A stretch of DNA of 64,000 nucleotides, taken from positions 2,670,001 to 2,734,000 of the forward strand of contig NZ_CP113866.1 of assembly GCF_026914305.1 (NCBI RefSeq), in the 5' to 3' direction. The DNA is from Caldicellulosiruptor acetigenus (GTDB lineage Bacteria; Bacillota; Thermoanaerobacteria; Caldicellulosiruptorales; Caldicellulosiruptoraceae). The notes beneath the pieces are model-generated. The model saw only the letters and a list, made by a program, of their open reading frames with translations, was not told the DNA's origin and searched no databases. Below are positions 1 to 64,000 of this stretch, in pieces. Position 1 is the first letter of the stretch. Each line of letters opens with the position of its first letter. A program made the translations under genes and the position numbers.

Positions 1-1146
1 AGCTTCTAAAAGCACGTTAAGTGCTCCTCTGTGCGCAGAAAAGAGAATTTTGTCGATTTTTTGTTGATAATGTGAAATTTTTTCCATAAAATACCTCGGC
101 ATCAAAAGGTAAAAGTGCCCTCCACCGTTGTATATAAGATTGCATACTGGCATGTTTTCTTCTTTTAGAATGTATCTTGCAATGGTGTCAAGCAAAAATG
201 AGATGTAAAATGATTTTGCCTTTAGTGCTTTCAGAGCACCGTCCATACTTGTGTCAAAAACAAAGTCTTGAATTCCAGAGACATCGCCTTTCACAAGGCA
301 AAAGTATGGGTAGTCACCTTTTTTTATCACAGATTCATTTCCAGGCAAAAGCTTTGTGTTGATTGCCTCCAAATCTCTTATTCTTTCATTTTCCTGCGAA
401 AACTCTTTTTTCAGCTGCCTGTCCAGGCAAAATGCAATTGCAGCAGTTGATTTGCTGTGCGCCCAGAGAGAAATATCAGGCTGCGAATGGTAAAAGGCTG
501 ATGGTACATTGTATGTGTAAATTCTAAGCAAGTTGTAAACGGCTGTTGCAAAGTCTTCTAAGTCAAATGAACTTTCAAAGCCATCTCTCAAAATGCTTAT
601 CTTCCTTGAAAACTCTGCCCATAGGCTTTGGTAATCTTCTTTTGCACTTGAGCTAAAACCTTCTATAGGATTTTCAACATTATACCTTTTCTTGAGAAGC
701 TTATAAAAAGGCTTTTTCGGTTCTTTTTTATCTCTGTCAAGGCTTATCTGGGACAAAACAGAAATTAAGTACTTTGACTTGTCACCTGTTGATTCTTCTT
801 CGCTTATGTCTTTCCTGTCAACTTTTGCTGAAATCTTGTCAGCAACGCTTATTAAAAGCTGCTGGTATGAAGATGGTCTGTGATGATACAGAACAAGAGA
901 TGTGACTCCTTTTAAGCTTTCTGGCAAAAAATGTTCGACAAAAAACGCGCCCCACTCCTGATGTCGCGGAGCATACTTCCCTTCTGCCTGGTAAAATGCT
1001 TCATATTCTTTTGAGATGTTCTTTTTAGCATCTGGATTTTCTGTTCTTATATAAAATTTGCCGATATCGTGCAAAATCGCGCCAAGAAAGAGAGTATAGT
1101 CAAAGTTCCTATCTTCTTCTCTTTGATGAGCACTGTAAAAAATCAT
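1..1146 (-). CDS. csm1: Type III CRISPR Cas10/Csm1, 5' part (runs off the left edge)
   Basis: Reading frame open from an ATG at 1146 to the left edge (382 codons, no stop), preceded by the ribosome site AAGGTGGG. The N-terminal HD nuclease motif HDIGKF is at residues 26-31, followed by a histidine-rich stretch (YHHRPSS). Near residue 300 lies GDVSGIQDFVF, the hallmark of the Cas10 Palm/Csm1 family, followed by YNGGGHFYLL. In type III-A systems Csm1 is the large subunit that makes cyclic oligoadenylate and cleaves DNA on target-RNA recognition. The GGDD active site would lie beyond the window, so cyclase competence cannot be judged. The remaining csm genes are presumably to the left. A shared box at 1326-1348 lies upstream. 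The family call is firm; subtype A rather than B or D is inferred from the Csm1-like motifs. Confidence 0.9.
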   Translation of the reverse strand, partial: MIFYSAHQREEDRNFDYTLFLGAILHDIGKFYIRTENPDAKKNISKEYEAFYQAEGKYAPRHQEWGAFFVEHFLPESLKGVTSLVLYHHRPSSYQQLLISVADKISAKVDRKDISEEESTGDKSKYLISVLSQISLDRDKKEPKKPFYKLLKKRYNVENPIEGFSSSAKEDYQSLWAEFSRKISILRDGFESSFDLEDFATAVYNLLRIYTYNVPSAFYHSQPDISLWAHSKSTAAIAFCLDRQLKKEFSQENERIRDLEAINTKLLPGNESVIKKGDYPYFCLVKGDVSGIQDFVFDTSMDGALKALKAKSFYISFLLDTIARYILKEENMPVCNLIYNGGGHFYLLMPRYFMEKISHYQQKIDKILFSAHRGALNVLLEA

Positions 1147-1470
1147 CTTTCTTGCCCACCTTCTTTTTTGTTGTGTATTCGACAGATTCAGTAACAAAGT
1201 TACACTTTATTCCATTATACAACAAAATATATTTGAAGAAAAGATTTACAGTCAAAAAACCTTATCTTAGTTCGAGCAGTTTTTTTCGATTATATAATAA
1301 AATACACTCAGTTTTGTAAACTGCAAAGTTCAAAAAATATGCGAAGTTGAAATTGCTATTTTCCAAGCAATAGCGATTCGATTTGCTGAGATCTGGAATA
1401 TTTGTGGCAAGGAAAAGGGCAGCGCTGAAATTTTATTCATTGTTTTTGAATATTTTGCGTATTTTTATTA
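1147..1470. other. Intergenic region between csm1 and leader 1
   Basis: No gene is visible in these 324 bases. On the minus strand the region holds the presumed csm1 promoter area: the shared box at 1326-1348, TATAAT-like sequences near 1290-1300, and another TATAAT-like hexamer near 1220. The rest is AT-rich, with no hairpin that I trust. Confidence 0.5.
1326..1348 (-). promoter_or_regulatory. Shared CRISPR/defence box, copy a (upstream of csm1)
   Basis: The minus strand reads AACTTCGCATATTTTTTGAA followed by CTT. This matches the 20-base box found at six other places in the window. It points toward csm1 and lies about 180 bp before its start codon. A TATTTT/TATAAT-like tract follows about 23 bp after the TTGAAC part. 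Confidence 0.6.
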
Positions 1471-1719
1471 ATTTTGACCAAAAGTCATATCCGTCGACCT
1501 CAGGTGCAAAATTTTAAGAAGCTGATTTGTATTCGGTTTCATGCATGTGGACTGTAGGTTTGAATGGATTTCTGGCAGCAGCTGGATAGACGGAAAGGTT
1601 TGAAAGGCTTCTTTTCTTTTATGCAACTGGGTTTGTGTTGATTTTGAGGGGATGTATTAAAATAAAAACATTGACAGGGGTGCATAAAGTTGATATAATA
1701 AAATCAAGCTTTTCAACCT
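1471..1719 (+). promoter_or_regulatory. CRISPR leader 1 with pre-crRNA promoter
   Basis: About 250 bp that is nearly identical to the regions before the other three arrays, from TTTTGACCAAAAGTCATATC to the first repeat. Conserved blocks include CCGTCGACCT and GCTGGATAGACGGAA; TCCGTC and GACGGA form a spaced inverted repeat. The last part holds a consensus sigma-A promoter: TTGACA at 1671-1676, a 17-bp spacer and TATAAT at 1694-1699. Transcription should begin about 14 bp before the first repeat, so pre-crRNA is read rightward. Confidence 0.85.
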
Positions 1720-2992
1720 GTTTGTAGCCTTCCCTTTGGGGATTGAAACATAAGCATGGTTTCAACATAACGTATGCTAACTGCAGTTTGTAGCCTTCCC
1801 TTTGGGGATTGAAACCCTCTTGTTTTGGTTTAATGCTTCACAACTCCACACTTAGTTTGTAGCCTTCCCTTTGGGGATTGAAACAGAAGAACAAGGAAAG
1901 GGGGTATTACGATGACGGTGTGTTTGTAGCCTTCCCTTTGGGGATTGAAACTTTTTGTCAATTATCCTTGCCATCCTATCAATTTCGAGTTTGTAGCCTT
2001 CCCTTTGGGGATTGAAACGATGCTTATCGCTATGGGATTTAATGCAGAAGAGGCAAGTTTGTAGCCTTCCCTTTGGGGATTGAAACGCTAATAAGACCTC
2101 ACTTGCTCCAAGCCTTCTAAGAGTTTGTAGCCTTCCCTTTGGGGATTGAAACGGGTATGCAACGTTAGGTGTTACAGTAGAGTATGGAGGTTTGTAGCCT
2201 TCCCTTTGGGGATTGAAACTCAAATCCCAATGCGTTGGATTACTCCCTTCTACATGTTTGTAGCCTTCCCTTTGGGGATTGAAACGTCTTTTCAGATATA
2301 ATGGGCTTGTCTGATATTGTTAAGGTTTGTAGCCTTCCCTTTGGGGATTGAAACACAGAATAGAGGGTGATTGATAATGGAATTTTACCTGTTTGTAGCC
2401 TTCCCTTTGGGGATTGAAACATTTGCTTTTTGTATTCTCGATTTACATAGCAAGCGTTTGTAGCCTTCCCTTTGGGGATTGAAACTCTTCAAATGCTGCT
2501 CCAATAAGCCCGTCCAGTATACTGTTTGTAGCCTTCCCTTTGGGGATTGAAACGCTTCTTCATAAGTGAATTCTTCCCTAAGATTTTCGGTTTGTTTGTA
2601 GCCTCCCCTTTAGGGATTGAAACGCTAACTGCTTATCTCTCTCTTGAAGCTGCGCTTCTAATGTTTGTAGCCTCCCCTTTGGGGATTGAAACAGTTTCAC
2701 CAGGAATCCAAAAGGTGCAATGGCATCTGTTTGTAGCCTGCCCTTTGGGGATTGAAACCCATCCAGAATGGCTGGGATACGCTCGCCGAGTTCCAGTTTG
2801 TAGCCTTCCCTTTGGGGATTGAAACTGGTGGATATTGACAAGATAACAAGAATTGAACCTTAATTTGTAGCCTTCCCGTTGGGGATTGAGGAGGGAGGGG
2901 GTTGTAGCCTTCCCGTTGGGGATTGAAACCCGCATAAGGTGAGAGACTTGTCATAAACTACAGTTTATAGCCTCTTCTTTGGGAATTGGAAA
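1720..2992 (+). CRISPR. CRISPR array 1, about 20 repeats
   Basis: The 30-bp repeat begins GTTTGTAGCC, has the core TTCCCTTTGGGG and ends GATTGAAAC. Repeats start at 1720, 1786, 1855, 1922, 1989, 2057, 2123, 2190, 2256, 2325, 2391, 2456, 2524, 2594, 2663, 2729, 2796, 2863, 2900 and 2963. Spacers are 35-40 bp. Identity is perfect to 2524 and then decays: single changes at 2594, 2663 and 2729, and clear degeneration in the last three. The repeat at 2863 ends ATTGAG instead of ATTGAAAC, and only about 7 purine-rich bases separate it from the next. The leader end is at the left. The ATTGAAAC 3' tag is typical of Cas6-processed type I-B and III repeats. Confidence 0.97.
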
Positions 2993-3055
2993 GAAAAGAG
3001 GATAAGCCACCTCTGGGGAATCTAAATAAGTAAGGTTTCTTTTTTTTTATAGTTA

Positions 3056-3335
3056 GTATGATAGGATTGCAAAAAGGGTTAAACAGAAGAGAGTGGAAGC
3101 TATGGGTGAGTTTATATTAAATGTTGCAAGACTTTTGGATGAGGCAAAGACAAGAGATTTTATGGCAGGTAAACTTGAAGGGAAGATTGAAGGAAAACTT
3201 GAAGGAAAACTTGAAGCAACAATCGAGTTTGCGAAAAGATTAATACAAAAGGGTTTTAGCGATGAAGAGGTTGCAGAACTTACAGAATTGGAGATTGAAA
3301 AAGTTAAAGAGTTGAGAAAATCCATGGTAAATTGA
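3056..3335 (+). pseudogene. Internally deleted copy of the Rpn-family nuclease gene
   Basis: The open part at 3093-3335 (80 codons from an ATG) matches, almost residue for residue, the last third of the intact Rpn-family protein at 32996-33925: GEFILNVARLLDEAKT, then FAKRLIQKGFSDEEVAEL and VKELRKSMVN. Upstream, the bases ATTGCAAAAAGGGTTAAAC also match the intact copy. They join directly to sequence corresponding to the region before its promoter, so roughly 750 bp (promoter plus about 235 codons) is missing. A short insertion of KLEGKIEGKLEG-type repeats is present. The catalytic PD-(D/E)XK part is gone, so no nuclease activity is expected. Confidence 0.8.
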
Positions 3336-3421
3336 GATGGTTTAAACATAAAATAGTTAGGGGGTTGTCCAAAACGATAGTTGGATTGGTCAAAAAACAT
3401 TTCTTTGTGTTATTTTCGTAG

Positions 3422-3451
3422 GTTTGTACCCTTCCCTTTGGGGATTGAAAC
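3422..3451 (+). repeat. Solitary CRISPR repeat
   Basis: A 30-bp copy of the array repeat with one difference (GTACCC instead of GTAGCC in the 5' part). It lies about 430 bp past the end of array 1 and beyond the Rpn remnant, with no second repeat nearby. It is probably a leftover of a longer or rearranged array. Confidence 0.85.
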
Positions 3452-3472
3452 ATTTAAATTTTCTTCTCGCAC

Positions 3473-3495
3473 ACATTCGCATAAAAATTGACCTT
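3473..3495 (+). promoter_or_regulatory. Shared CRISPR/defence box, copy b
   Basis: Reads ACATTCGCATAAAAATTGAC then CTT, rightward, just after the solitary repeat. It is followed by AT-rich TAAAAT sequences at the expected distance. No intact gene follows, only a 35-codon open frame at 3599, so this looks like the promoter of a lost gene. Confidence 0.5.
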
Positions 3496-3598
3496 TTTAT
3501 AACAGAATAAAATGTTTTAAAATGTTTTTCGCTGCAGCTTGCAGCTAAAAAGTAAAAAAAAGGAGGAAGAAGGCTTAAACTCCTGGTGGGATTTCAGA

Positions 3599-3706
3599 AT
3601 GCCAATCGAAGATGATTATGTGACACTCTTTGAGCTAATTAGAATGCTAAAACATGCAAGGCTTGTCTTCAAAGCGTTGATGGCTGCAAAAAGATACTTA
3701 ATGTAA
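3599..3706 (+). CDS. Short open frame, possible gene remnant
   Basis: An ATG frame of 35 codons ending LMAAKRYLM. The frame is open further upstream (…NSWWDFR) without a start codon. A ribosome-site-like AAGGAGG at about 3559 is too far (about 30 bp) from the ATG. I do not recognise the peptide. The box at 3473 and the poor start suggest the 3' remnant of a gene formerly driven by that box. It could also be chance. Confidence 0.25.
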   Translation: MPIEDDYVTLFELIRMLKHARLVFKALMAAKRYLM

Positions 3707-3736
3707 AAATCACCCTGTCAAGCTTTGCTTAAAGTT

Positions 3737-5155
3737 CTACTCAAGTCTTCTTTTCAGCCAGCAGTTTATATCATTAAAATTAACATTTAAACTATATCTT
3801 ACTAATACCCTGTCATCTTCTGTTCTAACTTCTGTTGCATTTCTCTCAAATCCGCTGTGTGCAAAAAAGTTTCTTGGGTCAATTTCACCTGCTGATTTGT
3901 CTGGGTCAATTATTCTGTAAAGCCCTGTCCATGTGGAGATATCACCTATCTGTTTTAATTTTTCCTGTGTATTTGAAACTTCATTGCCAAGCATTACTAT
4001 GTTTGTATGAAGTCTAAAAATCAAATAAATCTCCGAAAAACTGTTCTTGACAGTCTCTATATCAATTCCTGTATCATGACAGAACATGGTCACATTGTAC
4101 TTTTCCAGCACGTTTACAATTCCAATGTAAAATCCTAAACTCAAAACTGCATCTATGTAAGCTCTTTTGTTGAGGTTGGGAGATTTTTGATAGTCACTGC
4201 AAAGCCGGGCTTTAGCATGGTCAATTAGCTTAAAAGTCTCTTCTTTTATCTCATCTGCAGAGTGATAGTGCTGGTAGTAAAGATACAGGGGAACATTGTT
4301 TTTAATAGCCGAAAATAAGAGACAGAACATTTCTATCTTCTCTTTTAGTTTTTTACGCTTTTCCCTTGCCTGTTGTTTTAGTTTGACTGCTTCTGAGCCT
4401 TTTGAATTGTTGTTCGGGTCAGGGTAGATTTCTCTTAAAAATGAAAAATTATAGTCCGCTGCCTCCTTGCTCTTTATTGGTGATGAGAAGAACGCTGTAA
4501 ATCTTTGCTGCTGGATGTGTATCTCAAAACTTTTTGCTGAGCTTCCTATGATCGGGTCAGAAAAAGTGATATATATTTTTGGGGATTTAGTATCATCAAT
4601 CCAATTAACAAGGTGCGAAAAGACAGCAAAATGCCTTGCAGCTTCTAAGATGGCAGAGATGTAGATGTTGTGCCCGCTTGAGATGTCAAGGTAAAGCTCT
4701 TCAAGTTCACCTTTTAGGTATCTTTCTATCATATCAAAAAGAATTTCAAGTACAATGTCATCATAACTTGCATCAAGAGATATTCCTAAATACTCGCCAA
4801 GAGAGTGAACAATCAGCTTTTCGTCTCTGTTTCTTTCAAGTTCTATTCTGTCTATAAATTCATGTGGATTTTTCAGATAATTTGATGGGTCTTTGAAAAT
4901 ATCTACAAGCTCGTTTTTAAGCTCCTCTGGCTGGATGTACTCTGGAAGCTTGCTGTTAAAAACAATGCTCACAGGATAAATAATAACAGTTTTTGCTTCA
5001 TAATTTCTTTTGCGCAAAAAGTCTCTCAGGACAATTGATGAAAGCTCAGCTTTTCCACTTTCATCAACCTTTTCTCCATGAAAATTTTTGATATAAAACT
5101 CTTTGGTAGCTTGTGCAGGATTGTCAAGCCTTCCAACTTGATATATTACTTTCAT
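3737..5155 (-). CDS. csx1: CRISPR-associated Csx1-type CARF-HEPN ribonuclease
   Basis: 472 residues. The N-terminal CARF half carries the ligand-loop signature LDISSGHNI at about residues 156-164, equivalent to the D-x-(S/T)-(H/S)-G-x-N loop of Csx1/Csm6 proteins. The C-terminal HEPN half ends with RNFFAHSG, an R-x4-H ribonuclease motif (R428, H433). In the family, cyclic oligoadenylate made by Cas10 binds the CARF dimer and switches on non-specific RNA cleavage. It therefore pairs functionally with the csm1 at the left edge. The ATG at 5155 has GGAGC upstream. The gene follows the DUF1848 gene but is separated from it by a terminator-like hairpin (5261-5295), so it probably has its own promoter; ATTATA at 5226-5231 is a candidate -10. 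Confidence 0.9.
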   Translation of the reverse strand: MKVIYQVGRLDNPAQATKEFYIKNFHGEKVDESGKAELSSIVLRDFLRKRNYEAKTVIIYPVSIVFNSKLPEYIQPEELKNELVDIFKDPSNYLKNPHEFIDRIELERNRDEKLIVHSLGEYLGISLDASYDDIVLEILFDMIERYLKGELEELYLDISSGHNIYISAILEAARHFAVFSHLVNWIDDTKSPKIYITFSDPIIGSSAKSFEIHIQQQRFTAFFSSPIKSKEAADYNFSFLREIYPDPNNNSKGSEAVKLKQQAREKRKKLKEKIEMFCLLFSAIKNNVPLYLYYQHYHSADEIKEETFKLIDHAKARLCSDYQKSPNLNKRAYIDAVLSLGFYIGIVNVLEKYNVTMFCHDTGIDIETVKNSFSEIYLIFRLHTNIVMLGNEVSNTQEKLKQIGDISTWTGLYRIIDPDKSAGEIDPRNFFAHSGFERNATEVRTEDDRVLVRYSLNVNFNDINCWLKRRLE

Positions 5156-5248
5156 CTGATTTGCTCCTTTCTTTATCTGAAAATCTTTTTTGTAATATTG
5201 CTAAGTTCCTATCTTTTTTGATTCAATTATACATTATTTTTCACTCTA

Positions 5249-5295
5249 AAAAAAGAAAAAGCTGCAAAGAAAAGCAATGCTGCCCTCTTTACAGC
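5249..5295 (-). terminator. Rho-independent terminator after the DUF1848 gene
   Basis: On the minus strand GCTGTAAAG (5295-5287) pairs with CTTTGCAGC (5269-5261), nine pairs with one G-T. It is followed by TTTTTCTTTTTTT. The stem begins inside the last codons of the DUF1848 gene. Confidence 0.6.
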
Positions 5296-6383
5296 AATGT
5301 CCTCTGTTTTATTCTTTTAATATGATCTAAAACCTTCTTTTCAAGAGAGCTGTTAGTATTTTTTTCTACAAAATTGATTTGTTGTACACAAAAATCAAGT
5401 TGAGATATTCTTCTTTCCTGATTTTTATCCTGTTCCAAAATATGGCTGATTTCAAGCTTTTTAGAACCATCTTTTTCCCTTATTCTTATCTCATCTTTTT
5501 CAAGGTCAAGTGCGCTGCACAAAAGAGGTGAGTTGACATCATATTTTTGAGCGTTTTTGATTATTGAATTTCTGCTGAAGTTTGCGTAGCAGTACACACA
5601 AAAGTGTTTGCATGTGTTGAATATTCCAAGGTCTATGCTCTGCACACATCCGCAAGCTTTTCTTTGATTGTTGTCTTTTCTATATTCTTTATCTTGAAAA
5701 CCTTTTTCTTTTCTGAGATCATTTATAAGATCACCATCTACACAGTGTGCTTTTTTCAGCCCAAGATATTCGACCGGCACATCTTCTGCACAGGTCTCAA
5801 CGCTGAGGTTATATTTTTTCCCAATACTGCCTATTGCACTAAAGAGGTTGTAAAGATCATTCTGTTCAAGCCTCTTGGCATTTATTTTATTCAGCTCATC
5901 TTCTGCCTTGCTGTAAAAGTCCACATAGCTTATTATACACTTTTGAGTATAAGGAGAAAGCTTTTCACTAAGCTCTTCAAACTTTTCTTTGTGGTAGTCC
6001 AGAGGCATCTTATCAGTGATAATTATTGGGTCATACCGCCAGATAACCCTCTTTTCCCCTATCATATCTGAAAGTTTTATAAAAGTCTCAATGACCTCAT
6101 CCTTATTCGGAATTCCCGGTTCAAGGTCTTGAGCATAAGGTGTGATTGTAAATTGAAAATAATAAATGTATTCATCCAGATATTTGAGCTTGTCCAAAAA
6201 ATTCTTAGGATTTTTTGTCCAGAAGACTATGGCATCAACGTCTTTTGGATGAAGCGATACAGCAAAAACCTGGGTTGGTCTCATAGGATTTCGATACATT
6301 GCAAATCCTTCTTTTATTCTATTTATAAACCAATCGCCAAAAAAAGCTGGGATATCTGTCCTTCTGCTTGCACTTATAATCAT
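5289..6383 (-). CDS. DUF1848 family iron-sulfur (radical-SAM-like) protein
   Basis: 364 residues from the ATG at 6383. A TTG seven codons earlier (6404) is possible, but GAGGAG sits 9 bp before the ATG and MIISASRRTDIPAF is the usual family start. Recognised as DUF1848: RTDIPAFFGDW near the N-terminus, VFWTKNP, VIWRYDP. A C-terminal cysteine cluster contains CKHFCVYCYAN, a C-x3-C-x2-C arrangement like that of radical SAM enzymes. Substrate and reaction are unknown. It forms an operon with the methyltransferase gene upstream (17-bp gap). The operon lies next to csx1 and has a shared defence box at its head, which suggests, but does not prove, a link to CRISPR immunity. Confidence 0.8.
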   Translation of the reverse strand: MIISASRRTDIPAFFGDWFINRIKEGFAMYRNPMRPTQVFAVSLHPKDVDAIVFWTKNPKNFLDKLKYLDEYIYYFQFTITPYAQDLEPGIPNKDEVIETFIKLSDMIGEKRVIWRYDPIIITDKMPLDYHKEKFEELSEKLSPYTQKCIISYVDFYSKAEDELNKINAKRLEQNDLYNLFSAIGSIGKKYNLSVETCAEDVPVEYLGLKKAHCVDGDLINDLRKEKGFQDKEYRKDNNQRKACGCVQSIDLGIFNTCKHFCVYCYANFSRNSIIKNAQKYDVNSPLLCSALDLEKDEIRIREKDGSKKLEISHILEQDKNQERRISQLDFCVQQINFVEKNTNSSLEKKVLDHIKRIKQRTLL

Positions 6384-6400
6384 CCAAATCAACTCCTCAC

Positions 6401-7339
6401 TCAAATCAAGATATCTTCATTTTTAATTAGCACAAGCTGGGCACTTCGGTATTCGTACCAAATCTCAAAATAGTTTTTCAAATCCGCTGGGACATTTCCC
6501 ATGTCAACTTCACATTTAGAGTGAGCACCGCCAAATTGAAGGCTTGGATCATTTCTATACGGAAAGTAATATTTGAACACTGATATGTTGCGGCTGTGCC
6601 AAAACTTGTCAGCCAAAGGTTCAAGGATATCACGACCCTTGACTTCATCTGGATTTCTTTCAGCATAGCTCTGCAGCACATTTGTATCATTAAAAACTAT
6701 CATGGTTGATTTTGGCAATATTTCGAAAGCTTTTTGCACAAACTCTTCTGCAAATCGCTTTACAGAACTTACAGGGTGGTATTTTGCCATGTCCGATAGA
6801 ACATACTGAAATGAGATGATATTAGGCTTTTCATTTTTGATAATTTCTTCAACTTTTTGAACTTCACTCATTACATCTATATAAGTAATTCTAAATCTTG
6901 ACAAATTGTGCTTTTTCTCATGCTTTGTTATAAAATCGTGAATATCTTTCCAGAGCATGTTCTTCTCAAGTCCATGGTACTCAATTTTTTTATATGGCTT
7001 ATATGTCTTGAAGTAAGCTTCAAATGCAAAAAGGTCTGTGCACGGTCCGCATCCAATCGAAAGAATTCTGGGATTGTCTGGAAGTCTATGGCTAATCTGG
7101 TGAAGGAGAGTAAAAAGTTCTCCAGCATGTTTGAGAGAGTATCTCCCGCAGTAATAGTATATCATATTCTTGCAATCATAATCACGAACATTGCCATTGT
7201 TCTTCCTTTTGAAGTGAACCTTTGGAAGACATCTTTCGCAGTTGCTTTCTCTCTGGAAGAGCGAATTTAAAGAGCTAAGACATACTGAAGAGTGTCTTTC
7301 CTTTGCCATTCTCATAACGTCATATACAAGCAGACACAC
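6401..7339 (-). CDS. Class I SAM-dependent methyltransferase-like protein with N-terminal cysteines
   Basis: 312 residues, GTG start at 7339 with AGGGGAG 9 bp upstream. The nucleotide-binding loop is ILSIGCGPCTD (motif I of class I methyltransferases), followed by EYHGLEKN (acidic motif II region) and later NIISFQYVLSDMA. The N-terminal about 70 residues contain CERC and a later C-x8-C pair, possibly a metal site. It is the first gene of a two-gene operon with the DUF1848 protein and carries a copy of the shared box 74 bp upstream. The target (RNA, protein or small molecule) cannot be told from sequence. It is not recognisable as a restriction-modification enzyme: no NPPY or DPPY motif is visible. 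Confidence 0.65.
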   Translation of the reverse strand: MCLLVYDVMRMAKERHSSVCLSSLNSLFQRESNCERCLPKVHFKRKNNGNVRDYDCKNMIYYYCGRYSLKHAGELFTLLHQISHRLPDNPRILSIGCGPCTDLFAFEAYFKTYKPYKKIEYHGLEKNMLWKDIHDFITKHEKKHNLSRFRITYIDVMSEVQKVEEIIKNEKPNIISFQYVLSDMAKYHPVSSVKRFAEEFVQKAFEILPKSTMIVFNDTNVLQSYAERNPDEVKGRDILEPLADKFWHSRNISVFKYYFPYRNDPSLQFGGAHSKCEVDMGNVPADLKNYFEIWYEYRSAQLVLIKNEDILI

Positions 7340-7412
7340 TTTTTATCACTCCCCTTTTGAAGCTGGAGCTCAAAAGACAGAAATAATTTTAAGAGATGCT
7401 TTCAGGCAGTTT

Positions 7413-7435
7413 AAGGTCAAAAAATTTGCGAAGTT
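7413..7435 (-). promoter_or_regulatory. Shared CRISPR/defence box, copy c (upstream of the methyltransferase operon)
   Basis: The minus strand reads AACTTCGCAAATTTTTTGAC then CTT, 74 bp before the GTG at 7339 and in the same orientation. TAAAAT follows about 23 bp after TTGACC. Confidence 0.7.
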
Positions 7436-7512
7436 GGTGGGAAGGGAAGTAAAAAACAGTGAAGATATTTCTGTCCTGATAGGGTATATGGAAAGGGAAC
7501 AGAAAATAAATA

Positions 7513-7536
7513 AGGGCAGCTTTAAACTGCCCTTTT
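7513..7536. terminator. Bidirectional terminator-like hairpin
   Basis: GGGCAG and CTGCCC (7514-7519 and 7527-7532) form a stem with T-rich flanks on both strands. It directly follows the stop codon of the minus-strand gene ending at 7535. Confidence 0.7.
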
Positions 7537-7735
7537 ACTTCATACTCATTAAGCTTGCTAAGTGATGCACAGCAAAGGTTACATTGGTGTAGCCTGCGGA
7601 AGTGTAATAGATTTTGACCTTCTCAAGTTCAGAGTACATGTAGGTTAAGCCTTCTTCATAAAACGTAATGTGCTCACCCTCGCTTGAGCTTTGAGTTTCA
7701 TGTGTGAAATTTTTGACTATTTCCTTGGCTGCCAC
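7535..7735 (-). CDS. Small hypothetical protein (66 aa)
   Basis: The GTG start at 7735 lies inside the 3' end of the protease gene (19-bp overlap). The frame stops at 7535 exactly against a terminator hairpin, which supports it as the last gene of this small operon. The ribosome site is weak. The sequence has an acidic, serine-rich N-terminus and no motif I recognise. Confidence 0.45.
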   Translation of the reverse strand: MAAKEIVKNFTHETQSSSEGEHITFYEEGLTYMYSELEKVKIYYTSAGYTNVTFAVHHLASLMSMK

Positions 7736-8526
7736 AAATACTCAACAGATGATTTTTTCACAACTGGCTGAGGGTACAGGCTCATAAGCTGCTGGATTTC
7801 CCTGTCAATGTCGCATCGAACTTTCAGTCCAAGCTCTTTTGCTTTTTCGTAAGTGATTGGATAGTCGTGAGTCCACCTGCCTTCAACAAGCTGGGTTGCT
7901 ATATTTTCAGCAACATCATCCGGGTAGTTTTCGCTCAAAAGCTCCAAAACAGCATCTTTGGTTTGCCTCAGTGCCTTTTTAGCAACGTCTGCCAAAATCA
8001 GAGTTTTGTCGTCAATATCCGCAATTGGCTTTTGCTTCACAACCTCCAAGATAGACACAGCCGGGAACTCACCTATCTGCGGGTCAACAGGTCCCAAAAC
8101 AGCATCTGGTGCCATTACAATCTCGTCTGCTGCAAGAGCAATGAGCGTTCCGCCTGACATTGCATGGTGCGGAACGTGAACTGTGACCTTGCCCTTGTGT
8201 CTTTTTATAGCCCTTGCAATCTGAAGCGATGCCAGCACAAGCCCGCCCGGTGTGTGAAGGATTATGTCAAGCGGAACAGATGGGTCTGTCATTGAAATTG
8301 CGCGGATGACCTCTTCAGAGTCGTTTATATCAATGTACTTGTAAATTGGAAAGCCAAGAAAACTCATTGTCTCCTGCCTGTGGACAAGCAGTATTACCCT
8401 TGAGCCTCTTTTCTTTTCAATCCTTGCAATGAGCTTCTGCCTTGCAGACTCAATCATTCTCTGTTTCATAATTGGCTGAAGGGATGTGGCAATGACATAA
8501 AGTATTAGTAAATCCCAAAAACTCAT
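7717..8526 (-). CDS. SDH family (ClpP-fold) membrane-anchored serine protease
   Basis: 269 residues. One N-terminal membrane segment (MSFWDLLILYVIATSL) is followed by a ClpP/crotonase-fold domain: DIILHTPGG, then HHAMSGGTLIALAADEIVM, where the serine of MSGG is the predicted nucleophile, and VLGPVDPQIG. This pattern matches the SDH_sah family of SppA-like membrane proteases. The substrate is unknown; membrane-protein quality control is likely. The gene sits just downstream of a rhomboid protease on the same strand (29-bp gap), so the two intramembrane or membrane proteases are probably co-transcribed. Confidence 0.85.
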   Translation of the reverse strand: MSFWDLLILYVIATSLQPIMKQRMIESARQKLIARIEKKRGSRVILLVHRQETMSFLGFPIYKYIDINDSEEVIRAISMTDPSVPLDIILHTPGGLVLASLQIARAIKRHKGKVTVHVPHHAMSGGTLIALAADEIVMAPDAVLGPVDPQIGEFPAVSILEVVKQKPIADIDDKTLILADVAKKALRQTKDAVLELLSENYPDDVAENIATQLVEGRWTHDYPITYEKAKELGLKVRCDIDREIQQLMSLYPQPVVKKSSVEYLWQPRK

Positions 8527-8555
8527 GTATCATCTCTCCTTTGTGATTTTTGAAC

Positions 8556-9284
8556 TTAGAAATATCTGTAATAGAATATCTCATCATCAAAAAAGTTATG
8601 GTATCTTCTGTATCTTTTCTTGAACATATTGATTGTAAGAACTCCAAACACAAATCCGCCTATGTGTGCCCACCATGCAATCCCGCTTCCAAAGACAGGC
8701 CCAAACAGCTCCAGAATTCCAGATGATACCTGCGACAAAAACCATAGGCCAAGGAAGAAGATAGCCGGGATTTCGATAAAAAGAGGTATAAATCCAAGAG
8801 GAATTAACGTCACGATTCTTGAGAGCGGGAACATCAAAAAGTATGCACCCATCACACCTGAGATTGCGCCTGATGCTCCCACTGTTGGGATGGGTGAGTT
8901 TGCGTTGAAAAACCAGTGGGTCAAAGCCGCTGCAATACCGCTCAAAATGTAAAATATCAAAAACCTAAAATGCCCAACCCTGTCCTCGACATTGTCGCCA
9001 AACAGCCATAAGCTCCACATGTTAGATATAAGGTGCATCCAGCTTCCGTGTAAAAACATTGATGTAATGATAGACCAGATTGAGACGCTCGCTGCAACCA
9101 CAAATCCGTGAGATAGAAGCTGGGTAAAGCGCTCTGGAACAAATCCGTACCTGAAGACAAACTCCTGCGCAGCTTCTTGCGGCATTGACACCTGGTACAG
9201 GAACACAAAAACGTTGATTAATATCAGCGTCCATGTCATAAACGGTTTTTCCCTGCTCGGGATGGTGTCTTTTAAGGGAATCAA
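8556..9284 (-). CDS. Rhomboid family intramembrane serine protease
   Basis: 242 residues with about six hydrophobic segments. The catalytic serine is in GASGAISG and the paired histidine in WWAHIGGF. The conserved HGSWMHLISNMWSLWLFG is the L1-TM2 region. The C-terminal tail is basic then acidic/tyrosine-rich (FFDDEIFYYRYF). The ATG at 9284 is preceded by AGGAGGC. Rhomboids cleave transmembrane substrates within the bilayer; the physiological substrate here is unknown. First gene of the group with the SDH protease and the small ORF. Confidence 0.92.
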   Translation of the reverse strand: MIPLKDTIPSREKPFMTWTLILINVFVFLYQVSMPQEAAQEFVFRYGFVPERFTQLLSHGFVVAASVSIWSIITSMFLHGSWMHLISNMWSLWLFGDNVEDRVGHFRFLIFYILSGIAAALTHWFFNANSPIPTVGASGAISGVMGAYFLMFPLSRIVTLIPLGFIPLFIEIPAIFFLGLWFLSQVSSGILELFGPVFGSGIAWWAHIGGFVFGVLTINMFKKRYRRYHNFFDDEIFYYRYF

Positions 9285-9622
9285 TTTTTTTTGCCTCCTT
9301 TTTTAAATGCTGCTTGTGTTCTCGTATTTTTTATACCCATTTTTTATATTTTTATTCTTTTGTCCTGTTTGAAACGTCAAATTTTGCAACTCTCTCATAG
9401 CATTTGTCTCTATTAAATTTTTCACTTATCTCTAAGATCATGTTTGGAGACATAAGTTGAATTTTCTATATTTTAATTTGATTATATGATAAACAAAAAA
9501 TATTTATTAGAGAAATTACCTTTTTCTGGTTATCTACTTTATTGGCTTAATGCGTTGACATATTTATTTTTTTTTGTATATTTATGGCTAAGAGAAATAC
9601 TTTTCACAGGGAGGGTCAAGTG
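9285..9622. promoter_or_regulatory. Divergent intergenic region with promoter for the NPCBM gene
   Basis: AT-rich region between two divergent genes. On the plus strand TTGACA (9555-9560) is followed after 16 bp by TATATT (9577-9582), a good sigma-A promoter for the gene starting at 9623. I see no other gene or strong hairpin here. Confidence 0.6.
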
Positions 9623-10456
9623 ATGAAAAAGAGATTACTTGCTTTCTTGTCGTTTGTCATTCTAATAAGTTTTGCCCTTGGTGTTGTGGCATCTTCACCT
9701 ACAAACTACAAAGTTCTTTATGAAAAGCTCTTGAAAGACTACAACGTGTTAAAAAGTGAAAACCAGAAATTAAAAAATGAAGTTACAACCTTGAAGAAAA
9801 AAACTGATGATCTGCAGAAAAAAGTAACGTCTCTGCCTCAATTATCCTACTATGACATTGTAGTCAATGGTGTTCCTACAGCTCAAAAAGTGCCCTTTAT
9901 AAGTTACGGTGGAAGAAGGTATGTTCATTTTGATTCTATGCTAAAAACATTTTTGAATGTTGGAGACACAGGTTATATCTTTAATGACCAAACGAAAAGA
10001 GTTGAAATAGGGGCATTTGTGAAGAACAAAAATGGAGTTTGGTTAAGTGACTTGGAGTATTTTGATAGAGAAGGAAGTTATAATGGTTTTGGTTTCAATG
10101 CAACTGATATTGTTGTAAATGGTAAAAAATTCTATAAAAATATATGGTGGAAGTTCCATGGCTGGAAAGGATACAAATTTAATCTCACATATAAACTACA
10201 TGGAAAATACAAGAAGCTTCAATTTAAATATGGTATCGATGATGATTCAGATAAAGGAATACAAGCAGCTGTTCGAGTGTATGGAGACAATGAAATTCTT
10301 GGAGAGTTCAAAACCGAACTTTATGATGATCCTGGCTTGGCAAGTATAGATTTAACAGGAGTTAATTATTTGACTCTTGAGTTTGAAACATTAACTAATA
10401 GCAGTGGTGGATATAACTGTATTATTACCATATGCGACCCATTACTTATTCCGTAA
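9623..10456 (+). CDS. Secreted protein with coiled coil and NPCBM-like carbohydrate-binding domain
   Basis: 277 residues from the ATG at 9623 (GGGAGG 8 bp upstream; an earlier in-frame ATG at 9584 lacks a ribosome site). Signal peptide (KKRLLAFLSFVILISFALG), then a heptad coiled coil (residues about 25-65). A middle segment resembles copper-amine-oxidase-like repeats (FISYGGRRYVHFDSML). The C-terminal region has LHGKYKKLQFKYGIDDDSD, AAVRVYGDNEIL and IDLTGVNYLTLEF, characteristic of NPCBM/NEW2 domains. Likely extracellular and glycan-binding. A strong terminator follows. Confidence 0.75.
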   Translation: MKKRLLAFLSFVILISFALGVVASSPTNYKVLYEKLLKDYNVLKSENQKLKNEVTTLKKKTDDLQKKVTSLPQLSYYDIVVNGVPTAQKVPFISYGGRRYVHFDSMLKTFLNVGDTGYIFNDQTKRVEIGAFVKNKNGVWLSDLEYFDREGSYNGFGFNATDIVVNGKKFYKNIWWKFHGWKGYKFNLTYKLHGKYKKLQFKYGIDDDSDKGIQAAVRVYGDNEILGEFKTELYDDPGLASIDLTGVNYLTLEFETLTNSSGGYNCIITICDPLLIP

Positions 10457-10461
10457 ATGCA

Positions 10462-10492
10462 GAAGCGGAGCGCAGTACGCTCCGCTTTTTAT
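10462..10492 (+). terminator. Terminator of the NPCBM gene
   Basis: AGCGGAGCG pairs with CGCTCCGCT around a 5-base loop and is followed by TTTTT. Confidence 0.9.
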
Positions 10493-10839
10493 GTTTTTGT
10501 CTTTCTCTTTTCACAACTTTCTAAAATATTTAAGTCCTCTGAAATCACAGGTGGAACAATATAAGGTTGCTTTAACATTTTGGATAAATCATTATCTCTA
10601 CATCCTAAAGCATATGAAATTAAATCTTTATAGTCCTCTTTATATTCTTCGGGGGATGGAATTGGCAAACCTTTTTCCTTTGCTGTTTCAATCCAGCACT
10701 TTATTGCATCTTGAACATTTTCCAATGCTTCTTGGGGGGTGTTGCCGTCAGATATGCACCCAGGCAGCTTTGGAACAATAGCAATATATCCACCACCATC
10801 TTCCTCTGATAGCTTTATAATCTCCACTTTATAATCCAT
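10489..10839 (-). CDS. hicB: HicB family antitoxin-like protein, without HicA
   Basis: 116 residues from the ATG at 10839 (GGGAG 8 bp upstream). The N-terminal half is the HicB RNase-H-like fold: GGYIAIVPKLPGCISDGNTPQEALENVQDAIKCW matches the family closely in pieces. The C-terminal part is longer than a minimal HicB but shows no clear DNA-binding helix-turn-helix. HicB normally neutralises the mRNA interferase HicA; no HicA-sized ORF lies on either side. It may be a solitary HicB or act with an unlinked partner. Confidence 0.85.
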   Translation of the reverse strand: MDYKVEIIKLSEEDGGGYIAIVPKLPGCISDGNTPQEALENVQDAIKCWIETAKEKGLPIPSPEEYKEDYKDLISYALGCRDNDLSKMLKQPYIVPPVISEDLNILESCEKRKTKT

Positions 10840-11008
10840 TTTTATCACTCCCAAAATTGTTTTTTAATTCATTTATAAGTTTCAAAGCTTTTTTAACATA
10901 ATACCACATTTGATATCATTTTTATAAGCAATTTTCAATCAAATTTTTTACAGCATTCTATTTTCAAGAATGTAATACTTAACCAAAACGGAGGACTTCA
11001 ACTCCCTC

Positions 11009-11070
11009 TTGACAGATACAATAAGTTGCTGATATATTTTAAGTAAACCATATCATAATAATAAGTTTAC
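11009..11070 (+). promoter_or_regulatory. bioY promoter with BirA-type operator
   Basis: TTGACA (11009-11014), an 18-bp spacer and TATATT (11033-11038) form the promoter. An inverted repeat, GTAAAC (11043-11048), 16 bp, GTTTAC (11065-11070), lies over the expected transcription start. This layout matches biotin-repressor (BirA) operators in Firmicutes, so bioY should be repressed when biotin is plentiful. Confidence 0.7.
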
Positions 11071-11087
11071 ATTTGGGAGGTATGAAA

Positions 11088-11642
11088 ATGGAAAGTGCAA
11101 AGAGCACAAGTACTACAAAGATGCTGGTTTTATCTGCTCTCTTTACTGCAATAGTTGCTGTGTGTGCGCAAGTTTCAATTCCAATTGGCCCTGTTCCATT
11201 TACACTGCAGGTTCTGGCAATTTTCTTGGCAAGCCTTGTTTTGCCGCCAAAGTATGCGTTTTTGAGCCTTCTTGTATATGACCTTTTAGGGGCTGTGGGC
11301 GTGCCTGTGTTTGCTGGATTTACCGGCGGTCTATCTAAATTTGTAGGACCCACTGGTGGGTATTTGATGGCATTCCCGATTGCAGCGTTTGTTACAAGTT
11401 ATATAAATACAAAAAAGCCAATAAAAAATGAGGCAGCAAATGCCTCAGTGGCACTTATTTTAGGTCTTGCAATCATCTACATCTTAGGATTTTTGTATCT
11501 GTCGTGGGCTGCACACATGACACTTAAAAAAGCTTTTGCCGCTGGTGTTGCACCGTTTATAATTCCTGATGTCATAAAGCTTGCAATTGCGTATTTGATT
11601 GCCCGCGCAATAAAAAGTCGCAAAGTCCTGAATATCGCATAG
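11088..11642 (+). CDS. bioY: BioY biotin transporter substrate-binding component
   Basis: 184 residues. The ATG at 11088 has GGGAGG 7 bp upstream; ATGs at 11073 and 11082 are too close to it. Six hydrophobic segments; conserved IPIGPVPFTLQ near the N-terminus and GPTGGYLMAFPIAAF mid-protein identify the BioY (ECF S-component) family. The ECF energising module is not adjacent. The 3' end overlaps the convergent recD2 gene by 71 bp. Regulated by the BirA-like operator upstream. Confidence 0.95.
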   Translation: MESAKSTSTTKMLVLSALFTAIVAVCAQVSIPIGPVPFTLQVLAIFLASLVLPPKYAFLSLLVYDLLGAVGVPVFAGFTGGLSKFVGPTGGYLMAFPIAAFVTSYINTKKPIKNEAANASVALILGLAIIYILGFLYLSWAAHMTLKKAFAAGVAPFIIPDVIKLAIAYLIARAIKSRKVLNIA

Positions 11643-13797
11643 CCTCTTTTTGGTTTGCAATCATGTACTCTAAGGCACTTTTTTTCCCCACCAGCACAAC
11701 AAGCTCTTTTGCACGCGTAACTGCCGTATACAGAAGGTTTCTTGTCATCAAAATAGGGTAGGTCTCAACAACAGGCATCACTATGCACCTGAATTCAGAC
11801 CCTTGCGATTTGTGAACAGTCATGGCATATGCAAGCTCCAGGTCGTCAAGCAGCGAAAAGTCATAATACACGAGCTTTTCATCGTCAAACAAAATCTCCA
11901 GCGCACCTTGCGCCCTGTCGATGTCTTTGACAACTCCGATGTCGCCGTTGAATATCCCTGTTGAACCCCTGCCCTTCTCCTCTCCTTGTACAATCTCATA
12001 TTCCAGCGAATAGTTGTTTTTTATCTGCATGACCTTGTCTCCAACCCTGAACAGGTTTTCTTTATAAGCATACTCTTTTTTAGATTGATGAGGTGGGTTG
12101 AGATGCTGCTGCAGCACGCGGTTTAGGTTGTACATCCCAACAATCCCCTTTTTAGAAGGGCACAGGACCTGGATGTCTGTCATCGGGTCGCACGAAAGAT
12201 AGTTTGGAAGTTTTTTGGTCACAAGCTCAACCACAGTTTTCAAAATCTCTTCCTGAGAGTTTTTCTGGATAAAATAAAAATCGCTCTCTTTTTGAAGGTG
12301 CGGAAACTCTCCTCTGTTTATTCTGTGAGCGTTGAGGACTATAAAACTATTTTCGCTCTGGCGGTACACCTCTGTCAAAGTAGTGCAGGGAACAATTTCG
12401 CTTTTTATAAGGTCTTTCAAGACATTTCCTGCACCAACTGATGGAAGCTGGTCTTTGTCTCCAACAAGCACAATTCTGGTTGACGGCTTTGTTGCAGCAA
12501 GAAGATAGTTCATAAGGAAACTGTCTACCATGCTCATCTCATCAACAATGATGACATCGCATTTTAAAGGATTGCTTGGTCCTCTCTGGAAAATGACATG
12601 TGTGTCTAAAACTGTCATCTCCAAAAGCCTGTGGATTGTCTTTGATTCTCTTTCGCAGGCTGCCTGCATCCTCTTTGCAGCTCTTCCGGTTGGTGCGCAG
12701 AGAAAAACCTTTTTGCCTTCACTCTCGAAAATCTGAATTATGCACTTTATAATTGTGGTCTTACCTGTTCCCGGTCCGCCTGTGATGATGCTAACACCTT
12801 GAGTTAGCGCCATCTTGATGGCTTTTTTCTGATTTGGTGAAAATGCAATGCCGTTTCTCTCTTCAAACAGTGAAATTTTTTCATCTATATCGGCAATGTC
12901 ATCATACTCTTTTAGCATTGAAAGGATTTTATCTGCTATATACCTTTCACACTCATAGTAACCGTACAAAAACACCATATCTTGAGAGTCAACTTCATCT
13001 TTCACAACTCTTCTTTCTACCTCTAAAGCTTCAAGTGCCTCTTCTATTTTTTCCACTGGAAGGTCAAGGGTTTTTGAACAAAGCTGTTTGAGCCTATTTT
13101 CTGGCAGGCAGGTGTGCCCCTCGTTGTTTGCAGCCAGAGTCAAAAGGTTGAGTATCTTGGCAGATATTCTCCTTCTGTCATCCGGCATAACTCCCATGTC
13201 AAGTGCAAGTCTGTCAACCTTTTTAAAGTCAAGCTCTGGGAACACGTCCAAAAGAAAATATGGATTTTCCTGCAAAAGCGACAGAGCAGAAAATCCATAA
13301 AGTTTAAAAAGTCTCATTGCATGGTTCTGTGAAAGTCCGTACTGGGAAAAGATTGACATGATGTCTTTCAAAAATTTCTGGAATGCAAACATGTTTCTTA
13401 TTCGCTCAACCTTTTCTGGTGTCATGCCGCGAATCTGCAGAAGCTTTTCAGGTTCTTCTTGGAGCACTCTTGCAGTGTCGTCCCCAAAGGTATCAACAAT
13501 CTTCTTTGCAGTCTTCTGCCCGATACCTTTTATCACTCCAGAGGAAAGATAAAGATATATCTCATCCTTTGTCTGTGGCAAAAGCTTTTCAAGGTAGCTT
13601 ACTTTCAGCTGCTGACCGTAAACAGGATGAACATAAAACTCACCGTAAACGCTCACCTTTTCGCCGATGGCAATGTCTGGCACAACTCCTACTGCTGTGA
13701 ACACCTCATCGTCGCAGATTATCTCAAACACCGTATAGCTATTTCCCAAGTTCCTGTAGATTATATCGCTCACCATTCCTTGAATGTTTTGCTGCAT
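11572..13797 (-). CDS. recD2: RecD2-type ATP-dependent DNA helicase
   Basis: 741 residues. An N-terminal OB-like domain and a helix-hairpin-helix segment (VIKGIGQKTAKKIVDTFG, about residues 88-105) precede the superfamily 1 helicase core. Walker A is GGPGTGKTT, motif II VDEMSMVD, with GDKDQLPSVGAG and YRQSENS. The C-terminal MTVHKSQGSEF and LLYTAVTRAK are motifs V and VI. The length and extended N-terminus are those of RecD2/YrrC, which functions without RecBC. It overlaps the convergent bioY 3' end. Confidence 0.95.
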   Translation of the reverse strand: MQQNIQGMVSDIIYRNLGNSYTVFEIICDDEVFTAVGVVPDIAIGEKVSVYGEFYVHPVYGQQLKVSYLEKLLPQTKDEIYLYLSSGVIKGIGQKTAKKIVDTFGDDTARVLQEEPEKLLQIRGMTPEKVERIRNMFAFQKFLKDIMSIFSQYGLSQNHAMRLFKLYGFSALSLLQENPYFLLDVFPELDFKKVDRLALDMGVMPDDRRRISAKILNLLTLAANNEGHTCLPENRLKQLCSKTLDLPVEKIEEALEALEVERRVVKDEVDSQDMVFLYGYYECERYIADKILSMLKEYDDIADIDEKISLFEERNGIAFSPNQKKAIKMALTQGVSIITGGPGTGKTTIIKCIIQIFESEGKKVFLCAPTGRAAKRMQAACERESKTIHRLLEMTVLDTHVIFQRGPSNPLKCDVIIVDEMSMVDSFLMNYLLAATKPSTRIVLVGDKDQLPSVGAGNVLKDLIKSEIVPCTTLTEVYRQSENSFIVLNAHRINRGEFPHLQKESDFYFIQKNSQEEILKTVVELVTKKLPNYLSCDPMTDIQVLCPSKKGIVGMYNLNRVLQQHLNPPHQSKKEYAYKENLFRVGDKVMQIKNNYSLEYEIVQGEEKGRGSTGIFNGDIGVVKDIDRAQGALEILFDDEKLVYYDFSLLDDLELAYAMTVHKSQGSEFRCIVMPVVETYPILMTRNLLYTAVTRAKELVVLVGKKSALEYMIANQKEAMRYSGLCDFLLRGQSNTQLQAL

Positions 13798-13846
13798 ATT
13801 GTTGATTCTTCCCCTTCAAAAATTGCAATTTGCCTGCTACATTATT

Positions 13847-14395
13847 TTACTCCAATCCGAACACATTCTCAAGCTCACACTCTTCTTTTATTATAAGCGC
13901 ACCCTGTGACCAGATACCCTGCAGATAGTCTGTTATAACAGAAGCAAGAGTTATCCTCTTTTTAAAGTACTTCGCAGAACCAAGACATCTCAAAACAGCA
14001 CCGCAGCGCAAAAGCATCTCAAAATGGTCGATTTTGTCGTCAATTCTAAATATCTGGCTCATGTTGACATAACCGAAAATGGGGTCTGTTTTCACAACTG
14101 CTTTTCTTGTCTTTACAGGAATGAATGTGGCATCCGGAAGAACAATGGGAAGAAGATTTTTCTGACCAATCCGCTGGGAGATAAGCTTTTTGATTGCCTG
14201 GCAGTCTATCGCATAAAGTGAATATAGCTTCTTGGAAAAACTTCGAATTGACATTGGCACAATCTTTTTTTCACCGCTCAAAAAAAGAATCAGCACACTA
14301 TCACCATTTTCTGTGTAGTGTGGCACAAAGTATATGATATCCTTTGGAATGCTGTTCAAAGCTATCACCATCCTGAGAAAGGCTTTAATTTCCAT
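13847..14395 (-). CDS. ComK-like family protein (tentative)
   Basis: 182 residues. The segment LPIVLPDATFIPVKTRK followed by DPIFGYVNMSQI resembles the ComK core (hydrophobic, PI-x-D, F-x-P, then W-I/V-x-x-x-x-I), and the overall length fits. In bacilli ComK activates competence genes. Here the role is uncertain, and the protein may be one of the shorter ComK-like regulators. Monocistronic on the minus strand downstream of recD2, 49-bp gap. Confidence 0.5.
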   Translation of the reverse strand: MEIKAFLRMVIALNSIPKDIIYFVPHYTENGDSVLILFLSGEKKIVPMSIRSFSKKLYSLYAIDCQAIKKLISQRIGQKNLLPIVLPDATFIPVKTRKAVVKTDPIFGYVNMSQIFRIDDKIDHFEMLLRCGAVLRCLGSAKYFKKRITLASVITDYLQGIWSQGALIIKEECELENVFGLE

Positions 14396-14440
14396 ATTTT
14401 TAAAAGTATATTTTTATTATATCGAACATTCTTTTGCATG

Positions 14441-14590
14441 TCAATTGTTTTTCATCTGCAAAATCTTTTCAGAGAGCTTGTCGATGCTGTCAGAAAGCTT
14501 GTCTATCTTGCTTTCAAACCTTGTGAGAAGATATATGCAAAGCACAATTGGAAAACCTATGTTGGCAATGTTGGCAATTATATCTTGCAT
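14441..14590 (-). CDS. YvrJ family small membrane protein
   Basis: 49 residues; ATG at 14590 with GGGAGGTG upstream. One N-terminal hydrophobic helix (NIGFPIVLCIYLL) is followed by an amphipathic charged helix with KIDKLSDSIDKLSEKI. This matches the YvrJ family, which is commonly found beside DUF2922 and DUF1659 genes, as here. Function unknown; DUF2922/DUF1659/YvrJ cassettes are widespread in spore-forming lineages. Confidence 0.85.
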   Translation of the reverse strand: MQDIIANIANIGFPIVLCIYLLTRFESKIDKLSDSIDKLSEKILQMKNN

Positions 14591-14648
14591 GTTTTTCACC
14601 TCCCGTTTTGAATTTGTTTATGTACGTTTAAAAAGTTTTTTAAAAACA

Positions 14649-14684
14649 TGCCGACCTGCCAAATATAAAAAGGTCAGGTCGGCA
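14649..14684 (-). terminator. Hairpin terminator between the DUF2922 and YvrJ genes
   Basis: A perfect 10-bp stem (TGCCGACCTG with CAGGTCGGCA), followed on the minus strand by TGTTTTT. It separates the DUF2922 gene from yvrJ and may attenuate rather than abolish read-through. Confidence 0.75.
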
Positions 14685-14702
14685 CGCATCTTTATTAGTT
14701 CT

Positions 14703-14915
14703 TTATTGTCCGATTAATGTGTTTACCTCTCTGTCAACAATTCTTGCTGATACCTTCTCAACAATTGGGCTTGATGTTGCGAATATGTTCTTTTGAACAA
14801 TCAAGTTCATCACGCTGTCAACCTCGGCAGCTGTCAAGTTTGGCTTTGGGTCGGGGATGGAAAGCCTGAATGTCTTGCCGTTTTGAAGTTTGAATGTTAA
14901 AACCAGAGTGAGCAT
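14703..14915 (-). CDS. DUF2922 family protein
   Basis: 70 residues. LTFKLQNGKTFRLSIPDPK and the later EVDSVMNLIVQKNIF are typical of DUF2922. The ribosome site AAAGGAGGTGAG precedes the ATG. Function unknown; always small and found with the DUF1659 partner directly upstream here. Confidence 0.9.
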   Translation of the reverse strand: MLTLVLTFKLQNGKTFRLSIPDPKPNLTAAEVDSVMNLIVQKNIFATSSPIVEKVSARIVDREVNTLIGQ

Positions 14916-14972
14916 GTTTTTCTCACCTCCTTTCTGCTATTTTTTTGAGCTCTCATGAAGCTGCCGCGTCAA

Positions 14973-15185
14973 TTAGTATAAAAGCTCAAAGTTGTTGCTT
15001 CTTATAATTGTGTACAGCGGCTTTGACTGAAGGCTTGCAATTGCCTGGCCAACCTGATACACATCCATATCCTGGGCATCTGGCTTGATGTCAAAAGAGA
15101 GCGTCTTGAGCCTTATTCTTCCAGTGGATGTCGTGCCGTTTTCAAGCTTGAGTTGCAATGAGCCTATAAGTGGTTTTGCTGCCAT
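14973..15185 (-). CDS. DUF1659 family protein
   Basis: 70 residues. LQLKLENGTTSTGRIRLKTLSF, in two pieces, followed by QVGQAIASLQSKPLYTIIR, is the DUF1659 pattern. AAAGGAGGTGAGG lies just before the ATG. First gene of the DUF1659-DUF2922-YvrJ cassette, divergent from the spoVA operon. Confidence 0.9.
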   Translation of the reverse strand: MAAKPLIGSLQLKLENGTTSTGRIRLKTLSFDIKPDAQDMDVYQVGQAIASLQSKPLYTIIRSNNFELLY

Positions 15186-15325
15186 CTTCGCCTCACCTCC
15201 TTTCTGCCTTTATTTTAAACCCTTGGTAGGGGCATTTTCAAAAATTATTCGAACGTTTGTTTGTAAAATCCAATCGATATTTTAAACCAAATCTCAATCA
15301 GACTATTTCAAATCTCAGCTGGATG

Positions 15326-15356
15326 TGAATAAATCTCAAAAAAATTTAAAATAATA
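15326..15356 (+). promoter_or_regulatory. Candidate sigma-G promoter of spoVA
   Basis: TGAATA (15326-15331), an 18-bp gap and AATAATA (15350-15356) fit the forespore sigma-G pattern (GHATR-18-CATWHTA) except for the first base of the -10. The position, 37 bp before the spoVAC start, and the known control of spoVA by sigma-G support it. Confidence 0.5.
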
Positions 15357-15393
15357 TCATCTTGAGGTTTTGTTTGCGGGGGTGCTTTGCAAA

Positions 15394-15852
15394 GTGAACA
15401 TCAAAGAAAAGAAAGCCTCTGAATACCAGGCACTTGTAAAGGCAAATGAGCCAAAGACAAACTCTTTCAAGAACTGCATCTTGGCATTCTTAGTTGGCGG
15501 TGCTATCTGCGATGTTGGCCAGGCGTTTTTGAACCTCTACAGCAGCTTCTTCCCAAAAGATGAGGCTCAAGTTCTCACATCCATCACAATGATTTTTCTT
15601 GGAGCTTTTCTGACAGGTCTTGGAGTGTATGACAAAATTGGCGCTTTTGCAGGGGCAGGGTCCATCGTTCCAATCACAGGTTTTGCAAACTCAATTGTCT
15701 CACCTGCCATTGAGTACAAAAAAGAGGGGTTTGTGTTTGGCGTTGGAAGCAAGATGTTCTTGATTGCAGGACCTGTTCTTGTATACGGAATTTCCACATC
15801 CATACTGGTAGGGCTTTTGTATTATCTTGTGAAAGTATTTCCTGGGATATGA
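15394..15852 (+). CDS. spoVAC: Stage V sporulation protein AC
   Basis: 152 residues. The GTG at 15394 with GGGGGTG 9 bp upstream is preferred over the TTG at 15370. Four hydrophobic segments; FLVGGAICDVGQ, GLGVYDKIGAFAGAGS and ITGFANSIVSPAIEYKKEG are SpoVAC/SpoVAE family signatures. In spore formers the SpoVA proteins move dipicolinic acid across the inner spore membrane. First gene of spoVAC-AD-AE, 18 bp before spoVAD. Confidence 0.95.
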   Translation: MNIKEKKASEYQALVKANEPKTNSFKNCILAFLVGGAICDVGQAFLNLYSSFFPKDEAQVLTSITMIFLGAFLTGLGVYDKIGAFAGAGSIVPITGFANSIVSPAIEYKKEGFVFGVGSKMFLIAGPVLVYGISTSILVGLLYYLVKVFPGI

Positions 15853-15870
15853 AAGCGAGGTAGCCTTGCG

Positions 15871-16884
15871 ATGAAGCTTGGAAGGTCAACATACAGATTT
15901 GAATCAAATGTGGCTATATCCGACTGCTTCACAGTTGTTGGGAAAAAAGAAGGGCAGGGACCTCTTTCAATATATTTTGACATGGTCATTGAAGATGAGT
16001 ATGCAGGACAAAAATCTTGGGAACTTGCAGAGGGAAAGCTTTTGAACATTGCCATTACAAAGCTTGTACAAAGAACAGGGGAAAACCCAGATAACATAGA
16101 CCTGATTTTAAGCGGTGACCTTTTGAACCAGCTGTCAAGCTCACACTTTGCTGCAAGGGATTTGGACATTCCGTTTGTTGGCATCTACGGTGCATGTTCT
16201 ACCTTTGCGCTGTCTGTTGGGCTTGCTTCAATATTTGTCGATAGCAGCTTTGCAAAAAATGTTATTGCCGCAACATCCTCTCACTTTTGCTCTGCCGAAA
16301 AGCAGTTCAGATACCCTTTAGAGCTTGGGACACAGAGACCTCCAACATCCCAGTGGACTGTGACAGGCGCTGCTGCCTTTTTGATAAGGCAAGAAGATAG
16401 CCTAAATAGCCCAAAAGTAACACACTTTACAGTTGGCAGGATACTTGATTTTGGAATAAAAGACCCTAACAACATGGGAGCTGCAATGGCACCTGCTGCG
16501 TTTGATACCATAATGAGGCACTTTTCTGACACAAAAAGAAGTTTTGAATACTACGACATGATAATCACAGGTGATTTGGGGTATGTCGGAAGAAAGCTTT
16601 TAGAAGAGCTTTTTAAAAAGGAAGGGATAAGCTTTTGCTCAGAGCTTTTTGACTGTGGAATTTTGATGTTCGACCCAAAGACTCAAAACACGGGTGCAGG
16701 TGCAAGCGGGTGTGCAGCCTCTGCCTGTGTGTTTGGCGCCTATCTTTACAAGCTTTTGCGTGAGCGCACATTTGAGAGGATTTTGATTGTACCAACTGGT
16801 GCTTTGATGTCTGCATCAACAGTTCAGCTTGGTGAGAGCATCCCTGTAATTGCCCATGCACTTGCCATTGAGATGGTGCAGTAA
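15871..16884 (+). CDS. spoVAD: Stage V sporulation protein AD
   Basis: 337 residues, the usual length. Thiolase-like fold: GIYGACSTFALS carries the cysteine position equivalent to the thiolase/KAS nucleophile, with SSHFCSAEKQFRYPLE and TGDLGYVGRKLL further on. In Bacillus this soluble protein binds dipicolinic acid on the SpoVA channel. Ribosome site GAGG 10 bp before the ATG. Ends 44 bp before spoVAE. Confidence 0.96.
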   Translation: MKLGRSTYRFESNVAISDCFTVVGKKEGQGPLSIYFDMVIEDEYAGQKSWELAEGKLLNIAITKLVQRTGENPDNIDLILSGDLLNQLSSSHFAARDLDIPFVGIYGACSTFALSVGLASIFVDSSFAKNVIAATSSHFCSAEKQFRYPLELGTQRPPTSQWTVTGAAAFLIRQEDSLNSPKVTHFTVGRILDFGIKDPNNMGAAMAPAAFDTIMRHFSDTKRSFEYYDMIITGDLGYVGRKLLEELFKKEGISFCSELFDCGILMFDPKTQNTGAGASGCAASACVFGAYLYKLLRERTFERILIVPTGALMSASTVQLGESIPVIAHALAIEMVQ

Positions 16885-16928
16885 ACTTGTCGAAGATTAA
16901 GATTTTTCATGAAGGGGTGGTGGGAAAA

Positions 16929-17282
16929 ATGGAGTACCTGAAGGCTTTTTTGGTTGGAGGGCTTATCTGTGTTGTCGGGCAAATTCTTATTGACAAAACA
17001 AAGCTGACATCTGCAAGGGTGCTTGTTTTGTTTGTGACGCTCGGGGCAGTGCTGCAAGGCCTTGGAATATACCAAAAGCTTGTTGAGTTTGCCGGGGCAG
17101 GGGCAACTGTGCCCTTGCCCGGCTTTGGGTATTCATTGGCAAAAGGTGCTATCGAAGAGGTTAAAAAAATCGGGCTTGTTGGAGCGTTCACAGGTGGCGT
17201 TTCAAAAACAGCTGGCGGAATCTCTGCTGCGGTGTTTTTCGGGTATGTAATCTCGCTGATTTTTAATCCAAGGAGTAAATAG
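16929..17282 (+). CDS. spoVAE: Stage V sporulation protein AE (SpoVAEb type)
   Basis: 117 residues from the ATG at 16929 (GGGGTGGTGGG upstream). The earlier TTG at 16887 has no ribosome site. EYLKAFLVGGLICVVGQ, KLVEFAGAGATVPLPGFGYSLAKG and FTGGVSKTAGGISAAV identify it. Membrane protein, and a homologue of SpoVAC (same GAGA(S/T)VP(I/L) motif). Last gene of the three-gene operon; the spoVAA, AB and AF members are not here. Confidence 0.95.
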   Translation: MEYLKAFLVGGLICVVGQILIDKTKLTSARVLVLFVTLGAVLQGLGIYQKLVEFAGAGATVPLPGFGYSLAKGAIEEVKKIGLVGAFTGGVSKTAGGISAAVFFGYVISLIFNPRSK

Positions 17283-17330
17283 TAAAATTTGGGATGAGCT
17301 AAAACATATATCGGGTTGCATCCTTTTTTA

Positions 17331-17729
17331 TTAGCGACACAGAATGTATTTTCTAAACCTTTCATGTCTGAAAATCTTGTGAAGCTCTACAGAACCATCT
17401 GGCCTTACAACTTCCTTTGCCACTCTTTTTGTTGTTGCATAAATGGGCACAAATCCGTTTTTAAAACACCAGCTCACAATGTAAACTGTTGCTCCAAAGT
17501 CACCCTGAACAAGGCAAAAGTTTTCTTTTTCTCCTTTGTTTTGCAGCAAAAAAGCTGTGATGCCTTCAAACATCTCTTCTGTCAGCTCTACATCTGGCGG
17601 AATGCTACTCCAAAAATCTTGAAGCTGTGGCGGAAGGCTTACAATCTCTTCAACCTGTAAAACTTCTCTTGCTTCTTTTTCTTGTTCTTCAGAAAGCTGG
17701 TGGTTGAAAATTAAAAATAGTTTGTTCAA
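17331..17729 (-). CDS. csx20: CRISPR-associated Csx20-type protein
   Basis: 132 residues from a TTG at 17729 (GAGAGG 11 bp upstream; a GTG at 17738 is too near it). KLFLIFNHQLSEEQ at the N-terminus, LPPQLQDFWSSIPP, then LVQGDFGATVYIV and YATTKRVAKEV with a basic end (HERFRKYIL) match the Csx20 family linked to type III CRISPR systems. I recall it as CARF-related; whether it binds or degrades cyclic oligoadenylate is not visible. It has a shared box 93 bp upstream and sits just before leader 2. Confidence 0.8.
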   Translation of the reverse strand: MNKLFLIFNHQLSEEQEKEAREVLQVEEIVSLPPQLQDFWSSIPPDVELTEEMFEGITAFLLQNKGEKENFCLVQGDFGATVYIVSWCFKNGFVPIYATTKRVAKEVVRPDGSVELHKIFRHERFRKYILCR

Positions 17730-17821
17730 TATTACCACTTCCTCTCATAAAACTTTAACTCAATAGGTGGGTAGCAAGCAAAGACTCTTTTTATATGATA
17801 CAATTGTTAAGCAAAATTTTA

Positions 17822-17844
17822 AAGTTCAAAAATCATGCGAGGCT
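17822..17844 (-). promoter_or_regulatory. Shared CRISPR/defence box, copy d (upstream of csx20)
   Basis: The minus strand reads AGCCTCGCATGATTTTTGAA then CTT, 93 bp before the csx20 start. TATCAT follows 23 bp after TTGAAC. It is the least conserved copy at its left end. Confidence 0.6.
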
Positions 17845-17974
17845 GCTTGTTTATTAATAAGTATTTGTATTCAGTTTTATAACTTCCAGGTTAGAAAATT
17901 GATTTTGGAGACATGTACTATACATGCTTTTGTAATATTATTCATTATTACTGAGGTACTTATGTATTGATATG

Positions 17975-18224
17975 CATTTTGACTAAAAGTCATATCCGTC
18001 GACCTCAGGTGCAAAATTTTTTTAAGCTGATTTGTATTCGGTTTCATGTATGTGGGATGTGGGTTTGAACGGATTTCTGGCAGTTGCTGGATAGACGGAA
18101 GGCTTTAAAAGGCTTCTTTTCTTTGATGCAACTGGGTTTGTGTTGATTTTGAGGGGATGTATTAAAATAAAAACATTGACAGAGGTGCATAAAGTTGATA
18201 TAATAAAATCAAGCTTTTCAACCT
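17975..18224 (+). promoter_or_regulatory. CRISPR leader 2 with pre-crRNA promoter
   Basis: Near-identical to leader 1. The similarity to leader 4 extends further left, from TGTAATATTATTCAT at about 17933. Promoter TTGACA (18176-18181), 17 bp, TATAAT (18199-18204). Confidence 0.85.
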
Positions 18225-19281
18225 GTTTGTAGCCTCCCCTTTGGGGATTGAAACTTTTTAAAAGTTTCGAAAGGGGGGAATAGAACCAAGGTTTGTAGCC
18301 TCCCCTTTGGGGATTGAAACGAAAAAAGCTTGAGCAGAACATAGATGAGGCTATTGTTTGTAGCCTCCCCTTTGGGGATTGAAACGAAGTCAATCATATG
18401 CGGGAAAAAGAAAGAAGAAAAAAGTTTGTAGCCTCCCCTTTGGGGATTGAAACCCAGCAAGGCACACACCGGCAAATAACCGCTATCGAGTTTGTAGCCT
18501 CCCCTTTGGGGATTGAAACTCAAACAAAAAAGCAGTGTTTTTGTACACTGCTTTCGTTTGTAGCCTCCCCTTTGGGGATTGAAACCTTTGCATTAACAAA
18601 TCTAATACACCCTTGAAAAAGTCCAGTTTGTAGCCTCCCCTTTGGGGATTGAAACACAAAGAAATAATAGAGAAAAGACAAGGTTCTATAAAAGTTTGTA
18701 GCCTCCCCTTTGGGGATTGAAACACAAAAGCTTTACAAACAACAAAACAAAGGGAAAATGTTTGTAGCCTCCCCTTTGGGGATTGAAACTCAACCGTTGC
18801 AAAAGTTACACCTGCCGCCGCCATAAGTTTGTAGCCTCCCCTTTGGGGATTGAAACAGAGTCAATTTTGTTTTTTAGAAGCTTATCTAAATTGGTTTGTA
18901 GCCTTCCCTTTGGGGATTGAAACGTATCCATATCAATAAAATCAATGTTTTTCAATTTTGTTTGTAGCTTCCCCTTTGGGGATTGAAACCAATAGTATAC
19001 ACACAAGTCCACCAACCCAAGAAGGAGTTTGTAGCCTCCCCTTTGGGGATTGAAACAGTGGTTATAAGGGATTCATTGACATAAACTGTATCGTTTGTAG
19101 CCTCCCCTTTGGGGATTGAGGTGGGGAGGGGTTTGTAGCCTCCCTCTTGGGAATTGAGGATGGAGGAGGGTTTGTAGCCTTCCATTTGGAGATTGAAACT
19201 GTTCGGAGATGGGATAAATTTTGATAGTGGTACAAAAGGTTTGTAGCTTTCCCTTTGGGAATTGAGAAGAGAGATTGAAAC
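18225..19281 (+). CRISPR. CRISPR array 2, about 17 repeats (TCCCC variant)
   Basis: Repeats start at 18225, 18291, 18356, 18424, 18490, 18556, 18626, 18694, 18760, 18827, 18894, 18960, 19027, 19093, 19131, 19170 and 19239. The dominant repeat differs from array 1 at one base: GCCTCCCC instead of GCCTTCCC, which extends the central CCCC-TTT-GGGG pairing. Copies at 18894 and 18960 carry single changes; those from 19093 on are degenerate, ending ATTGAG. Spacers are 35-40 bp, but only 8-9 purine-rich bases separate the repeats at 19093, 19131 and 19170. A partial repeat end (GATTGAAAC) closes the array at 19281. Confidence 0.97.
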
Positions 19282-19311
19282 TAAATTCTAATGCGCATAT
19301 ATAATAAAAAA

Positions 19312-19350
19312 GGCAGGAAAGAGGAGCAATGAATATGCTTTTTTCCTGCC
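19312..19350. terminator. Terminator-like hairpin after array 2
   Basis: GGCAGGAAA (19312-19320) pairs with TTTCCTGCC (19342-19350) around a 21-base loop. A/T-rich tracts lie on both sides. A candidate 3' end for the array 2 transcript. Confidence 0.5.
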
Positions 19351-19519
19351 TACCTTTATATTTGGTTTTCTTCACTAAATCTAATCGTGACGTTAAGCAT
19401 CGCAATCCTTTTTGAAAAGTACCTTTTATTAAGAATGACAAACCAAGTATAATAGCAAATACTTTTTCGCCGCAAAAAAGACCATTTCAACATAATTGAC
19501 GCACAAGCAAGGTTAAAAA

Positions 19520-19697
19520 TTACGTAAAGCCAACTTCCAATTTGAAAATGGTCTTTTCTTCTTTTAACTTAATGTCTTCTATATATCCAAATCCAAGCGC
19601 ATTTTTGAGCCTTAAACCTGCATCATAAACTGTTTCAACTATGTTTTCATCACCTTCAATTAATAAAAGCCTTTCTAAGAAAGAAAACTTATTCGTG
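19520..19697 (-). pseudogene. Decayed cas6 C-terminal fragment
   Basis: A minus-strand frame with no start codon, about 58 codons to a TAA at 19522. It contains LLLIEGDENIVETVYDAGL then RLKNALGFGYIE, closely resembling the glycine-rich C-terminal loop of Cas6 endoribonucleases (GLGxKNxxGFG). The N-terminal two thirds, including any catalytic histidine, is missing. Confidence 0.55.
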
Positions 19698-19883
19698 AAA
19701 GATAACTGTCAACCTCACCATCTTTGCCTTGACGCAAAACTTCATCAGTTTCATTAGAAATTCTTTTGACTCATCCCAGTGAGAACCTTGCCCAAGACCA
19801 CTTCTGCAGACAAATTCCCCAATATCATGCATCAAAGCTGCAAATGCAAGAGTATTAATTATTTCTCTATACTGCGAGCCAAA
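19689..19883 (-). pseudogene. Decayed Cas10 HD-domain fragment
   Basis: A minus-strand frame, about 61 codons without a start, stopping at 19689. It contains LAFAALMHDIGEFVCRSG, the HD-nuclease pattern found at the N-terminus of Cas10 (compare GAILHDIGKF in the csm1 at the left edge). In other frames just upstream there are recognisable pieces (CDNLARSIEK), showing at least two frameshifts. Lies next to the cas6 fragment in the same direction, so a type III operon has eroded here. Confidence 0.55.
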
Positions 19884-19952
19884 TTATCACAATCAGTGTA
19901 AGAGTTAAATGTATATACGAAAGATGGTCACCATGTAAAACTATTATTTTCT

Positions 19953-21959
19953 TCAAAAACTCTTCCCACTTGCCCTGATATACTTTATTTCTTGCATATT
20001 ATCCAATCTACTTGCCTTTATGTATGAATTAGAGATGGTATATAAAGCATCTTTAATCACCAAAAAGCCCATGATACCATCTGACTTTGCAGCTTTTTTA
20101 TATTTTTCCTCTACGTGTTCGGGGAGTTTAAAATCAATATCTCTATCTTCAAGAGGATGAGAAATTTTGCTTTTTAGTTCAAATCCTTTTTTAAAGTCAA
20201 TTTTGTAAACGTACGCTCCACGAAAACACATAAATGGCAATTTAGCCTCTTTGTAGACTATTACAGCTAAAGCTACAATGCCTCTTTTTTTATCCAAAAG
20301 AAATGCTCTTTGGTCTTTATTATCATCCCAGTAAGCTCCAGCATCACTTCCTATTAATGTGCTGAACAGCTCTTTTGGCCTTTTTACATCTGATAGGTCA
20401 TACATTGCAATTTTAATACTGTTGTAATAGCCCATTTTTTTGTATTTCTCAATTGGCTCATAAGATGTAACCAAGGCATATTTCTCATTATACGAATACA
20501 AAGATGTAGCATAGCTGGGCATGTTAAGATAGCCAAGGAGATTAGGTTTTTGTGGGCTGGAAATATCAACAACAATAAATGGGCCTTTCCTTTTTGGAAT
20601 CTCAGATGTAAAAAGATTTTGCGGTGGATTGGGATATGTTCCTAAATATACTCTTTTTCCTAATGATTTTGCTGAATATATCTTTTTATTTGGAGCAAAG
20701 TTTTCAAGTTTGCCGACTATCTTCATATTGTTATCTAAAATATATACGTTGTTTGAATCAACTTCTCCTTTGAGAAGCTTTTGTGTTGAACTACACGAAG
20801 ATGTAACAATCCTAAAGTAGCTACCAATCTCATCCATAGCTCCTTGGTAGACAATTTTCCCTTTTACAGTGGCATAACTCTCAGGTGCAAAACCTCCATC
20901 AGTCAGCTTAAACTTGCTCACAGTTGTGCTGATAAGACTTTGCCCTTTAAGTTCTTTTCCATCATTTTTCGCTTTATTTGATGTATTTACTTTAGCCCTA
21001 CATGGTATTGCAATGTACAGATTTTTTTGAGACACAAACATATCTTCCATACCACCAAGAATTGCAATTATCTTAGCTGGTTTCAAAGTTCCAAGTTTTA
21101 AAGATGAAACTATTGTATATTCATCAAACACAAAATTCGGAACGTAGTATATCTCAGAAAAGTCTATTTGCTTTTCCCCGCCTTTTACTGCAGAGTCATA
21201 ATAGCATGGCTTATAAAAATTTGGGTCGTTCTTCCAGCTGCCTTCTCCCTTTAAAAGCTCCCAGCCTTCAGACCATCTGACAGAGGCTAAATACAAAGTA
21301 TCCCTTACAAGTCTTGAGTCAAATAACCGTCCATCTTGATAGAAAGTTCGGACGAGAGTTGGCTTTTTCCTATTTGAAATGTCATAAATGTAGCATGCTG
21401 TTTTTGTAAGAACACTGTCTATTGAAAGGGTTCGCAGCTTATCAAAGTAAATATTTTCTTTTAGAGAAGATACCTTTTGATACAAACCAACCACAGCAAG
21501 ACATGTACCATTTACATAAATCTGACATGGCATAAAATTTTTATTCAGTATTATCTCAGTGGTCTTTTCCATTTGCCTCGGAGGATAGGCTTTTATTATA
21601 ACAATCTTTCTTGTATCACCCAAGATGAAAGCTTTGTAAATATACTCCCCATCATAAGCTATCATATTGCCCTGTTTAACCACTTCATCATCAAACACTG
21701 TTTTAACAAAGTTTATACCATCTGGCATAATCATATCAAGCTTTGACCAATACCAGGTATATTTTGCCTCATATGGTCTTACATAGCCTACTTTTTGGTC
21801 AGAGTTTAAAAGTGCAGTTTCAATCTTTTTAAAATTTTCAAAGGTTTTTAAAACTGAAAACCACTGTCTTTCTTCACTTGCAAAGAACTCTCCTTTTGCA
21901 CCAATAACAAAGCCAAGAAGAAATATTAGAGAAATCCCCAATCCAATTTTTCTTATCAT
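19953..21959 (-). CDS. Secreted beta-propeller domain protein
   Basis: 668 residues. N-terminal signal peptide or anchor (IGLGISLIFLLGFVIGAKG). The rest matches the Beta_propel (PF09826) type, with repeated blade motifs such as TACYIYDISNRKKPTLVRTF, FIVVDISSPQKPNLLGYLNM and IKIAMYDLSDVKRPKEL, each given here within 20 residues. Likely extracytoplasmic; function unknown. Single gene with its own sigma-A promoter. It breaks up the CRISPR region between array 2 and array 3 and shows no obvious immune role. Confidence 0.8.
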   Translation of the reverse strand: MIRKIGLGISLIFLLGFVIGAKGEFFASEERQWFSVLKTFENFKKIETALLNSDQKVGYVRPYEAKYTWYWSKLDMIMPDGINFVKTVFDDEVVKQGNMIAYDGEYIYKAFILGDTRKIVIIKAYPPRQMEKTTEIILNKNFMPCQIYVNGTCLAVVGLYQKVSSLKENIYFDKLRTLSIDSVLTKTACYIYDISNRKKPTLVRTFYQDGRLFDSRLVRDTLYLASVRWSEGWELLKGEGSWKNDPNFYKPCYYDSAVKGGEKQIDFSEIYYVPNFVFDEYTIVSSLKLGTLKPAKIIAILGGMEDMFVSQKNLYIAIPCRAKVNTSNKAKNDGKELKGQSLISTTVSKFKLTDGGFAPESYATVKGKIVYQGAMDEIGSYFRIVTSSCSSTQKLLKGEVDSNNVYILDNNMKIVGKLENFAPNKKIYSAKSLGKRVYLGTYPNPPQNLFTSEIPKRKGPFIVVDISSPQKPNLLGYLNMPSYATSLYSYNEKYALVTSYEPIEKYKKMGYYNSIKIAMYDLSDVKRPKELFSTLIGSDAGAYWDDNKDQRAFLLDKKRGIVALAVIVYKEAKLPFMCFRGAYVYKIDFKKGFELKSKISHPLEDRDIDFKLPEHVEEKYKKAAKSDGIMGFLVIKDALYTISNSYIKASRLDNMQEIKYIRASGKSF

Positions 21960-22004
21960 TAGAATTTTTCACCTTCTTATTAGCTGTTTATTTTGTCTTA
22001 TTTT

Positions 22005-22033
22005 ATTATACCAATCAAGCAAATTTTATTCAA
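22005..22033 (-). promoter_or_regulatory. Promoter of the beta-propeller gene
   Basis: On the minus strand TTGAAT (22033-22028), 17 bp, TATAAT (22010-22005), about 45 bp before the ATG at 21959. Confidence 0.65.
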
Positions 22034-22416
22034 TGTTCTTGTATGAAATGTAATGAATTTGACTTTTTGATACTATCTGTCTCTTTTTGATTCTGCCTTG
22101 TATTTGTTTCTGTTATAATTTTATATTCACTTTAGTTCTTTTTTCATCCCATTCAAAATTCCTTTACTACAAAATCGACAACTACAACAATTGTAAATAC
22201 CTTCAAGCCATCAACAATTCTGAGCATCATATTAAAGCCCTGTGAAAACTGCTGAATCTTATCTTTTCATTCATTCACCTTCTATCTCTAAGATTTCTTA
22301 ATTTAACTATATCGAAGCTAAAGTGCAAAAAAGCAAAAATTATGTTCAGAAGAACTCTGTAAATCATCCTCTTTGCATTTATTATAAATATAAACTGTTT
22401 TGAGAATTTATATTCA
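22034..22416. other. Gene-free AT-rich region before leader 3
   Basis: No gene, RNA or strong hairpin that I can support. Short TATAAT-like strings are present (about 22115), but nothing is consistent with a specific transcript. Confidence 0.4.
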
Positions 22417-22664
22417 CCTTGACCAAAAGTCACTTCCGTCGACCTACGGTGCAAAAATTTTGAGGTTTGTTTTGTATGCGGTTTCATTTAGGTGATGTAC
22501 GGCTTTATTTGGAACGCTGCCAGCAGCTGGATAGACGGAAAGCAAACATCAAGTTTCATTGCTTGATTTTCTTCTTATGAGGTAACTTATCCACAGATGT
22601 TTCGATATAAAAACATTGACATAGGTGTATAATCTTGATATAATAATTTCAAGCACTTGAACAT
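22417..22664 (+). promoter_or_regulatory. CRISPR leader 3 with pre-crRNA promoter (most diverged)
   Basis: Same block order as the other leaders but with many substitutions (CACTTCCGTCGACCTACGGT, later GCTGGATAGACGGAAAG). Promoter TTGACA (22616-22621), 17 bp, TATAAT (22639-22644). Confidence 0.8.
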
Positions 22665-23239
22665 GTTTGTAGCCTTCCCGTTGGGGATTGAAACATATTA
22701 AACAGCGACGTTTTCTCGTTCTCGCTTGCAATGTTTGTAGCCTTCCCGTTGGGGATTGAAACGCTTTCTGGATATAGTCCACGTAAAGCCAATGATAAGT
22801 TTGTAGCCTTCCCGTTGGGGATTGAAACAATTCAATACCAAGATTATGAATGGATTGATGAGGGTTTGTAGCCTTCCCGTTGGGGATTGAAACAAAATCT
22901 TGAGACTTTCAATCATTGCTTTTCCCCTCGTTTGTAGCCTTCCCGTTGGGGATTGAAACGTTGGAGTGCAGAAGAGGCAATTGCTTTTTTAAAGTGGGTT
23001 TGTAGCCTTCCCGTTGGGGATTGAGGTGGGGAAGGGGTTTGTAGCCTCCCCTTGGGGGATTGAAACGGAGAACAAGCACCATTCTCAATGCGACTTATTG
23101 TTTCGTTTGTAGCCTTCCTTTTGGGGATTGAAACATTGCTGAAAAATTTTCTTTTCAGGCACCTCATCATGTTTGTAGCCTTCCCGTTGGGGATTGAGAA
23201 AAGAAGAGAGTTTTTACCCTTTCCTTTGGGAATTGTGAA
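22665..23239 (+). CRISPR. CRISPR array 3, about 10 repeats (CCCGTT variant)
   Basis: Repeats start at 22665, 22733, 22799, 22864, 22930, 22998, 23037, 23105, 23171 and a very degenerate one at 23210. The array-specific repeat has TTCCCGTTGGGG in the core. The copy at 22998 ends ATTGAG and is followed by a 9-base purine spacer; the same happens at 23171/23210. Other spacers are 35-38 bp. It lies directly upstream of the acidic-protein gene and the type I-B operon. Confidence 0.97.
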
Positions 23240-23259
23240 GAAAGGAATTGCAAATCCTA

Positions 23260-23282
23260 AACTTCGCAAAAAATTTGACTTC
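23260..23282 (+). promoter_or_regulatory. Shared CRISPR/defence box, copy e (upstream of the acidic protein)
   Basis: Reads AACTTCGCAAAAAATTTGAC then TTC, 69 bp before the ATG at 23351. TATCAT follows 22 bp after TTGACT. Confidence 0.7.
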
Positions 23283-23350
23283 AGCTTTTCTCTTTTTTGT
23301 CCTATCATCAAAATTAGAAAATCCCTTTTGTTAGAAGGGGGAAATAAAAC

Positions 23351-23731
23351 ATGTCTTATCTTCCAAAGAGTCCAAAGGAAGTTTATGAACAGATTTTACT
23401 TGAATACCAAGCCTATTCAGAGTTTAAAAAAAGAATAGAAGGAAAGTGTTACCTGCCACACGATCCTGAAAATGTCCTTTATCTGTACTGCAATTCCACT
23501 TTCAATGAAGAATATGAAGAAATGTTGAAAAGCAAACAAATTGAAAATTACGTTGAGCCCCAAACCGAAGAAGAGTGGGAATACTATGCCGAAGAAGATG
23601 AATATTGCAAAGAAGAATTCGAAAACGACTTTGAGTTTTTTGATGCAGACTATGAAATGTCAAGCGAAATGGATGATATAGTTGACGACCCTGATTTTTG
23701 GGATTCTTTTGATTATGAGTGGGGCGACTGA
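23351..23731 (+). CDS. Highly acidic hypothetical protein in the cas locus
   Basis: 126 residues; ATG with AGAAGGGGG upstream. About 39 Asp/Glu against about 9 Lys/Arg, most of the acidity in the C-terminal half (EEEWEYYAEEDEY, then MDDIVDDPDFWDSFDYEWGD). The N-terminal part (PKSPKEVYEQILLEYQAYSEF) could be helical. I recognise no family. It has its own copy of the shared box and lies between array 3 and cas4, so a role with the CRISPR system is plausible. A DNA-mimic or inhibitor-like role is a guess from charge alone. Confidence 0.8.
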   Translation: MSYLPKSPKEVYEQILLEYQAYSEFKKRIEGKCYLPHDPENVLYLYCNSTFNEEYEEMLKSKQIENYVEPQTEEEWEYYAEEDEYCKEEFENDFEFFDADYEMSSEMDDIVDDPDFWDSFDYEWGD

Positions 23732-23781
23732 TTTTAAAACTGTCTTAAAAAAACTTTAATGAATAAAGTAAAATTTACATT

Positions 23782-23804
23782 AACTTCGCATAAAATTTGA
23801 CCTT
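23782..23804 (+). promoter_or_regulatory. Shared CRISPR/defence box, copy f (promoter region of the type I-B operon)
   Basis: Reads AACTTCGCATAAAATTTGAC then CTT and is closest to the consensus. It lies 75 bp before the cas4 start; a perfect TATAAT follows 22 bp after TTGACC (about 23825-23830). Confidence 0.75.
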
Positions 23805-23878
23805 AAAAAGTAGTGTCGAACAGATATAATTAAAATTGCAAAGTTTGTGGGACAATCACTTGAAAGAAGGAAAAGAAG

Positions 23879-24382
23879 TTGGAAAGGTTTTTAGATATCA
23901 AAGGACACATTGTGCAGGCATATGTAGTTTGCAAAAGGCAGGCTTGGCTTCTTTCGCGCAACATAAGCCCTGTGCAAGACAATCCTTTTTTGGAGATTGG
24001 CAAGTTAATATCGCAACAGTTTTACAAGCACGACAAAAAAGAAGTTTATTTTGACGGCGTTGTTTTAGACCTTATCAGAAAAGAAGATGAGGTTTTGGTG
24101 GTGGGAGAAATAAAGAAGTCATCAAAAAAAGTTGCTGCAGCAATACTTCAGCTAAAATTCTACCTTTACAAGCTTTTAAAACACAACATAAAGGCCCGCG
24201 GAAAGCTGCTTATCCCTGAAGAGAAAAAAACATATGATGTTGAGCTGACATTTGAAGACATAGAAACAATTGAAAGTTTGCTCAGCGAAATCACTGAAGT
24301 TCTTTCATCTTTTCTCCCTCCGCTGCCTCAAAAAATCAAGGCATGTGCAAAATGTTCGTATAAGGAGTTTTGCTGGGCATGA
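23879..24382 (+). CDS. cas4: CRISPR-associated Cas4
   Basis: 167 residues, TTG start with AGAAGG upstream. Cas4 features: an N-terminal cysteine in YVVCKRQAWL, the nuclease core with DGVVLDLIRKEDEVLVVGEIKKS (D…E-x-K), then a C-terminal cysteine trio in CAKCSYKEFC for the iron-sulfur cluster. Cas4 trims prespacers and helps choose PAM and orientation with Cas1-Cas2. First gene of the operon; its stop overlaps the cas1 start (ATGA). Confidence 0.95.
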   Translation: MERFLDIKGHIVQAYVVCKRQAWLLSRNISPVQDNPFLEIGKLISQQFYKHDKKEVYFDGVVLDLIRKEDEVLVVGEIKKSSKKVAAAILQLKFYLYKLLKHNIKARGKLLIPEEKKTYDVELTFEDIETIESLLSEITEVLSSFLPPLPQKIKACAKCSYKEFCWA

Positions 24383-25374
24383 AAAGACCTATTTACATTT
24401 TTTCAGACGGTGTCTTGAAAAGAAAAAACAACACTCTGTACTTTGAAAGTGAAGGTGTGCAAAAGTTCATACCTGTTGAAAATACTTCTGAAATTTACAT
24501 CTTCGGAGAGGTGGAGCTGAACAAAAGATTTTTAGAGTTTTTGACTCAAAGTGAGATAATTCTACACTTTTTCAACAGGTATGGCTACTACGTTGGAAGC
24601 TTTTATCCACGCGAATACTTAAACTCTGGTTACATGATTTTAAAACAGGCAGAGCATTACCTTGATACACAAAAGAGGCTTTCTCTTGCCAGAACATTTG
24701 TTGAAGGCGGCTACAAAAACATGAGACAAGTTTTAAAATACTACCAGAGCCGCGGCATTGATGAGCTTGAGCGATATATCCAGCAGATGGAAAACTTATT
24801 TGGCAGCATTTCCAACATCAATGATATTAATACTCTCATGGCAATCGAAGGAAACATCAGGCAAACCTATTACTCAGCCTTTGACCTCATCATAGACAAG
24901 GATGACTTCAAGTTTGAAAAAAGATCAAAACGTCCACCAAAAAATGCACTCAATGCACTCATTAGTTTTGGCAATTCAATGATGTACACAATTGTTCTTT
25001 CAGAAATTTACAGAACTCACCTTGACCCGCGAATAGGATATCTTCACACTACAAATTTCAGAAGGTTTACACTCAACTTAGACGTTGCTGAAATCTTCAA
25101 GCCAATAATTGTCGACAGGCTTATCTTTTCAATAATCTCAAAGAACATGTTGAAGCCAGAGCACTTTGAGCAGGATTTAGAGGGAATAGTTATCACAGAT
25201 TCTGCAAAAAAGCTCTTTATTGATGAACTTGAACAAAGACTCTCAACAACAATCTCTGTTAAGAACATTGGTAATTATGTTTCATACAGGCAGCTTATAA
25301 GAATAGAGCTTTACAAGATTGAAAAGCATCTCATGGGCGAAAAGGAATATCAGCCGTATGTGAGCCAGTGGTAG
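24379..25374 (+). CDS. cas1: CRISPR-associated Cas1 (type I-B)
   Basis: 331 residues from the ATG at 24379, which overlaps the cas4 stop by 4 bp. An N-terminal beta domain and a helical catalytic domain. Metal ligands are the Glu in AIEGNIRQTYY, the His in GYLHTTNFRRF and the acidic residue in LDVAEIFKPIIVDR. Integrates new spacers at the leader end as a complex with Cas2. Intact by all visible criteria. Confidence 0.97.
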   Translation: MKRPIYIFSDGVLKRKNNTLYFESEGVQKFIPVENTSEIYIFGEVELNKRFLEFLTQSEIILHFFNRYGYYVGSFYPREYLNSGYMILKQAEHYLDTQKRLSLARTFVEGGYKNMRQVLKYYQSRGIDELERYIQQMENLFGSISNINDINTLMAIEGNIRQTYYSAFDLIIDKDDFKFEKRSKRPPKNALNALISFGNSMMYTIVLSEIYRTHLDPRIGYLHTTNFRRFTLNLDVAEIFKPIIVDRLIFSIISKNMLKPEHFEQDLEGIVITDSAKKLFIDELEQRLSTTISVKNIGNYVSYRQLIRIELYKIEKHLMGEKEYQPYVSQW

Positions 25375-25389
25375 CGGGGTGAAGAAAGG

Positions 25390-25653
25390 TTGTACACTAT
25401 CCTTGTGTACGATGTTAATGAAAAGAGGGTTGCAAAAGCTCTAAAGGTGTGCCGAAAATACCTCAATTGGGTGCAAAACTCTGTCTTTGAAGGTGAAATT
25501 TCAGAGGCAAAGCTGAAAAAGTTAAAGTTTGAGCTTTCCCAAAAGCTAAACCTCCATGAAGACTCTGTTATTATCTACAATTTTCAAAGCCGCCTCTATT
25601 CCCAAAGAGAGATACTGGGTGTTGAGAAAAACAACTTAGACAGATTTATATGA
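25390..25653 (+). CDS. cas2: CRISPR-associated Cas2
   Basis: 87 residues, TTG start (GGGGTGAAGAAAGG upstream). YTILVYDVNEKRVAKALKVC and NWVQNSVFEGEIS are the family landmarks: the first-strand Asp and the second-strand VQ-S-VFEG. Structural partner of Cas1 in spacer integration. Confidence 0.97.
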   Translation: MYTILVYDVNEKRVAKALKVCRKYLNWVQNSVFEGEISEAKLKKLKFELSQKLNLHEDSVIIYNFQSRLYSQREILGVEKNNLDRFI

Positions 25654-25729
25654 AAATTAAGTCAAATGGTTGAAATTCTAATTTAGTTGTGTTAAGCTAA
25701 ATTTTAGTAAAATCAAAGAGGTGCAAAAT

Positions 25730-27658
25730 ATGATTGAAGCTGTTGCTGAGATTGGAAAATTCTTGATTGAGAAAAAATCAAAAGCTTCAGGCAAAAGCTG
25801 CGCTGATGACCAATCAAGCAATCTTTCATCATTTTTAACACCTGTGGAAAGCGAAAAGGTGATTTTGATTTGTCTTAAACAAAAACAGACAGGATTTGAA
25901 TACCGTGGGCTTGACCTTCAAAATCCCCTTGTCTCAAGAGCTCAGCTTTATCTTTTCAGTCAAGGAGCAAAAGGCGGTGGTACAAACTATTCACCTGTGT
26001 GCATTTTGACCAAACCCAAAACTTCAAAAACCATGACAGAGGAGCAGGTAAAACAAGCCACAAAAGAACAGGTTGAAAAGGTGTTTAGGCAAAAAGTGGA
26101 GAACTGGTTTTTAAACAAGGCACTGCCTCTTGCAAAAAAGCTCTCAAAGCAGGGGGATATATCAAAAGAAGATGCCTATTTTATTCAAAGTATCTCTCAG
26201 GCTGTGAATGAAAACAGAGAAAAGATAATTGAAGATATCTCTGAGCTACTTTTTGATGTTGAATTTGAAAAACAAAAAAGCAGTGCTCTTTTGACCTTTT
26301 CAATTGATGGAAAATACATCGGTGAATATGAAATATTTAAAAGTTTTTTGCTGGAACTTATAAAAGAAAGGGCTGAAAGGTCAAGCTCACAGGACAAGAC
26401 TTGCTCTATTTGCAAACAAAAAAGAGAAAATGTATCTGGCACGGTCAATGTTTTCAAATTCTATACAATAGACAAGCCCGGTTTTATCAGGGGTGGGTTT
26501 TCATCTGAGAACGCATGGAAAAACTTCCCCGTGTGCTCAAACTGTCAGATACACCTCAGTGAGGGAAGAAAATATTTGGAAAAAGAACTGCAGTTTAAGT
26601 TTTACAACTTTAAATACCTTCTCATTCCCAAGCTCATATTCAGCACAAGCTCTGCATATTCAGAGGTGCTTGACATCTTACAAAATACCAAAAAAGAAAT
26701 TAGCCTTGGTGAAAAGGTCTTGGAAAGGATTACTGATGATGAAAATGAAATCTTAGATGTAATAAGCACATTCAATGATTCAATCTCAGTGACATTCCTG
26801 TTCATGGTTCCACAAATGGGTGCTGAAAGAATAGTCCTGATGATTGAAGATATCCTTCCCTCACACCTCAAGAACATATTTGATGCAAAAAGACATACAG
26901 AAAGAAAATACCGAATGGTTTTTAATAATCCTGACATTAATTTTACCTTCCAGCAAATTAAACACTTTTTCTCAAAGAGCAACCGTCTAAAGAAAAAGTC
27001 TGACCTTGACAGCTATTTTTTAGAGATAACTGAGAGCATCTTCAAGAAAAAACTTATAGATTTTCAATTTTTGGCAGTTCATTTTTGCCGAAGACTGCAA
27101 GACAGCATCGCAAATAACGACTTTTTCGACTTTTACATTTCCTGCAGCTATGCAATAGAGGTTTTGGAGTTTTTAAACAAGCTTGAAATTTTAAAGCTAA
27201 AAGGAGATGAGTTTGGTATGTCTTATGAAACTCCGTTTGATGAGATTTTAAATGAATTTCCTGTTGCATCTGCAAACCCCGCTGTGAAAGGAATTATCCT
27301 TGTTGGCGCGCTTTGTGACATGCTTTTGAGAATTCAGTCAGTGGGTCTTAAAAAAGCGCCCGGAAGAATGCCGCCGTTTGCCAAAAATTTGAAAGGGCTT
27401 AGGTTAAAACAAGCTGATATCATCTCACTTCTGCCAAAGATTGAGAACAAACTTATGGAATACTCAGCGTTTGGCAAGGCAAAGAAACTTGTTGCTACCA
27501 CAGCATCAGAGCTTTTGCTAAAAGCCCCAGCTGACTGGAAGCTCTCAAGCGATGAGGTGAGCTTTTACTTTGCCTGTGGTATGAATCTTGGTCAAAAAAT
27601 CAGGGACCTTGCAAAGAAATTGACAAATGACACTGAAGAGGCTGAAGATGAAGAATAA
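25730..27658 (+). CDS. cas8b: Type I-B Cascade large subunit Cas8b (Csh1/TM1802 type)
   Basis: 642 residues from the ATG at 25730 (GAGGTG 6 bp upstream; GTG at 25721 is the alternative). A zinc-finger-like pair, CSICKQ and CSNCQ, lies about residues 220-270 with FKFYTIDKPGFIRGG between. The C-terminal region is helical (GFxxGxNLGxKIRDL type end: FYFACGMNLGQKIRDLAKKL). Cas8b recognises PAM and the target DNA in I-B Cascade. The gene lies 76 bp after cas2 in the same operon. Confidence 0.85.
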   Translation: MIEAVAEIGKFLIEKKSKASGKSCADDQSSNLSSFLTPVESEKVILICLKQKQTGFEYRGLDLQNPLVSRAQLYLFSQGAKGGGTNYSPVCILTKPKTSKTMTEEQVKQATKEQVEKVFRQKVENWFLNKALPLAKKLSKQGDISKEDAYFIQSISQAVNENREKIIEDISELLFDVEFEKQKSSALLTFSIDGKYIGEYEIFKSFLLELIKERAERSSSQDKTCSICKQKRENVSGTVNVFKFYTIDKPGFIRGGFSSENAWKNFPVCSNCQIHLSEGRKYLEKELQFKFYNFKYLLIPKLIFSTSSAYSEVLDILQNTKKEISLGEKVLERITDDENEILDVISTFNDSISVTFLFMVPQMGAERIVLMIEDILPSHLKNIFDAKRHTERKYRMVFNNPDINFTFQQIKHFFSKSNRLKKKSDLDSYFLEITESIFKKKLIDFQFLAVHFCRRLQDSIANNDFFDFYISCSYAIEVLEFLNKLEILKLKGDEFGMSYETPFDEILNEFPVASANPAVKGIILVGALCDMLLRIQSVGLKKAPGRMPPFAKNLKGLRLKQADIISLLPKIENKLMEYSAFGKAKKLVATTASELLLKAPADWKLSSDEVSFYFACGMNLGQKIRDLAKKLTNDTEEAEDEE

Positions 27659-27709
27659 AACCTTGTGTTTTTAAAAAAATTCAAATAATCAGAAGGGGGA
27701 ATTTTCAAT

Positions 27710-28693
27710 ATGGAAAATTTAAACAATAACATTATCAAAAACAGGTCTGAAGTTCTGTTCTTATACGATGTGACAGATGCAAACCCAAACGGAGACCCAC
27801 TTGATGAAAATAAACCAAGAATTGACCCTGAGACAGATACATGCATAGTGACAGATGTGCGCTTAAAAAGAACTTGCAGGGATTACTGGGCAGAGTACAA
27901 AAACCTTCCTGTTTTCATCTTAAGAGAAATCTCTGAAGATGGAAAGCTCATGACAAAATCTGACAAATTCTCAAAGTACAATCTCAGCAAAGACAAGCTA
28001 AAAGATTACATTGACATAAGACTTTTTGGTGGTACTACCACTTTAAAAAGCAAGGACGAAAAGAGAAAAAGCAAGTCAGATGAAGACTTATCAGAGGAAA
28101 CCGGCGCAATTACATTTACGGGACCTGTTCAGTTTAAATTCGGAAGGTCTTTGCATAAAGTTGAGTACATGCTTGTAAAGGGCACAACAGTTATGCCATC
28201 TGGAGAGGGTAAAGACCAAGGAACATTTACAGAATGCTATATTCTACCGTATGCGTTGATTGCTTTTTATGGTGTTGTAAATGAAAATGCGGCTTTATGC
28301 CAAGAGTTGCCTGTAACAGAAGAAGATATCCAGCTTCTTTTAGAGGCTCTTTGGTGCGGAACCAAAAACCTGATTTCACGTTCAAAGTTTGGTCAGATGC
28401 CAAGGCTTCTTGTAAGGGTTGAATACAACCAGAGCGGTTTTTACATTGGTGAACTTGACAAACTTGTAAAGCTCATCTCCCAAAAGTCAGATACTGCTAT
28501 ACGTTCACCAGAGGACTTTCAGCTTGATATCACAAGACTTGTTGAAAAACTCACAAAGCATCAGGATAAGATTCAAAAGGTGCAAGTTTCTGTTGACGAT
28601 TCTATCAGCTTTGTCTATGAAGGAAAATTTGTCCAGCTAAAAGATGCTCTTTCTTTCTTGGGTGACAGGGTCAAACTTCTTCAGTTTGAGTAA
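27710..28693 (+). CDS. cas7: Type I-B Cascade backbone Cas7 (Csh2)
   Basis: 327 residues, AGAAGGGGG before the ATG. FLYDVTDANPNGDPLDENKP followed by VTDVRLKRTCRDYW is the Csh2/Cas7b signature, with later GAITFTGPVQFKFGRSL. Forms the crRNA-binding filament of Cascade. Confidence 0.96.
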   Translation: MENLNNNIIKNRSEVLFLYDVTDANPNGDPLDENKPRIDPETDTCIVTDVRLKRTCRDYWAEYKNLPVFILREISEDGKLMTKSDKFSKYNLSKDKLKDYIDIRLFGGTTTLKSKDEKRKSKSDEDLSEETGAITFTGPVQFKFGRSLHKVEYMLVKGTTVMPSGEGKDQGTFTECYILPYALIAFYGVVNENAALCQELPVTEEDIQLLLEALWCGTKNLISRSKFGQMPRLLVRVEYNQSGFYIGELDKLVKLISQKSDTAIRSPEDFQLDITRLVEKLTKHQDKIQKVQVSVDDSISFVYEGKFVQLKDALSFLGDRVKLLQFE

Positions 28694-28715
28694 TTAAATT
28701 TCAAGGTGATGTGAG

Positions 28716-29447
28716 ATGAAAGTAGCTGTATTTGATATCAAAGCCGACTTTGGTTTTTTTGGGAAGTTTTACTCAACATCCTCGCCAATAACATACCCCT
28801 TCCCACCATTCCCAACCATTCAGGGAATGGTGGGAGCTATCTTGGGACTTGACAAAAAAGAATATCTTGACATTTTAGAATATGGTAAGTTTCGCGCCGG
28901 GATTAGAATTTTAAATCCTGTGAAAAAAATCAGAATGGGAATAAATCATATCGATACAAAAGAAGGAAGATGGCAGCCTATAAAAACTAAAAACCGCCAG
29001 CCACGAACACAGATTAGGTTTGAGCTTTTAAAAGATCCTTGTTTTAGGATATACGCCACACATACATCAGAGAACATTTTTTCAGGGCTTGTAGAGTTTT
29101 TGCAACAGCACAGAAGTTACTTTACACTTTCAATGGGTCTTTCTGAATTTCTTGCTGATTTTGAATTTGTTGGTATATTTGAGGCTTTTGAAAAGACCAT
29201 GCCAGATGATTATGTAAACCTTTGCACGCCAATTCCTTTAAGCTATTTAGATAGCAAAGTGGAAATACCTCTTCGGATTGAAGCCGGAAAAAGCTACTTT
29301 AAAGAGAGAATGCCACTTTACATGCTCAGTACACGAGAAGTTGTAAAATACGAAGATGTCATTTTCGAACCTACTGGTAAAGAACTTTTAGCAAGACCAT
29401 CAAGTTATGTGGAGGTCCAGAATGGAAAGAACATCCTTTTGTTTTGA
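28716..29447 (+). CDS. cas5: Type I-B Cas5 (Cas5h)
   Basis: 243 residues. VAVFDIKADFGFFGKFYSTS, then TYPFPPFPTIQGMVGAILGL, are the N-terminal RAMP and glycine-rich loop features of Cas5. Caps the 5' handle of the crRNA. Its 3' end overlaps cas3 by 26 bp. Confidence 0.95.
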   Translation: MKVAVFDIKADFGFFGKFYSTSSPITYPFPPFPTIQGMVGAILGLDKKEYLDILEYGKFRAGIRILNPVKKIRMGINHIDTKEGRWQPIKTKNRQPRTQIRFELLKDPCFRIYATHTSENIFSGLVEFLQQHRSYFTLSMGLSEFLADFEFVGIFEAFEKTMPDDYVNLCTPIPLSYLDSKVEIPLRIEAGKSYFKERMPLYMLSTREVVKYEDVIFEPTGKELLARPSSYVEVQNGKNILLF

Positions 29448-31890
29448 TAGCAAAAATTTGTCTGGCCTTTTTTCTCATCCCGGCAAAGACGGCAGTATAC
29501 AAGGAGCAAAACCGTTAGAGGTTCATCTTACAAACACAAGCATTTTAGCCAACTGCTTTGCTTCGGAGAAAAACATTGCACTTTGTTCAACAAAGTTTCT
29601 ATCCCAGATTGCAAAAATTACAGCCTTGCTGCATGACATCGGCAAGGCAACTTCTTTTTTTCAAAAGTATCTTTTTGATAAAAAGAAAACAAAAAGCAGG
29701 CACACGCGCCACTCTCTGATCTCTGCTATTTGCGTGTGGGGAACATTAAATAGGCTCATTGAAGAAAAGAAAATCCAAGAGGATAAAACTTTTGAAGGTT
29801 TTACTGCAATTTTAGCATTTTTTGCGACTTTAAAACACCATGGCGATTTAGAAGCAGCATCAGATATGCTCTTGCTCTCAGAAGATGATATAGAACTTTG
29901 CTACGAGCAAATTGAGAATATTGACAAAGAGAAGTTTAATACTCTTATTTTAAATATTTCCTGCCTTTGCCCTGAAATTGGTTTTCTGACAATTGATAGC
30001 TTAAGAGAATTTGTAGACCATGCAAAAGTCTCAATAAAGCTTTTTAAAAGAGCTTTCAGAAAACTTTTTGACACAGAGATGAAATTCTTTTTCATGCTAA
30101 ATCTGTTGTATTCTATCCTCCTGGATGCAGACAAAACAGAGGCAATCTTTGGCACTTTGGTTGATATTCCAGAGCTAAACCTCTCTTACACCGACGTTGA
30201 CAGTTTCAGGAGAAGAATTTTCAAGCCTGAAAACTTCGAAAATTCAATAAAAGCTTTAAGAGACAGTGCTTTTGAAGAAGCAATAAATTGTGAGATTGAC
30301 GAAAATAGACGAATCTATACTCTCTGTCTTCCAACAGGGCTTGGAAAAACTATTATCTCTTTTGCTTTTGCACTAAAGCTCAGAGAACTTGCACAGAAGA
30401 GATTTGGCAGCAAGTTTAGAATAATTTATTCTCTTCCTTTTTTATCTATCATTGAGCAAAATTATGACGTCATATCTAAGATTTTGAGCTTTTGCGGCCT
30501 TGACATAACCTCAGACATCCTTTTGAAGCACCATCACTTAAGCGATATCGTCTACAAAACTAAAGATGGGCTTCAGAACAACCAAGAGGAAATCTTTGAC
30601 ACAGATATTGCAAAACTTCTGATAGAAGGCTGGAACTCAAACATAATCGTCACAACATTTGTCCAGTTTCTGGAGAGTATTATGACAAACAAAAACTCCA
30701 ACATGAGAAAATTCCACAGAATTGCAAATTCGATTATTATTCTTGACGAGGTGCAGGCTATAAACTCAGAGTATTGGTTTTTGTGCAAGAACCTTTTTGA
30801 GAAGATGTGCTCAAGTTTGAACTGCTTCATTATACTCTCAACTGCCACAATGCCGTTTATTGTTGACAAAAAAACTGCTGTTGAGATAGTAAAGCCAGAA
30901 AAGTATTTTGACAAACTTTGTCGAACAGTGCTGCATTTTGACAATAATTTTTCAAAAATAGGGCTTGAAGAATTTGTGGCAAAATTTGAGTTTGAAAAAG
31001 AAAAAACATACCTTTTTGTTATGAACACTGTAAGCAGTGCAAAAAAATTGTACGAACTTATAAATCAAAGATTTCCTGATATGCAGGATGAAATTACAAT
31101 TCTGACAACTCATATAATTCCAAAAGAAAGATTGAGAAGAATTGAGCAAATTAAAAATAAGAAATACAAAATTGTTGTATCAACCCAGCTTGTGGAGGCA
31201 GGAGTTGACGTTGACTTTGACCATGTTGTAAGAGACATTGCTCCGCTTGACTCAATCATCCAAGCAGCAGGGAGGGCAAACAGGGAAGGCAAAAAAGGAA
31301 AGAGCAAAGTAACAGTTATTGAACTTGTATCTGATAGAGGAAGGCTTTTCGCAACAGAGGTCTATGACAGTCTATTGATTGATGCAACCAAAAAGATTTT
31401 AAGTCAATTTCAAAAGGTTGATGAAAGTAAGTTTGCAGAGCTAATCTTTGAGTATTACAAAGAGCTTGCAAGGCGCGGCGTAATCGAGACAAGCAGCGAT
31501 GACAAAGGTACATCACAAAAATTTCTTGAGGCAATTTACAGACTTCTTTACACCTCATCCGACTCTGAGACAGATGCAATCGGAAGTTTTAAACTTATTG
31601 AGGATGAACCTTACAAAGTGGATGTGTTTGTTGAGGCAGATGAAGAGGCAAAAATTATCTGGCAGGGATTTGAAGAAATTTGTGAGATTAAAGACTTTTT
31701 TGAAAGAAAAAAGAGATTTTTGGAGATACGAAAAAGTTTTTATGACTACATCATCTCTGTTCCAAAGACAACAAATCTCCCTATTAATTTTGAAAATCTT
31801 ATATTTCGTATACCACACAGCCAGCTTAGCGACTTTTATGACCCGATTACAGGTTTTAAAACAAAGGGGGAAAGCTACCTGAGTTTTTAA
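29422..31890 (+). CDS. cas3: CRISPR-associated helicase-nuclease Cas3
   Basis: 822 residues from the ATG at 29422 (GGAGG 6 bp upstream), inside the end of cas5. The N-terminal HD nuclease has ALLHDIGKAT (H71-D72) and the later SRHTRHSLIS. The superfamily 2 helicase has LPTGLGKTIISF (Walker A), ILDEVQAIN (motif II), LSTATMP (III), QLVEAGVDVDFD (V) and QAAGRANREG (VI). It degrades the target strand after Cascade binding. Last gene of the operon, with all catalytic motifs present. Confidence 0.96.
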   Translation: MERTSFCFDSKNLSGLFSHPGKDGSIQGAKPLEVHLTNTSILANCFASEKNIALCSTKFLSQIAKITALLHDIGKATSFFQKYLFDKKKTKSRHTRHSLISAICVWGTLNRLIEEKKIQEDKTFEGFTAILAFFATLKHHGDLEAASDMLLLSEDDIELCYEQIENIDKEKFNTLILNISCLCPEIGFLTIDSLREFVDHAKVSIKLFKRAFRKLFDTEMKFFFMLNLLYSILLDADKTEAIFGTLVDIPELNLSYTDVDSFRRRIFKPENFENSIKALRDSAFEEAINCEIDENRRIYTLCLPTGLGKTIISFAFALKLRELAQKRFGSKFRIIYSLPFLSIIEQNYDVISKILSFCGLDITSDILLKHHHLSDIVYKTKDGLQNNQEEIFDTDIAKLLIEGWNSNIIVTTFVQFLESIMTNKNSNMRKFHRIANSIIILDEVQAINSEYWFLCKNLFEKMCSSLNCFIILSTATMPFIVDKKTAVEIVKPEKYFDKLCRTVLHFDNNFSKIGLEEFVAKFEFEKEKTYLFVMNTVSSAKKLYELINQRFPDMQDEITILTTHIIPKERLRRIEQIKNKKYKIVVSTQLVEAGVDVDFDHVVRDIAPLDSIIQAAGRANREGKKGKSKVTVIELVSDRGRLFATEVYDSLLIDATKKILSQFQKVDESKFAELIFEYYKELARRGVIETSSDDKGTSQKFLEAIYRLLYTSSDSETDAIGSFKLIEDEPYKVDVFVEADEEAKIIWQGFEEICEIKDFFERKKRFLEIRKSFYDYIISVPKTTNLPINFENLIFRIPHSQLSDFYDPITGFKTKGESYLSF

Positions 31891-32025
31891 CACTTTTTGC
31901 TTTCTCCCTTGTCATACCTGTAGGTTTAGAGATTTTACCTTGTTTTATTCTCCTTGCAGCACTTTTAATATAGCTATTGTTGTAATATTATTCATAATCT
32001 TTGAAGAAATCGTGAATACCAATAC

Positions 32026-32274
32026 ATTTTGACCAAAAGTCATATCTGTCGACCTCAGGTGCAAAATTTTTTGAGTTTGGTTTGTATTCGGTTTCATACT
32101 TGTGGGCTGTAGGTTTGAATGGATTTCTGGCAGCAGCTGGATAGACGGAAAGGTTTGATAGGCTCCTTTTCTTTGATACACCTAAATTTGTTCCAGTTTT
32201 AATGGCATGTATTAAAATAAAAACATTGACAGCGGTGCATAAAGTTGATATAATAAAATCAAGCTTCCCAACCT
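32026..32274 (+). promoter_or_regulatory. CRISPR leader 4 with pre-crRNA promoter
   Basis: Near-identical to leaders 1 and 2, from TTTTGACCAAAAGTCATATC on. Similarity with leader 2 starts earlier, at about 31981. Promoter TTGACA (32226-32231), 17 bp, TATAAT (32249-32254). Confidence 0.85.
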
Positions 32275-32877
32275 GTTTGTAGCCTTCCCTTTGGGGATTG
32301 AAACAAATCTCAGCCATTTCTTTTTGTTTGAGTCCTTTTTCTGTTTGTAGCCTTCCCTTTGGGGATTGAAACTTAGGTGCTTTATAATATTCCAAAACTA
32401 AACCGCCAGTTTGTAGCCTTCCCTTTGGGGATTGAAACACTAAATCTTTAAACCTTTCCCTGTGCAACTTCATCGGTTTGTAGCCTTCCCTTTGGGGATT
32501 GAAACTTCCTTCATACTGTTCATCATTGCCCCAGCTATTTCCTGTTTGTAGCCTTCCCTTTGGGGATTGAAACTGTTTCTTGCATTATTTCGCACCGCTT
32601 CTCTGATAGGTTTGTAGCCTTCCCTTTGGGGATTGAAACATGTAAACTGCTAATTCGCAGCTAAGAGGCTGTTTAGTTTGTAGCCTTCCCTTTGGGGATT
32701 GAAACAAAGGTAACTGGTCGTATTCAAGCAAGATATACGCTCTGTTTGTAGCCTTCCCTTTGGGGATTGAAACATACATCTCAGATAGTAAATCTTCTAA
32801 CAAATCAGGTTTGTAGCCTGCCCTTTGGGGATTGAGGTGTAGGTTGTGTTCGTAGCCACTTCTTTGTGGATCGAAAA
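32275..32877 (+). CRISPR. CRISPR array 4, about 10 repeats
   Basis: Repeats start at 32275, 32343, 32409, 32476, 32544, 32610, 32676, 32744, 32809 and a degenerate one at about 32848. The main repeat is identical to that of array 1. The copy at 32809 carries GCCTGCCC and ends ATTGAG; a 9-base gap follows. Spacers are 35-38 bp. The trailer (AAGAAAAGAGGGTAAGCCAC, then CTCTGGGGAA) is also found after array 1. Confidence 0.97.
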
Positions 32878-32995
32878 GAAAAGAGGGTAAGCCACCTCTG
32901 GGGAACTGTATTTGCAAAGTATTTTTTGTTTCTATAGTGTGGTATAATAAAAGTGTACAGAAAAATATACAACCTGAGAAAAAGGAGAAAAAACT

Positions 32996-33925
32996 GTGTG
33001 CGAGAAATTACCACCAAAAGAGCACGATACAACGTTCAAGTTTTTGTTTGCAGACAAAGAGGAGATACTTTTGCTTGTAAAAGACATACTGCACTACACA
33101 TGGGCAGACAACATTGAAGAAGACACAATTGAGCTTGTCAAGACAAACTATGTAACTCAGCAGTTTTCGCAGGTTGAGGTTGATGTTGTAGCAAAAGCAA
33201 AACTAAAGGACAAAGAAGTGTATTTTTATATCCTGATTGAGAACCAATCGAAGGTAAAAAGAGAAATGCAACAAAAGATTTTAAAATACATGATAAGTCT
33301 ATGGGCAGAAGAAATAAGAAAAGGGGTACAAATCCTGCCGGCAATTATACCGATAGTTGTGTACAACGGAATAGGTGAGAGATGGAATGTATCAACAGAC
33401 CTTATGGAGGCGTTTGACATATTCAAGGATGATGTATTCAGGTACAGAGTAGTTGACATAATAGAGCTTGATGCGAAGAAGCTTTTAGAAAGAGAAGAGG
33501 ATGTGCTGACACCGATAGTGTTTTATCTTGAGCAGGCAAGAGAAGACAGGAGTGAGCTTATAGGAAGGCTTTTGGAAGTTGAGAAGAACTTAAAGAAGCT
33601 GAGTAAAAAGAATGTAGACAGATTTTTGGAGTGGTCGTATCATATTATAAGACCGAGACTGGCTGAAGAGCAAAAGTCAGAGTATGATGGTATTGCAAAA
33701 CGGGTTAAACAGGAGGGAGTGGAAGCTATGGGTGAGTTTATATCAAATGTTGCAAGACTTTTGGATGAGGCAAAGACAAAAGATTTTTTGGCAGGCAAAT
33801 TTGAAGCAACAATCGAGTTTGCGAAAAGGTTAATACAAAAGGGTTTTAGCGATGAAGAGGTTGCAGAACTTACAGATCTTCAGATTGAAAAAGTTAAAGA
33901 GTTGAGAAAATCCATGGTAAATTGA
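32996..33925 (+). CDS. Rpn family recombination-promoting nuclease / transposase-like protein
   Basis: 309 residues, GTG start with AAGGAG 8 bp upstream and TATAAT at 32943-32948. The N-terminal KEHDTTFKFLFADKEE, then VDVVAKAKLKDKEVYFYILIE with NQSKVKREM (the PD-(D/E)XK D…E-x-Q core), and IPIVVYNG are typical of the Rpn/PDDEXK_9 family (formerly transposase_31). The C-terminal third is a charged helical region (GEFISNVARLLDEAK, then RLIQKGFSDEEVAELTDLQI). Family members cut DNA and promote recombination. Truncated relatives lie at 3056-3335 and 53903-54155. Confidence 0.9.
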   Translation: MCEKLPPKEHDTTFKFLFADKEEILLLVKDILHYTWADNIEEDTIELVKTNYVTQQFSQVEVDVVAKAKLKDKEVYFYILIENQSKVKREMQQKILKYMISLWAEEIRKGVQILPAIIPIVVYNGIGERWNVSTDLMEAFDIFKDDVFRYRVVDIIELDAKKLLEREEDVLTPIVFYLEQAREDRSELIGRLLEVEKNLKKLSKKNVDRFLEWSYHIIRPRLAEEQKSEYDGIAKRVKQEGVEAMGEFISNVARLLDEAKTKDFLAGKFEATIEFAKRLIQKGFSDEEVAELTDLQIEKVKELRKSMVN

Positions 33926-33958
33926 GATGGTTTAAACATATGTTCATTAAAAAAACAA

Positions 33959-33989
33959 AAAAGCTGCAGCCAAAATGGCTGCAGCTTTT
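33959..33989. terminator. Bidirectional terminator between rpn and the 33999 gene
   Basis: AAAAGCTGCAGCC and GGCTGCAGCTTTT form a perfect 13-bp stem around a 5-base loop, with A and T tracts on either side. Serves both convergent genes. Confidence 0.95.
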
Positions 33990-33998
33990 TAAATATTT

Positions 33999-34826
33999 TT
34001 ACTTTTCGTCAAAATCGTCGAATAGGTCTGAGATGTCGAACTTTTCGGTGTCCTCTTCTTCAAAAAAGGTGTCAACCTCGTTTTTCTCTTCATATTCTAT
34101 GTTATAATATTCACACATAAAGTCTGCAACAGCAATGTTTAGGTCAAGCTCGCCTATCTGGTCTGATATTGAAAACGGGTCAAGCCTTTTCCACAGTGTC
34201 TTGATATCTTTTTCCTTATCAAGATGGTCAATGAAAATTTCAAGCCCGACTTTATCAAGCGCAAGTACTATTGTCTGTCCGGCTTTGACAGGTGATTTTT
34301 TGCTTGGTTTTGCAAGAAATACTTTGAGCAAAAATTCAACTGCCATCCTGTCTGCATGGGTTACAAACCTCTTTTTACAGTTTTTGCATTCTAAGTACGC
34401 AACATCTGCAAAGTTTATAAGCCCAAGCTTTGCAAGATACCCTTCGTCCTGCCATTTGAGCTCAAGCTCATCTTCCCCACACTCAGGACAGATGCTCGGC
34501 TGCACAGTGTCCTTTACAAGGTTGTGGAAAAACTGATGGTCGCTCTCTGCCCCAGAAGGGTGTATATCTGATAACTTTTCAAGCCAGCACAAATTGGCAT
34601 TGCAAGCTTCATCTTTTTTGTCCTTTTTGTGCGGGCACAGGCCAAAGTACAGCGGGCAAAATTTAAAGTACAAAAAGTCTCTTATCCCGCCAAAGCTTAT
34701 ATATTCATCTTTCATGAGCTCTCTTATTGCCGCGTTTTCTGAAAGCTTCTTTTCAACAAAGTCAAGAATTGTCTGTTCTTCAGCAGGCTTTATTAAATTT
34801 TTGTTTTTATAATCTTTATTTTTCAT
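33999..34826 (-). CDS. Hypothetical cysteine-rich/zinc-ribbon protein
   Basis: 275 residues from an ATG at 34826 (GAGG 11 bp upstream); the frame is open to an ATG at 34949, overlapping the previous gene. Two cysteine clusters: C-x6-C-x10-C-x4-C in FCPLYFGLCPHK…CNANLCW, and CPECGE…CKNCKKRF, a classical zinc ribbon. The C-terminus is very acidic (FFEEEDTEKFDISDLFDDFD). I recognise no family. Last gene of a three-gene minus-strand group (36141 to 33999) of unknown function lying between the CRISPR region and spoVS. Confidence 0.75.
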   Translation of the reverse strand: MKNKDYKNKNLIKPAEEQTILDFVEKKLSENAAIRELMKDEYISFGGIRDFLYFKFCPLYFGLCPHKKDKKDEACNANLCWLEKLSDIHPSGAESDHQFFHNLVKDTVQPSICPECGEDELELKWQDEGYLAKLGLINFADVAYLECKNCKKRFVTHADRMAVEFLLKVFLAKPSKKSPVKAGQTIVLALDKVGLEIFIDHLDKEKDIKTLWKRLDPFSISDQIGELDLNIAVADFMCEYYNIEYEEKNEVDTFFEEEDTEKFDISDLFDDFDEK

Positions 34827-34905
34827 AACAATACCAGCCTCTTTTTCAAAAAATAAGCTTTCATAATATTTATACCACTTTACAAAAGCTTTGAACACAG
34901 ATTTT

Positions 34906-35373
34906 TCACTCAAAAATAGTCTCAATAGCTTTTTTAACAAATCCCACATCCTTTTCTGCCATGCTTTTCAGTGGCTGGATGTCAAGAAGATAATCTCGCA
35001 AAAGTTTTGCTGTCTCGTCCTTTTCCTCTTCAATTGGCGAATACAAAACTTCTACGTTTCTTGCTGTCAAAGATGTACCAATTTTGCTTTTCAAAAACAC
35101 ATTGCACTTTATTTTGCACTCCAAAAACTCTCTCTGTGAAAGCAAAATTAGCTCTTTTAAAGCCTCTGTGACATCTTTTGATGAATGTGCATAGTGTACT
35201 TTAAACTCTTTTATTTCTATTATTATATCATCTACAATGTCCTTTTGTACATTCAAATTCATGGATTTTAAAGTTTGAACAATTCTGTCAATGAATATCT
35301 CAAACACAGGTGACATCTGAGAGAATATGCCAATATCAACATCTTCAAACATACACTTGAACTTGTGAAGCAC
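34906..35373 (-). CDS. Hypothetical protein; start possibly an ATT further upstream
   Basis: 155 residues from a GTG at 35373, which has no good ribosome site. The frame is open upstream to an ATT at 35409 placed about 10 bp after a strong AAAAGGAGAGG. That would add 12 residues (M-RKVTVTFYSQQ) of plausible beta-strand sequence. An ATG at 35352 is a third option. The protein is mixed helical, ending KKAIETIFE; no family recognised. Confidence 0.7.
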   Translation of the reverse strand: MLHKFKCMFEDVDIGIFSQMSPVFEIFIDRIVQTLKSMNLNVQKDIVDDIIIEIKEFKVHYAHSSKDVTEALKELILLSQREFLECKIKCNVFLKSKIGTSLTARNVEVLYSPIEEEKDETAKLLRDYLLDIQPLKSMAEKDVGFVKKAIETIFE

Positions 35374-35442
35374 CTGCTGAGAATAGAATGTAACTGTTAC
35401 CTTCCTAATTTTCTATCCTCTCCTTTTGGGTCTACAATAGTT

Positions 35443-36141
35443 TTATTTCTTGTTTAAATTCTCCTGAACAGATAAAAGCTGTGAGAAATATATAATCTGG
35501 TTCTGGAAAAAGTCTTTTAAAATCTCCTTCAGTGGCGCAACAACGTACTTTTTGCCAATGGGACTTACGTACAGGTCATAATAATCAGGTCCTTTGAATA
35601 CTATCTCGAACTCCTTGAAATTCTTCTTGAACTCTCTTTTCAGCTCGTCGATGCTTCTTGCGTACACAATATTCATCGCAACATTCTCTTCATTTTCCAT
35701 GAGCTTCCTGTACGCATCGCATATGTCAAACGGCACAAAATCAGACATTGGAAAGTTTATATAAAGGTCTTCAAAGTGCTGGTAAAGAGCACATGGAATT
35801 ATCATTTTCTCTTTATACTTTGCAATAATGCCATAATAGCCCTCGCCAAGCCATACTATCGGAATCATGTCTGTTGTGAGCAGCGCGAACATTTCTAAAT
35901 TGTTGTTTGCAGCCCAGATTTTCAGTGAATTTAGCATGGAAAGAATATCTACGGCATAAACAACGTGCAAAAATTCTTTGTAGAACGAATTTGCAACCTC
36001 AAAGCTTTTGAGCTGATTTTGCGAAGGCAGTGGCACTTTTATCTTTTCTAAAAGCTCGTGTGTGTATATCCATTTATTTTCTTGGATTACGGTGTTTAAA
36101 AATTCTGAAAAAGTTAAAATGCTTGAAACCCCCTTGAACAT
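35443..36141 (-). CDS. Hypothetical protein
   Basis: 232 residues from an ATG at 36141 that lacks a ribosome site; AAGGGGG lies inside the frame, 8 bp before an ATT codon at 36120, which might be the true start. No family is recognised. It contains LEMFALLTTDMIPIVWLGEG and GPDYYDLYVSPIGKKYVVAP, which suggest a globular alpha/beta protein. First gene of the three-gene unknown group. Confidence 0.7.
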   Translation of the reverse strand: MFKGVSSILTFSEFLNTVIQENKWIYTHELLEKIKVPLPSQNQLKSFEVANSFYKEFLHVVYAVDILSMLNSLKIWAANNNLEMFALLTTDMIPIVWLGEGYYGIIAKYKEKMIIPCALYQHFEDLYINFPMSDFVPFDICDAYRKLMENEENVAMNIVYARSIDELKREFKKNFKEFEIVFKGPDYYDLYVSPIGKKYVVAPLKEILKDFFQNQIIYFSQLLSVQENLNKK

Positions 36142-36334
36142 TTTTCTAAAAATTCTTATTTGAATTCTATTTTAGCCCAACTTATTCAAAATTACAAATG
36201 CTAAATTCAAATTTTATTCAACTTTGACTCTTGCAAAATTATACTTTTTTCCATTAAAATTTATATTGTATCAGTATATATTCTTGAACTTTTTCTTTGT
36301 TACAAATCAAAAAACAATATGGAGGGGTGGTTGT

Positions 36335-36595
36335 ATGGAAGTTTTAAAAGTTGCTGCTACATCAATGCCTCAAAAAGTTGCAAACGCGCTTGCTGCAATT
36401 GTGAAAGAACAGGGTGAAGCAGAACTTCAGGCTGTTGGCGCATCTGCTGTAAACCAGGCTGTAAAAGCTATTGCTATTGCTCGCGGAAAAGTTGCTCCAA
36501 ACGGCATTGACCTTTATGTAATCCCTGCATTTGCAGATATCGTCATCGATGGTGAGAAGAAGACAGCTATCAAGTTCATCGTAAAGTCAAGATAA
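36335..36595 (+). CDS. spoVS: Stage V sporulation protein S
   Basis: 86 residues from the ATG at 36335 with GGAGGGGTGG upstream. Begins MEVLKVAATSMPQKVANAL, then GEAELQAVGASAVNQAVKAI and PNGIDLYVIPAFADI: SpoVS, an Alba-like protein very strongly conserved in Firmicutes. In Bacillus it affects septation and sporulation. Single gene with its own terminator. Confidence 0.98.
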   Translation: MEVLKVAATSMPQKVANALAAIVKEQGEAELQAVGASAVNQAVKAIAIARGKVAPNGIDLYVIPAFADIVIDGEKKTAIKFIVKSR

Positions 36596-36607
36596 AATAA
36601 AAAATAG

Positions 36608-36652
36608 CAAATGGGCTGCTACATCCTCTTCTTTAAAACGGCAGCCCATTTG
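36608..36652 (+). terminator. Terminator of spoVS
   Basis: CAAATGGGCTGC pairs with GCAGCCCATTTG around a 21-base loop, followed by TTTTG. Confidence 0.85.
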
Positions 36653-36697
36653 TTTTGCCAATTTTCAAAAAAAGCTCTTTACTTAACAAACTCTTTT

Positions 36698-37093
36698 TTA
36701 TCCGCAACAAAAATCTATCTCAATTTTACCTCCACTGTCAACCTCAACCCTATTTACTTTTACTCCCTTTACATTCCCAGCCAAAATCTTTTGAAGGTCT
36801 ATCTCAAGCCTGTCTTTAAAAAGCTGCAAACCTTCAATCTTTTCATCTTTCAACTTTCCAAGTAGAAAACCATATACAATGAGATTTTTGGAAGGGTCAA
36901 ACAATATTGAGAGTTTGTTTTGCATGGATGTTATGGTAAACTTTAAAGACATCTGGGGCAAAAATGCAGCAGGTTTTACTCCTACTACCACCTCATTTTT
37001 GTTTACCTCAACCTTTGTGATAATCTCGGGCATATCAACATTTTTAAGAAGAATATCTACAAGTTCTTTTACTTCAAGTGCAACAAACCCCAC
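36698..37093 (-). CDS. Hypothetical protein preceded by the shared defence box
   Basis: 131 residues from a GTG at 37093 with GGGGAG 6 bp upstream. The frame is open to 37210, but that start has no ribosome site and would run through the box. Sequence pattern: alternating beta strands (KVEVNKNEVVVGVKPAAFLP, LKFTITSMQNKLSILFD) and a C-terminal KVNRVEVDSGGKIEIDFCCG. No family recognised. The box at 37185-37207, shared with CRISPR genes, suggests co-regulation with the defence set. Confidence 0.75.
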   Translation of the reverse strand: MGFVALEVKELVDILLKNVDMPEIITKVEVNKNEVVVGVKPAAFLPQMSLKFTITSMQNKLSILFDPSKNLIVYGFLLGKLKDEKIEGLQLFKDRLEIDLQKILAGNVKGVKVNRVEVDSGGKIEIDFCCG

Positions 37094-37184
37094 CTTATAC
37101 TCCCCTCTTTTCAAATAGCTTTTGTGCCTTGAAGAAGAAAAAATTTTACACATATTTTTATATACCCACAATGGGTTTTGATTA

Positions 37185-37207
37185 AAGTCAAATTTTTTGC
37201 GAAATAT
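37185..37207 (-). promoter_or_regulatory. Shared CRISPR/defence box, copy g
   Basis: The minus strand reads TATTTCGCAAAAAATTTGAC then TTT, 92 bp before the GTG at 37093. TATATA/TATAAA follows 21-23 bp after TTGACT. Confidence 0.65.
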
Positions 37208-37230
37208 CATTGCAAAAAATAAAAAAGAAG

Positions 37231-37246
37231 CTGCCTTTTGGCAGCC
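37231..37246 (-). terminator. Terminator of the GGDEF/EAL gene
   Basis: GCTGCC-TTTT-GGCAGC stem-loop. The minus-strand transcript continues TTCTTTTTTATTTTTT. Confidence 0.85.
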
Positions 37247-37258
37247 TCCATCAATCTT

Positions 37259-40200
37259 TTAGACAGTTATTTTCCTTGCTATCAAAAGTTTTTCAACCTC
37301 AGCTTTTGGCAGGGGTTTTGAAAATAAATACCCTTGTGCAAGGTCACATCCTACTTCTTTTAAAATCTCAAGCTGTCTTTTTGTCTCAACGCCCTCTGCT
37401 ACAACTTTGAGGTCAAGCTTGTGGGCCATCAAGATGATACCTTCAATAATTGCCTTGTTCTCTTTTGAAAATTCAAGCTCTGATATAAAACTTCTGTCTA
37501 TCTTCACACCGCCAATTGGAAGTCTTTTTAAATAAACCAGTGACGAATACCCAGTGCCAAAATCGTCTATCAAGAACTTTATTCCCATCTGGCATAGAAA
37601 ACTTAAAATTTTGAGCGACACATCAAAGTTTTCAACAGCACCTGTTTCTGTTATTTCAAACGAAATCTTTCTCGGGTCAATGCTATATCGTTCAATGAGC
37701 TTTTGAACCATGTTCTCAAAAAATTTGATTTTAAACTGCCGTGCTGAAAGATTTATCGCCATGTGCAGATAGTCAATGCCCTTTTTCTCCCACTCTTTGA
37801 GGTCCGAAAAAGCCTTTTCTATGACCATCTCTCCAATTTTTACTATAAGCCCGCTCTCTTCGGCAACAGGAATAAATTCAAGGGGTGATATCATACCCTT
37901 TTCAGGTGAAATCCATCGCAAAAGCGCTTCCACAGAATGAATTTCCATATCCTTTAAGTTTATAACAGGCTGATAATAAAGCTCAAACTGGTCAGTTTCA
38001 ATGGCTTTTTTGAGACCCTTTTCAATTTCAATCTTTTTAAGATTTTTCATCAGCATGAAAGGCAAAAAAATCTGAAAATCGTTCTTGCCATTTTCCTTTG
38101 CAGAAGACAGTGCCATGTCAACATTTCTGAATATTTCCTTGACGCTTCTGCCATCGTCAGGATAGAAGGATATGCCCATTGATGCTGAGGCAAAAAGGTC
38201 TCTTTCCAGCTTTTCTATATAAATTTCACTTTCAAAGATGTTAAGAAGATGAGTGCAAACCTCAATTACCTCTTCCTTTTTGGCAAGACCGTGCAAAACT
38301 ACTGCAAACTCATCACCGCCAACTCTTGCAAAAAATGTATTCAGATTTAAGCTTTTGAGATACTCTAATACTTTTTGACACACAGCTTTTAGATACTCAT
38401 CTCCTGCCTCATGCCCGTAAAGGTCGTTTATGTCTTTGAAATTGTCAATGTCTATGAGTATTACAGCTCCTTGAGCTTTTTCTTCTTCAGCTTTCTTGAT
38501 AAAATCTTCCAGAACCTCTTCAAATAGTTTCCTGTTTGGCAGGCTGGTCAGAGCATCATAGTAAGCAATGTATTCTATTTTTTGCTCGTACTCTTTTTTT
38601 GCTGTCCAGTCAATGTTTACTGCAATAATCTTCTCAGGTTTGCCTTCTACATTGTAAAAAATCTGAACATGAGCGCATATCCAGCGCCAGTTTCGGTTTT
38701 TGTCCAATATGCGCGCTTCAAATTCTAAATTTTCTTCATGAAGAAATATAGCATCTTGCATTTTTTTGAATACAGCGCTTCTGTCTTCAGGATGGAAAAA
38801 TTCAAGCCAGGCTGAAAAATCATTTTTTGATTTTATAGCTTCAATATCAAAAATGTCCTTGAGTTTCCCATAAAACTCTATCTTCTTTTCTTTGAAATCC
38901 AGCTCCAAGATGCAGTCAGAGACATTTTCTATCAAAAACTTGTATTTCTCCTTTTCCTCTTCCAAGGCTTCCGACTGCTTGTTTAAAATCTCTAATGTAT
39001 TTATAAGCTCCTGGTTTGTCTGTTCAATTTCTTCATAGCTTTCTTCCAAAAGATGCTGCGTCTTTTTTATCTGTGTTATGTCAAGCCCTGTTGAAATAAT
39101 CATAGGTTCGTTTAAGTATGGGCTTTCGATGAGGGTATTGTTCCACAAAATCCATTTTATATCGCCATCTTTTGTTACAATCTCATTTTCGTGGTTATTT
39201 AAAATTTTTTCTTCGGCTATTCTCTTAAAAAGATTTTCTATATATTCACGCCTGTGCGGTGGGATAAAAATATCAACCCACTTTTTGCCCACAACCTCTT
39301 CATTTTTGTAGCCTGTGAGCTCCTGAGAAAACTTGTTAAAATAAATTATCTCGCCATTTAAGTTAAGAGTTAGTACAATGGCATTTGCATTTTCTGCAAG
39401 AAGCTGGGCATACTTTTCATACGCCTGTTTGCCATGTTCAAGCCTTCTATTTATTCTTGTCATTACAAATATTGCCATAGATGCAGCAAAAAGTATTATG
39501 AGCAAAAGATACAGGGTAGAAATTACTATTTGCCTATTTTTTCTCTCATAATATTCAGGTGAATATGTAGAAAAGTAGTTATAGTAAAGCTCATCAAATA
39601 TACCTTTGTTTGTAAGAAAATTTAACCTCTGGTTTATGTACGCAACAAGTTCTGGTCTTTTCTTGCTCACAGCAAATGCACTTTTTACAGTAAAGATGTT
39701 TTTGATTTTGAGCTCTGCCCTGTCTCTCAGGCCATTTTTGACAAGAAAGTAATTGGCTATTTCCTGGGACATCAAGGCAGCATCAATCTTTCCATCCACC
39801 AAGGCGTAAATCAAATCTTCAATTGTAGGGTACGTATAATATCTATTTACGCCCAGCTTTTCTTTTAAAAAGGTTTCTGTGTAATCAGATTGCATAACTC
39901 CTACCATGAAATCCTCAAGGTTTTTAAGCGATATATTTTTCGAAAATTCTTTGGATGTATAAAGTCCCACATGGCGTGTAAATATTGGTTTTGAAAAATA
40001 CACCTCTTTCTTTCTCTCTTCAACTATGGCAACAGGGGCTGCGACATCAATTTTCCCTTCGACAAGTTTTTTGTAAACTTGATTCCATGTATCGCTTGAA
40101 AGCTCAAGTTTAAACTTGTCAGGCTCAAACACAAGGTTTGCAAGGTCAATGGTAAACCCATAGATTCGACCACCTGATGTATACGAAAACGGTGGATAGC

Positions 40201-40309
40201 TTTTGTCAACCTCAAATTTCACCGGTGTATGACTGGCATATGCAGGGGATAAGAAAAAGACTATAATTACAGCTAAAACTGCATTTACTAACATTCTAAT
40301 TCTTTTCAT
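37259..40309 (-). CDS. Membrane sensor with SBP, PAS, GGDEF and EAL domains (c-di-GMP enzyme)
   Basis: 1016 residues. Signal peptide (AVLAVIIVFFLSPAYA); a solute-binding (SBP_bac_3) domain of about residues 30-255; one membrane segment (LYLLLIILFAASMAIFVM); two PAS-like domains (about 305-425 and 470-590); GGDEF (RVGGDEFAVVL); EAL (SVEALLRWISPEKG, then FEITETGAVENF and IDDFGTGYSSL). Both catalytic signatures look intact; no RxxD inhibitory site is visible before GGDEF. It probably senses an external amino-acid-like ligand and adjusts c-di-GMP. Single gene, AAAAGG 13 bp before the ATG, terminator downstream. Confidence 0.95.
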   Translation of the reverse strand: MKRIRMLVNAVLAVIIVFFLSPAYASHTPVKFEVDKSYPPFSYTSGGRIYGFTIDLANLVFEPDKFKLELSSDTWNQVYKKLVEGKIDVAAPVAIVEERKKEVYFSKPIFTRHVGLYTSKEFSKNISLKNLEDFMVGVMQSDYTETFLKEKLGVNRYYTYPTIEDLIYALVDGKIDAALMSQEIANYFLVKNGLRDRAELKIKNIFTVKSAFAVSKKRPELVAYINQRLNFLTNKGIFDELYYNYFSTYSPEYYERKNRQIVISTLYLLLIILFAASMAIFVMTRINRRLEHGKQAYEKYAQLLAENANAIVLTLNLNGEIIYFNKFSQELTGYKNEEVVGKKWVDIFIPPHRREYIENLFKRIAEEKILNNHENEIVTKDGDIKWILWNNTLIESPYLNEPMIISTGLDITQIKKTQHLLEESYEEIEQTNQELINTLEILNKQSEALEEEKEKYKFLIENVSDCILELDFKEKKIEFYGKLKDIFDIEAIKSKNDFSAWLEFFHPEDRSAVFKKMQDAIFLHEENLEFEARILDKNRNWRWICAHVQIFYNVEGKPEKIIAVNIDWTAKKEYEQKIEYIAYYDALTSLPNRKLFEEVLEDFIKKAEEEKAQGAVILIDIDNFKDINDLYGHEAGDEYLKAVCQKVLEYLKSLNLNTFFARVGGDEFAVVLHGLAKKEEVIEVCTHLLNIFESEIYIEKLERDLFASASMGISFYPDDGRSVKEIFRNVDMALSSAKENGKNDFQIFLPFMLMKNLKKIEIEKGLKKAIETDQFELYYQPVINLKDMEIHSVEALLRWISPEKGMISPLEFIPVAEESGLIVKIGEMVIEKAFSDLKEWEKKGIDYLHMAINLSARQFKIKFFENMVQKLIERYSIDPRKISFEITETGAVENFDVSLKILSFLCQMGIKFLIDDFGTGYSSLVYLKRLPIGGVKIDRSFISELEFSKENKAIIEGIILMAHKLDLKVVAEGVETKRQLEILKEVGCDLAQGYLFSKPLPKAEVEKLLIARKITV

Positions 40310-40382
40310 GGTTAATTCTACCTTTTCACAGAGTATGTATGGTTATAATTCTAACAGAATATATACCCATTTTAAAGTGACT

Positions 40383-41390
40383 TTAAACTATCTCATTGTC
40401 GAAATACATTTTAAGTGCATTTTTTACCCTTGAGATTATACTTTCTCTGATGCGCTGCGGCTGAGTTACAACAACATCTCTGCCCAAATACAGTATTCTT
40501 GAGATTATCTCTGCCTCTTCAAACTCATAATAGTAAATTTTCATCTTGTGCTTGTTTTTTTCTTTCAAAAAACGCGCACTCTTCTCAAAAGAAGAAAATA
40601 GGCAAAATGCTCTCTCTAAAGCGTTTCTTGTATTCATAACTTCAATGATTATAGGCTGTTTTGCTTTTGCGTTTCTTAAATACAGCTCATATTCTTTCAA
40701 AACATATTCCCTATTAAAACTTCCCTCTTCGTATCTTACATCTTCAAGGTTCTGAATAATACACTTCGCAAAGTTTCTGTGCTCAATAGAGTAAAATATA
40801 ACATAGAACATGTCATCCTTTAAAGAGTACTGAATCTTTACAGGAATGCCAACAACATCTTTTAAAGTCTCTCCCTGTCTTGTTGTGTAGGTGTATCGCA
40901 AAAGCCTTTTCTCAAGTATACTTTTTGTAATCATCTTTAACTTTGGTGATAAATCTTTTACGCTTTCTCTCTTCAAAATTTTTGAATAGTTCTTTGGCAC
41001 AATCAAATTTGTGTCAATTGACGGCACATAGCTACTTTTTAGCTTTTTTATCTTTTCAATTGTATTCTTATCAAGGAAAAGCTCTGCATACCTGCTTGAC
41101 ATTATAAATTTCAGCCACATTATCTCTAAGTTTGTAACATACGGCTCAATTTTAGAGTCTATCCTGAGACTGTAGGTTTTGTTATCTTGCTGTTTTAGCA
41201 CATAGATGTTTTTCTGGTACTGAGCATTTTTTGCAAATAACCTATCTTCAATTACCTGGAAGTTACAGTTGTATCTGGTGAGAATATCATAGATTTCCTT
41301 TTGTGAAATTGTCCCTTTCTCATATGCATTGTTTATAATCTCCTCTAAAGCCTTGTAAAATGTACTTTTTGCCTCAAGAAATATCTCCAT
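40383..41390 (-). CDS. WYL-domain protein (second of a pair)
   Basis: 335 residues. The central RLLRYTYTTRQGETLKDVVG, then VKIQYSLKDDMFYVIFYS, is a WYL-type SH3-like sensor; the end (ILYLGRDVVVTQPQRIRESI) is the WCX extension. The N-terminal 100 residues could hold a degenerate helix-turn-helix (TISQKEIYDILTRYNCNF). WYL proteins are ligand-sensing transcription factors frequently linked to CRISPR and other defence loci. It overlaps the upstream WYL gene by 17 bp, so the two are co-translated and may act as a heteromer. Confidence 0.8.
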   Translation of the reverse strand: MEIFLEAKSTFYKALEEIINNAYEKGTISQKEIYDILTRYNCNFQVIEDRLFAKNAQYQKNIYVLKQQDNKTYSLRIDSKIEPYVTNLEIMWLKFIMSSRYAELFLDKNTIEKIKKLKSSYVPSIDTNLIVPKNYSKILKRESVKDLSPKLKMITKSILEKRLLRYTYTTRQGETLKDVVGIPVKIQYSLKDDMFYVIFYSIEHRNFAKCIIQNLEDVRYEEGSFNREYVLKEYELYLRNAKAKQPIIIEVMNTRNALERAFCLFSSFEKSARFLKEKNKHKMKIYYYEFEEAEIISRILYLGRDVVVTQPQRIRESIISRVKNALKMYFDNEIV

Positions 41391-42687
41391 AGTTTTTCAA
41401 AATCTCCTTCCATTCGTTTATCATTTCTTCTCTGAGTTTTCTTGAAGCTTCTGTTGTGCCAAGTACCAAGGCTCTTTCACCAAAACTTCTCAGCCATCCT
41501 TTGAATTCTTTTATGTTGCTAAGCTCATACTCAACTTCAAATGTCTCCTCATCCACCCTGTTTATCCTTGCGTTTTTGAGTTCTCTTTTAACCCGCGCAA
41601 GCACAAAGTTATATGAAGAATTAGACGGATTTTTGAACCTGATTGTAATCTTCTCAAAACCTTTTTTTCTTTTGGGCACAGATACAAAAAAACACTTTTC
41701 AATAAGATTTGCAAGCGGCAAGATTTGCTTTGGATTAAAGCTCTCTTGCAAAATCTCTATTTTCTCCACTCTCCAAGCCGGAAGAGCTAAAACCTCTTCT
41801 TCTTTTGCAACTAAAAAATACCATCTGCCAAGCTTTACATCGTATACAATCCTGACAGGCAGGCAAACAAATTCTGTTTTCTTATTTTTCTTGCGTAGCC
41901 AGTACCACACTTTTAATTTTTTGTTGTTTGATGCTGCCTCTAAAAATTTCCATACAAGCTCTTCTTCAAGGATGTAGTGATGCGGAACATATGTGAACCA
42001 GAACATACTACTGGCATTTTCTATAAACTCTTTTTCGCCAAGCTCTAAAAGATACTTTTCCAAGCTCTCTTTTAAGTACCAGCCCGGCACGCTCGGCACA
42101 TGTGAGTTTATGAAAAACAAAACTGATATGTAAATGTTTTTTATTTCGTCTATCGAAAAATCTTTAAAGACTTCCTTTGCCTGAGAACAAAGAAGATACA
42201 CTTTTTCGTCTTTCAAATATTTGATAATCCCCAGTTGCTGCATCTGTTTTAAAATCCTTTTAAGGCTTGACTCAAGGTCTGCATCGGCAACATCGCGGTC
42301 AAGCACCTGAGAAATTTTATCCAATATTTGACCAGCTGATGCTTTTTTGTCATGTTCTGCGTTTAATACCTGTAGGGTCATAAAAAACAGTGTTGTTTGC
42401 AGGGCTGTTGATGTCTTCGAAAAATATATATTTACAAGCGGGTTTTCCACATCTTTGAAAAAGTCTTCGACAATACAGGGTAGTTTTCTTTTCCCATCTT
42501 TTTCATCAATTAAATACTTCTCTTCGCCCAAGAATATTCTCATTCTTCGAAGTTCATCGTCAAACGTCCTTTTTGCAATGTTAAAGTTTTCTGCATCTTC
42601 TCTTGAATAGCATCCGTACAGATACACAATCCTTGAAAAGTTTCTGAGCTTGTTAAAATCATTAACAAACGGATTAAACGGCGGCAT
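41374..42687 (-). CDS. WYL-domain protein (first of a pair)
   Basis: 437 residues from the ATG at 42687 with AAGAAGGTG upstream. The frame is open to 42819 only because it runs into the TnpB element. The N-terminal segment has a winged-helix feel (RNFSRIVYLYGCYSREDAE, then TFDDELRRMRIFLG, as in WYL regulators). The core is KLKVWYWLRKKNKKTEFVCL and VYDVKLGRWYFLVAKEEEV, and the WCX-like end is FKGWLRSFGERALVLGTTEA. Likely a DNA-binding regulator. Its upstream region has been replaced by the end of the TnpB element (42731), so its native promoter may be lost or displaced. Confidence 0.8.
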   Translation of the reverse strand: MPPFNPFVNDFNKLRNFSRIVYLYGCYSREDAENFNIAKRTFDDELRRMRIFLGEEKYLIDEKDGKRKLPCIVEDFFKDVENPLVNIYFSKTSTALQTTLFFMTLQVLNAEHDKKASAGQILDKISQVLDRDVADADLESSLKRILKQMQQLGIIKYLKDEKVYLLCSQAKEVFKDFSIDEIKNIYISVLFFINSHVPSVPGWYLKESLEKYLLELGEKEFIENASSMFWFTYVPHHYILEEELVWKFLEAASNNKKLKVWYWLRKKNKKTEFVCLPVRIVYDVKLGRWYFLVAKEEEVLALPAWRVEKIEILQESFNPKQILPLANLIEKCFFVSVPKRKKGFEKITIRFKNPSNSSYNFVLARVKRELKNARINRVDEETFEVEYELSNIKEFKGWLRSFGERALVLGTTEASRKLREEMINEWKEILKNYGDIS

Positions 42688-42730
42688 AATTTTAGCACCT
42701 TCTTTTACAGTCTTGATTTTTGCAGCTGAG

Positions 42731-42880
42731 TGAACTACCGACCACCTACAGAGGTGGTAGCTTCGTGAGAAGTTTGGTAGCCTTATGCTACCCTTATTCT
42801 CACAGGGTGGTTCACACACCCACTACTGACTATCTGCTTTAAAGCAGACTCACCAGCTACTTTTCTTAAAATATTTATCG
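42731..42880 (-). ncRNA. Predicted omega (right-end) guide RNA of TnpB
   Basis: In this family the guide RNA scaffold overlaps the tnpB 3' end and finishes at the element's right tip, with flanking DNA as guide. Here the last tnpB codons run into two hairpins (GGTAGC…GCTACC and ACCACCT…AGGTGGT) and CTTCTCACGAAG. The guide would begin TCAGCTGCAAAAATC at 42730 and below. The 5' limit is a guess. Confidence 0.5.
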
Positions 42881-44000
42881 AACCGTTTATATCCGCATTC
42901 GCTACATATCCACATTCGCTGCATACATACAATCCCCTGTGTTTCCTATTGTCTTTTTTTACTATCCCGCATCTACTGCACATCTGTGAAGTATAACTTT
43001 CATCTACTTCTACGTACCATATACCATAGAAATGACATTTTGCCTCAAGCTTTCTCTTAAACTTCTCATACGGAATACTCTCAAAGTTTTGATTATTCAC
43101 TTTGCCAAGTTCTATCTCTTGTTTTATGTTCTTCATTTCTCCAACTACTACTGTGCCAATTTGATTATTTAGGCAATGCTTAATTATATGGCTCACGGCC
43201 TGATTCAAAAAGTTATTCAGTATATGCTCTCTTTTGAAAGAAATTTGAGCAAGTTTTTTGCCACATTTGATTCCCTGCTTGCTGTAAATTGATTGCAGTC
43301 TTGCCCTTTCCTTGTTAACCCATCGGTTAACTGACTTTATATACCTGCCCTCTATCAAAAAGGCAGTCCCGATGGTATCAACCACAGCTGCAAAGTTATC
43401 AAGCCCAAGGTCTATAGATAAGTACTTGCTTTTATCTAAATTATAATTCTTCTCTTCCTCTTCATACACATATTCAATCTCAAACCATCTGCCATGAAAC
43501 TTTGGCAATATCCTGACCTCTTTTATCCTCTTGCCTAAAACCATAGCTGGCAGGTCAAAATACAGGTATCTTACTCCAAACTCCCTGTAAAAATTCCTGC
43601 CAAGGCTCAATCTCAATTTATCCCCTTTTACCTTGAACTGGTCTTTGGGAAACATGAGAAGAAACATTCCGTCCTTGGGCAGATACTTCGGTGGAGAAAC
43701 TTTCCAATCGATTTTTCCCTCTTTCTTAGTTGCCAGTAGTTTAAAAAACGACTTAAAAGCTTCGTCTACTGCTTGTACTGTCTGCTGGGCAACCTGTGAT
43801 GGAAGCAGTCTGTAGTTTTCGTTTTCCTTTACAAGATGATATACGCTTTCATATCGCAAATATTGCTGAGTTCTGAAATAGTGTTGCCTAACGTGGTAAA
43901 GAGCGTAGTTGTACAGATTTTTTGAAAGATGGCATAGAATTCTTAGCAACCTGTATGTTTGTTTATCACACCTTATATGATTTTTCTGAGTTTTGTACAT
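42783..44000 (-). CDS. tnpB: TnpB RNA-guided nuclease
   Basis: 405 residues, ATG at 44000. RuvC residues are complete: D197 in SIDLGLDNF, E288 in VVVGEMKN, D370 in NADINGSINI. The zinc finger is C341-x2-C344…C360-x2-C363. TnpB is the RNA-guided DNA endonuclease ancestral to Cas12; it cuts the donor joint left by excision and so preserves the element. No frameshift or missing residue is seen, so it should be active if its RNA is made. Confidence 0.95.
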   Translation of the reverse strand: MYKTQKNHIRCDKQTYRLLRILCHLSKNLYNYALYHVRQHYFRTQQYLRYESVYHLVKENENYRLLPSQVAQQTVQAVDEAFKSFFKLLATKKEGKIDWKVSPPKYLPKDGMFLLMFPKDQFKVKGDKLRLSLGRNFYREFGVRYLYFDLPAMVLGKRIKEVRILPKFHGRWFEIEYVYEEEEKNYNLDKSKYLSIDLGLDNFAAVVDTIGTAFLIEGRYIKSVNRWVNKERARLQSIYSKQGIKCGKKLAQISFKREHILNNFLNQAVSHIIKHCLNNQIGTVVVGEMKNIKQEIELGKVNNQNFESIPYEKFKRKLEAKCHFYGIWYVEVDESYTSQMCSRCGIVKKDNRKHRGLYVCSECGYVANADINGSINILRKVAGESALKQIVSSGCVNHPVRIRVA

Positions 44001-44124
44001 TTGACATCACCTAAGTGGTATTTTAGCATATTTTCAGCAATTCATCTCCCTCTTGTAGAAGATGGAGTCTTCTTGCTGAGTTTATGATAAAAAAATATGC
44101 AATATAATTATATTATAACAAAAA

Positions 44125-44152
44125 AGCACAGACAGTACAGACTGCCTGCGCT
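44125..44152 (-). terminator. Terminator of the 44188 gene
   Basis: AGCGCAGGCAGT pairs imperfectly with ACTGTCTGTGCT (minus strand), with a 4-base loop followed by TTTTTTG. Confidence 0.85.
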
Positions 44153-44187
44153 TTGACTTTGATTTTTGCAAATTCTTTTTTCTCAGA

Positions 44188-44415
44188 TTAGCGTATAAAA
44201 ACCATAAAAAGTGCAGCGACGTACCCAATTAAAATTTGAAACAGAAGTATGATATCTTTACAAAGCTGAAAGATGGTATACCAAAGCCCAGATTTAAAAA
44301 GGCTAAAAAGAATGTCATTGCTCATGCACAGACTAAGATAAAATATACCATTTGCCGCAACGAATATGAAAACCAATAACGCAACTTTTCTGGACACAAA
44401 CATAGCCATTTTCAT
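44188..44415 (-). CDS. Small membrane protein, unknown
   Basis: 75 residues; AAAGGAGG 7 bp before the ATG and a terminator after the stop, so the gene is probably real. Two hydrophobic segments (VALLVFIFVAANGIFYLSL and DIILLFQILIGYVAALFMVF) separated by a short polar loop. No family recognised. It follows the chemoreceptor-like gene on the same strand after 47 bp. Confidence 0.65.
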   Translation of the reverse strand: MKMAMFVSRKVALLVFIFVAANGIFYLSLCMSNDILFSLFKSGLWYTIFQLCKDIILLFQILIGYVAALFMVFIR

Positions 44416-44462
44416 TTTCCAAGCCTCCTTTTCCTGTTTTTATTTATAACATACAAATATCT

Positions 44463-46469
44463 CTAATTATTTTCTGAGCCCATAGAAATTGAAGCAAGCT
44501 TTACAATGCCTTCATGGACATCCGAAAACTGGTCAATCAGCTTGTCAACAGCCTTTTTCTGATTTTGAAAGATGTCTCTTATTGATATAAGCATTTTAAA
44601 GTACTGCGAAACTGTCTGTGTCTGGTTTTTCAGCACGCTATTTATAGTAAAAATCTTTTCCTGCTGGCTGGATACTGTATCCATAACATTTTCAATTCTT
44701 GTCTTTATCTGCTGGTTTGTCATCTCTATTCTTGACAGCGATTCTGATGAGCGTTTTGCAACCTCAGCACCTGCCTCTACAATGCCAAGGGTATTTTCAA
44801 GTTTTCGGCTTGTCTGGTCAAAAGATGAAAGCCCTGTCTCAATGGCATCAAGAACCGACTTTGCAAGAGCGTTTGCCGACTGCGATAGCCTTGAAATCTC
44901 TGATGCTATTACCTCAAAAGTTGGAATATTCTGCTTTGCTGCTTCAATTGATGCGTTGAGAGCAATTATCTTTATCCTCTCTGCAAGGCTGGAGATGCTC
45001 TGTGACATTCTTGCAATACCCTTAAAATCCTTTATTGCTTTTTCCAAATCCATTGCTACCTCGTTGATAGCTGAATTTGCAGTGTACATGTGATTTATCA
45101 GCATCTTTATAGACTCTTGTTCTTTTAATGTTGTGGTGTAGATTGTTGAAACCTCATTTTGTACCATCTTGAAGATGTCAAACATCTTTTGAATCTGGCT
45201 TTCAAGCTCTGAAACCATTTGCGTTGTCTGCTCAAACGCAGTTTTTTGATTTTCTGCTAAAGCTATAATCTCTTTTATCTGCTCGCTTGTTATTCTACTT
45301 GTCTTTGCAGAATCGGAGGCTATTTTGTTGAGTCTGTCGACGTACTGCTGAGTTGTGCTAAGGGTCTGTTCAATGTTGGTTGCATAGGTACGAACGTTTT
45401 TGACCATGCGCGAAAATTCCTGAGTCAAGAGTGAAATCTCGTCATTTTCGCTACCTTCTACCTTTATCTGGATGTCAAAGCTTCCTGATGCAACCTTCTT
45501 TGCACTTTCTGCAAGTTTAATAATAGGCTTTGTTATCCTGTTTGATACAAATAGGCTCACAATTACAACAAGTATGAGTGTTGCAATGAAAAGTAGAATA
45601 GAAAATCTCATGGATGCTCTTATAAAGTTAGAAACCATTCCATTTTTGCTAACTAGTGCTAAAACTCCTGCTACATCCATCCTTTCACTTCTTCTGATGG
45701 GAAGAAGGATATAATGGTAGTCACCTTTTGGTGTGCTTGCTGCAATGTATTCGTACTGGCCAGAAAGTATCTCTTGCAAGTTGTGACTATCTATCAACTT
45801 TTCGCTGTTTGAAGAAGAGATTCTTCTGCTCAAATCTGACGAAAATACTGCAATGTCCATTTTGGTAAGCTGCGTGAGGTTTTCGACAAACTTTTTGTCA
45901 AGCTTGTAGCCAACAATAATTGTGCCTATCACCCTCATGTTGTTTGCAGACATTTTAGTTACTATGTCTGACACAGATTTTACATACACCGTGCCGTCTT
46001 CGCTTTGCACAGAGGTGTATTTTAGCCGTGCAAGCCCGCATCTGACCAAGTAATCGTCTTTCAGGTTATCTCCAAATTTTGAAAGAACATCGCTTCGACC
46101 TATTAAAATGCCCTTGTCGTCTGTCACAACAATTCGGTGTATTCCAAGCTCGCTTGCAAGCGGTGATATTATCTGAATAACCTTGAGGTGGTCTTTTTTG
46201 GCAACAGCTTCCCTGAGCTCCGGATTGGATGAGATTAGTATGCTATAGTCAAGTGAGAGCTTGCAAAGCCTTTCTATCTCCTGCAATGCAACATTTTTAG
46301 CGCTTTCAAGCCTTGTTTTTATTTCTTTTTCTGCATCTTTCTGAATAAGAGAGAGGGAAAATATAAGAAAAATTGCAATGGGTATGAGTGAGATTATAAC
46401 AAACCAGGACATTATTCGTGTCTTTAATGACCCTGATAGTTTTTTAAAAGTTAACTTGAAGAATTTCAT
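44463..46469 (-). CDS. Methyl-accepting chemotaxis-like protein
   Basis: 668 residues. Membrane helix (SWFVIISLIPIAIFLIFSLS), an extracellular dCache-like sensor (about 45-285; HRIVVTDDKGILIGRSDVLS), a second helix (ILLFIATLILVVIVSLFVS), HAMP (NRITKPIIKLAESAKKVASG) and a long coiled coil. The hairpin tip is IKIIALNASIEAAKQNIPTF…EVIASEISRLSQSA, close to but not identical with the usual NLLALNAAIEAARAGE tip. Signalling to CheA/CheW is probable but might be altered. No che genes nearby. Confidence 0.88.
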   Translation of the reverse strand: MKFFKLTFKKLSGSLKTRIMSWFVIISLIPIAIFLIFSLSLIQKDAEKEIKTRLESAKNVALQEIERLCKLSLDYSILISSNPELREAVAKKDHLKVIQIISPLASELGIHRIVVTDDKGILIGRSDVLSKFGDNLKDDYLVRCGLARLKYTSVQSEDGTVYVKSVSDIVTKMSANNMRVIGTIIVGYKLDKKFVENLTQLTKMDIAVFSSDLSRRISSSNSEKLIDSHNLQEILSGQYEYIAASTPKGDYHYILLPIRRSERMDVAGVLALVSKNGMVSNFIRASMRFSILLFIATLILVVIVSLFVSNRITKPIIKLAESAKKVASGSFDIQIKVEGSENDEISLLTQEFSRMVKNVRTYATNIEQTLSTTQQYVDRLNKIASDSAKTSRITSEQIKEIIALAENQKTAFEQTTQMVSELESQIQKMFDIFKMVQNEVSTIYTTTLKEQESIKMLINHMYTANSAINEVAMDLEKAIKDFKGIARMSQSISSLAERIKIIALNASIEAAKQNIPTFEVIASEISRLSQSANALAKSVLDAIETGLSSFDQTSRKLENTLGIVEAGAEVAKRSSESLSRIEMTNQQIKTRIENVMDTVSSQQEKIFTINSVLKNQTQTVSQYFKMLISIRDIFQNQKKAVDKLIDQFSDVHEGIVKLASISMGSENN

Positions 46470-46656
46470 CTTAAGCTCACATCTCCTTTTTCTGGTGTTC
46501 TATCATTATGAATTGTACTGTTTTTTTGTTAAAGTCTTGTTTTGAGTGTGTTAAATGATTGTTAAAACCTTTAATTTTTTTAAGCTGATATTTTTACTCT
46601 TGGATGTGGTATTATTGAATTGTGGCAAAACTCAGCGAGTGGGTGATTTTTTAAAG

Positions 46657-47661
46657 ATGTTTGCAAAGAGATGTTATCTATTGAGATGTTGCGCACTATT
46701 GTTAATATTAATATTTATTGTAAACATCAGTATGCATCTGGCAGGCAACAATGCTGTCATTGCCGCAGGCCAGCAAAAAAGAAATGTGTACATGTTTTGT
46801 TCAAAGTCATACTTTGACAAGATTTATTCAGATGCTGAAATACAAACATTTAAAAGCCCTTTTGATTTTCCATTTTATGTATCAAAAAATCTTTCAGATT
46901 TTTTCATTGCTGGATTTGAAAATGATAGGCTGGTTTTTTACTATACAAATTCAAAGATGTTTGCTGGGTTTAGCAACATAAAGATTGGCTCGACGGTTGA
47001 AAACGTTAAAAAATCGAAGCTTTCTTTTATCGATAAATTTGTCATATTTAAAGGGATTTCAACGTATTCCTATACTGACAACAATTTAGGGGAAAACTTC
47101 GACGTTGCAGTTATAAAAAATTCATACTATCTTTTCATATTTTATGATAGAATTGCCAAGCCAAACGTGGTTTGTGGCATTTTCATGGTGAAAAAGAGTC
47201 TGTGGGATGAGTTTTTGTTAAATGAACACCCCATTTCTTCAAAAAAGGATACTATGCAAAGTCTTCTTTTGTCTTTTGAAAAGATACACCTGCTACACTT
47301 AAATTCAATAAGAGCTTACCTGCAAAAGCCATACTTTGTTTTTTCAGACAATATATCAAAAGTTGCCAGAGCTCATTCCCAGAACATGGCGAAATACAAC
47401 TTCTTTTCTCACACAGATAGTTTCGGCAAAACTCCTCAAGATAGGTTCAAAGCTGCAGGGATTTTATATCTTAAGCTTGGCGAGAACATTGCAATGGGAA
47501 CAAAACTGCTTCCATTTTTTGCAAACCATCTTCTTTTGAACTCAAAAGGGCATCGCCAAAATATTGAAGAAAGTTTTAGTGTGGTTGGAGCTGGATGTGC
47601 TGTTGACCCGAACTATGAGAATGTTTACTACACTCAAAACTTTGCTGTTTTGAGAAATTGA
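46657..47661 (+). CDS. CAP-domain (SCP/PR1-like) secreted protein
   Basis: 334 residues from the ATG at 46657, giving a proper signal peptide (CCALLLILIFIVNISMHLAG). An upstream ATG at 46555 would place 34 extra residues ahead of it, and a TATTAT (about 46606) lies between the two. The middle region is CAP-associated-like. The C-terminal CAP domain has ARAHSQNMAKYNFFSHTDSF, GENIAMG, SKGHRQNIEESF and YYTQNFAVLRN. Extracellular; family roles in Firmicutes are poorly defined. Divergent from the chemoreceptor gene. Confidence 0.88.
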   Translation: MFAKRCYLLRCCALLLILIFIVNISMHLAGNNAVIAAGQQKRNVYMFCSKSYFDKIYSDAEIQTFKSPFDFPFYVSKNLSDFFIAGFENDRLVFYYTNSKMFAGFSNIKIGSTVENVKKSKLSFIDKFVIFKGISTYSYTDNNLGENFDVAVIKNSYYLFIFYDRIAKPNVVCGIFMVKKSLWDEFLLNEHPISSKKDTMQSLLLSFEKIHLLHLNSIRAYLQKPYFVFSDNISKVARAHSQNMAKYNFFSHTDSFGKTPQDRFKAAGILYLKLGENIAMGTKLLPFFANHLLLNSKGHRQNIEESFSVVGAGCAVDPNYENVYYTQNFAVLRN

Positions 47662-47696
47662 GAGGTATGGGTTTGTTTGGCATCATAAAAATAAAG

Positions 47697-47735
47697 TGCC
47701 ACAGATGACTTTCGGAATTTTGTGCATCTGTGGCA
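47697..47735 (-). terminator. Terminator of the fumarase gene
   Basis: An 11-bp perfect stem (TGCCACAGATG with CATCTGTGGCA); the minus-strand continuation CTTTATTTTTAT is T-rich. Confidence 0.75.
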
Positions 47736-47748
47736 GTTTGTGGAAAAC

Positions 47749-48585
47749 TTATATCTCTATCCTCACATGCCTTGCAACATGACAGCATATATTCACTGCA
47801 ACTGGAAGCCCTGCAATGTGAGTGGGAAACTCTTCAATGAAGACATCCAACGCGGTTGTTTTGCCACCAAACCCTTCAGGACCTATTCCAAGAGAGTTTA
47901 TTCTCTCAAGAAGCCTTTCTTCAAGCTCTGCCAAGTACTTTTTGTGATGCCGCTGCCCTACTTTTCTCAAAAGCGCTTTTTTGGACAAAAGTGCTGCAAG
48001 TTCGAATGTCCCGCCAATACCCACTCCCACCAAAATTGGCGGGCACGGGTCAGACCCGGCTTTTTTGACTGTCTCAACAACAAACTTTTCAATCCCTTCA
48101 ACACCATCAGCAGGTGTCAGCATGCAAAGCGCGCTTTTATTTTCACTCCCAAACCCTTTTGGCATAAAATGGATTGTGATTTTATCGCCTTTTACCATAT
48201 CAATGTGAATTATGGCTGGTGTGTTGTCAAGTGTATTTTCCCTTTCAATCGGGCTTTTTACCATTGACTTTCGAAGGTAAAAGTCTGTGTATGCTTTAGA
48301 TACTGCTCTGTTTATGGCATCTTTTAAAGAACCCTCAACAAACACATCTTCACCAATCTCTACAAAAAACACTGCAGCGCCTGTGTCCTGGCAAACAGGT
48401 CGCATTTTTTGCTGTGCAAGGTCAATGTTTTTTATAAGATTTTCCAAGGTGTATTTGGCAATTCCCTCTTCTGAGGTATAAGCTTTGTGCAGGCTATCTT
48501 TAACATCGTCTGGCAAGATGCATACCGCCTGGTTTATGGCTTCATATACCTTTTGTTCGATAATTTCTGCTGGCACAACTCTCAT
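47749..48585 (-). CDS. Class I fumarate hydratase / L(+)-tartrate dehydratase alpha subunit
   Basis: 278 residues; GGAG 10 bp before the ATG. Iron-sulfur ligand cysteines are in [23 protein letters not shown] and [12 protein letters not shown]. The protein ends at the usual alpha-subunit length, so this is the two-subunit form. The beta subunit (about 180 aa) is not next to it on either side, which is unusual for these genes. Catalyses reversible hydration of fumarate to malate with its partner. Confidence 0.93.
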
Positions 48586-48619
48586 TTCTTTACATTTCTC
48601 CTTTTTTGTTTTTAAAACC

Positions 48620-49249
48620 TTATATCTTCAAATACTGTCTCATGAGCATCACAATTATATTGTTCTCATACAAAAACTCAGCAAACATTGAAGTCTTTAT
48701 GACCTTCTGGGCTGTCTTGAAAATCTCTGCGTTTGGGAAAAAGTAGAGAATTGAAAAAGCTATGTAGATGATTATGAGCGCAACAGCCACACCTGCCAAA
48801 AGCCCTAAAAACCCGTCCACCTGCCCCACAACCGGCACCTTTCTCATAAACCCAATGGACATTTTTAAGCCTGAGATTACAATCTTTGTTGCCACAAATA
48901 TCAGAATCATGGCAATAAAATTGGCAAGGACAACTGCTGCAGCATCTTGCAGGGTTCTGTTGAGGGTCTCTTGCGCTTGTATTATTGCACCTTTAAAAAA
49001 CTGAGGCACTGTTGGTAGAATATCGTCCTTTATCACAACCTTTTGTCTAACAAAGCTGTAGATAGCCTCTTTAAGAGTCGGTGATTGAAGTATAAAGCCG
49101 CTTACAAACTTGTATCCAAACACTGCAACAAACCACGAGATTATGTACGACCCTATATCAAATGCCATCCTGAGCACACCTTTTTTGTACCCAACCCAGC
49201 TGCCTATCAAAATTACCGCAAGTACTATCAAGTCGGCTGCGTTTGGCAT
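48620..49249 (-). CDS. cvpA: CvpA family membrane protein
   Basis: 209 residues from the ATG at 49249 (AAAGGTGG 10 bp upstream), 7 bp after the stop of the preceding gene. The upstream frame start at 49291 lies inside that gene. Four membrane segments; ADLIVLAVILIGSWVGYKKG at the start and MSIGFMRKVPVVGQVDGFLG later are CvpA landmarks. Bacterial CvpA homologues affect envelope functions; the exact role is unclear. Part of the run 51990-48620. Confidence 0.88.
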   Translation of the reverse strand: MPNAADLIVLAVILIGSWVGYKKGVLRMAFDIGSYIISWFVAVFGYKFVSGFILQSPTLKEAIYSFVRQKVVIKDDILPTVPQFFKGAIIQAQETLNRTLQDAAAVVLANFIAMILIFVATKIVISGLKMSIGFMRKVPVVGQVDGFLGLLAGVAVALIIIYIAFSILYFFPNAEIFKTAQKVIKTSMFAEFLYENNIIVMLMRQYLKI

Positions 49250-49256
49250 GTGGGTT

Positions 49257-50294
49257 TTACCACCTTTCTTTATAACATTCAATCCTATCATTAAATATAT
49301 AGTACAACTTGTCCTGGCTTAGAACAGCTTTTACAAACCCGAAAGAAGGAACTTTGAGCTGCTTTAATCTGTTTATGTTCAAAGAGTAAATCTCAACATC
49401 GTTGCCTTTTACTACTACAATCTTGTCGCTTGTAGCTACAGCCCAGTCAAACGGCTTTAGGCTTTTGAACAAAAACCTGTCTGTGTACCTGTTGTAAACA
49501 AAAATATCTTTTGAGGTGACCAAAACCTCTGGATTTCCCACAGCAGGCTGTGGAATGCTGCTGAGACTAAAAGATTTTTTCTTTTTCTGAAGCTGCAGGT
49601 CGTATACACTGAGCGTCTTGCCATCCCACAGAACAATGTAGTTTTGTATCACAAACAATTTCTTTGAATTTGAAAATGTGGCAGGAAGCACTTTTGACAT
49701 ATAAACTCCTCGTTTGTCTATGTACGATACAGCCAAATCCCCTGTTGAGATACTTTTAACTATGGCTACTGCAAAATCACCTGCAATGTCAAAGTCTATC
49801 ACCTTTTCGTTTAGCTTTGCCGAAAAAAGAATGTTTTGCTTGGTGTCATAGCCAATGAGATAATTTTCTTTGCCGCTTGAGAGAAGCACACAAACTTTTC
49901 CGCCTTTTACTTTAACATCTTTTATTTCTACAGGGTACATGATATCTTTTTGTTCAGATGCTGTTATTATGTGAAGATATTTTCCGCCCTGAACATATGC
50001 CACTGCAATCTGCCCATCAGAGTACCCTTTGTGGTTCTGGTACACAATCTTTGTCCACTTTATTGTATCGCCGGTCAAAACGCCAATCTTGCCTCTGAAA
50101 ATCACTACAGCACCGTCTTTCAGCGGCAAGACATACTCATAGAATTTTATGTTTGGATATGTCTTTATGTATTCAAATTTCATGAACATATAAGGGCTCA
50201 AAAACTCTATGCCAAAAAGGTTCAAGCTCAGCAGAATAGACACAATCAGCGCAGCTATAACAATTAACCTATATATAAATTTTAAAACCTTCAT
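49257..50294 (-). CDS. Membrane-anchored beta-propeller-like protein (DUF5711 type)
   Basis: 345 residues from the ATG at 50294 (GGGAAAGCAGG directly upstream; GTG at 50309 is the alternative). One N-terminal helix (LIVIAALIVSILLSLNLFGI), then repeated strands typical of a seven-blade propeller (KVCVLLSSGKENYLIGYD, KIVVVKGNDVEIYSLNI). The layout matches DUF5711, but I assign this from pattern only. Same operon as cvpA and the SpoIIE-like gene. Confidence 0.65.
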   Translation of the reverse strand: MKVLKFIYRLIVIAALIVSILLSLNLFGIEFLSPYMFMKFEYIKTYPNIKFYEYVLPLKDGAVVIFRGKIGVLTGDTIKWTKIVYQNHKGYSDGQIAVAYVQGGKYLHIITASEQKDIMYPVEIKDVKVKGGKVCVLLSSGKENYLIGYDTKQNILFSAKLNEKVIDFDIAGDFAVAIVKSISTGDLAVSYIDKRGVYMSKVLPATFSNSKKLFVIQNYIVLWDGKTLSVYDLQLQKKKKSFSLSSIPQPAVGNPEVLVTSKDIFVYNRYTDRFLFKSLKPFDWAVATSDKIVVVKGNDVEIYSLNINRLKQLKVPSFGFVKAVLSQDKLYYIFNDRIECYKERW

Positions 50295-50312
50295 CCTGCT
50301 TTCCCACACTTT

Positions 50313-51410
50313 TTACATCTTTTCAATCATCAGCACAGCAATGTCGTCGTCTATGTCAGACACAAAATTTCTCACATCTCTTATCAAAAGCTCTGTGTTG
50401 ATGTTCTTAATACTCAGAATTCTTTTTATGAGCCTCTTTTTGCCATACATCTCACCCTGTTTGTTCTTGCTTTCAATAAGACCGTCTGAGTAAAATATCA
50501 GCTTGTCGTTTTTCTCAAGAGTTGTCTCTTTCATCTCAAATCCCTGTTCAAGGTCAATTGATGCAATGGGCTGCCCTCTCATCGAAAACATCTTAACCTT
50601 CTTGTTTGCCTTGACCAAAATGGGCTCTGTCACATGCCCGGCAGAAATCATAGTAACTTTTCCACTTTGTTTTTCCAGGATGCCAAGCACTATGGTGATG
50701 TATATCTCGCTTGGAAAATTCATCTCTATAAAATCCAAAAGAACTCCCTTCATTATCTCCTGGGCACTTGAGTTTATGTAAGTGTGAGCATTTTTGATGA
50801 TGCTTTGTTTGACAAATATTGTTACCATTGAAGCCAAAAGGCCATGCCCTGCCACATCTGCAACATAGAAAACTATCTTGTCGTCTATATTGATAACATC
50901 CAAAAAATCTCCGCCAAGCCTTTCACACGGCTTGTATGTATATGTAATTCTATACCCTTCAATTCTTGGTATGACTGGCAGAAGCGATTGCTGAAGCCTC
51001 TTTGCAAACTCCAAGTCACGCCTTAGGATTTCGTTTTGACGTCTGAGCCTCTCTTCAATCTTTCTCTGCTCTGTAATATCTCTGAATACTTCAACAGTGC
51101 CAATCACTTTTCCATCCTCACTGTGAACTGGTGAGCTTATGACATAGTAAAACCTATCTTTGTGCTGTGCATACTTCATAAACCTTGAATTTTCTCTCAT
51201 CGACCTTATTGCAATACAGTCTTCACACCGCGAGTCTTTGCAGAATAGTTCATAGCATTTTTTGCCTGTCTGGTCGCCAAATTCTTCTTTCATCTTTGTA
51301 TTGCAAAAAACAACAACTCCATCTATATCAATGACCCTGACAAGGTCAAGCATTCCATTTAAGATGCTCTCATAAAAGCTTTTGGAAAACTCTATTTTTT
51401 GAAAATCCAT
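50313..51410 (-). CDS. PAS-PP2C (SpoIIE/RsbU-type) serine phosphatase
   Basis: 365 residues from the ATG at 51410 with GGGGAG 4 bp upstream. The PAS domain at about 10-120 includes a cysteine group (CYELFCKDSRCEDC) that might hold metal or sense redox. A short coiled coil is followed by the SpoIIE phosphatase domain: FAKRLQQSLLPVIPRIEGY, ERLGGDFLDVI, VADVAGHGLLASMV, ISAGHVTEPIL, FYSDGLIESKN, all PP2C metal-site motifs. Such proteins usually dephosphorylate anti-anti-sigma factors; the partner is not in the window. Confidence 0.92.
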   Translation of the reverse strand: MDFQKIEFSKSFYESILNGMLDLVRVIDIDGVVVFCNTKMKEEFGDQTGKKCYELFCKDSRCEDCIAIRSMRENSRFMKYAQHKDRFYYVISSPVHSEDGKVIGTVEVFRDITEQRKIEERLRRQNEILRRDLEFAKRLQQSLLPVIPRIEGYRITYTYKPCERLGGDFLDVINIDDKIVFYVADVAGHGLLASMVTIFVKQSIIKNAHTYINSSAQEIMKGVLLDFIEMNFPSEIYITIVLGILEKQSGKVTMISAGHVTEPILVKANKKVKMFSMRGQPIASIDLEQGFEMKETTLEKNDKLIFYSDGLIESKNKQGEMYGKKRLIKRILSIKNINTELLIRDVRNFVSDIDDDIAVLMIEKM

Positions 51411-51477
51411 TTTTCTCCCCGCCAATGACAAACTCAAGCATCATTGGCAGGTACCCTCCCTTCTTTTGTGATATTCT

Positions 51478-51990
51478 TTACTCTTTTATCTCCTTTGAAA
51501 TGTAGTTTTTTCTTGCAATGTCGATTGCCTGCATCTCTTCGGCAGAAAGTGGGTATTTAGAAAGCCCATTTTCAATGGGTTTTGCATATACACTGCAACC
51601 CTCTCTTGAATATATGCTGTTTATCACAACCCCTGTGTCAAACTCGTCAAGAAGCGCTAAAGCAAAGCTGAGCTTGCTACCAACATTCTCAAAAGCATCG
51701 TACCTGACAATACCAACCTTTTTTATGCACAGCTTTGCATTTTCACTCAGTATCCTGTGACTTTTTGTCAAAGCTTTGAGTACCTCTTCAAAGTATTCAA
51801 CCTTTTCATTTGTCTGTTTTATTATCTGCTCTAAACTTTTGAAATCCTGGTTTGATGTAAGGTCAAGAAATCTTCTTTTAAGATTTTTATTTTTTGCAAG
51901 CTCTATCAAAAGTGCAATGAAAAGTACCATGTTGAGAACAAGAAAGAAGATAATTATCTCAGTTGCATATGTAGTGATAAAACTTTTCAT
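51478..51990 (-). CDS. DUF4446 family protein
   Basis: 170 residues. N-terminal membrane helix (IIIFFLVLNMVLFIALLIEL), a coiled coil, then KVGIVRYDAFENVGSKLSFA and LLDEFDTGVVINSIYSREG, the DUF4446 core. Members are regularly encoded next to parAB near the origin, as here. Function unknown. Confidence 0.9.
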   Translation of the reverse strand: MKSFITTYATEIIIFFLVLNMVLFIALLIELAKNKNLKRRFLDLTSNQDFKSLEQIIKQTNEKVEYFEEVLKALTKSHRILSENAKLCIKKVGIVRYDAFENVGSKLSFALALLDEFDTGVVINSIYSREGCSVYAKPIENGLSKYPLSAEEMQAIDIARKNYISKEIKE

Positions 51991-52033
51991 CGATTTTCCC
52001 CCTTGACATTTTACTGTTTGCAGTTATGCAAAA

Positions 52034-52049
52034 TGTTCCACGTGGAACA
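52034..52049. promoter_or_regulatory. parS centromere-like site 1
   Basis: The 16-bp palindrome TGTTCCACGTGGAACA differs from the classical TGTTTCACGTGAAACA by one symmetric pair. It lies just after parB. A second copy is at 53776-53791. Confidence 0.9.
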
Positions 52050-52082
52050 ATTCAAACACAAATTTTTGGCTTCAAAGAATCA

Positions 52083-52940
52083 TTATGGCATGAGTATAGA
52101 AATTATTTTTTCAAGCTCTTCATCAGATGAAAACTCTATTTCTATTTTGCCTTTATTTTTCTTTTTCTGAATCTTCACCTTCAAGCCAAATAGTTTCATG
52201 AGGTTTTCTTCAATCTCTCGAATTATCTCACTTTCAACCTCAAACTCCTTTTTATCATCGCTCGATTTTATAATACTTTCAAGCTCTCTCACACTCAAAT
52301 TCTTTTCAGCAACAAGCTCGGCAAGTTTATTCCTTTGTTCCTCATCTTCAACCGAAAGCAAGACCTTTGCATGTCCTTCTGAAATCTTGCCTTCAATAAT
52401 AAGGTCAATAATCTTCTTACCAAGATTTAGTATTCGAAGGGTGTTTGCAACTTTTGAACGTGAAATACCAAGCCTTTTTGCAAGCTCCTCTTGTGTATAT
52501 CCAAACTCATCCATAAGTCTCTTAAAAGCAAGCGCCTTTTCATATGGATTTAAGTCTTTTCTCTGGATATTTTCAATCAAGGCTATCTCTAAAGGATTTT
52601 CATACTCTTTTACAATGCACTTTACCTTTTGAACTCCTGCAAGTTTGCAAGCTCTGAGCCTTCTTTCCCCAGCAATTAAAACATATTTGTCACCCTTTTT
52701 TTGTACAACAAGAGGCTGTATAAGCCCAACACTTTTAATTGAGTTTGCAAGCTCCTCTATTTCTTCTTCATTAAAAATCTTTCTCGGTTGATTTTCTGAT
52801 AGGTCTATCAAATCAATGTCAATCTCCTCAATTCTCTCTATATTTTCCTCTTCGCTTATAACTTCTTCTTTCTCCTTTTCAGAGCTGATTACATCGTCCC
52901 CAAACAGGGCATCAAGACCCCTTCCAAGTCTCTTTTTCAT
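52083..52940 (-). CDS. parB: ParB / Spo0J chromosome partition protein
   Basis: 285 residues. LSENQPRKIFNEEEIEELAN, LIAGERRLRACKLAG (the CTP-binding GERRxRA box), NIQRKDLNPYEKALAF and EELAKRLGISRSKVANTLRI (helix-turn-helix). The C-terminal dimer domain is lysine-rich. Loads at parS and slides as a CTP clamp. Its ATG overlaps the parA stop by 4 bp. Confidence 0.97.
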   Translation of the reverse strand: MKKRLGRGLDALFGDDVISSEKEKEEVISEEENIERIEEIDIDLIDLSENQPRKIFNEEEIEELANSIKSVGLIQPLVVQKKGDKYVLIAGERRLRACKLAGVQKVKCIVKEYENPLEIALIENIQRKDLNPYEKALAFKRLMDEFGYTQEELAKRLGISRSKVANTLRILNLGKKIIDLIIEGKISEGHAKVLLSVEDEEQRNKLAELVAEKNLSVRELESIIKSSDDKKEFEVESEIIREIEENLMKLFGLKVKIQKKKNKGKIEIEFSSDEELEKIISILMP

Positions 52941-53728
52941 TTATTTGCACCTCTTGACAAACTATTTTCTATCCTGCTTATGTACTCCTCGGCAAGCTCT
53001 ATGTATGCCTTTGCACCTTTTGATTCAGGGTCATAAATTATCCCTGGGAGACCAAATGAAGGTGCTTCCGACAGCCTTACATTTCGCGGAATTAAACTCA
53101 AAAAAACCTTTTGCCCAAAAAACCTTTTTACCTCTTCAACAACCTCTAAAGAAAGGTTTGTCCTTGAGTCAAACATGGTAAGAACAACACCATCAATCTC
53201 TAAGGCTTTATTTAAGTGTTTTCTTACAAGCGATATTGTATTAGAAAGCTGAGTCAAACCTTCTAAGGCATAGTATTCGCACTGGATGGGAATTATAACA
53301 GAGTCAGCAGCTGCCAAAGCGTTTAGAGTCAAAAGCCCCAGAGAGGGTGGACAGTCAATAAAGATGTAATCATATTCAACTTTTATTTTTTCGATAGCAT
53401 CTTTTAATCTAAATTCTCTTGCAATCATAGATACAAGTTCAATCTCTGCACCTGCAAGGTTCACATTGGCAGGTAGAATGCTCAAGTTTTCAAATTTGTT
53501 CTTTATAATAGCTTCTTCAGCTGAGCAGCTGCCAATCAAAACATCGTATGTGGTTCTTACAAGAGACTTCTTGTCAATCCCAAAACCACTTGTGAGATTG
53601 CCCTGCGGGTCACAGTCAATTGCTAAAACTTTTTTCCCTATCTTGCTAATTGCTGCAGATAAATTTACACAGGTAGTTGTTTTGCCAACACCACCTTTTT
53701 GGTTGACAATTGCAACAATTCTTGTCAT
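52937..53728 (-). CDS. parA: ParA / Soj partition ATPase
   Basis: 263 residues from the ATG at 53728 with GGGAAG 6 bp upstream (TTG at 53734 is closer than allowed). Deviant Walker A is KGGVGKTTTCVNLSAA; DCDPQGNLTSGFG, IDCPPSLGLLTLNAL and VVLTMFDSRTNLS follow. Works with ParB to separate and position origins. Confidence 0.97.
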   Translation of the reverse strand: MTRIVAIVNQKGGVGKTTTCVNLSAAISKIGKKVLAIDCDPQGNLTSGFGIDKKSLVRTTYDVLIGSCSAEEAIIKNKFENLSILPANVNLAGAEIELVSMIAREFRLKDAIEKIKVEYDYIFIDCPPSLGLLTLNALAAADSVIIPIQCEYYALEGLTQLSNTISLVRKHLNKALEIDGVVLTMFDSRTNLSLEVVEEVKRFFGQKVFLSLIPRNVRLSEAPSFGLPGIIYDPESKGAKAYIELAEEYISRIENSLSRGANK

Positions 53729-53775
53729 CTTCAACTTCCCACTTTGAGTTTTTTAATTAAATTATATCACAAGAA

Positions 53776-53791
53776 TGTTCCACGTGGAACA
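53776..53791. promoter_or_regulatory. parS centromere-like site 2
   Basis: Identical 16-bp palindrome TGTTCCACGTGGAACA, 48 bp before the parA start, so ParB bound here could also affect parAB transcription. Confidence 0.9.
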
Positions 53792-53902
53792 TTCGATTAA
53801 CATTTTATTACGCAGAATAAATTTGTATAATATAAGAAATATGATGAGTTTGTGAAAAAGCTAGTAGCCGTTTGCAAATTGGGTGGTGATTGAAGGTAAG
53901 AA

Positions 53903-54155
53903 GTGACAATAAAAACAAGAAGTACAAACAGAAGGGGAAAAAAGATGGGAGAGTTTATATCTAATGTTGCACGACTTTTAGATGAAACAAACCAAAGACA
54001 ATTTAACAAGGGAATTGAATATGGAATACAACAAGGAATTCAACAAGGGATTCAACAAGGTAGACTGGAAGAAAGAATAGAGATAATAAAAAAAGCTTAT
54101 TCGACGAGGATTTTCAGACCAGCAAATAGCAGAGCTTATTGAGATTGAAGTTTAA
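53903..54155 (+). pseudogene. Remnant of an Rpn-family nuclease gene (frameshifted)
   Basis: From the ATG at 53945, MGEFISNVARLLDE matches the C-terminal third of the intact protein at 32996. A repeat of GIQQ units follows. After a run of A bases near 54090, the matching frame changes: the +1 frame reads LIRRGFSDQQIAELIEIEV to a TAA at 54155. The nuclease domain is missing. A TATAAT-like box lies at about 53829. Confidence 0.75.
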
Positions 54156-54212
54156 GTGGCTTTTTTATTTTTACATTGCATTCATCAAACTTTTCATTGA
54201 CAATTCACATTT

Positions 54213-54296
54213 TTTAACACATCTTTAACATTTCTTTAATCCAATTTTAACCCAAAATAAACAAACATTTAACATAGATTTAAAAGAACTTAAACA
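54213..54296 (+). promoter_or_regulatory. Pho-box tract, eight 11-bp-spaced TTTAACA-like units
   Basis: TTTAACA-type heptamers begin at 54213, 54224, 54235, 54246, 54257 (weak), 54268, 54279 and 54290, each exactly 11 bp from the next. PhoP boxes are TTAACA-like direct repeats with this period. TATTAT near 54306 is a fitting -10. The tract should activate the pstS-like/phoA unit on phosphate starvation. Confidence 0.85.
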
Positions 54297-54349
54297 TTTA
54301 AGGAGTATATTATAAGTTGCAAAAACAATTTGAGGAGGGGTACAGTACC

Positions 54350-55495
54350 ATGAAAAAAGGGCTTTTTAAAATGGTTATTGCTACAATAGTACTTGTGTGC
54401 TTCTTTGCAACGCTTAGTCTAATACCTTTTGTCTCTTACTCTCAAAGCTTGACAGTTAAGTCTAAATCGCTTCCAGCAACAACCACGCAAAAACAGGTTG
54501 TAATTACATTTTCACAAGAAATTTCAAAAGGTCCTAACTTTGATAAGATAACTCTTTTAAAGAACAAAAAATCAAAGGTTCAATTCTCAGCGCAAGTTTC
54601 GTACAACAAGCTTATTATAACAATAAAAGAAAACATTGTTCCAAAAGCACAGTATCTTTTGACAATACCCAAAAATGCAGTAAAGTCAGCAAAAGGAGAG
54701 CCAAACCCAGAGCTCAAGTACACATTTATTCCTCAGGCATATTCAGCAAACCTTTCAGGAAGAATTATGATTGCTGGTTCAACATCTGTTCAGCCACTTG
54801 CTGATGAGCTTGCAAAATATTTTATGCAGCAGTATCCAAAGGTATCAATTGAGGTTCAGGGCGGAGGCTCATCGGTCGGGATAAAGTCTGCTATCCAGGG
54901 AATTGTTGATATTGGTACATCATCAAGAGAGCTAACAGAGGATGAAGCAAAACAGCTTTCTTCAAAAGGCTGGCAGGAGATAAAGATTGCTGAAGATGGC
55001 ATTGCTGTGATTGTTCACAAATCCAATCCTGTGTCAAACCTTACAATTGACCAGATAAGAGACATATTCTCTGGAAAGATTAAAAACTGGAAAGAAGTTG
55101 GCGGCAAAGACGCAAAAATAGTTGTTGTCACAAGAGAAGAGGGGTCAGGCACAAGAGGAGCTTTTGAAGAAATAGTTATGGGCAAATCTGCAAAGATAAC
55201 AGACTCAGCAATTGTTCAGCCATCAACAGGTGCTGTCAAAACAACAGTTTCACAGGATGAAAATGCAATCGGTTATTTCTCAATAGGTGTTTTGGATAGC
55301 ACTGTTAAAGGCGTAAAGGTTGAGGGAATTGAACCAACAGAAAAGAACGTAAAGCTTGGGAAATACAAAATCAAAAGACCGTTCCTGTTCTTAGTTTCCA
55401 AAAATCCAAGCAAGGTCACAAAAGCATTTATAGATTTTGTTCTCTCTGATGAAGGCCAGGCAATAGTTGCTAAAAACTATATATCTGTAAAATAA
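54350..55495 (+). CDS. PstS-like phosphate-binding protein with N-terminal Ig-like domain
   Basis: 381 residues from the ATG at 54350 (GAGGAGGGG 9 bp upstream). Signal peptide; then an SbsA/Big_5-type domain (about 35-130: VVITFSQEISKGPNFDKITL, QYLLTIPKNAVKSAKGEPN). The phosphate-binding domain shows IMIAGSTSVQPLADELAKYF, VDIGTSSREL and EEGSGTRGAFEEIVMG. The extra Ig-like domain is unusual for PstS and may act as a spacer in the cell wall. No pstCAB genes are adjacent. The Pho-box tract upstream fits the function. Confidence 0.9.
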   Translation: MKKGLFKMVIATIVLVCFFATLSLIPFVSYSQSLTVKSKSLPATTTQKQVVITFSQEISKGPNFDKITLLKNKKSKVQFSAQVSYNKLIITIKENIVPKAQYLLTIPKNAVKSAKGEPNPELKYTFIPQAYSANLSGRIMIAGSTSVQPLADELAKYFMQQYPKVSIEVQGGGSSVGIKSAIQGIVDIGTSSRELTEDEAKQLSSKGWQEIKIAEDGIAVIVHKSNPVSNLTIDQIRDIFSGKIKNWKEVGGKDAKIVVVTREEGSGTRGAFEEIVMGKSAKITDSAIVQPSTGAVKTTVSQDENAIGYFSIGVLDSTVKGVKVEGIEPTEKNVKLGKYKIKRPFLFLVSKNPSKVTKAFIDFVLSDEGQAIVAKNYISVK

Positions 55496-55531
55496 GGTCG
55501 AGCAAAAAGGATTTTGAAGTAAGGAGGTTTT

Positions 55532-57184
55532 TTGAAGAACATGAAAAGATTCTTTGTACAAAGAAAAAATATTTTTCTTGCTTCCATTTTGATTCTGTGC
55601 TTGATTTTATCAACACTTGCATTTGCGCAGCAGGAAAGTAGAGAAAACCAGCAAAAGGTCAAAAACGTCATTTTGATGATTCCCGATGGTATGACAATAG
55701 CTCACACAACACTTGCGCGCTGGTACCAAGGTGGAGAGCCCCTTGCAATGGATGAGATTGCCTGTGGACTTGTGAGAACATATTCAGCAAACAATCCAAT
55801 TACAGACTCAGCACCTGCTGCAACAGCATATGCAACAGGGTACAAGACACAAAACAGGTACCTTTCAATTTACCCTGAGATGGTCTCAATGCCAGGTGTA
55901 GGCCAGGTAGAAGAAAAAGATTTTTACAAGCCAATTGTAACCATCTTGGAAGCTACAAAGAAGCTCAGAAAATCAACCGGTCTTGTTTTTACATGCCAGT
56001 TCCCGCACGCAACACCTGCTGCGTTTGCCTCGCACACTGATAACAGAAATGATTATGAATCTATCGCCGAGCAAATGGTATACAACCAGGTTGATGTTGT
56101 GCTCGGTGGTGGATACAAATACATCGACAAAAATCAGAGAAAAGATAAAGAGGATTTAGCAGGATACCTAAAACAAAACGGCTTTTTTGTAACAACAAGC
56201 TGGCAGGACGCAAAAAACTTTTCTGGTCAGAAAATCTGGGGACTTTTTGCACAGGATGCTATGCACTACGACTTTGACAGAAATGGCACAGGTGAGTCGT
56301 CTTTGGCAGAGATGACTCAAAAGGCACTTCAGGTTCTATCCAAGAATAGAAACGGGTTCTTCTTGATGGTAGAAGGCAGTGAAATTGACTGGGCATCACA
56401 TGCAAACGACCCTGTTGGAGTTGTATCAGAGGTCTTGGCTTTTGACAAGGCTGTAAAAGTTGCTCTTGATTTTGCAAAATCAAGGGAGGACACAGCAGTA
56501 ATTATTGCAGCTGACCATAACAACGGCGGCATGACACTTGGAATGGGCACAACTTCAATTGACAGCATCCTACTGAACGATTTTCTGAAGTACATCAGAA
56601 GAGCAACAAGAACGGCAGCTGGAGTGGAAGATATACTTGGAAATAACAGAACAGATGAAAATATCAAAAAGGTTGTGTCCCAGTATTACGGCATTGACAA
56701 TCTCACACAGGATGAGATAAATGCAATCAAAAACGCTCCACAGGGAAGGTTAAACTATGTTTTAGGTCCAATGATAAGCAAGCGTTCATACATTGGCTGG
56801 ACTTCAAATGAACATACAGGTGAAGAGGTAGTTTTATATGCATATCACCCAAATGGATACATCCCAAGAGGTGTAATTGATAACACAGAGGTCTGCGACT
56901 ATATGGCAGAGATTCTTGGCATTGACCTTGGAAGCTTTAATGAAAGTGCGTATATTTCTAACATCGACTTAGAAGAAAAAGGATATGATGTTTCCCTTGA
57001 CACAAGCAACCCAACAAACGTCCAACTTGTGATAAACAAAGGAAGCAGGACATACATCATTCCGCAAAACAAGAATGTGGTCTTAGAAGGTTCTAATCAG
57101 TACAAGTTAAAATATGTAAGTGTGTATATTCCAAGTGCGAAAAGGTTCTTTGTATCAAGCGAGGTTGAAAGCTTGATTAAATAA
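55532..57184 (+). CDS. phoA: Alkaline phosphatase
   Basis: 550 residues; TTG at 55532 just after AAGGAGG, or ATG at 55541. Signal peptide (IFLASILILCLILSTLAFAQ). The nucleophile serine is in ITDSAPAATAYATG, and metal-binding motifs are NVILMIPDGM, VEGSEIDWASHAND, IIAADHNNGG and NEHTGEEV. Secreted; releases phosphate from esters. It follows the pstS-like gene by 36 bp, so both are read from the Pho-box promoter. A terminator follows. Confidence 0.95.
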   Translation: MKNMKRFFVQRKNIFLASILILCLILSTLAFAQQESRENQQKVKNVILMIPDGMTIAHTTLARWYQGGEPLAMDEIACGLVRTYSANNPITDSAPAATAYATGYKTQNRYLSIYPEMVSMPGVGQVEEKDFYKPIVTILEATKKLRKSTGLVFTCQFPHATPAAFASHTDNRNDYESIAEQMVYNQVDVVLGGGYKYIDKNQRKDKEDLAGYLKQNGFFVTTSWQDAKNFSGQKIWGLFAQDAMHYDFDRNGTGESSLAEMTQKALQVLSKNRNGFFLMVEGSEIDWASHANDPVGVVSEVLAFDKAVKVALDFAKSREDTAVIIAADHNNGGMTLGMGTTSIDSILLNDFLKYIRRATRTAAGVEDILGNNRTDENIKKVVSQYYGIDNLTQDEINAIKNAPQGRLNYVLGPMISKRSYIGWTSNEHTGEEVVLYAYHPNGYIPRGVIDNTEVCDYMAEILGIDLGSFNESAYISNIDLEEKGYDVSLDTSNPTNVQLVINKGSRTYIIPQNKNVVLEGSNQYKLKYVSVYIPSAKRFFVSSEVESLIK

Positions 57185-57208
57185 CCGCCCCTAAACATTT
57201 AAAACATA

Positions 57209-57236
57209 GCCGCTCAAAAAGTCGAGCGGCTTTTAT
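57209..57236 (+). terminator. Terminator of phoA
   Basis: GCCGCTC (57209-57215) pairs with GAGCGGC (57224-57230) and is followed by TTTTATTTTTTT. Confidence 0.9.
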
Positions 57237-57250
57237 TTTTTTAAAGAAAA

Positions 57251-57280
57251 AAAAAGTACCTCCTCTTTTTATGAGGAGGT
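57251..57280 (-). terminator. Terminator of noc, overlapping its stop codon
   Basis: On the minus strand ACCTCCTC (last noc codons) pairs with GAGGAGGT, with the TAA stop in the loop and T8-T9 after the stem. Confidence 0.85.
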
Positions 57281-58111
57281 CTGCGGGGATTTTTTATTTA
57301 TTCTAACGATTATTTCGTAGTATGCATCGGTTTTATTTTCTTTTATATCATAATTTATATCAGTTTTTTGGAATATTTTCAAGGCCTTTTTTATGGTATT
57401 ATATACCACCCTGCAGTCGTTCATGGAAACTTTTATTACTCTTGTAGTTTTTGCATTTCTTTTACCGCTCAGATAATCTGATATAAGCCTTTCTGTTTGT
57501 GAGACGGTAAGCCCGCCCTCAATTATTCGCGATAAGATATACTTCATATCCTCTTGCGACTCAAGTTTTAATAGCGCTCGTGCATGACGTTCTGAAAGAC
57601 CATGTTCGCGAATCATCCATCTTATTTCGGCTGGCAGCTGCAAAAGTCTTATTTTATTTGCAATGGCAGACTGAGTCTTCCCCACCCTTTTTGCAATCTC
57701 AACTTGGGTGAGTCCAAACTCATCGGCAAGCTGTTTGTACCCTTGAGCTTCCTCGAAAAAGTCAAGGTCCTGACGCTGTATGTTTTCAATCAACGCTAAA
57801 ATGGCACTTTCAATGTCAGTTACATTTATCACAATTGCCTTTATTTTGCAATATCCCAGATGCTTGCAGGCTCTAAGTCTTCTCTCTCCAGCAATGAGAT
57901 AATAAAGCTCTCCTTTTTTCCTCACAATAATTGGCTGCAAAAGCCCATAAGATTTTATGGATGTTGCAAGCTCTTCAATGAGCCTTTCATCAAAATTGGT
58001 CCTTGGCTGATATGGATTTGGCAAAACCTTTTCAATTGGCACATCCTCAATAAAATATAGTTCCTTTTCAATATCAGCCTTGTTTGTCTGGCGTATCAAA
58101 AGCGAGAACAA
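57269..58111 (-). CDS. noc: Noc nucleoid occlusion protein (ParB paralogue)
   Basis: 280 residues from a TTG at 58111 with GGGAAGGGG about 11 bp upstream. PNPYQPRTNFDERLIEELAT, LIAGERRLRACKHLG, NIQRQDLDFFEEAQGY and EIAKRVGKTQSAIANKIRLL parallel ParB, but the position beside rsmG marks it as Noc. The N-terminal MFSLLIRQ resembles the amphipathic membrane-binding helix of Noc, which supports the TTG start. Blocks division over the nucleoid. Confidence 0.92.
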   Translation of the reverse strand: MFSLLIRQTNKADIEKELYFIEDVPIEKVLPNPYQPRTNFDERLIEELATSIKSYGLLQPIIVRKKGELYYLIAGERRLRACKHLGYCKIKAIVINVTDIESAILALIENIQRQDLDFFEEAQGYKQLADEFGLTQVEIAKRVGKTQSAIANKIRLLQLPAEIRWMIREHGLSERHARALLKLESQEDMKYILSRIIEGGLTVSQTERLISDYLSGKRNAKTTRVIKVSMNDCRVVYNTIKKALKIFQKTDINYDIKENKTDAYYEIIVRINKKSPQTSS

Positions 58112-58246
58112 TTTTTATTTTCCCCTTCCCTTTAGTTCCTCTTTGGTAATCTATTTATTATATTCTCTCCTCCTTCAAAAACTCCTTCTTTTTATTTCAA
58201 GATTTTTCAGACATTTTCAAACAGGATAAAACAAATTTCTATTTGA

Positions 58247-58966
58247 CTACAGCGGTTTTTTTACAATTTGCTTTGTATTTCTGGGGAAATTTGACGGTGT
58301 TTGTCGCAATTTTTTTATGACAATAACGCTTCTTTTCTCATCAGAAAACGGTAGCACAAACTTCTCAACGCGTGTGAGCCTGCCACCGAGAAGTTCAATA
58401 GCATTGGATGCCAATTCTATCTCATCTTCACATACATAGCCTTTTTGAGCCAAAAATGCACCGCCAATTTTTAATAGCGGAAGGGCATACTCACACAAGA
58501 CGTTTAGCCTGTCAACTGCCCGGGCAAATACAAAATCAAACTTTTCTCTAAAATCCTCTTTTCTGCCCAAAACTTCTGCTCTTTCGCACACAACGTTCAC
58601 ACCAGAAATCCCAAGACTTTCTTTTGCCTCAATCATGAAATTGCACTTTTTCTTGTTTGAGTCATTAAGCCAGACATTTATGCTCGGCATTGCAATTTTA
58701 ACAAAAAGTCCCGGTGCGCCAAATCCAGAGCCTATGTCAATGGCAACAGGGTTTTGGCTTGAACTTTCTTCTTCAAGAAATTTCAAGAGAGAAAGAGAGT
58801 CAGCAATGTGTTTTATCACAAACTCCTCTTCATCTTCTATAGCTGTGAGGTTAAAAAGCTTATTTTTCTCAAGCACCAAGTTCATGTACTTTAAAAAAAG
58901 CTGTTTCACAACCAAAGGATTTTTTACTTTATAGTACTCAAGCACTCTATCCAAAAGCTCCATCAT
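58247..58966 (-). CDS. rsmG: 16S rRNA (guanine-527-N7) methyltransferase
   Basis: 239 residues. [20 protein letters not shown] and [20 protein letters not shown] (SAM loop), then [20 protein letters not shown], are RsmG/GidB signatures. Standard length. Lies between mnmG and noc in the conserved origin order. Confidence 0.96.
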
Positions 58967-58999
58967 TTCTATTCCCCTTTAAAAAGTAAAGGTTTAAAA

Positions 59000-60886
59000 T
59001 CAATCCTTCTTACCTTTTTTAACCGACTCAAGCCAGATGAGAAGAACAGAAATATCTGCCGGTGACACACCAGAAATTCTTGATGCCTGGCCAATTGAAG
59101 CAGGTCTTATTTGTGAAAGTTTTTGTTTTGCCTCTGTTGAAAGTCCAAGTATTTGGCTATAGTCAACCCACTCGGGTATCTTTTTGTTTTCAAGTTTTTT
59201 GAACTGTTCAATCTGTGCAAGCTGTTTTTTGATATATCCCTCGTACTTTATCTCAATCTCAACCTCATCTTGAACATACCAAGGAAGGTCAGGCCTTGCA
59301 GGGTCTATCTCTTTCAAATCCTCATACGAAAGCTCAGGCCTTTTCAAAAGGTCAGAAAGCTTAACACCTGTTGAAATAGGTGATGAACCCTTTTCTTGTA
59401 AAAACTTATTTACCTTTTCGCTCGGGGCTATCACAGTATTTTTTACCCTGTTTATTTCATCTTCTATCATCTTTTTCTTTTGCAAAAACTTTTCGTACCT
59501 TTGCTGTGATATAAGCCCAATCTTGTAGCCAATTTCGGTAAGACGAAGGTCTGCATTGTCCTGTCTTAAAATCAGCCTGTACTCAGCTCTTGATGTCATG
59601 ATTCGGTATGGCTCGTTTGTCCCTTTTGTGACAAGGTCGTCTATCAGCACTCCAATGTAAGCTTGTGACCTGTCCAAAATGAGCATTTCTTTGCCCTTGA
59701 CATACATTGCAGCGTTAATCCCGGCAATTATTCCCTGAGCAGCTGCTTCTTCGTACCCTGATGTCCCGTTTATCTGCCCTGCAGAAAAAAGACCTTTTAT
59801 CTTTTTAAACTGTAGCGTTGGTTCAAGCTGAAGCGGGTTTATACAGTCATACTCTATTGCATATGCTGGGCGCATTATCTTGACATTTTCAAGGCCTATT
59901 ACACTTCTGTACATTTTTACTTGCACATCTTCTGGCAGTGACGTTGACATCCCCTGGACATACATCTCGTCTGTGTCAAGACCTGTTGGTTCAATAAACA
60001 CCTGGTGTCGGGGCTTGTCTGCAAACCTTACAACCTTGTCTTCAATTGAAGGACAGTACCTGGGTCCAATACCAGAAATAAGTCCTGTGAAAAGCGGTGC
60101 CCTGTGAAGATTTTCCCTTATTATTCTATGAGTCTCTTCTGTTGTGTATGTCAGATAACAAGGCACTTGAACAATATTGAAATTATCTTCATTTTCAAAC
60201 GAAAACGGCAAAGGCTTTTCGTCTCCTGGCTGGATTTGCATCTTTGAAAAGTCTAAAGACCTTCTGTGAACACGGGCAGGCGTGCCAGTTTTAAACCTCA
60301 TCATCTCAATGCCAAGTTTTTTGAGGTTTTCTGTAAGATATCTTGCCGGGTGCATACCGTCAGGTCCGCTGTCATACACTGTCTCGCCTATAATTACTTT
60401 TCCGCCAAGAAATGTTCCCGTTGCAAGCACAACTGCTTTTGCCAAAAAAATTGCACCTGTTGTTATTTTCACACCCTTTACCCTTCCATCTTCAACTATT
60501 ATCTCGCACACCTCGCCCTGGCGAATGTCAAGGTTCTCCTGATTTTCAAGCACCCTTTTCATATAGAGTCTGTAGCGGCTTCTATCACACTGTGCTCTGA
60601 GTGAATACACCGCAGGGCCTTTTGCCCTGTTTAGAATTCTTACCTGGATGGCTGTTGCATCTGCAGCTTTTCCCATCTCACCGCCAAGCGCGTCTATCTC
60701 GCGCACCAAATGTCCTTTTCCAGTTCCGCCAATGCTCGGGTTGCACGGCATGTTGCCAATCGAATCCAGGTTTATTGCAAATATTATGGTTTTAAGACCA
60801 AGCCGAGCAGATGCAAGCGCAGCTTCTATTCCAGCATGACCAGCTCCTATCACCGCAACGTCGTATTCACCTGCAACAAATTCCAT
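59000..60886 (-). CDS. mnmG: tRNA uridine-34 5-carboxymethylaminomethyl modification enzyme MnmG
   Basis: 628 residues from the ATG at 60886 (AAGAAGGGGG upstream). Longer frames start inside mnmE. FAD site [40 protein letters not shown]; the catalytic-region cysteines include [12 protein letters not shown]; the C-terminus has [20 protein letters not shown]. With MnmE it modifies wobble uridines of tRNAs. Confidence 0.97.
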
Positions 60887-60915
60887 AATCTTAAACACTA
60901 CCCCCTTCTTAAATC

Positions 60916-62283
60916 TCATTTTCCTATGCAAAACATTGAAAAAATCCTGTCAACCATGTCCTCTGTGACGTTTTTACCGGTTATTTGATAAAGACTTTCA
61001 AGTGCGTTTTTGATGTCAATTGAAAGAATGTCAAGAGGGACGCAATCAAGGTTCTCTTTTGCCGAGAGCAAAAACTCCTTTGCTTTTAAAAGAAGCTCTT
61101 TGTGACGAAGGTTTGTTATAAGGACGCTGTCAAACGCTTCAATGTCTTTGTCCAAAACCTCGTTTGCTATTGCTTTTTCAACAAGCTCTAAGTTCTTGTC
61201 ATGTTCAACAGAGATAAAAATCCCTTCTTTGCCAAAAATCCTTTTAATATCCTCATGCGAAACTTTTACTTCTTTGTCTATCTTGTTTACAAGAACAATG
61301 AACCTCTTGTCCTTGATTGTCTCAAAAATCTCCAAATCCTCTTGCAAAATGCCGCTTGATTCTATCATGAAAAGAACAAGGTCGGCTCTTTCGATACTTT
61401 CCAATGTCTTCTTAACACCAATTTTTTCAACAACATCCTCTGTTTTTCTCACCCCTGCAGTGTCTGCAAGGATTATCGGGATACCTTCTATGTCCAAAAC
61501 CTCTTCAATCACATCACGTGTTGTACCGGGTATGTCTGTCACAATCGCCTTTTCTTCTTTTAAAAGCCTATTAAGAAGAGATGATTTTCCAACGTTTGGT
61601 CTTCCAACTATTACAGTGTATATTCCGCTTTTTATTGCTTTTCCTGTCTCGTATGATTTTAAAAGTTTATCGATTTTTTGTAGCGCAGCATCGACGGTAG
61701 ATAAAATCTCAGTGTGCGGCACCTCATCAACCTCATGTTCTGAAAAGTCAATTGAAGCTTCAATTGATGCAACCAGATTCAAAAGAAGCTGAGAAATCTC
61801 TTCAATTCTCTGGCTTAGCATACCTTTTAACTGTTTTGCAGCGTTTTGTTGCAAAAGCCTTGTCTTTGAATTTATTATATCAATCACAGCTTCAGCTTGA
61901 GACAGGTCAATCCTGCCGTTTAAAAAAGCTCGTTTTGTAAATTCACCCGGCATGGCATGGCGCGCACCATTTTTGATTGCAGCCTCTAAAATTCTTTTTA
62001 GCACAACCATGCCTCCGTGGCTCTGAATCTCAACAATGTCCTCGCCTGTATACGAATGTGGGGACTTGAACTTTATCAAAATTGCCTCATCCACAAACTC
62101 ATCACCATCATACACATCAACAAGCGCAGCATACCTTGCAGGGATGTCTTTTATGCTTTTATACTTCCTGCTTCTTATGAGTTTTTCTGCAATATCAAAA
62201 GCATCTTTTCCTGATATCCTTACAATCCCTATCCCGCCTGTACCAATTGGCGTTGAAATTGCAGCAATTGTGTCAAACTCCAT
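60916..62283 (-). CDS. mnmE: tRNA modification GTPase MnmE
   Basis: 455 residues. Begins [20 protein letters not shown]; GTPase motifs [15 protein letters not shown] (G1), DIPGTTRD (G2), DTAGVR (G3) and NKID (G4); ends in the conserved CIGK. The G1 and C-terminal cysteine motifs are intact. Stop lies 29 bp before the mnmG start. Confidence 0.98.
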
Positions 62284-62327
62284 CTCTTATTTTCCCCTCT
62301 TTTACAAGACTTTTCAGAATACAAACA

Positions 62328-62356
62328 AAGCAGGGCAAAAGTATTTTACCCTGCTT
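62328..62356. terminator. Hairpin between jag and mnmE
   Basis: AAGCAGGG pairs with CCCTGCTT around 13 bases. The T tract on the minus strand is weak, so read-through into mnmE is likely. Confidence 0.5.
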
Positions 62357-62372
62357 TTCAAATTCTTTTTAT

Positions 62373-62999
62373 CTATTTTAATGTAATTACAACCTTTCTA
62401 TACGGCTCTTCACCCTCTGAGTATGTTGTTACAAACTTGTGGTTCTGCAAAGTGGTGTGGATAATTCTTCTTTCATATGGAGTCATAGGCTTAAGTTTTA
62501 TACTCTTTTTGCTCCTTGCCACTTTATCAGCTAAAGCCAGTGCAAGCCTCTTGAGCCTTTCTTCTTTTTTCTTTCTGAAATTCTGACAGTCAAGAAGAAT
62601 TCTAACAGTCTCCTCTTCTTTTACTCCTCTGTTGACAACAACACCTGTCAAAAACTGAAGAGCGTCAAGCACCTCGCCATCCTTGCCAATAAGCTTAAAT
62701 GTATTTTTCCCGAAAAGATTCACTTTTATGAACTCTCCATCTCTTACCATATCCATCCTGTCAATTTTGACATCCATGTTAGCAAGCACACTTTTTAAAA
62801 ACTCTTCAATCTTCTCTTCTGGCGTCTGCTTTGCAATCACCTTTACCTTTGCAGGCCTTGCCCCAATTATTCCCAGAATTCCTTTCGACCCCTCGTCAAT
62901 CACCACAATCTCAGCCTTATCGCGCGAAATCTTCAGCTCTTTTAGCGCAAGTTCAACTGCTTCATCTACAGTCTTTGCGGTTTTTTCTACCCATTTCAT
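62373..62999 (-). CDS. jag: RNA-binding protein KhpB/Jag (SpoIIIJ-associated)
   Basis: 208 residues from the ATG at 62999 with GGAGGAG 8 bp upstream. The N-terminal Jag domain has KTVDEAVELALKELKISRDK and GILGIIGARPAKVKV. The KH domain has NLFGKNTFKLIGKDGEVLDA. The R3H domain has KLKPMTPYERRIIHTTLQNH. Encoded directly after yidC, as is usual. Confidence 0.96.
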   Translation of the reverse strand: MKWVEKTAKTVDEAVELALKELKISRDKAEIVVIDEGSKGILGIIGARPAKVKVIAKQTPEEKIEEFLKSVLANMDVKIDRMDMVRDGEFIKVNLFGKNTFKLIGKDGEVLDALQFLTGVVVNRGVKEEETVRILLDCQNFRKKKEERLKRLALALADKVARSKKSIKLKPMTPYERRIIHTTLQNHKFVTTYSEGEEPYRKVVITLK

Positions 63000-63028
63000 A
63001 AAAATTTCTCCTCCGCACAAGAAATTTT

Positions 63029-64000
63029 TTACTTTTTCTTTTTCTTACTGGTTTTGTGCTGGCCAGAAATCTGTTGCTTGAGCTTTTCTAACTCTCTTTT
63101 TCTCTCTCTTTCCTTCTCATCACTCTCTTTGCTCTCACTTTTAACTTCTTCTTTTTCATCTATATTGCCACTTTCTTTGCTTTTTTCCTTTGACTCAATC
63201 TCCTGCATTTTTTGAGCCTGTTTTTCGAGCTGTTTTCTCCTCTCTTCTTCCTCTTTTTTGTGTTTCAGCTTCTTATACACAACCTCATTTGCTATAAACT
63301 GCTGCAGGATTGTAAATAGGTTTGTAACCGTCCAGTAAAGCACAAGACCAGATGGCACCTGCAACGCTATAAAGTAAGACATAAGAGGGCTGAAAATCAT
63401 AAGGCTCCTGTTCATACTCTCTGCCATAGCATTTGACTGGCTCTGGGAATACTGCGGGTTGAACTTCTTTTGGCTATTCATCGAATATAGGATTGACAAG
63501 AACGAAAACGCAGCACTCAAAATTGGAAGCACTATCAGCTCTTTCTGGGCAAGGTTTATTCCGAAAAAGTGCATGTCAAGCCCAAGCTTTTGCGCCTCAT
63601 CAACAATCCTCTGCGTGATACTGTAACCTGTTGCGCCTGTTATCAGGTCTTTGACATACTGGTGTGATTTTCCAAGTACGTACACAAGTGGGTTTTGAAA
63701 TACATAGTAAAGTGAAACCAAAATAGGAAGCTGAATTAAAAGTGGCCAGCACCCACCTGCAGGATTGTAACCTGTCTCCTGGTACAGCTTTAACATCTCT
63801 TCCTGCATCTTTCTCTGGTCATTTTTGTACTTTTGCTGTATCTCCTGAAGTCTTGGCGCAACCTCTGCCATCTTGGATGTGGACTGAATCTGTTTTATAT
63901 ACAAAGGAAGAAGAAGCCCTCTTACTATCAATGTAAGAAGTATTACAGCAATGCCATAGCTTCCTGGAATATGAGCGCCGTGTAAAAAGTCGTATATGAA
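63029..64000 (-). CDS. yidC: Membrane protein insertase YidC (SpoIIIJ), N-terminus beyond the window
   Basis: The frame runs through the right edge (324 codons present), so the first TTG at 63931 is not the start. The part before it reads FIYDFLHGAHIPGSYGIAVI. YidC landmarks: LIVRGLLLPLYIKQIQST, YNPAGGCWPLLIQLPILVSL and SGLVLYWTVTNLFTILQQF. The C-terminal tail is long and highly charged (repeats of KE and KR), as in Gram-positive YidC proteins that bind ribosomes. Missing N-terminal residues are few. Confidence 0.96.
   Translation of the reverse strand, partial: FIYDFLHGAHIPGSYGIAVILLTLIVRGLLLPLYIKQIQSTSKMAEVAPRLQEIQQKYKNDQRKMQEEMLKLYQETGYNPAGGCWPLLIQLPILVSLYYVFQNPLVYVLGKSHQYVKDLITGATGYSITQRIVDEAQKLGLDMHFFGINLAQKELIVLPILSAAFSFLSILYSMNSQKKFNPQYSQSQSNAMAESMNRSLMIFSPLMSYFIALQVPSGLVLYWTVTNLFTILQQFIANEVVYKKLKHKKEEEERRKQLEKQAQKMQEIESKEKSKESGNIDEKEEVKSESKESDEKERERKRELEKLKQQISGQHKTSKKKKK

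What the first reader, a model, noticed from the sequence alone, without database searches (positions are those of the whole stretch)
5289..7339. Methyltransferase plus DUF1848 iron-sulfur protein operon as a candidate type III ancillary module
Two tightly coupled genes, a SAM-dependent methyltransferase-like protein with N-terminal cysteines and a DUF1848 protein with a radical-SAM-like C-x3-C-x2-C cluster, lie between csx1 and core genes. They are headed by the same box as csm1 and csx20. I know of no described CRISPR role for this pair. They might modify a nucleic acid, nucleotide signal or protein during the type III response.
Basis: partly seen in the sequence, partly recalled or inferred. 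Interest (0 to 1): 0.62.

Follow-up and report, generated by a model that had tools for sequence, protein, structure and literature searches.

The report
Methyltransferase plus permuted radical-SAM defence pair
Next to the CRISPR immune genes of this bacterium sits a two-gene cassette, a methyltransferase and a rearranged radical-SAM-type enzyme, which turns up again beside other bacterial immune systems and probably marks and un-marks nucleic acid during infection.

Summary
Window 6401-7339 (-) encodes a class I SAM methyltransferase with N-terminal cysteines, and 5289-6383 (-) a DUF1848 protein with C-x3-C-x2-C. They form a two-gene unit 17 nt apart, behind a box shared with csm1, csx20 and the type I-B operon (chance 0.01 per window). 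The box is conserved before the methyltransferase in four relatives.

The methyltransferase is already catalogued in PADLOC (C3a159; from memory, a type III accessory list). The pairing is what seems undescribed. DUF1848 lies in type III loci on three separate branches of its tree; the pair lies beside Csm, Csx1 or Cmr genes in three families. The same pair also occurs in TOTE-like systems and on recombinase-bearing mobile elements, with a related version joined to UG25 reverse transcriptases. So it is a portable conflict-system cassette, not a CRISPR-only module.

DUF1848 is probably a circularly permuted radical-SAM barrel. Stand-alone copies sit beside DNA alkylation repair genes, and it stays intact where the methyltransferase has decayed. 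Best guess for mechanism: the methyltransferase is a nucleic-acid-modifying effector and DUF1848 reverses or processes the mark on the host. Association is shown; chemistry is inferred.

The parts
6401..7339 (-). SAM-dependent methyltransferase, 312 aa, family C3a159, with N-terminal Cys-rich region
   Evidence: PADLOC PDLC01079 E 3e-149 over the full length; predicted class I MTase fold, best Z 15.6
7172..7294 (-). N-terminal Cys/His region of the MTase (residues 16-56: H16, C20, C34, C37, H42, C56), likely metal site
   Evidence: Cysteines invariant in five homologues; not resolved in the model (pLDDT under 50)
7046..7066 (-). SAM-binding motif I (ILSIGCG, residues 92-98)
   Evidence: Invariant SxGCG in six homologues
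5289..6383 (-). DUF1848 protein, 364 aa from the preferred ATG (ORF from TTG at 6404), predicted circularly permuted radical-SAM barrel
   Evidence: PF08902 E 4e-102; fold comparison
5589..5612 (-). C-x3-C-x2-C motif of DUF1848 (CKHFCVYC, residues 265-272), putative [4Fe-4S] site
   Evidence: Invariant cysteines in nine homologues
7413..7436 (-). CRISPR-operon box upstream of the MTase
   Evidence: conserved in four relatives
1326..1349 (-). Same box upstream of csm1
17822..17845 (-). Same box upstream of csx20
   Evidence: 2 mismatches
23781..23804 (+). Same box upstream of the type I-B cas4-cas1 operon
   Evidence: 3 mismatches
3737..5155 (-). csx1 (CARF-HEPN), neighbour downstream of DUF1848
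   Evidence: TIGR01897 E 8e-44
17331..17738 (-). csx20
   Evidence: PADLOC Csx20 E 1e-55
1..1197 (-). csm1/cas10 5' part (continues left of the window), type III-A
1717..2992 (+). CRISPR array between csm1 and csx1
5278..5296 (-). Possible terminator after DUF1848
   Evidence: 3 found, 1.5 expected: weak

Best explanation
The two genes are a portable two-enzyme conflict cassette that this genome runs under the control of its CRISPR regulon as a type III ancillary module. Likely working: (1) the box co-expresses the cassette with csm1 and csx20; (2) the methyltransferase, held by its N-terminal metal region, methylates a nucleic acid (RNA or DNA) as a second, slower effector beside Csx1; (3) DUF1848, a circularly permuted radical-SAM enzyme from a family linked to DNA alkylation repair, removes or processes that methyl mark (or related damage) on host nucleic acid, so that it acts as the antidote or repair half. 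Shown here: gene pair, shared conserved box, recurrence at type III and other defence loci, MTase decay with DUF1848 kept. Supported by prediction: class I MTase fold and permuted radical-SAM fold. Inferred: substrate, direction of chemistry, effector-antidote division of labour. My confidence is about 0.8 for the cassette, 0.75 for the radical-SAM fold, and 0.35 for effector plus antidote.
For: Shared box, conserved 69-75 nt before the MTase in relatives (in L027 after allowing for a longer annotated start). Pair or DUF1848 at type III loci in four families: own genus; G178 (pair directly before cmr1-cmr2); G017 (MTase-CARF-DUF1848-Csx1-cas10); G087/G048 (DUF1848 with csm/cas6 or CARF/WYL genes). 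Outside the genus DUF1848 is within 15 kb of cas10 in 4 of about 24 cas10 genomes, 0.28 expected. Searches led by the MTase alone hit DUF1848-adjacent genes in G178, Natronincola and G465. All MTase-family hits outside the genus among 2,875 ORFs are the DUF1848 neighbour. Fold comparison: the top 13 rows are radical-SAM enzymes, Z 8.5-10.2, and alignment to HemN starts at 101, after its cluster Cys 62/66/69. Stand-alone DUF1848 beside AlkD, AlkZ, Ogt and HhH-GPD genes; 5 of about 43 AlkD/AlkZ genes within 1.5 kb, 0.07 expected. All 8 MTase genomes also have DUF1848. MTase broken while DUF1848 is intact in G277, G301, G323 and L130. RnlA/TBP-like domains fused to the MTase in L064 and L166.
Against: No activity is known for either protein. 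Neither shows a CARF or SAVED sensor by profile, so coupling to cyclic oligoadenylate is unexplained. DUF1848 without the MTase is common, even in type III loci (G087, G048), so it has work of its own. Foldseek alone gives only generic TIM barrels at E 2e-3 or worse. Permutation raises the Radical_SAM profile score only slightly. The repair-gene link concerns stand-alone DUF1848 and was noticed before it was tested. A repair role would also fit a cassette without a toxin. In G152 the MTase and DUF1848 lie 36 kb apart.
Confidence: 0.4

Rival explanations
1. Two-step modification: MTase and radical-SAM enzyme act in sequence on one substrate (RNA, DNA base or nucleotide) to build a hypermodified product that is itself the effector or a self mark. 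Neither is an antidote.
For: Tight pairing over deep DUF1848 diversity (13 changes on the tree); RlmN and Cfr, radical-SAM RNA methyltransferases, are among the fold matches; every MTase genome found also has DUF1848.
Against: DUF1848 persists intact where the MTase is deleted or absent; stand-alone DUF1848 sits beside repair genes rather than modification genes.
Confidence: 0.25
2. Host-protection module: DUF1848 is the main actor and repairs host nucleic acid damaged by the type III response or by invaders. The MTase is a helper or protective methylase, not a toxin.
For: Repair-gene neighbourhood; DUF1848 alone in some type III loci; MTase loss tolerated.
Against: The MTase occupies effector-like slots: fused to RnlA-like and TBP-TOTE domains, and related to the N-terminal MTase of UG25 reverse transcriptases.
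Confidence: 0.15
3. Passenger cargo: a mobile-element cassette that settles in defence islands and has no working link to type III immunity.
For: Found beside serine recombinases, integrases and prophage genes; scattered and often lost within the genus; most DUF1848 genes are away from Cas10.
Against: CRISPR-operon box conserved before the MTase even where the gene is broken; operon-like integration in G178, G017 and G087.
Confidence: 0.14
4. Signal modifier: the pair methylates or edits the cyclic oligoadenylate or another nucleotide second messenger to tune Csx1, next to Csx20.
For: Adjacent to csx1 and in one regulon with csx20.
Against: The same pair occurs at loci with no cyclic nucleotide synthase in view (L064, L071, L074, L125).
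Confidence: 0.06

Closest known systems
PADLOC family C3a159 'methyl transferase' (PDLC01079)
   Same: The window MTase matches it end to end (E 3e-149). The label fits the type III accessory list of Shah et al. 2019 (from memory; the paper is not held).
   Different: The catalogue entry as shown says nothing of DUF1848, of occurrence outside CRISPR, or of function. The family as used here is wider.
UG25/UG35 defence-associated reverse transcriptases with 'RTasDUF1848' (PADLOC)
   Same: DUF1848 directly follows an MTase-RT fusion scoring as UG25 (E 1e-122); the N-terminal MTase is related to the window MTase by profile comparison (probability 90, E 1.5e-6; RsmG control 1.6).
   Different: No reverse transcriptase was found at the window pair, and its MTase is a separate protein with a Cys-rich N terminus.
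TOTE conflict systems (TPR, OB, TBP, effector; described in PMC12458937, citing Aravind 2022)
   Same: L064 and L166 carry TPR-cold-shock genes plus TBP-like or RnlA-like domains fused to this MTase, with DUF1848 adjacent.
   Different: No TPR-OB or TBP component was seen at the window pair.
Radical-SAM superfamily (HemN, Elp3, MqnE, RlmN; spore photoproduct lyase from memory)
   Same: C-x3-C-x2-C motif and predicted TIM barrel; the top 13 fold matches are radical-SAM enzymes.
   Different: The cluster motif is at the C-terminal end (circular permutation); Pfam Radical_SAM stays below its cut-off.
CARF-type type III ancillary effectors (Csx1, Card1, Csm6)
   Same: Same loci and, here, the same regulon.
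   Different: No CARF domain found by profile; two SAM-using enzymes instead of a nuclease.

Membership tests
C3a159 methyltransferase (PADLOC) | Full-length match to the profile | tested here: met
   E 3.4e-149, residues 1-297, profile 1-265/265
Class I SAM methyltransferase | Rossmann MTase fold and motif I | tested here: met
   Z up to 15.6 to MTases, model residues about 55-309; SxGCG invariant; Pfam Methyltransf_23 only 17.1 bits, under its cut-off; fold is a prediction
Class I SAM methyltransferase | Methyl transfer activity | not testable with these tools
   Needs purified protein
DUF1848 (PF08902) | Profile match over cut-off | tested here: met
   341.9 bits, cut-off 30.5
Radical-SAM superfamily | C-x3-C-x2-C motif | tested here: met
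   Invariant in nine homologues
Radical-SAM superfamily | Partial TIM barrel of the radical-SAM kind | tested here: met
   Predicted model, pLDDT 78; top 13 of the VIA-align list are radical-SAM enzymes, Z 8.5-10.2, rmsd 3.1-4.9, 171-206 residues; prediction only
Radical-SAM superfamily | Cluster loop after the first barrel strand at the N-terminal side | tested here: not met
   Motif at residues 265-272; the DUF1848 N terminus aligns after the cluster of HemN: permuted order
Radical-SAM superfamily | Pfam PF04055 over cut-off | tested here: not met
   Best native 20.5 bits, permuted 20.8, cut-off 29.5
Radical-SAM superfamily | [4Fe-4S] cluster and reductive SAM cleavage | not testable with these tools
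   Needs anaerobic biochemistry
Type III CRISPR ancillary module | Recurrent location in type III loci of separate lineages | tested here: met
   Four families, three tree placements
Type III CRISPR ancillary module | CARF or SAVED signal sensor | tested here: inconclusive
   No profile match in either protein; the MTase N terminus is not modelled with confidence
TOTE conflict system | TPR-OB plus TBP-like component at the locus | tested here: not met
   No such match in the pair or its near neighbours; present in L064 and L166
UG25/UG35 RT system | Reverse transcriptase in the operon | tested here: not met
   No RT match in the pair or its near neighbours

The most novel reading that the evidence does not exclude
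A toxin-antidote effector cassette built from two SAM-using enzymes: a nucleic-acid methyltransferase and a circularly permuted radical-SAM eraser, shared as an interchangeable effector by type III CRISPR, TOTE-like systems and UG25 reverse-transcriptase systems. To my knowledge it would be the first radical-SAM demodification enzyme in CRISPR immunity, and DUF1848 would be a new branch of radical-SAM nucleic-acid repair.
Probability: 0.3. Interest if true: 0.88.

Novelty: new variant of a known kind. Interest (0 to 1): 0.66.

Why it matters
A family of unknown function that occurs in about a third of the sampled genomes of this phylum gains a testable identity (permuted radical-SAM, nucleic-acid repair) and a partner. 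One two-enzyme cassette appears to plug into several unrelated immune systems, which would give type III CRISPR an effector that modifies nucleic acid rather than cutting it. The catalogued family C3a159 gets its missing second component.

Tried and rejected
Viral scan for MTase relatives found none, and the genome-contig scan found only Natronincola, probably because the degenerate patterns were strict. Searches of the paper library for DUF1848, PF08902 and type III plus radical SAM gave nothing useful. Shah 2019, Shmakov 2018 and Aravind 2022 are not held, so prior description of the pair cannot be excluded. No solved structure is related to either protein by sequence. Permutation tests by HMM and hhalign were weak: longer coverage, little score gain, score dominated by the Cys motif. 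Foldseek alone did not single out radical-SAM folds. A weak MTase hit in G427 was a generic methyltransferase without DUF1848. The idea that the pair belongs to the neighbouring protease/rhomboid genes was rejected: a separate unit with its own box and terminator-like stems. A CRISPR-only module was rejected on the contexts.

Full report
OBSERVATION. The window is G000:C1:2670001-2734000 of a 2.74 Mb single-contig genome, by its CRISPR repeats and gene content probably a Caldicellulosiruptor (from memory, not tested). The MTase ORF (6401-7339, -) and the DUF1848 ORF (5289-6404, -) are both intact. DUF1848 most likely starts at ATG 6383, where its homologues start, 17 nt after the MTase stop and behind a GAGGAG site (sequence; alignment). 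PF08902 matches DUF1848 at E 4e-102. The MTase matches PADLOC C3a159 'methyl transferase' at E 3e-149, and DUF1848 matches PADLOC 'RTasDUF1848' at E 3e-52. The MTase N terminus has conserved cysteines (C20, C34, C37, C56).

LOCUS. Reading leftwards: MTase, DUF1848, csx1 (TIGR01897, E 8e-44), CRISPR array, csm1 with intact HD and GGDD sequences, then csm2-csm5, cas6, nurA and herA outside the window. To the right of the pair lie an SDH-type ClpP-like protease and a rhomboid protein. csx20 at 17331-17738 is confirmed, and a type I-B operon lies at 23.9-31.9 kb.

BOX. A 24-nt element lies upstream of csm1, MTase, csx20 and cas4-cas1, with 0.01 matches expected in the window. Genome-wide the two perfect hits are those of csm1 and MTase. 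In four relatives the box precedes the MTase at a similar distance (69-75 nt, allowing for a longer annotated start in L027), including G277 where the MTase is broken. Terminator-like stems flank the pair, though that scan found only 3 against 1.5 expected.

DISTRIBUTION. C3a159 was found in 8 of 398 genomes of the phylum: seven of the own genus and G178 of another family. DUF1848 was found in 126 of 398, including all eight MTase genomes (hypergeometric 9e-5, not corrected for kinship). In G178 the pair lies between a CRISPR array and cmr1-cmr2-cmr3-cmr4. In G017 the order is WYL, WYL, Card1-like nuclease, MTase relative, CARF, DUF1848, Csx1-like, cas10. In G087 DUF1848 overlaps cas6 of a csm operon by 14 nt, and in G048 it precedes CARF and WYL genes; neither has the MTase. 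Among 80 DUF1848 genomes tested for Csm1 and Cmr2, I count about 24 outside the genus with a Cas10; four have DUF1848 within 15 kb, against 0.28 expected (P 2e-4, or 3e-3 if the two g51 genomes count once). Most other DUF1848 genes have no Cas10 nearby.

OTHER CONTEXTS. Ten viral-collection loci with DUF1848 were fetched. An MTase relative lies immediately upstream in L125, L126-L128, L129 and L134, and a broken one in L130. Neighbours are serine recombinases, an integrase, prophage genes, and in L125 type I restriction HsdS and HsdR. In Natronincola (L064) a TIR gene, a TPR-cold-shock gene, an MTase with RnlA-toxin-like N-terminal domains and DUF1848 lie in one run. In G465 (L166), found by an MTase-led search of 380 further genomes, DUF1848, an MTase with a TBP-TOTE domain and a TPR-cold-shock gene form a unit beside a DrmC-like and a giant AAA protein. 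In G381 and G085 DUF1848 directly follows an MTase-RT fusion that scores as UG25. That N-terminal MTase aligns with the family at probability 90, E 1.5e-6, against 1.6 for an RsmG control (one control sequence only).

PAIRING TEST. A profile from nine MTases, run against 2,875 ORFs of the fetched loci, newly found L116 (6e-8), L134 (4e-5) and L105 (4e-4), then L046 and L042. Every hit outside the genus is the gene upstream of DUF1848, with one CARF gene between in L105. The loci were fetched around DUF1848, so this is conditional. The MTase-led finds (G178, Natronincola, G465) are not.

TREE. On a quick tree of 70 DUF1848 proteins the type III label needs three changes and the MTase label thirteen. 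So recruitment to type III probably happened more than once, and pairing is old or repeated.

STRUCTURE. The MTase model (pLDDT 67, good core) is a class I MTase; many families tie at Z 14-15.6, including Rsm22/METTL17, so no substrate can be read from it. The DUF1848 model (pLDDT 78) is a TIM barrel. The first 13 VIA-align rows are radical-SAM enzymes (Elp3 Z 10.2, 4.5 A, 202 residues; HemN 9.9, 4.2 A, 206; MqnE 9.7, 3.1 A, 191), above isopropylmalate synthase at 8.3. The aligned part of HemN begins at residue 101, after its cluster cysteines at 62, 66 and 69, while the DUF1848 cysteines lie at 265-272. This is what a circular permutation that moves strand 1 and its cluster loop to the end would give. 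Profile tests after permuting the sequence extend the alignment to the whole Radical_SAM domain but hardly raise the score, and Foldseek alone does not see it. I hold it as likely, not proven.

FUNCTIONAL CLUES. Stand-alone DUF1848 genes lie beside O6-methylguanine methyltransferase (G174), HhH-GPD glycosylase (G280), AlkD (G346, G386, G378), AlkZ-like glycosylase (G257; also G114 within 1.4 kb) and macro/SIR2 genes (G339, G315). For AlkD and AlkZ alone, 5 of about 43 genes lie within 1.5 kb of DUF1848 against 0.07 expected (kin genomes not corrected). In G277 and G301 the MTase has a large internal deletion directly before an intact DUF1848; G323 has a broken MTase elsewhere and an intact DUF1848 next to csx1; L130 has a broken MTase. 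I found no intact MTase in a genome without DUF1848. This one-sided decay, the repair neighbourhood and the effector-like slot of the MTase (RnlA-like and TBP fusions) together favour effector plus antidote or repair. They do not exclude a two-step modification.

NOVELTY. The MTase is catalogued; DUF1848 is catalogued in PADLOC only as RT-associated. I found no paper on the pair, but key papers are not held. Filed as a new variant of a known kind: a type III ancillary and conflict-system cassette with unusual enzymes.

Noticed in passing
window 1326-1349, 7413-7436, 17822-17845, 23781-23804; G000:C1:82819-82839: The box marks a CRISPR regulon of both type III and type I-B operons. One further genome copy (4 mismatches to the longer pattern, L013) precedes a 138-aa gene and a macro-domain-like gene; macro-domain genes also neighbour DUF1848 in L089 and L122.
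   Followed up: partly
window 1426-1725, 17931-18230, 22371-22670, 31981-32280: The four CRISPR arrays share a repeated 300-nt leader (64-89% identical to the first copy), with degenerate terminal repeats.
   Followed up: no
window 40383-42819 (-): Two adjacent genes, one a WYL-family match, lie in the same island; WYL pairs also lie beside MTase-DUF1848 or DUF1848 in L071, L074, L081, L105 and L106: candidate regulators of the box.
   Followed up: partly
L006:6308-9966 (-), left of the window: Genes that look like herA and nurA follow the csm-cas6 operon directly.
   Followed up: no
L041, L047, L048, L052, L089, L122, L124: Stand-alone DUF1848 beside DNA alkylation repair genes or macro/SIR2 genes: a lead to the family's general function.
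   Followed up: partly
L166:8247-19972 (-): Candidate defence operon: DrmC-like protein, 1957-aa AAA protein, 435-aa unknown, DUF1848, MTase with TBP-TOTE domain, TPR-cold-shock protein.
   Followed up: partly
L096:5959-9575 (+), L103:8151-11905 (-): UG25-type MTase-reverse transcriptase fusion directly followed by DUF1848.
   Followed up: partly
L006:75-1028 and window 32996-33925: Repeated copies of an Rpn-like (PD-(D/E)XK transposase-type) gene scattered among the CRISPR arrays.
   Followed up: no
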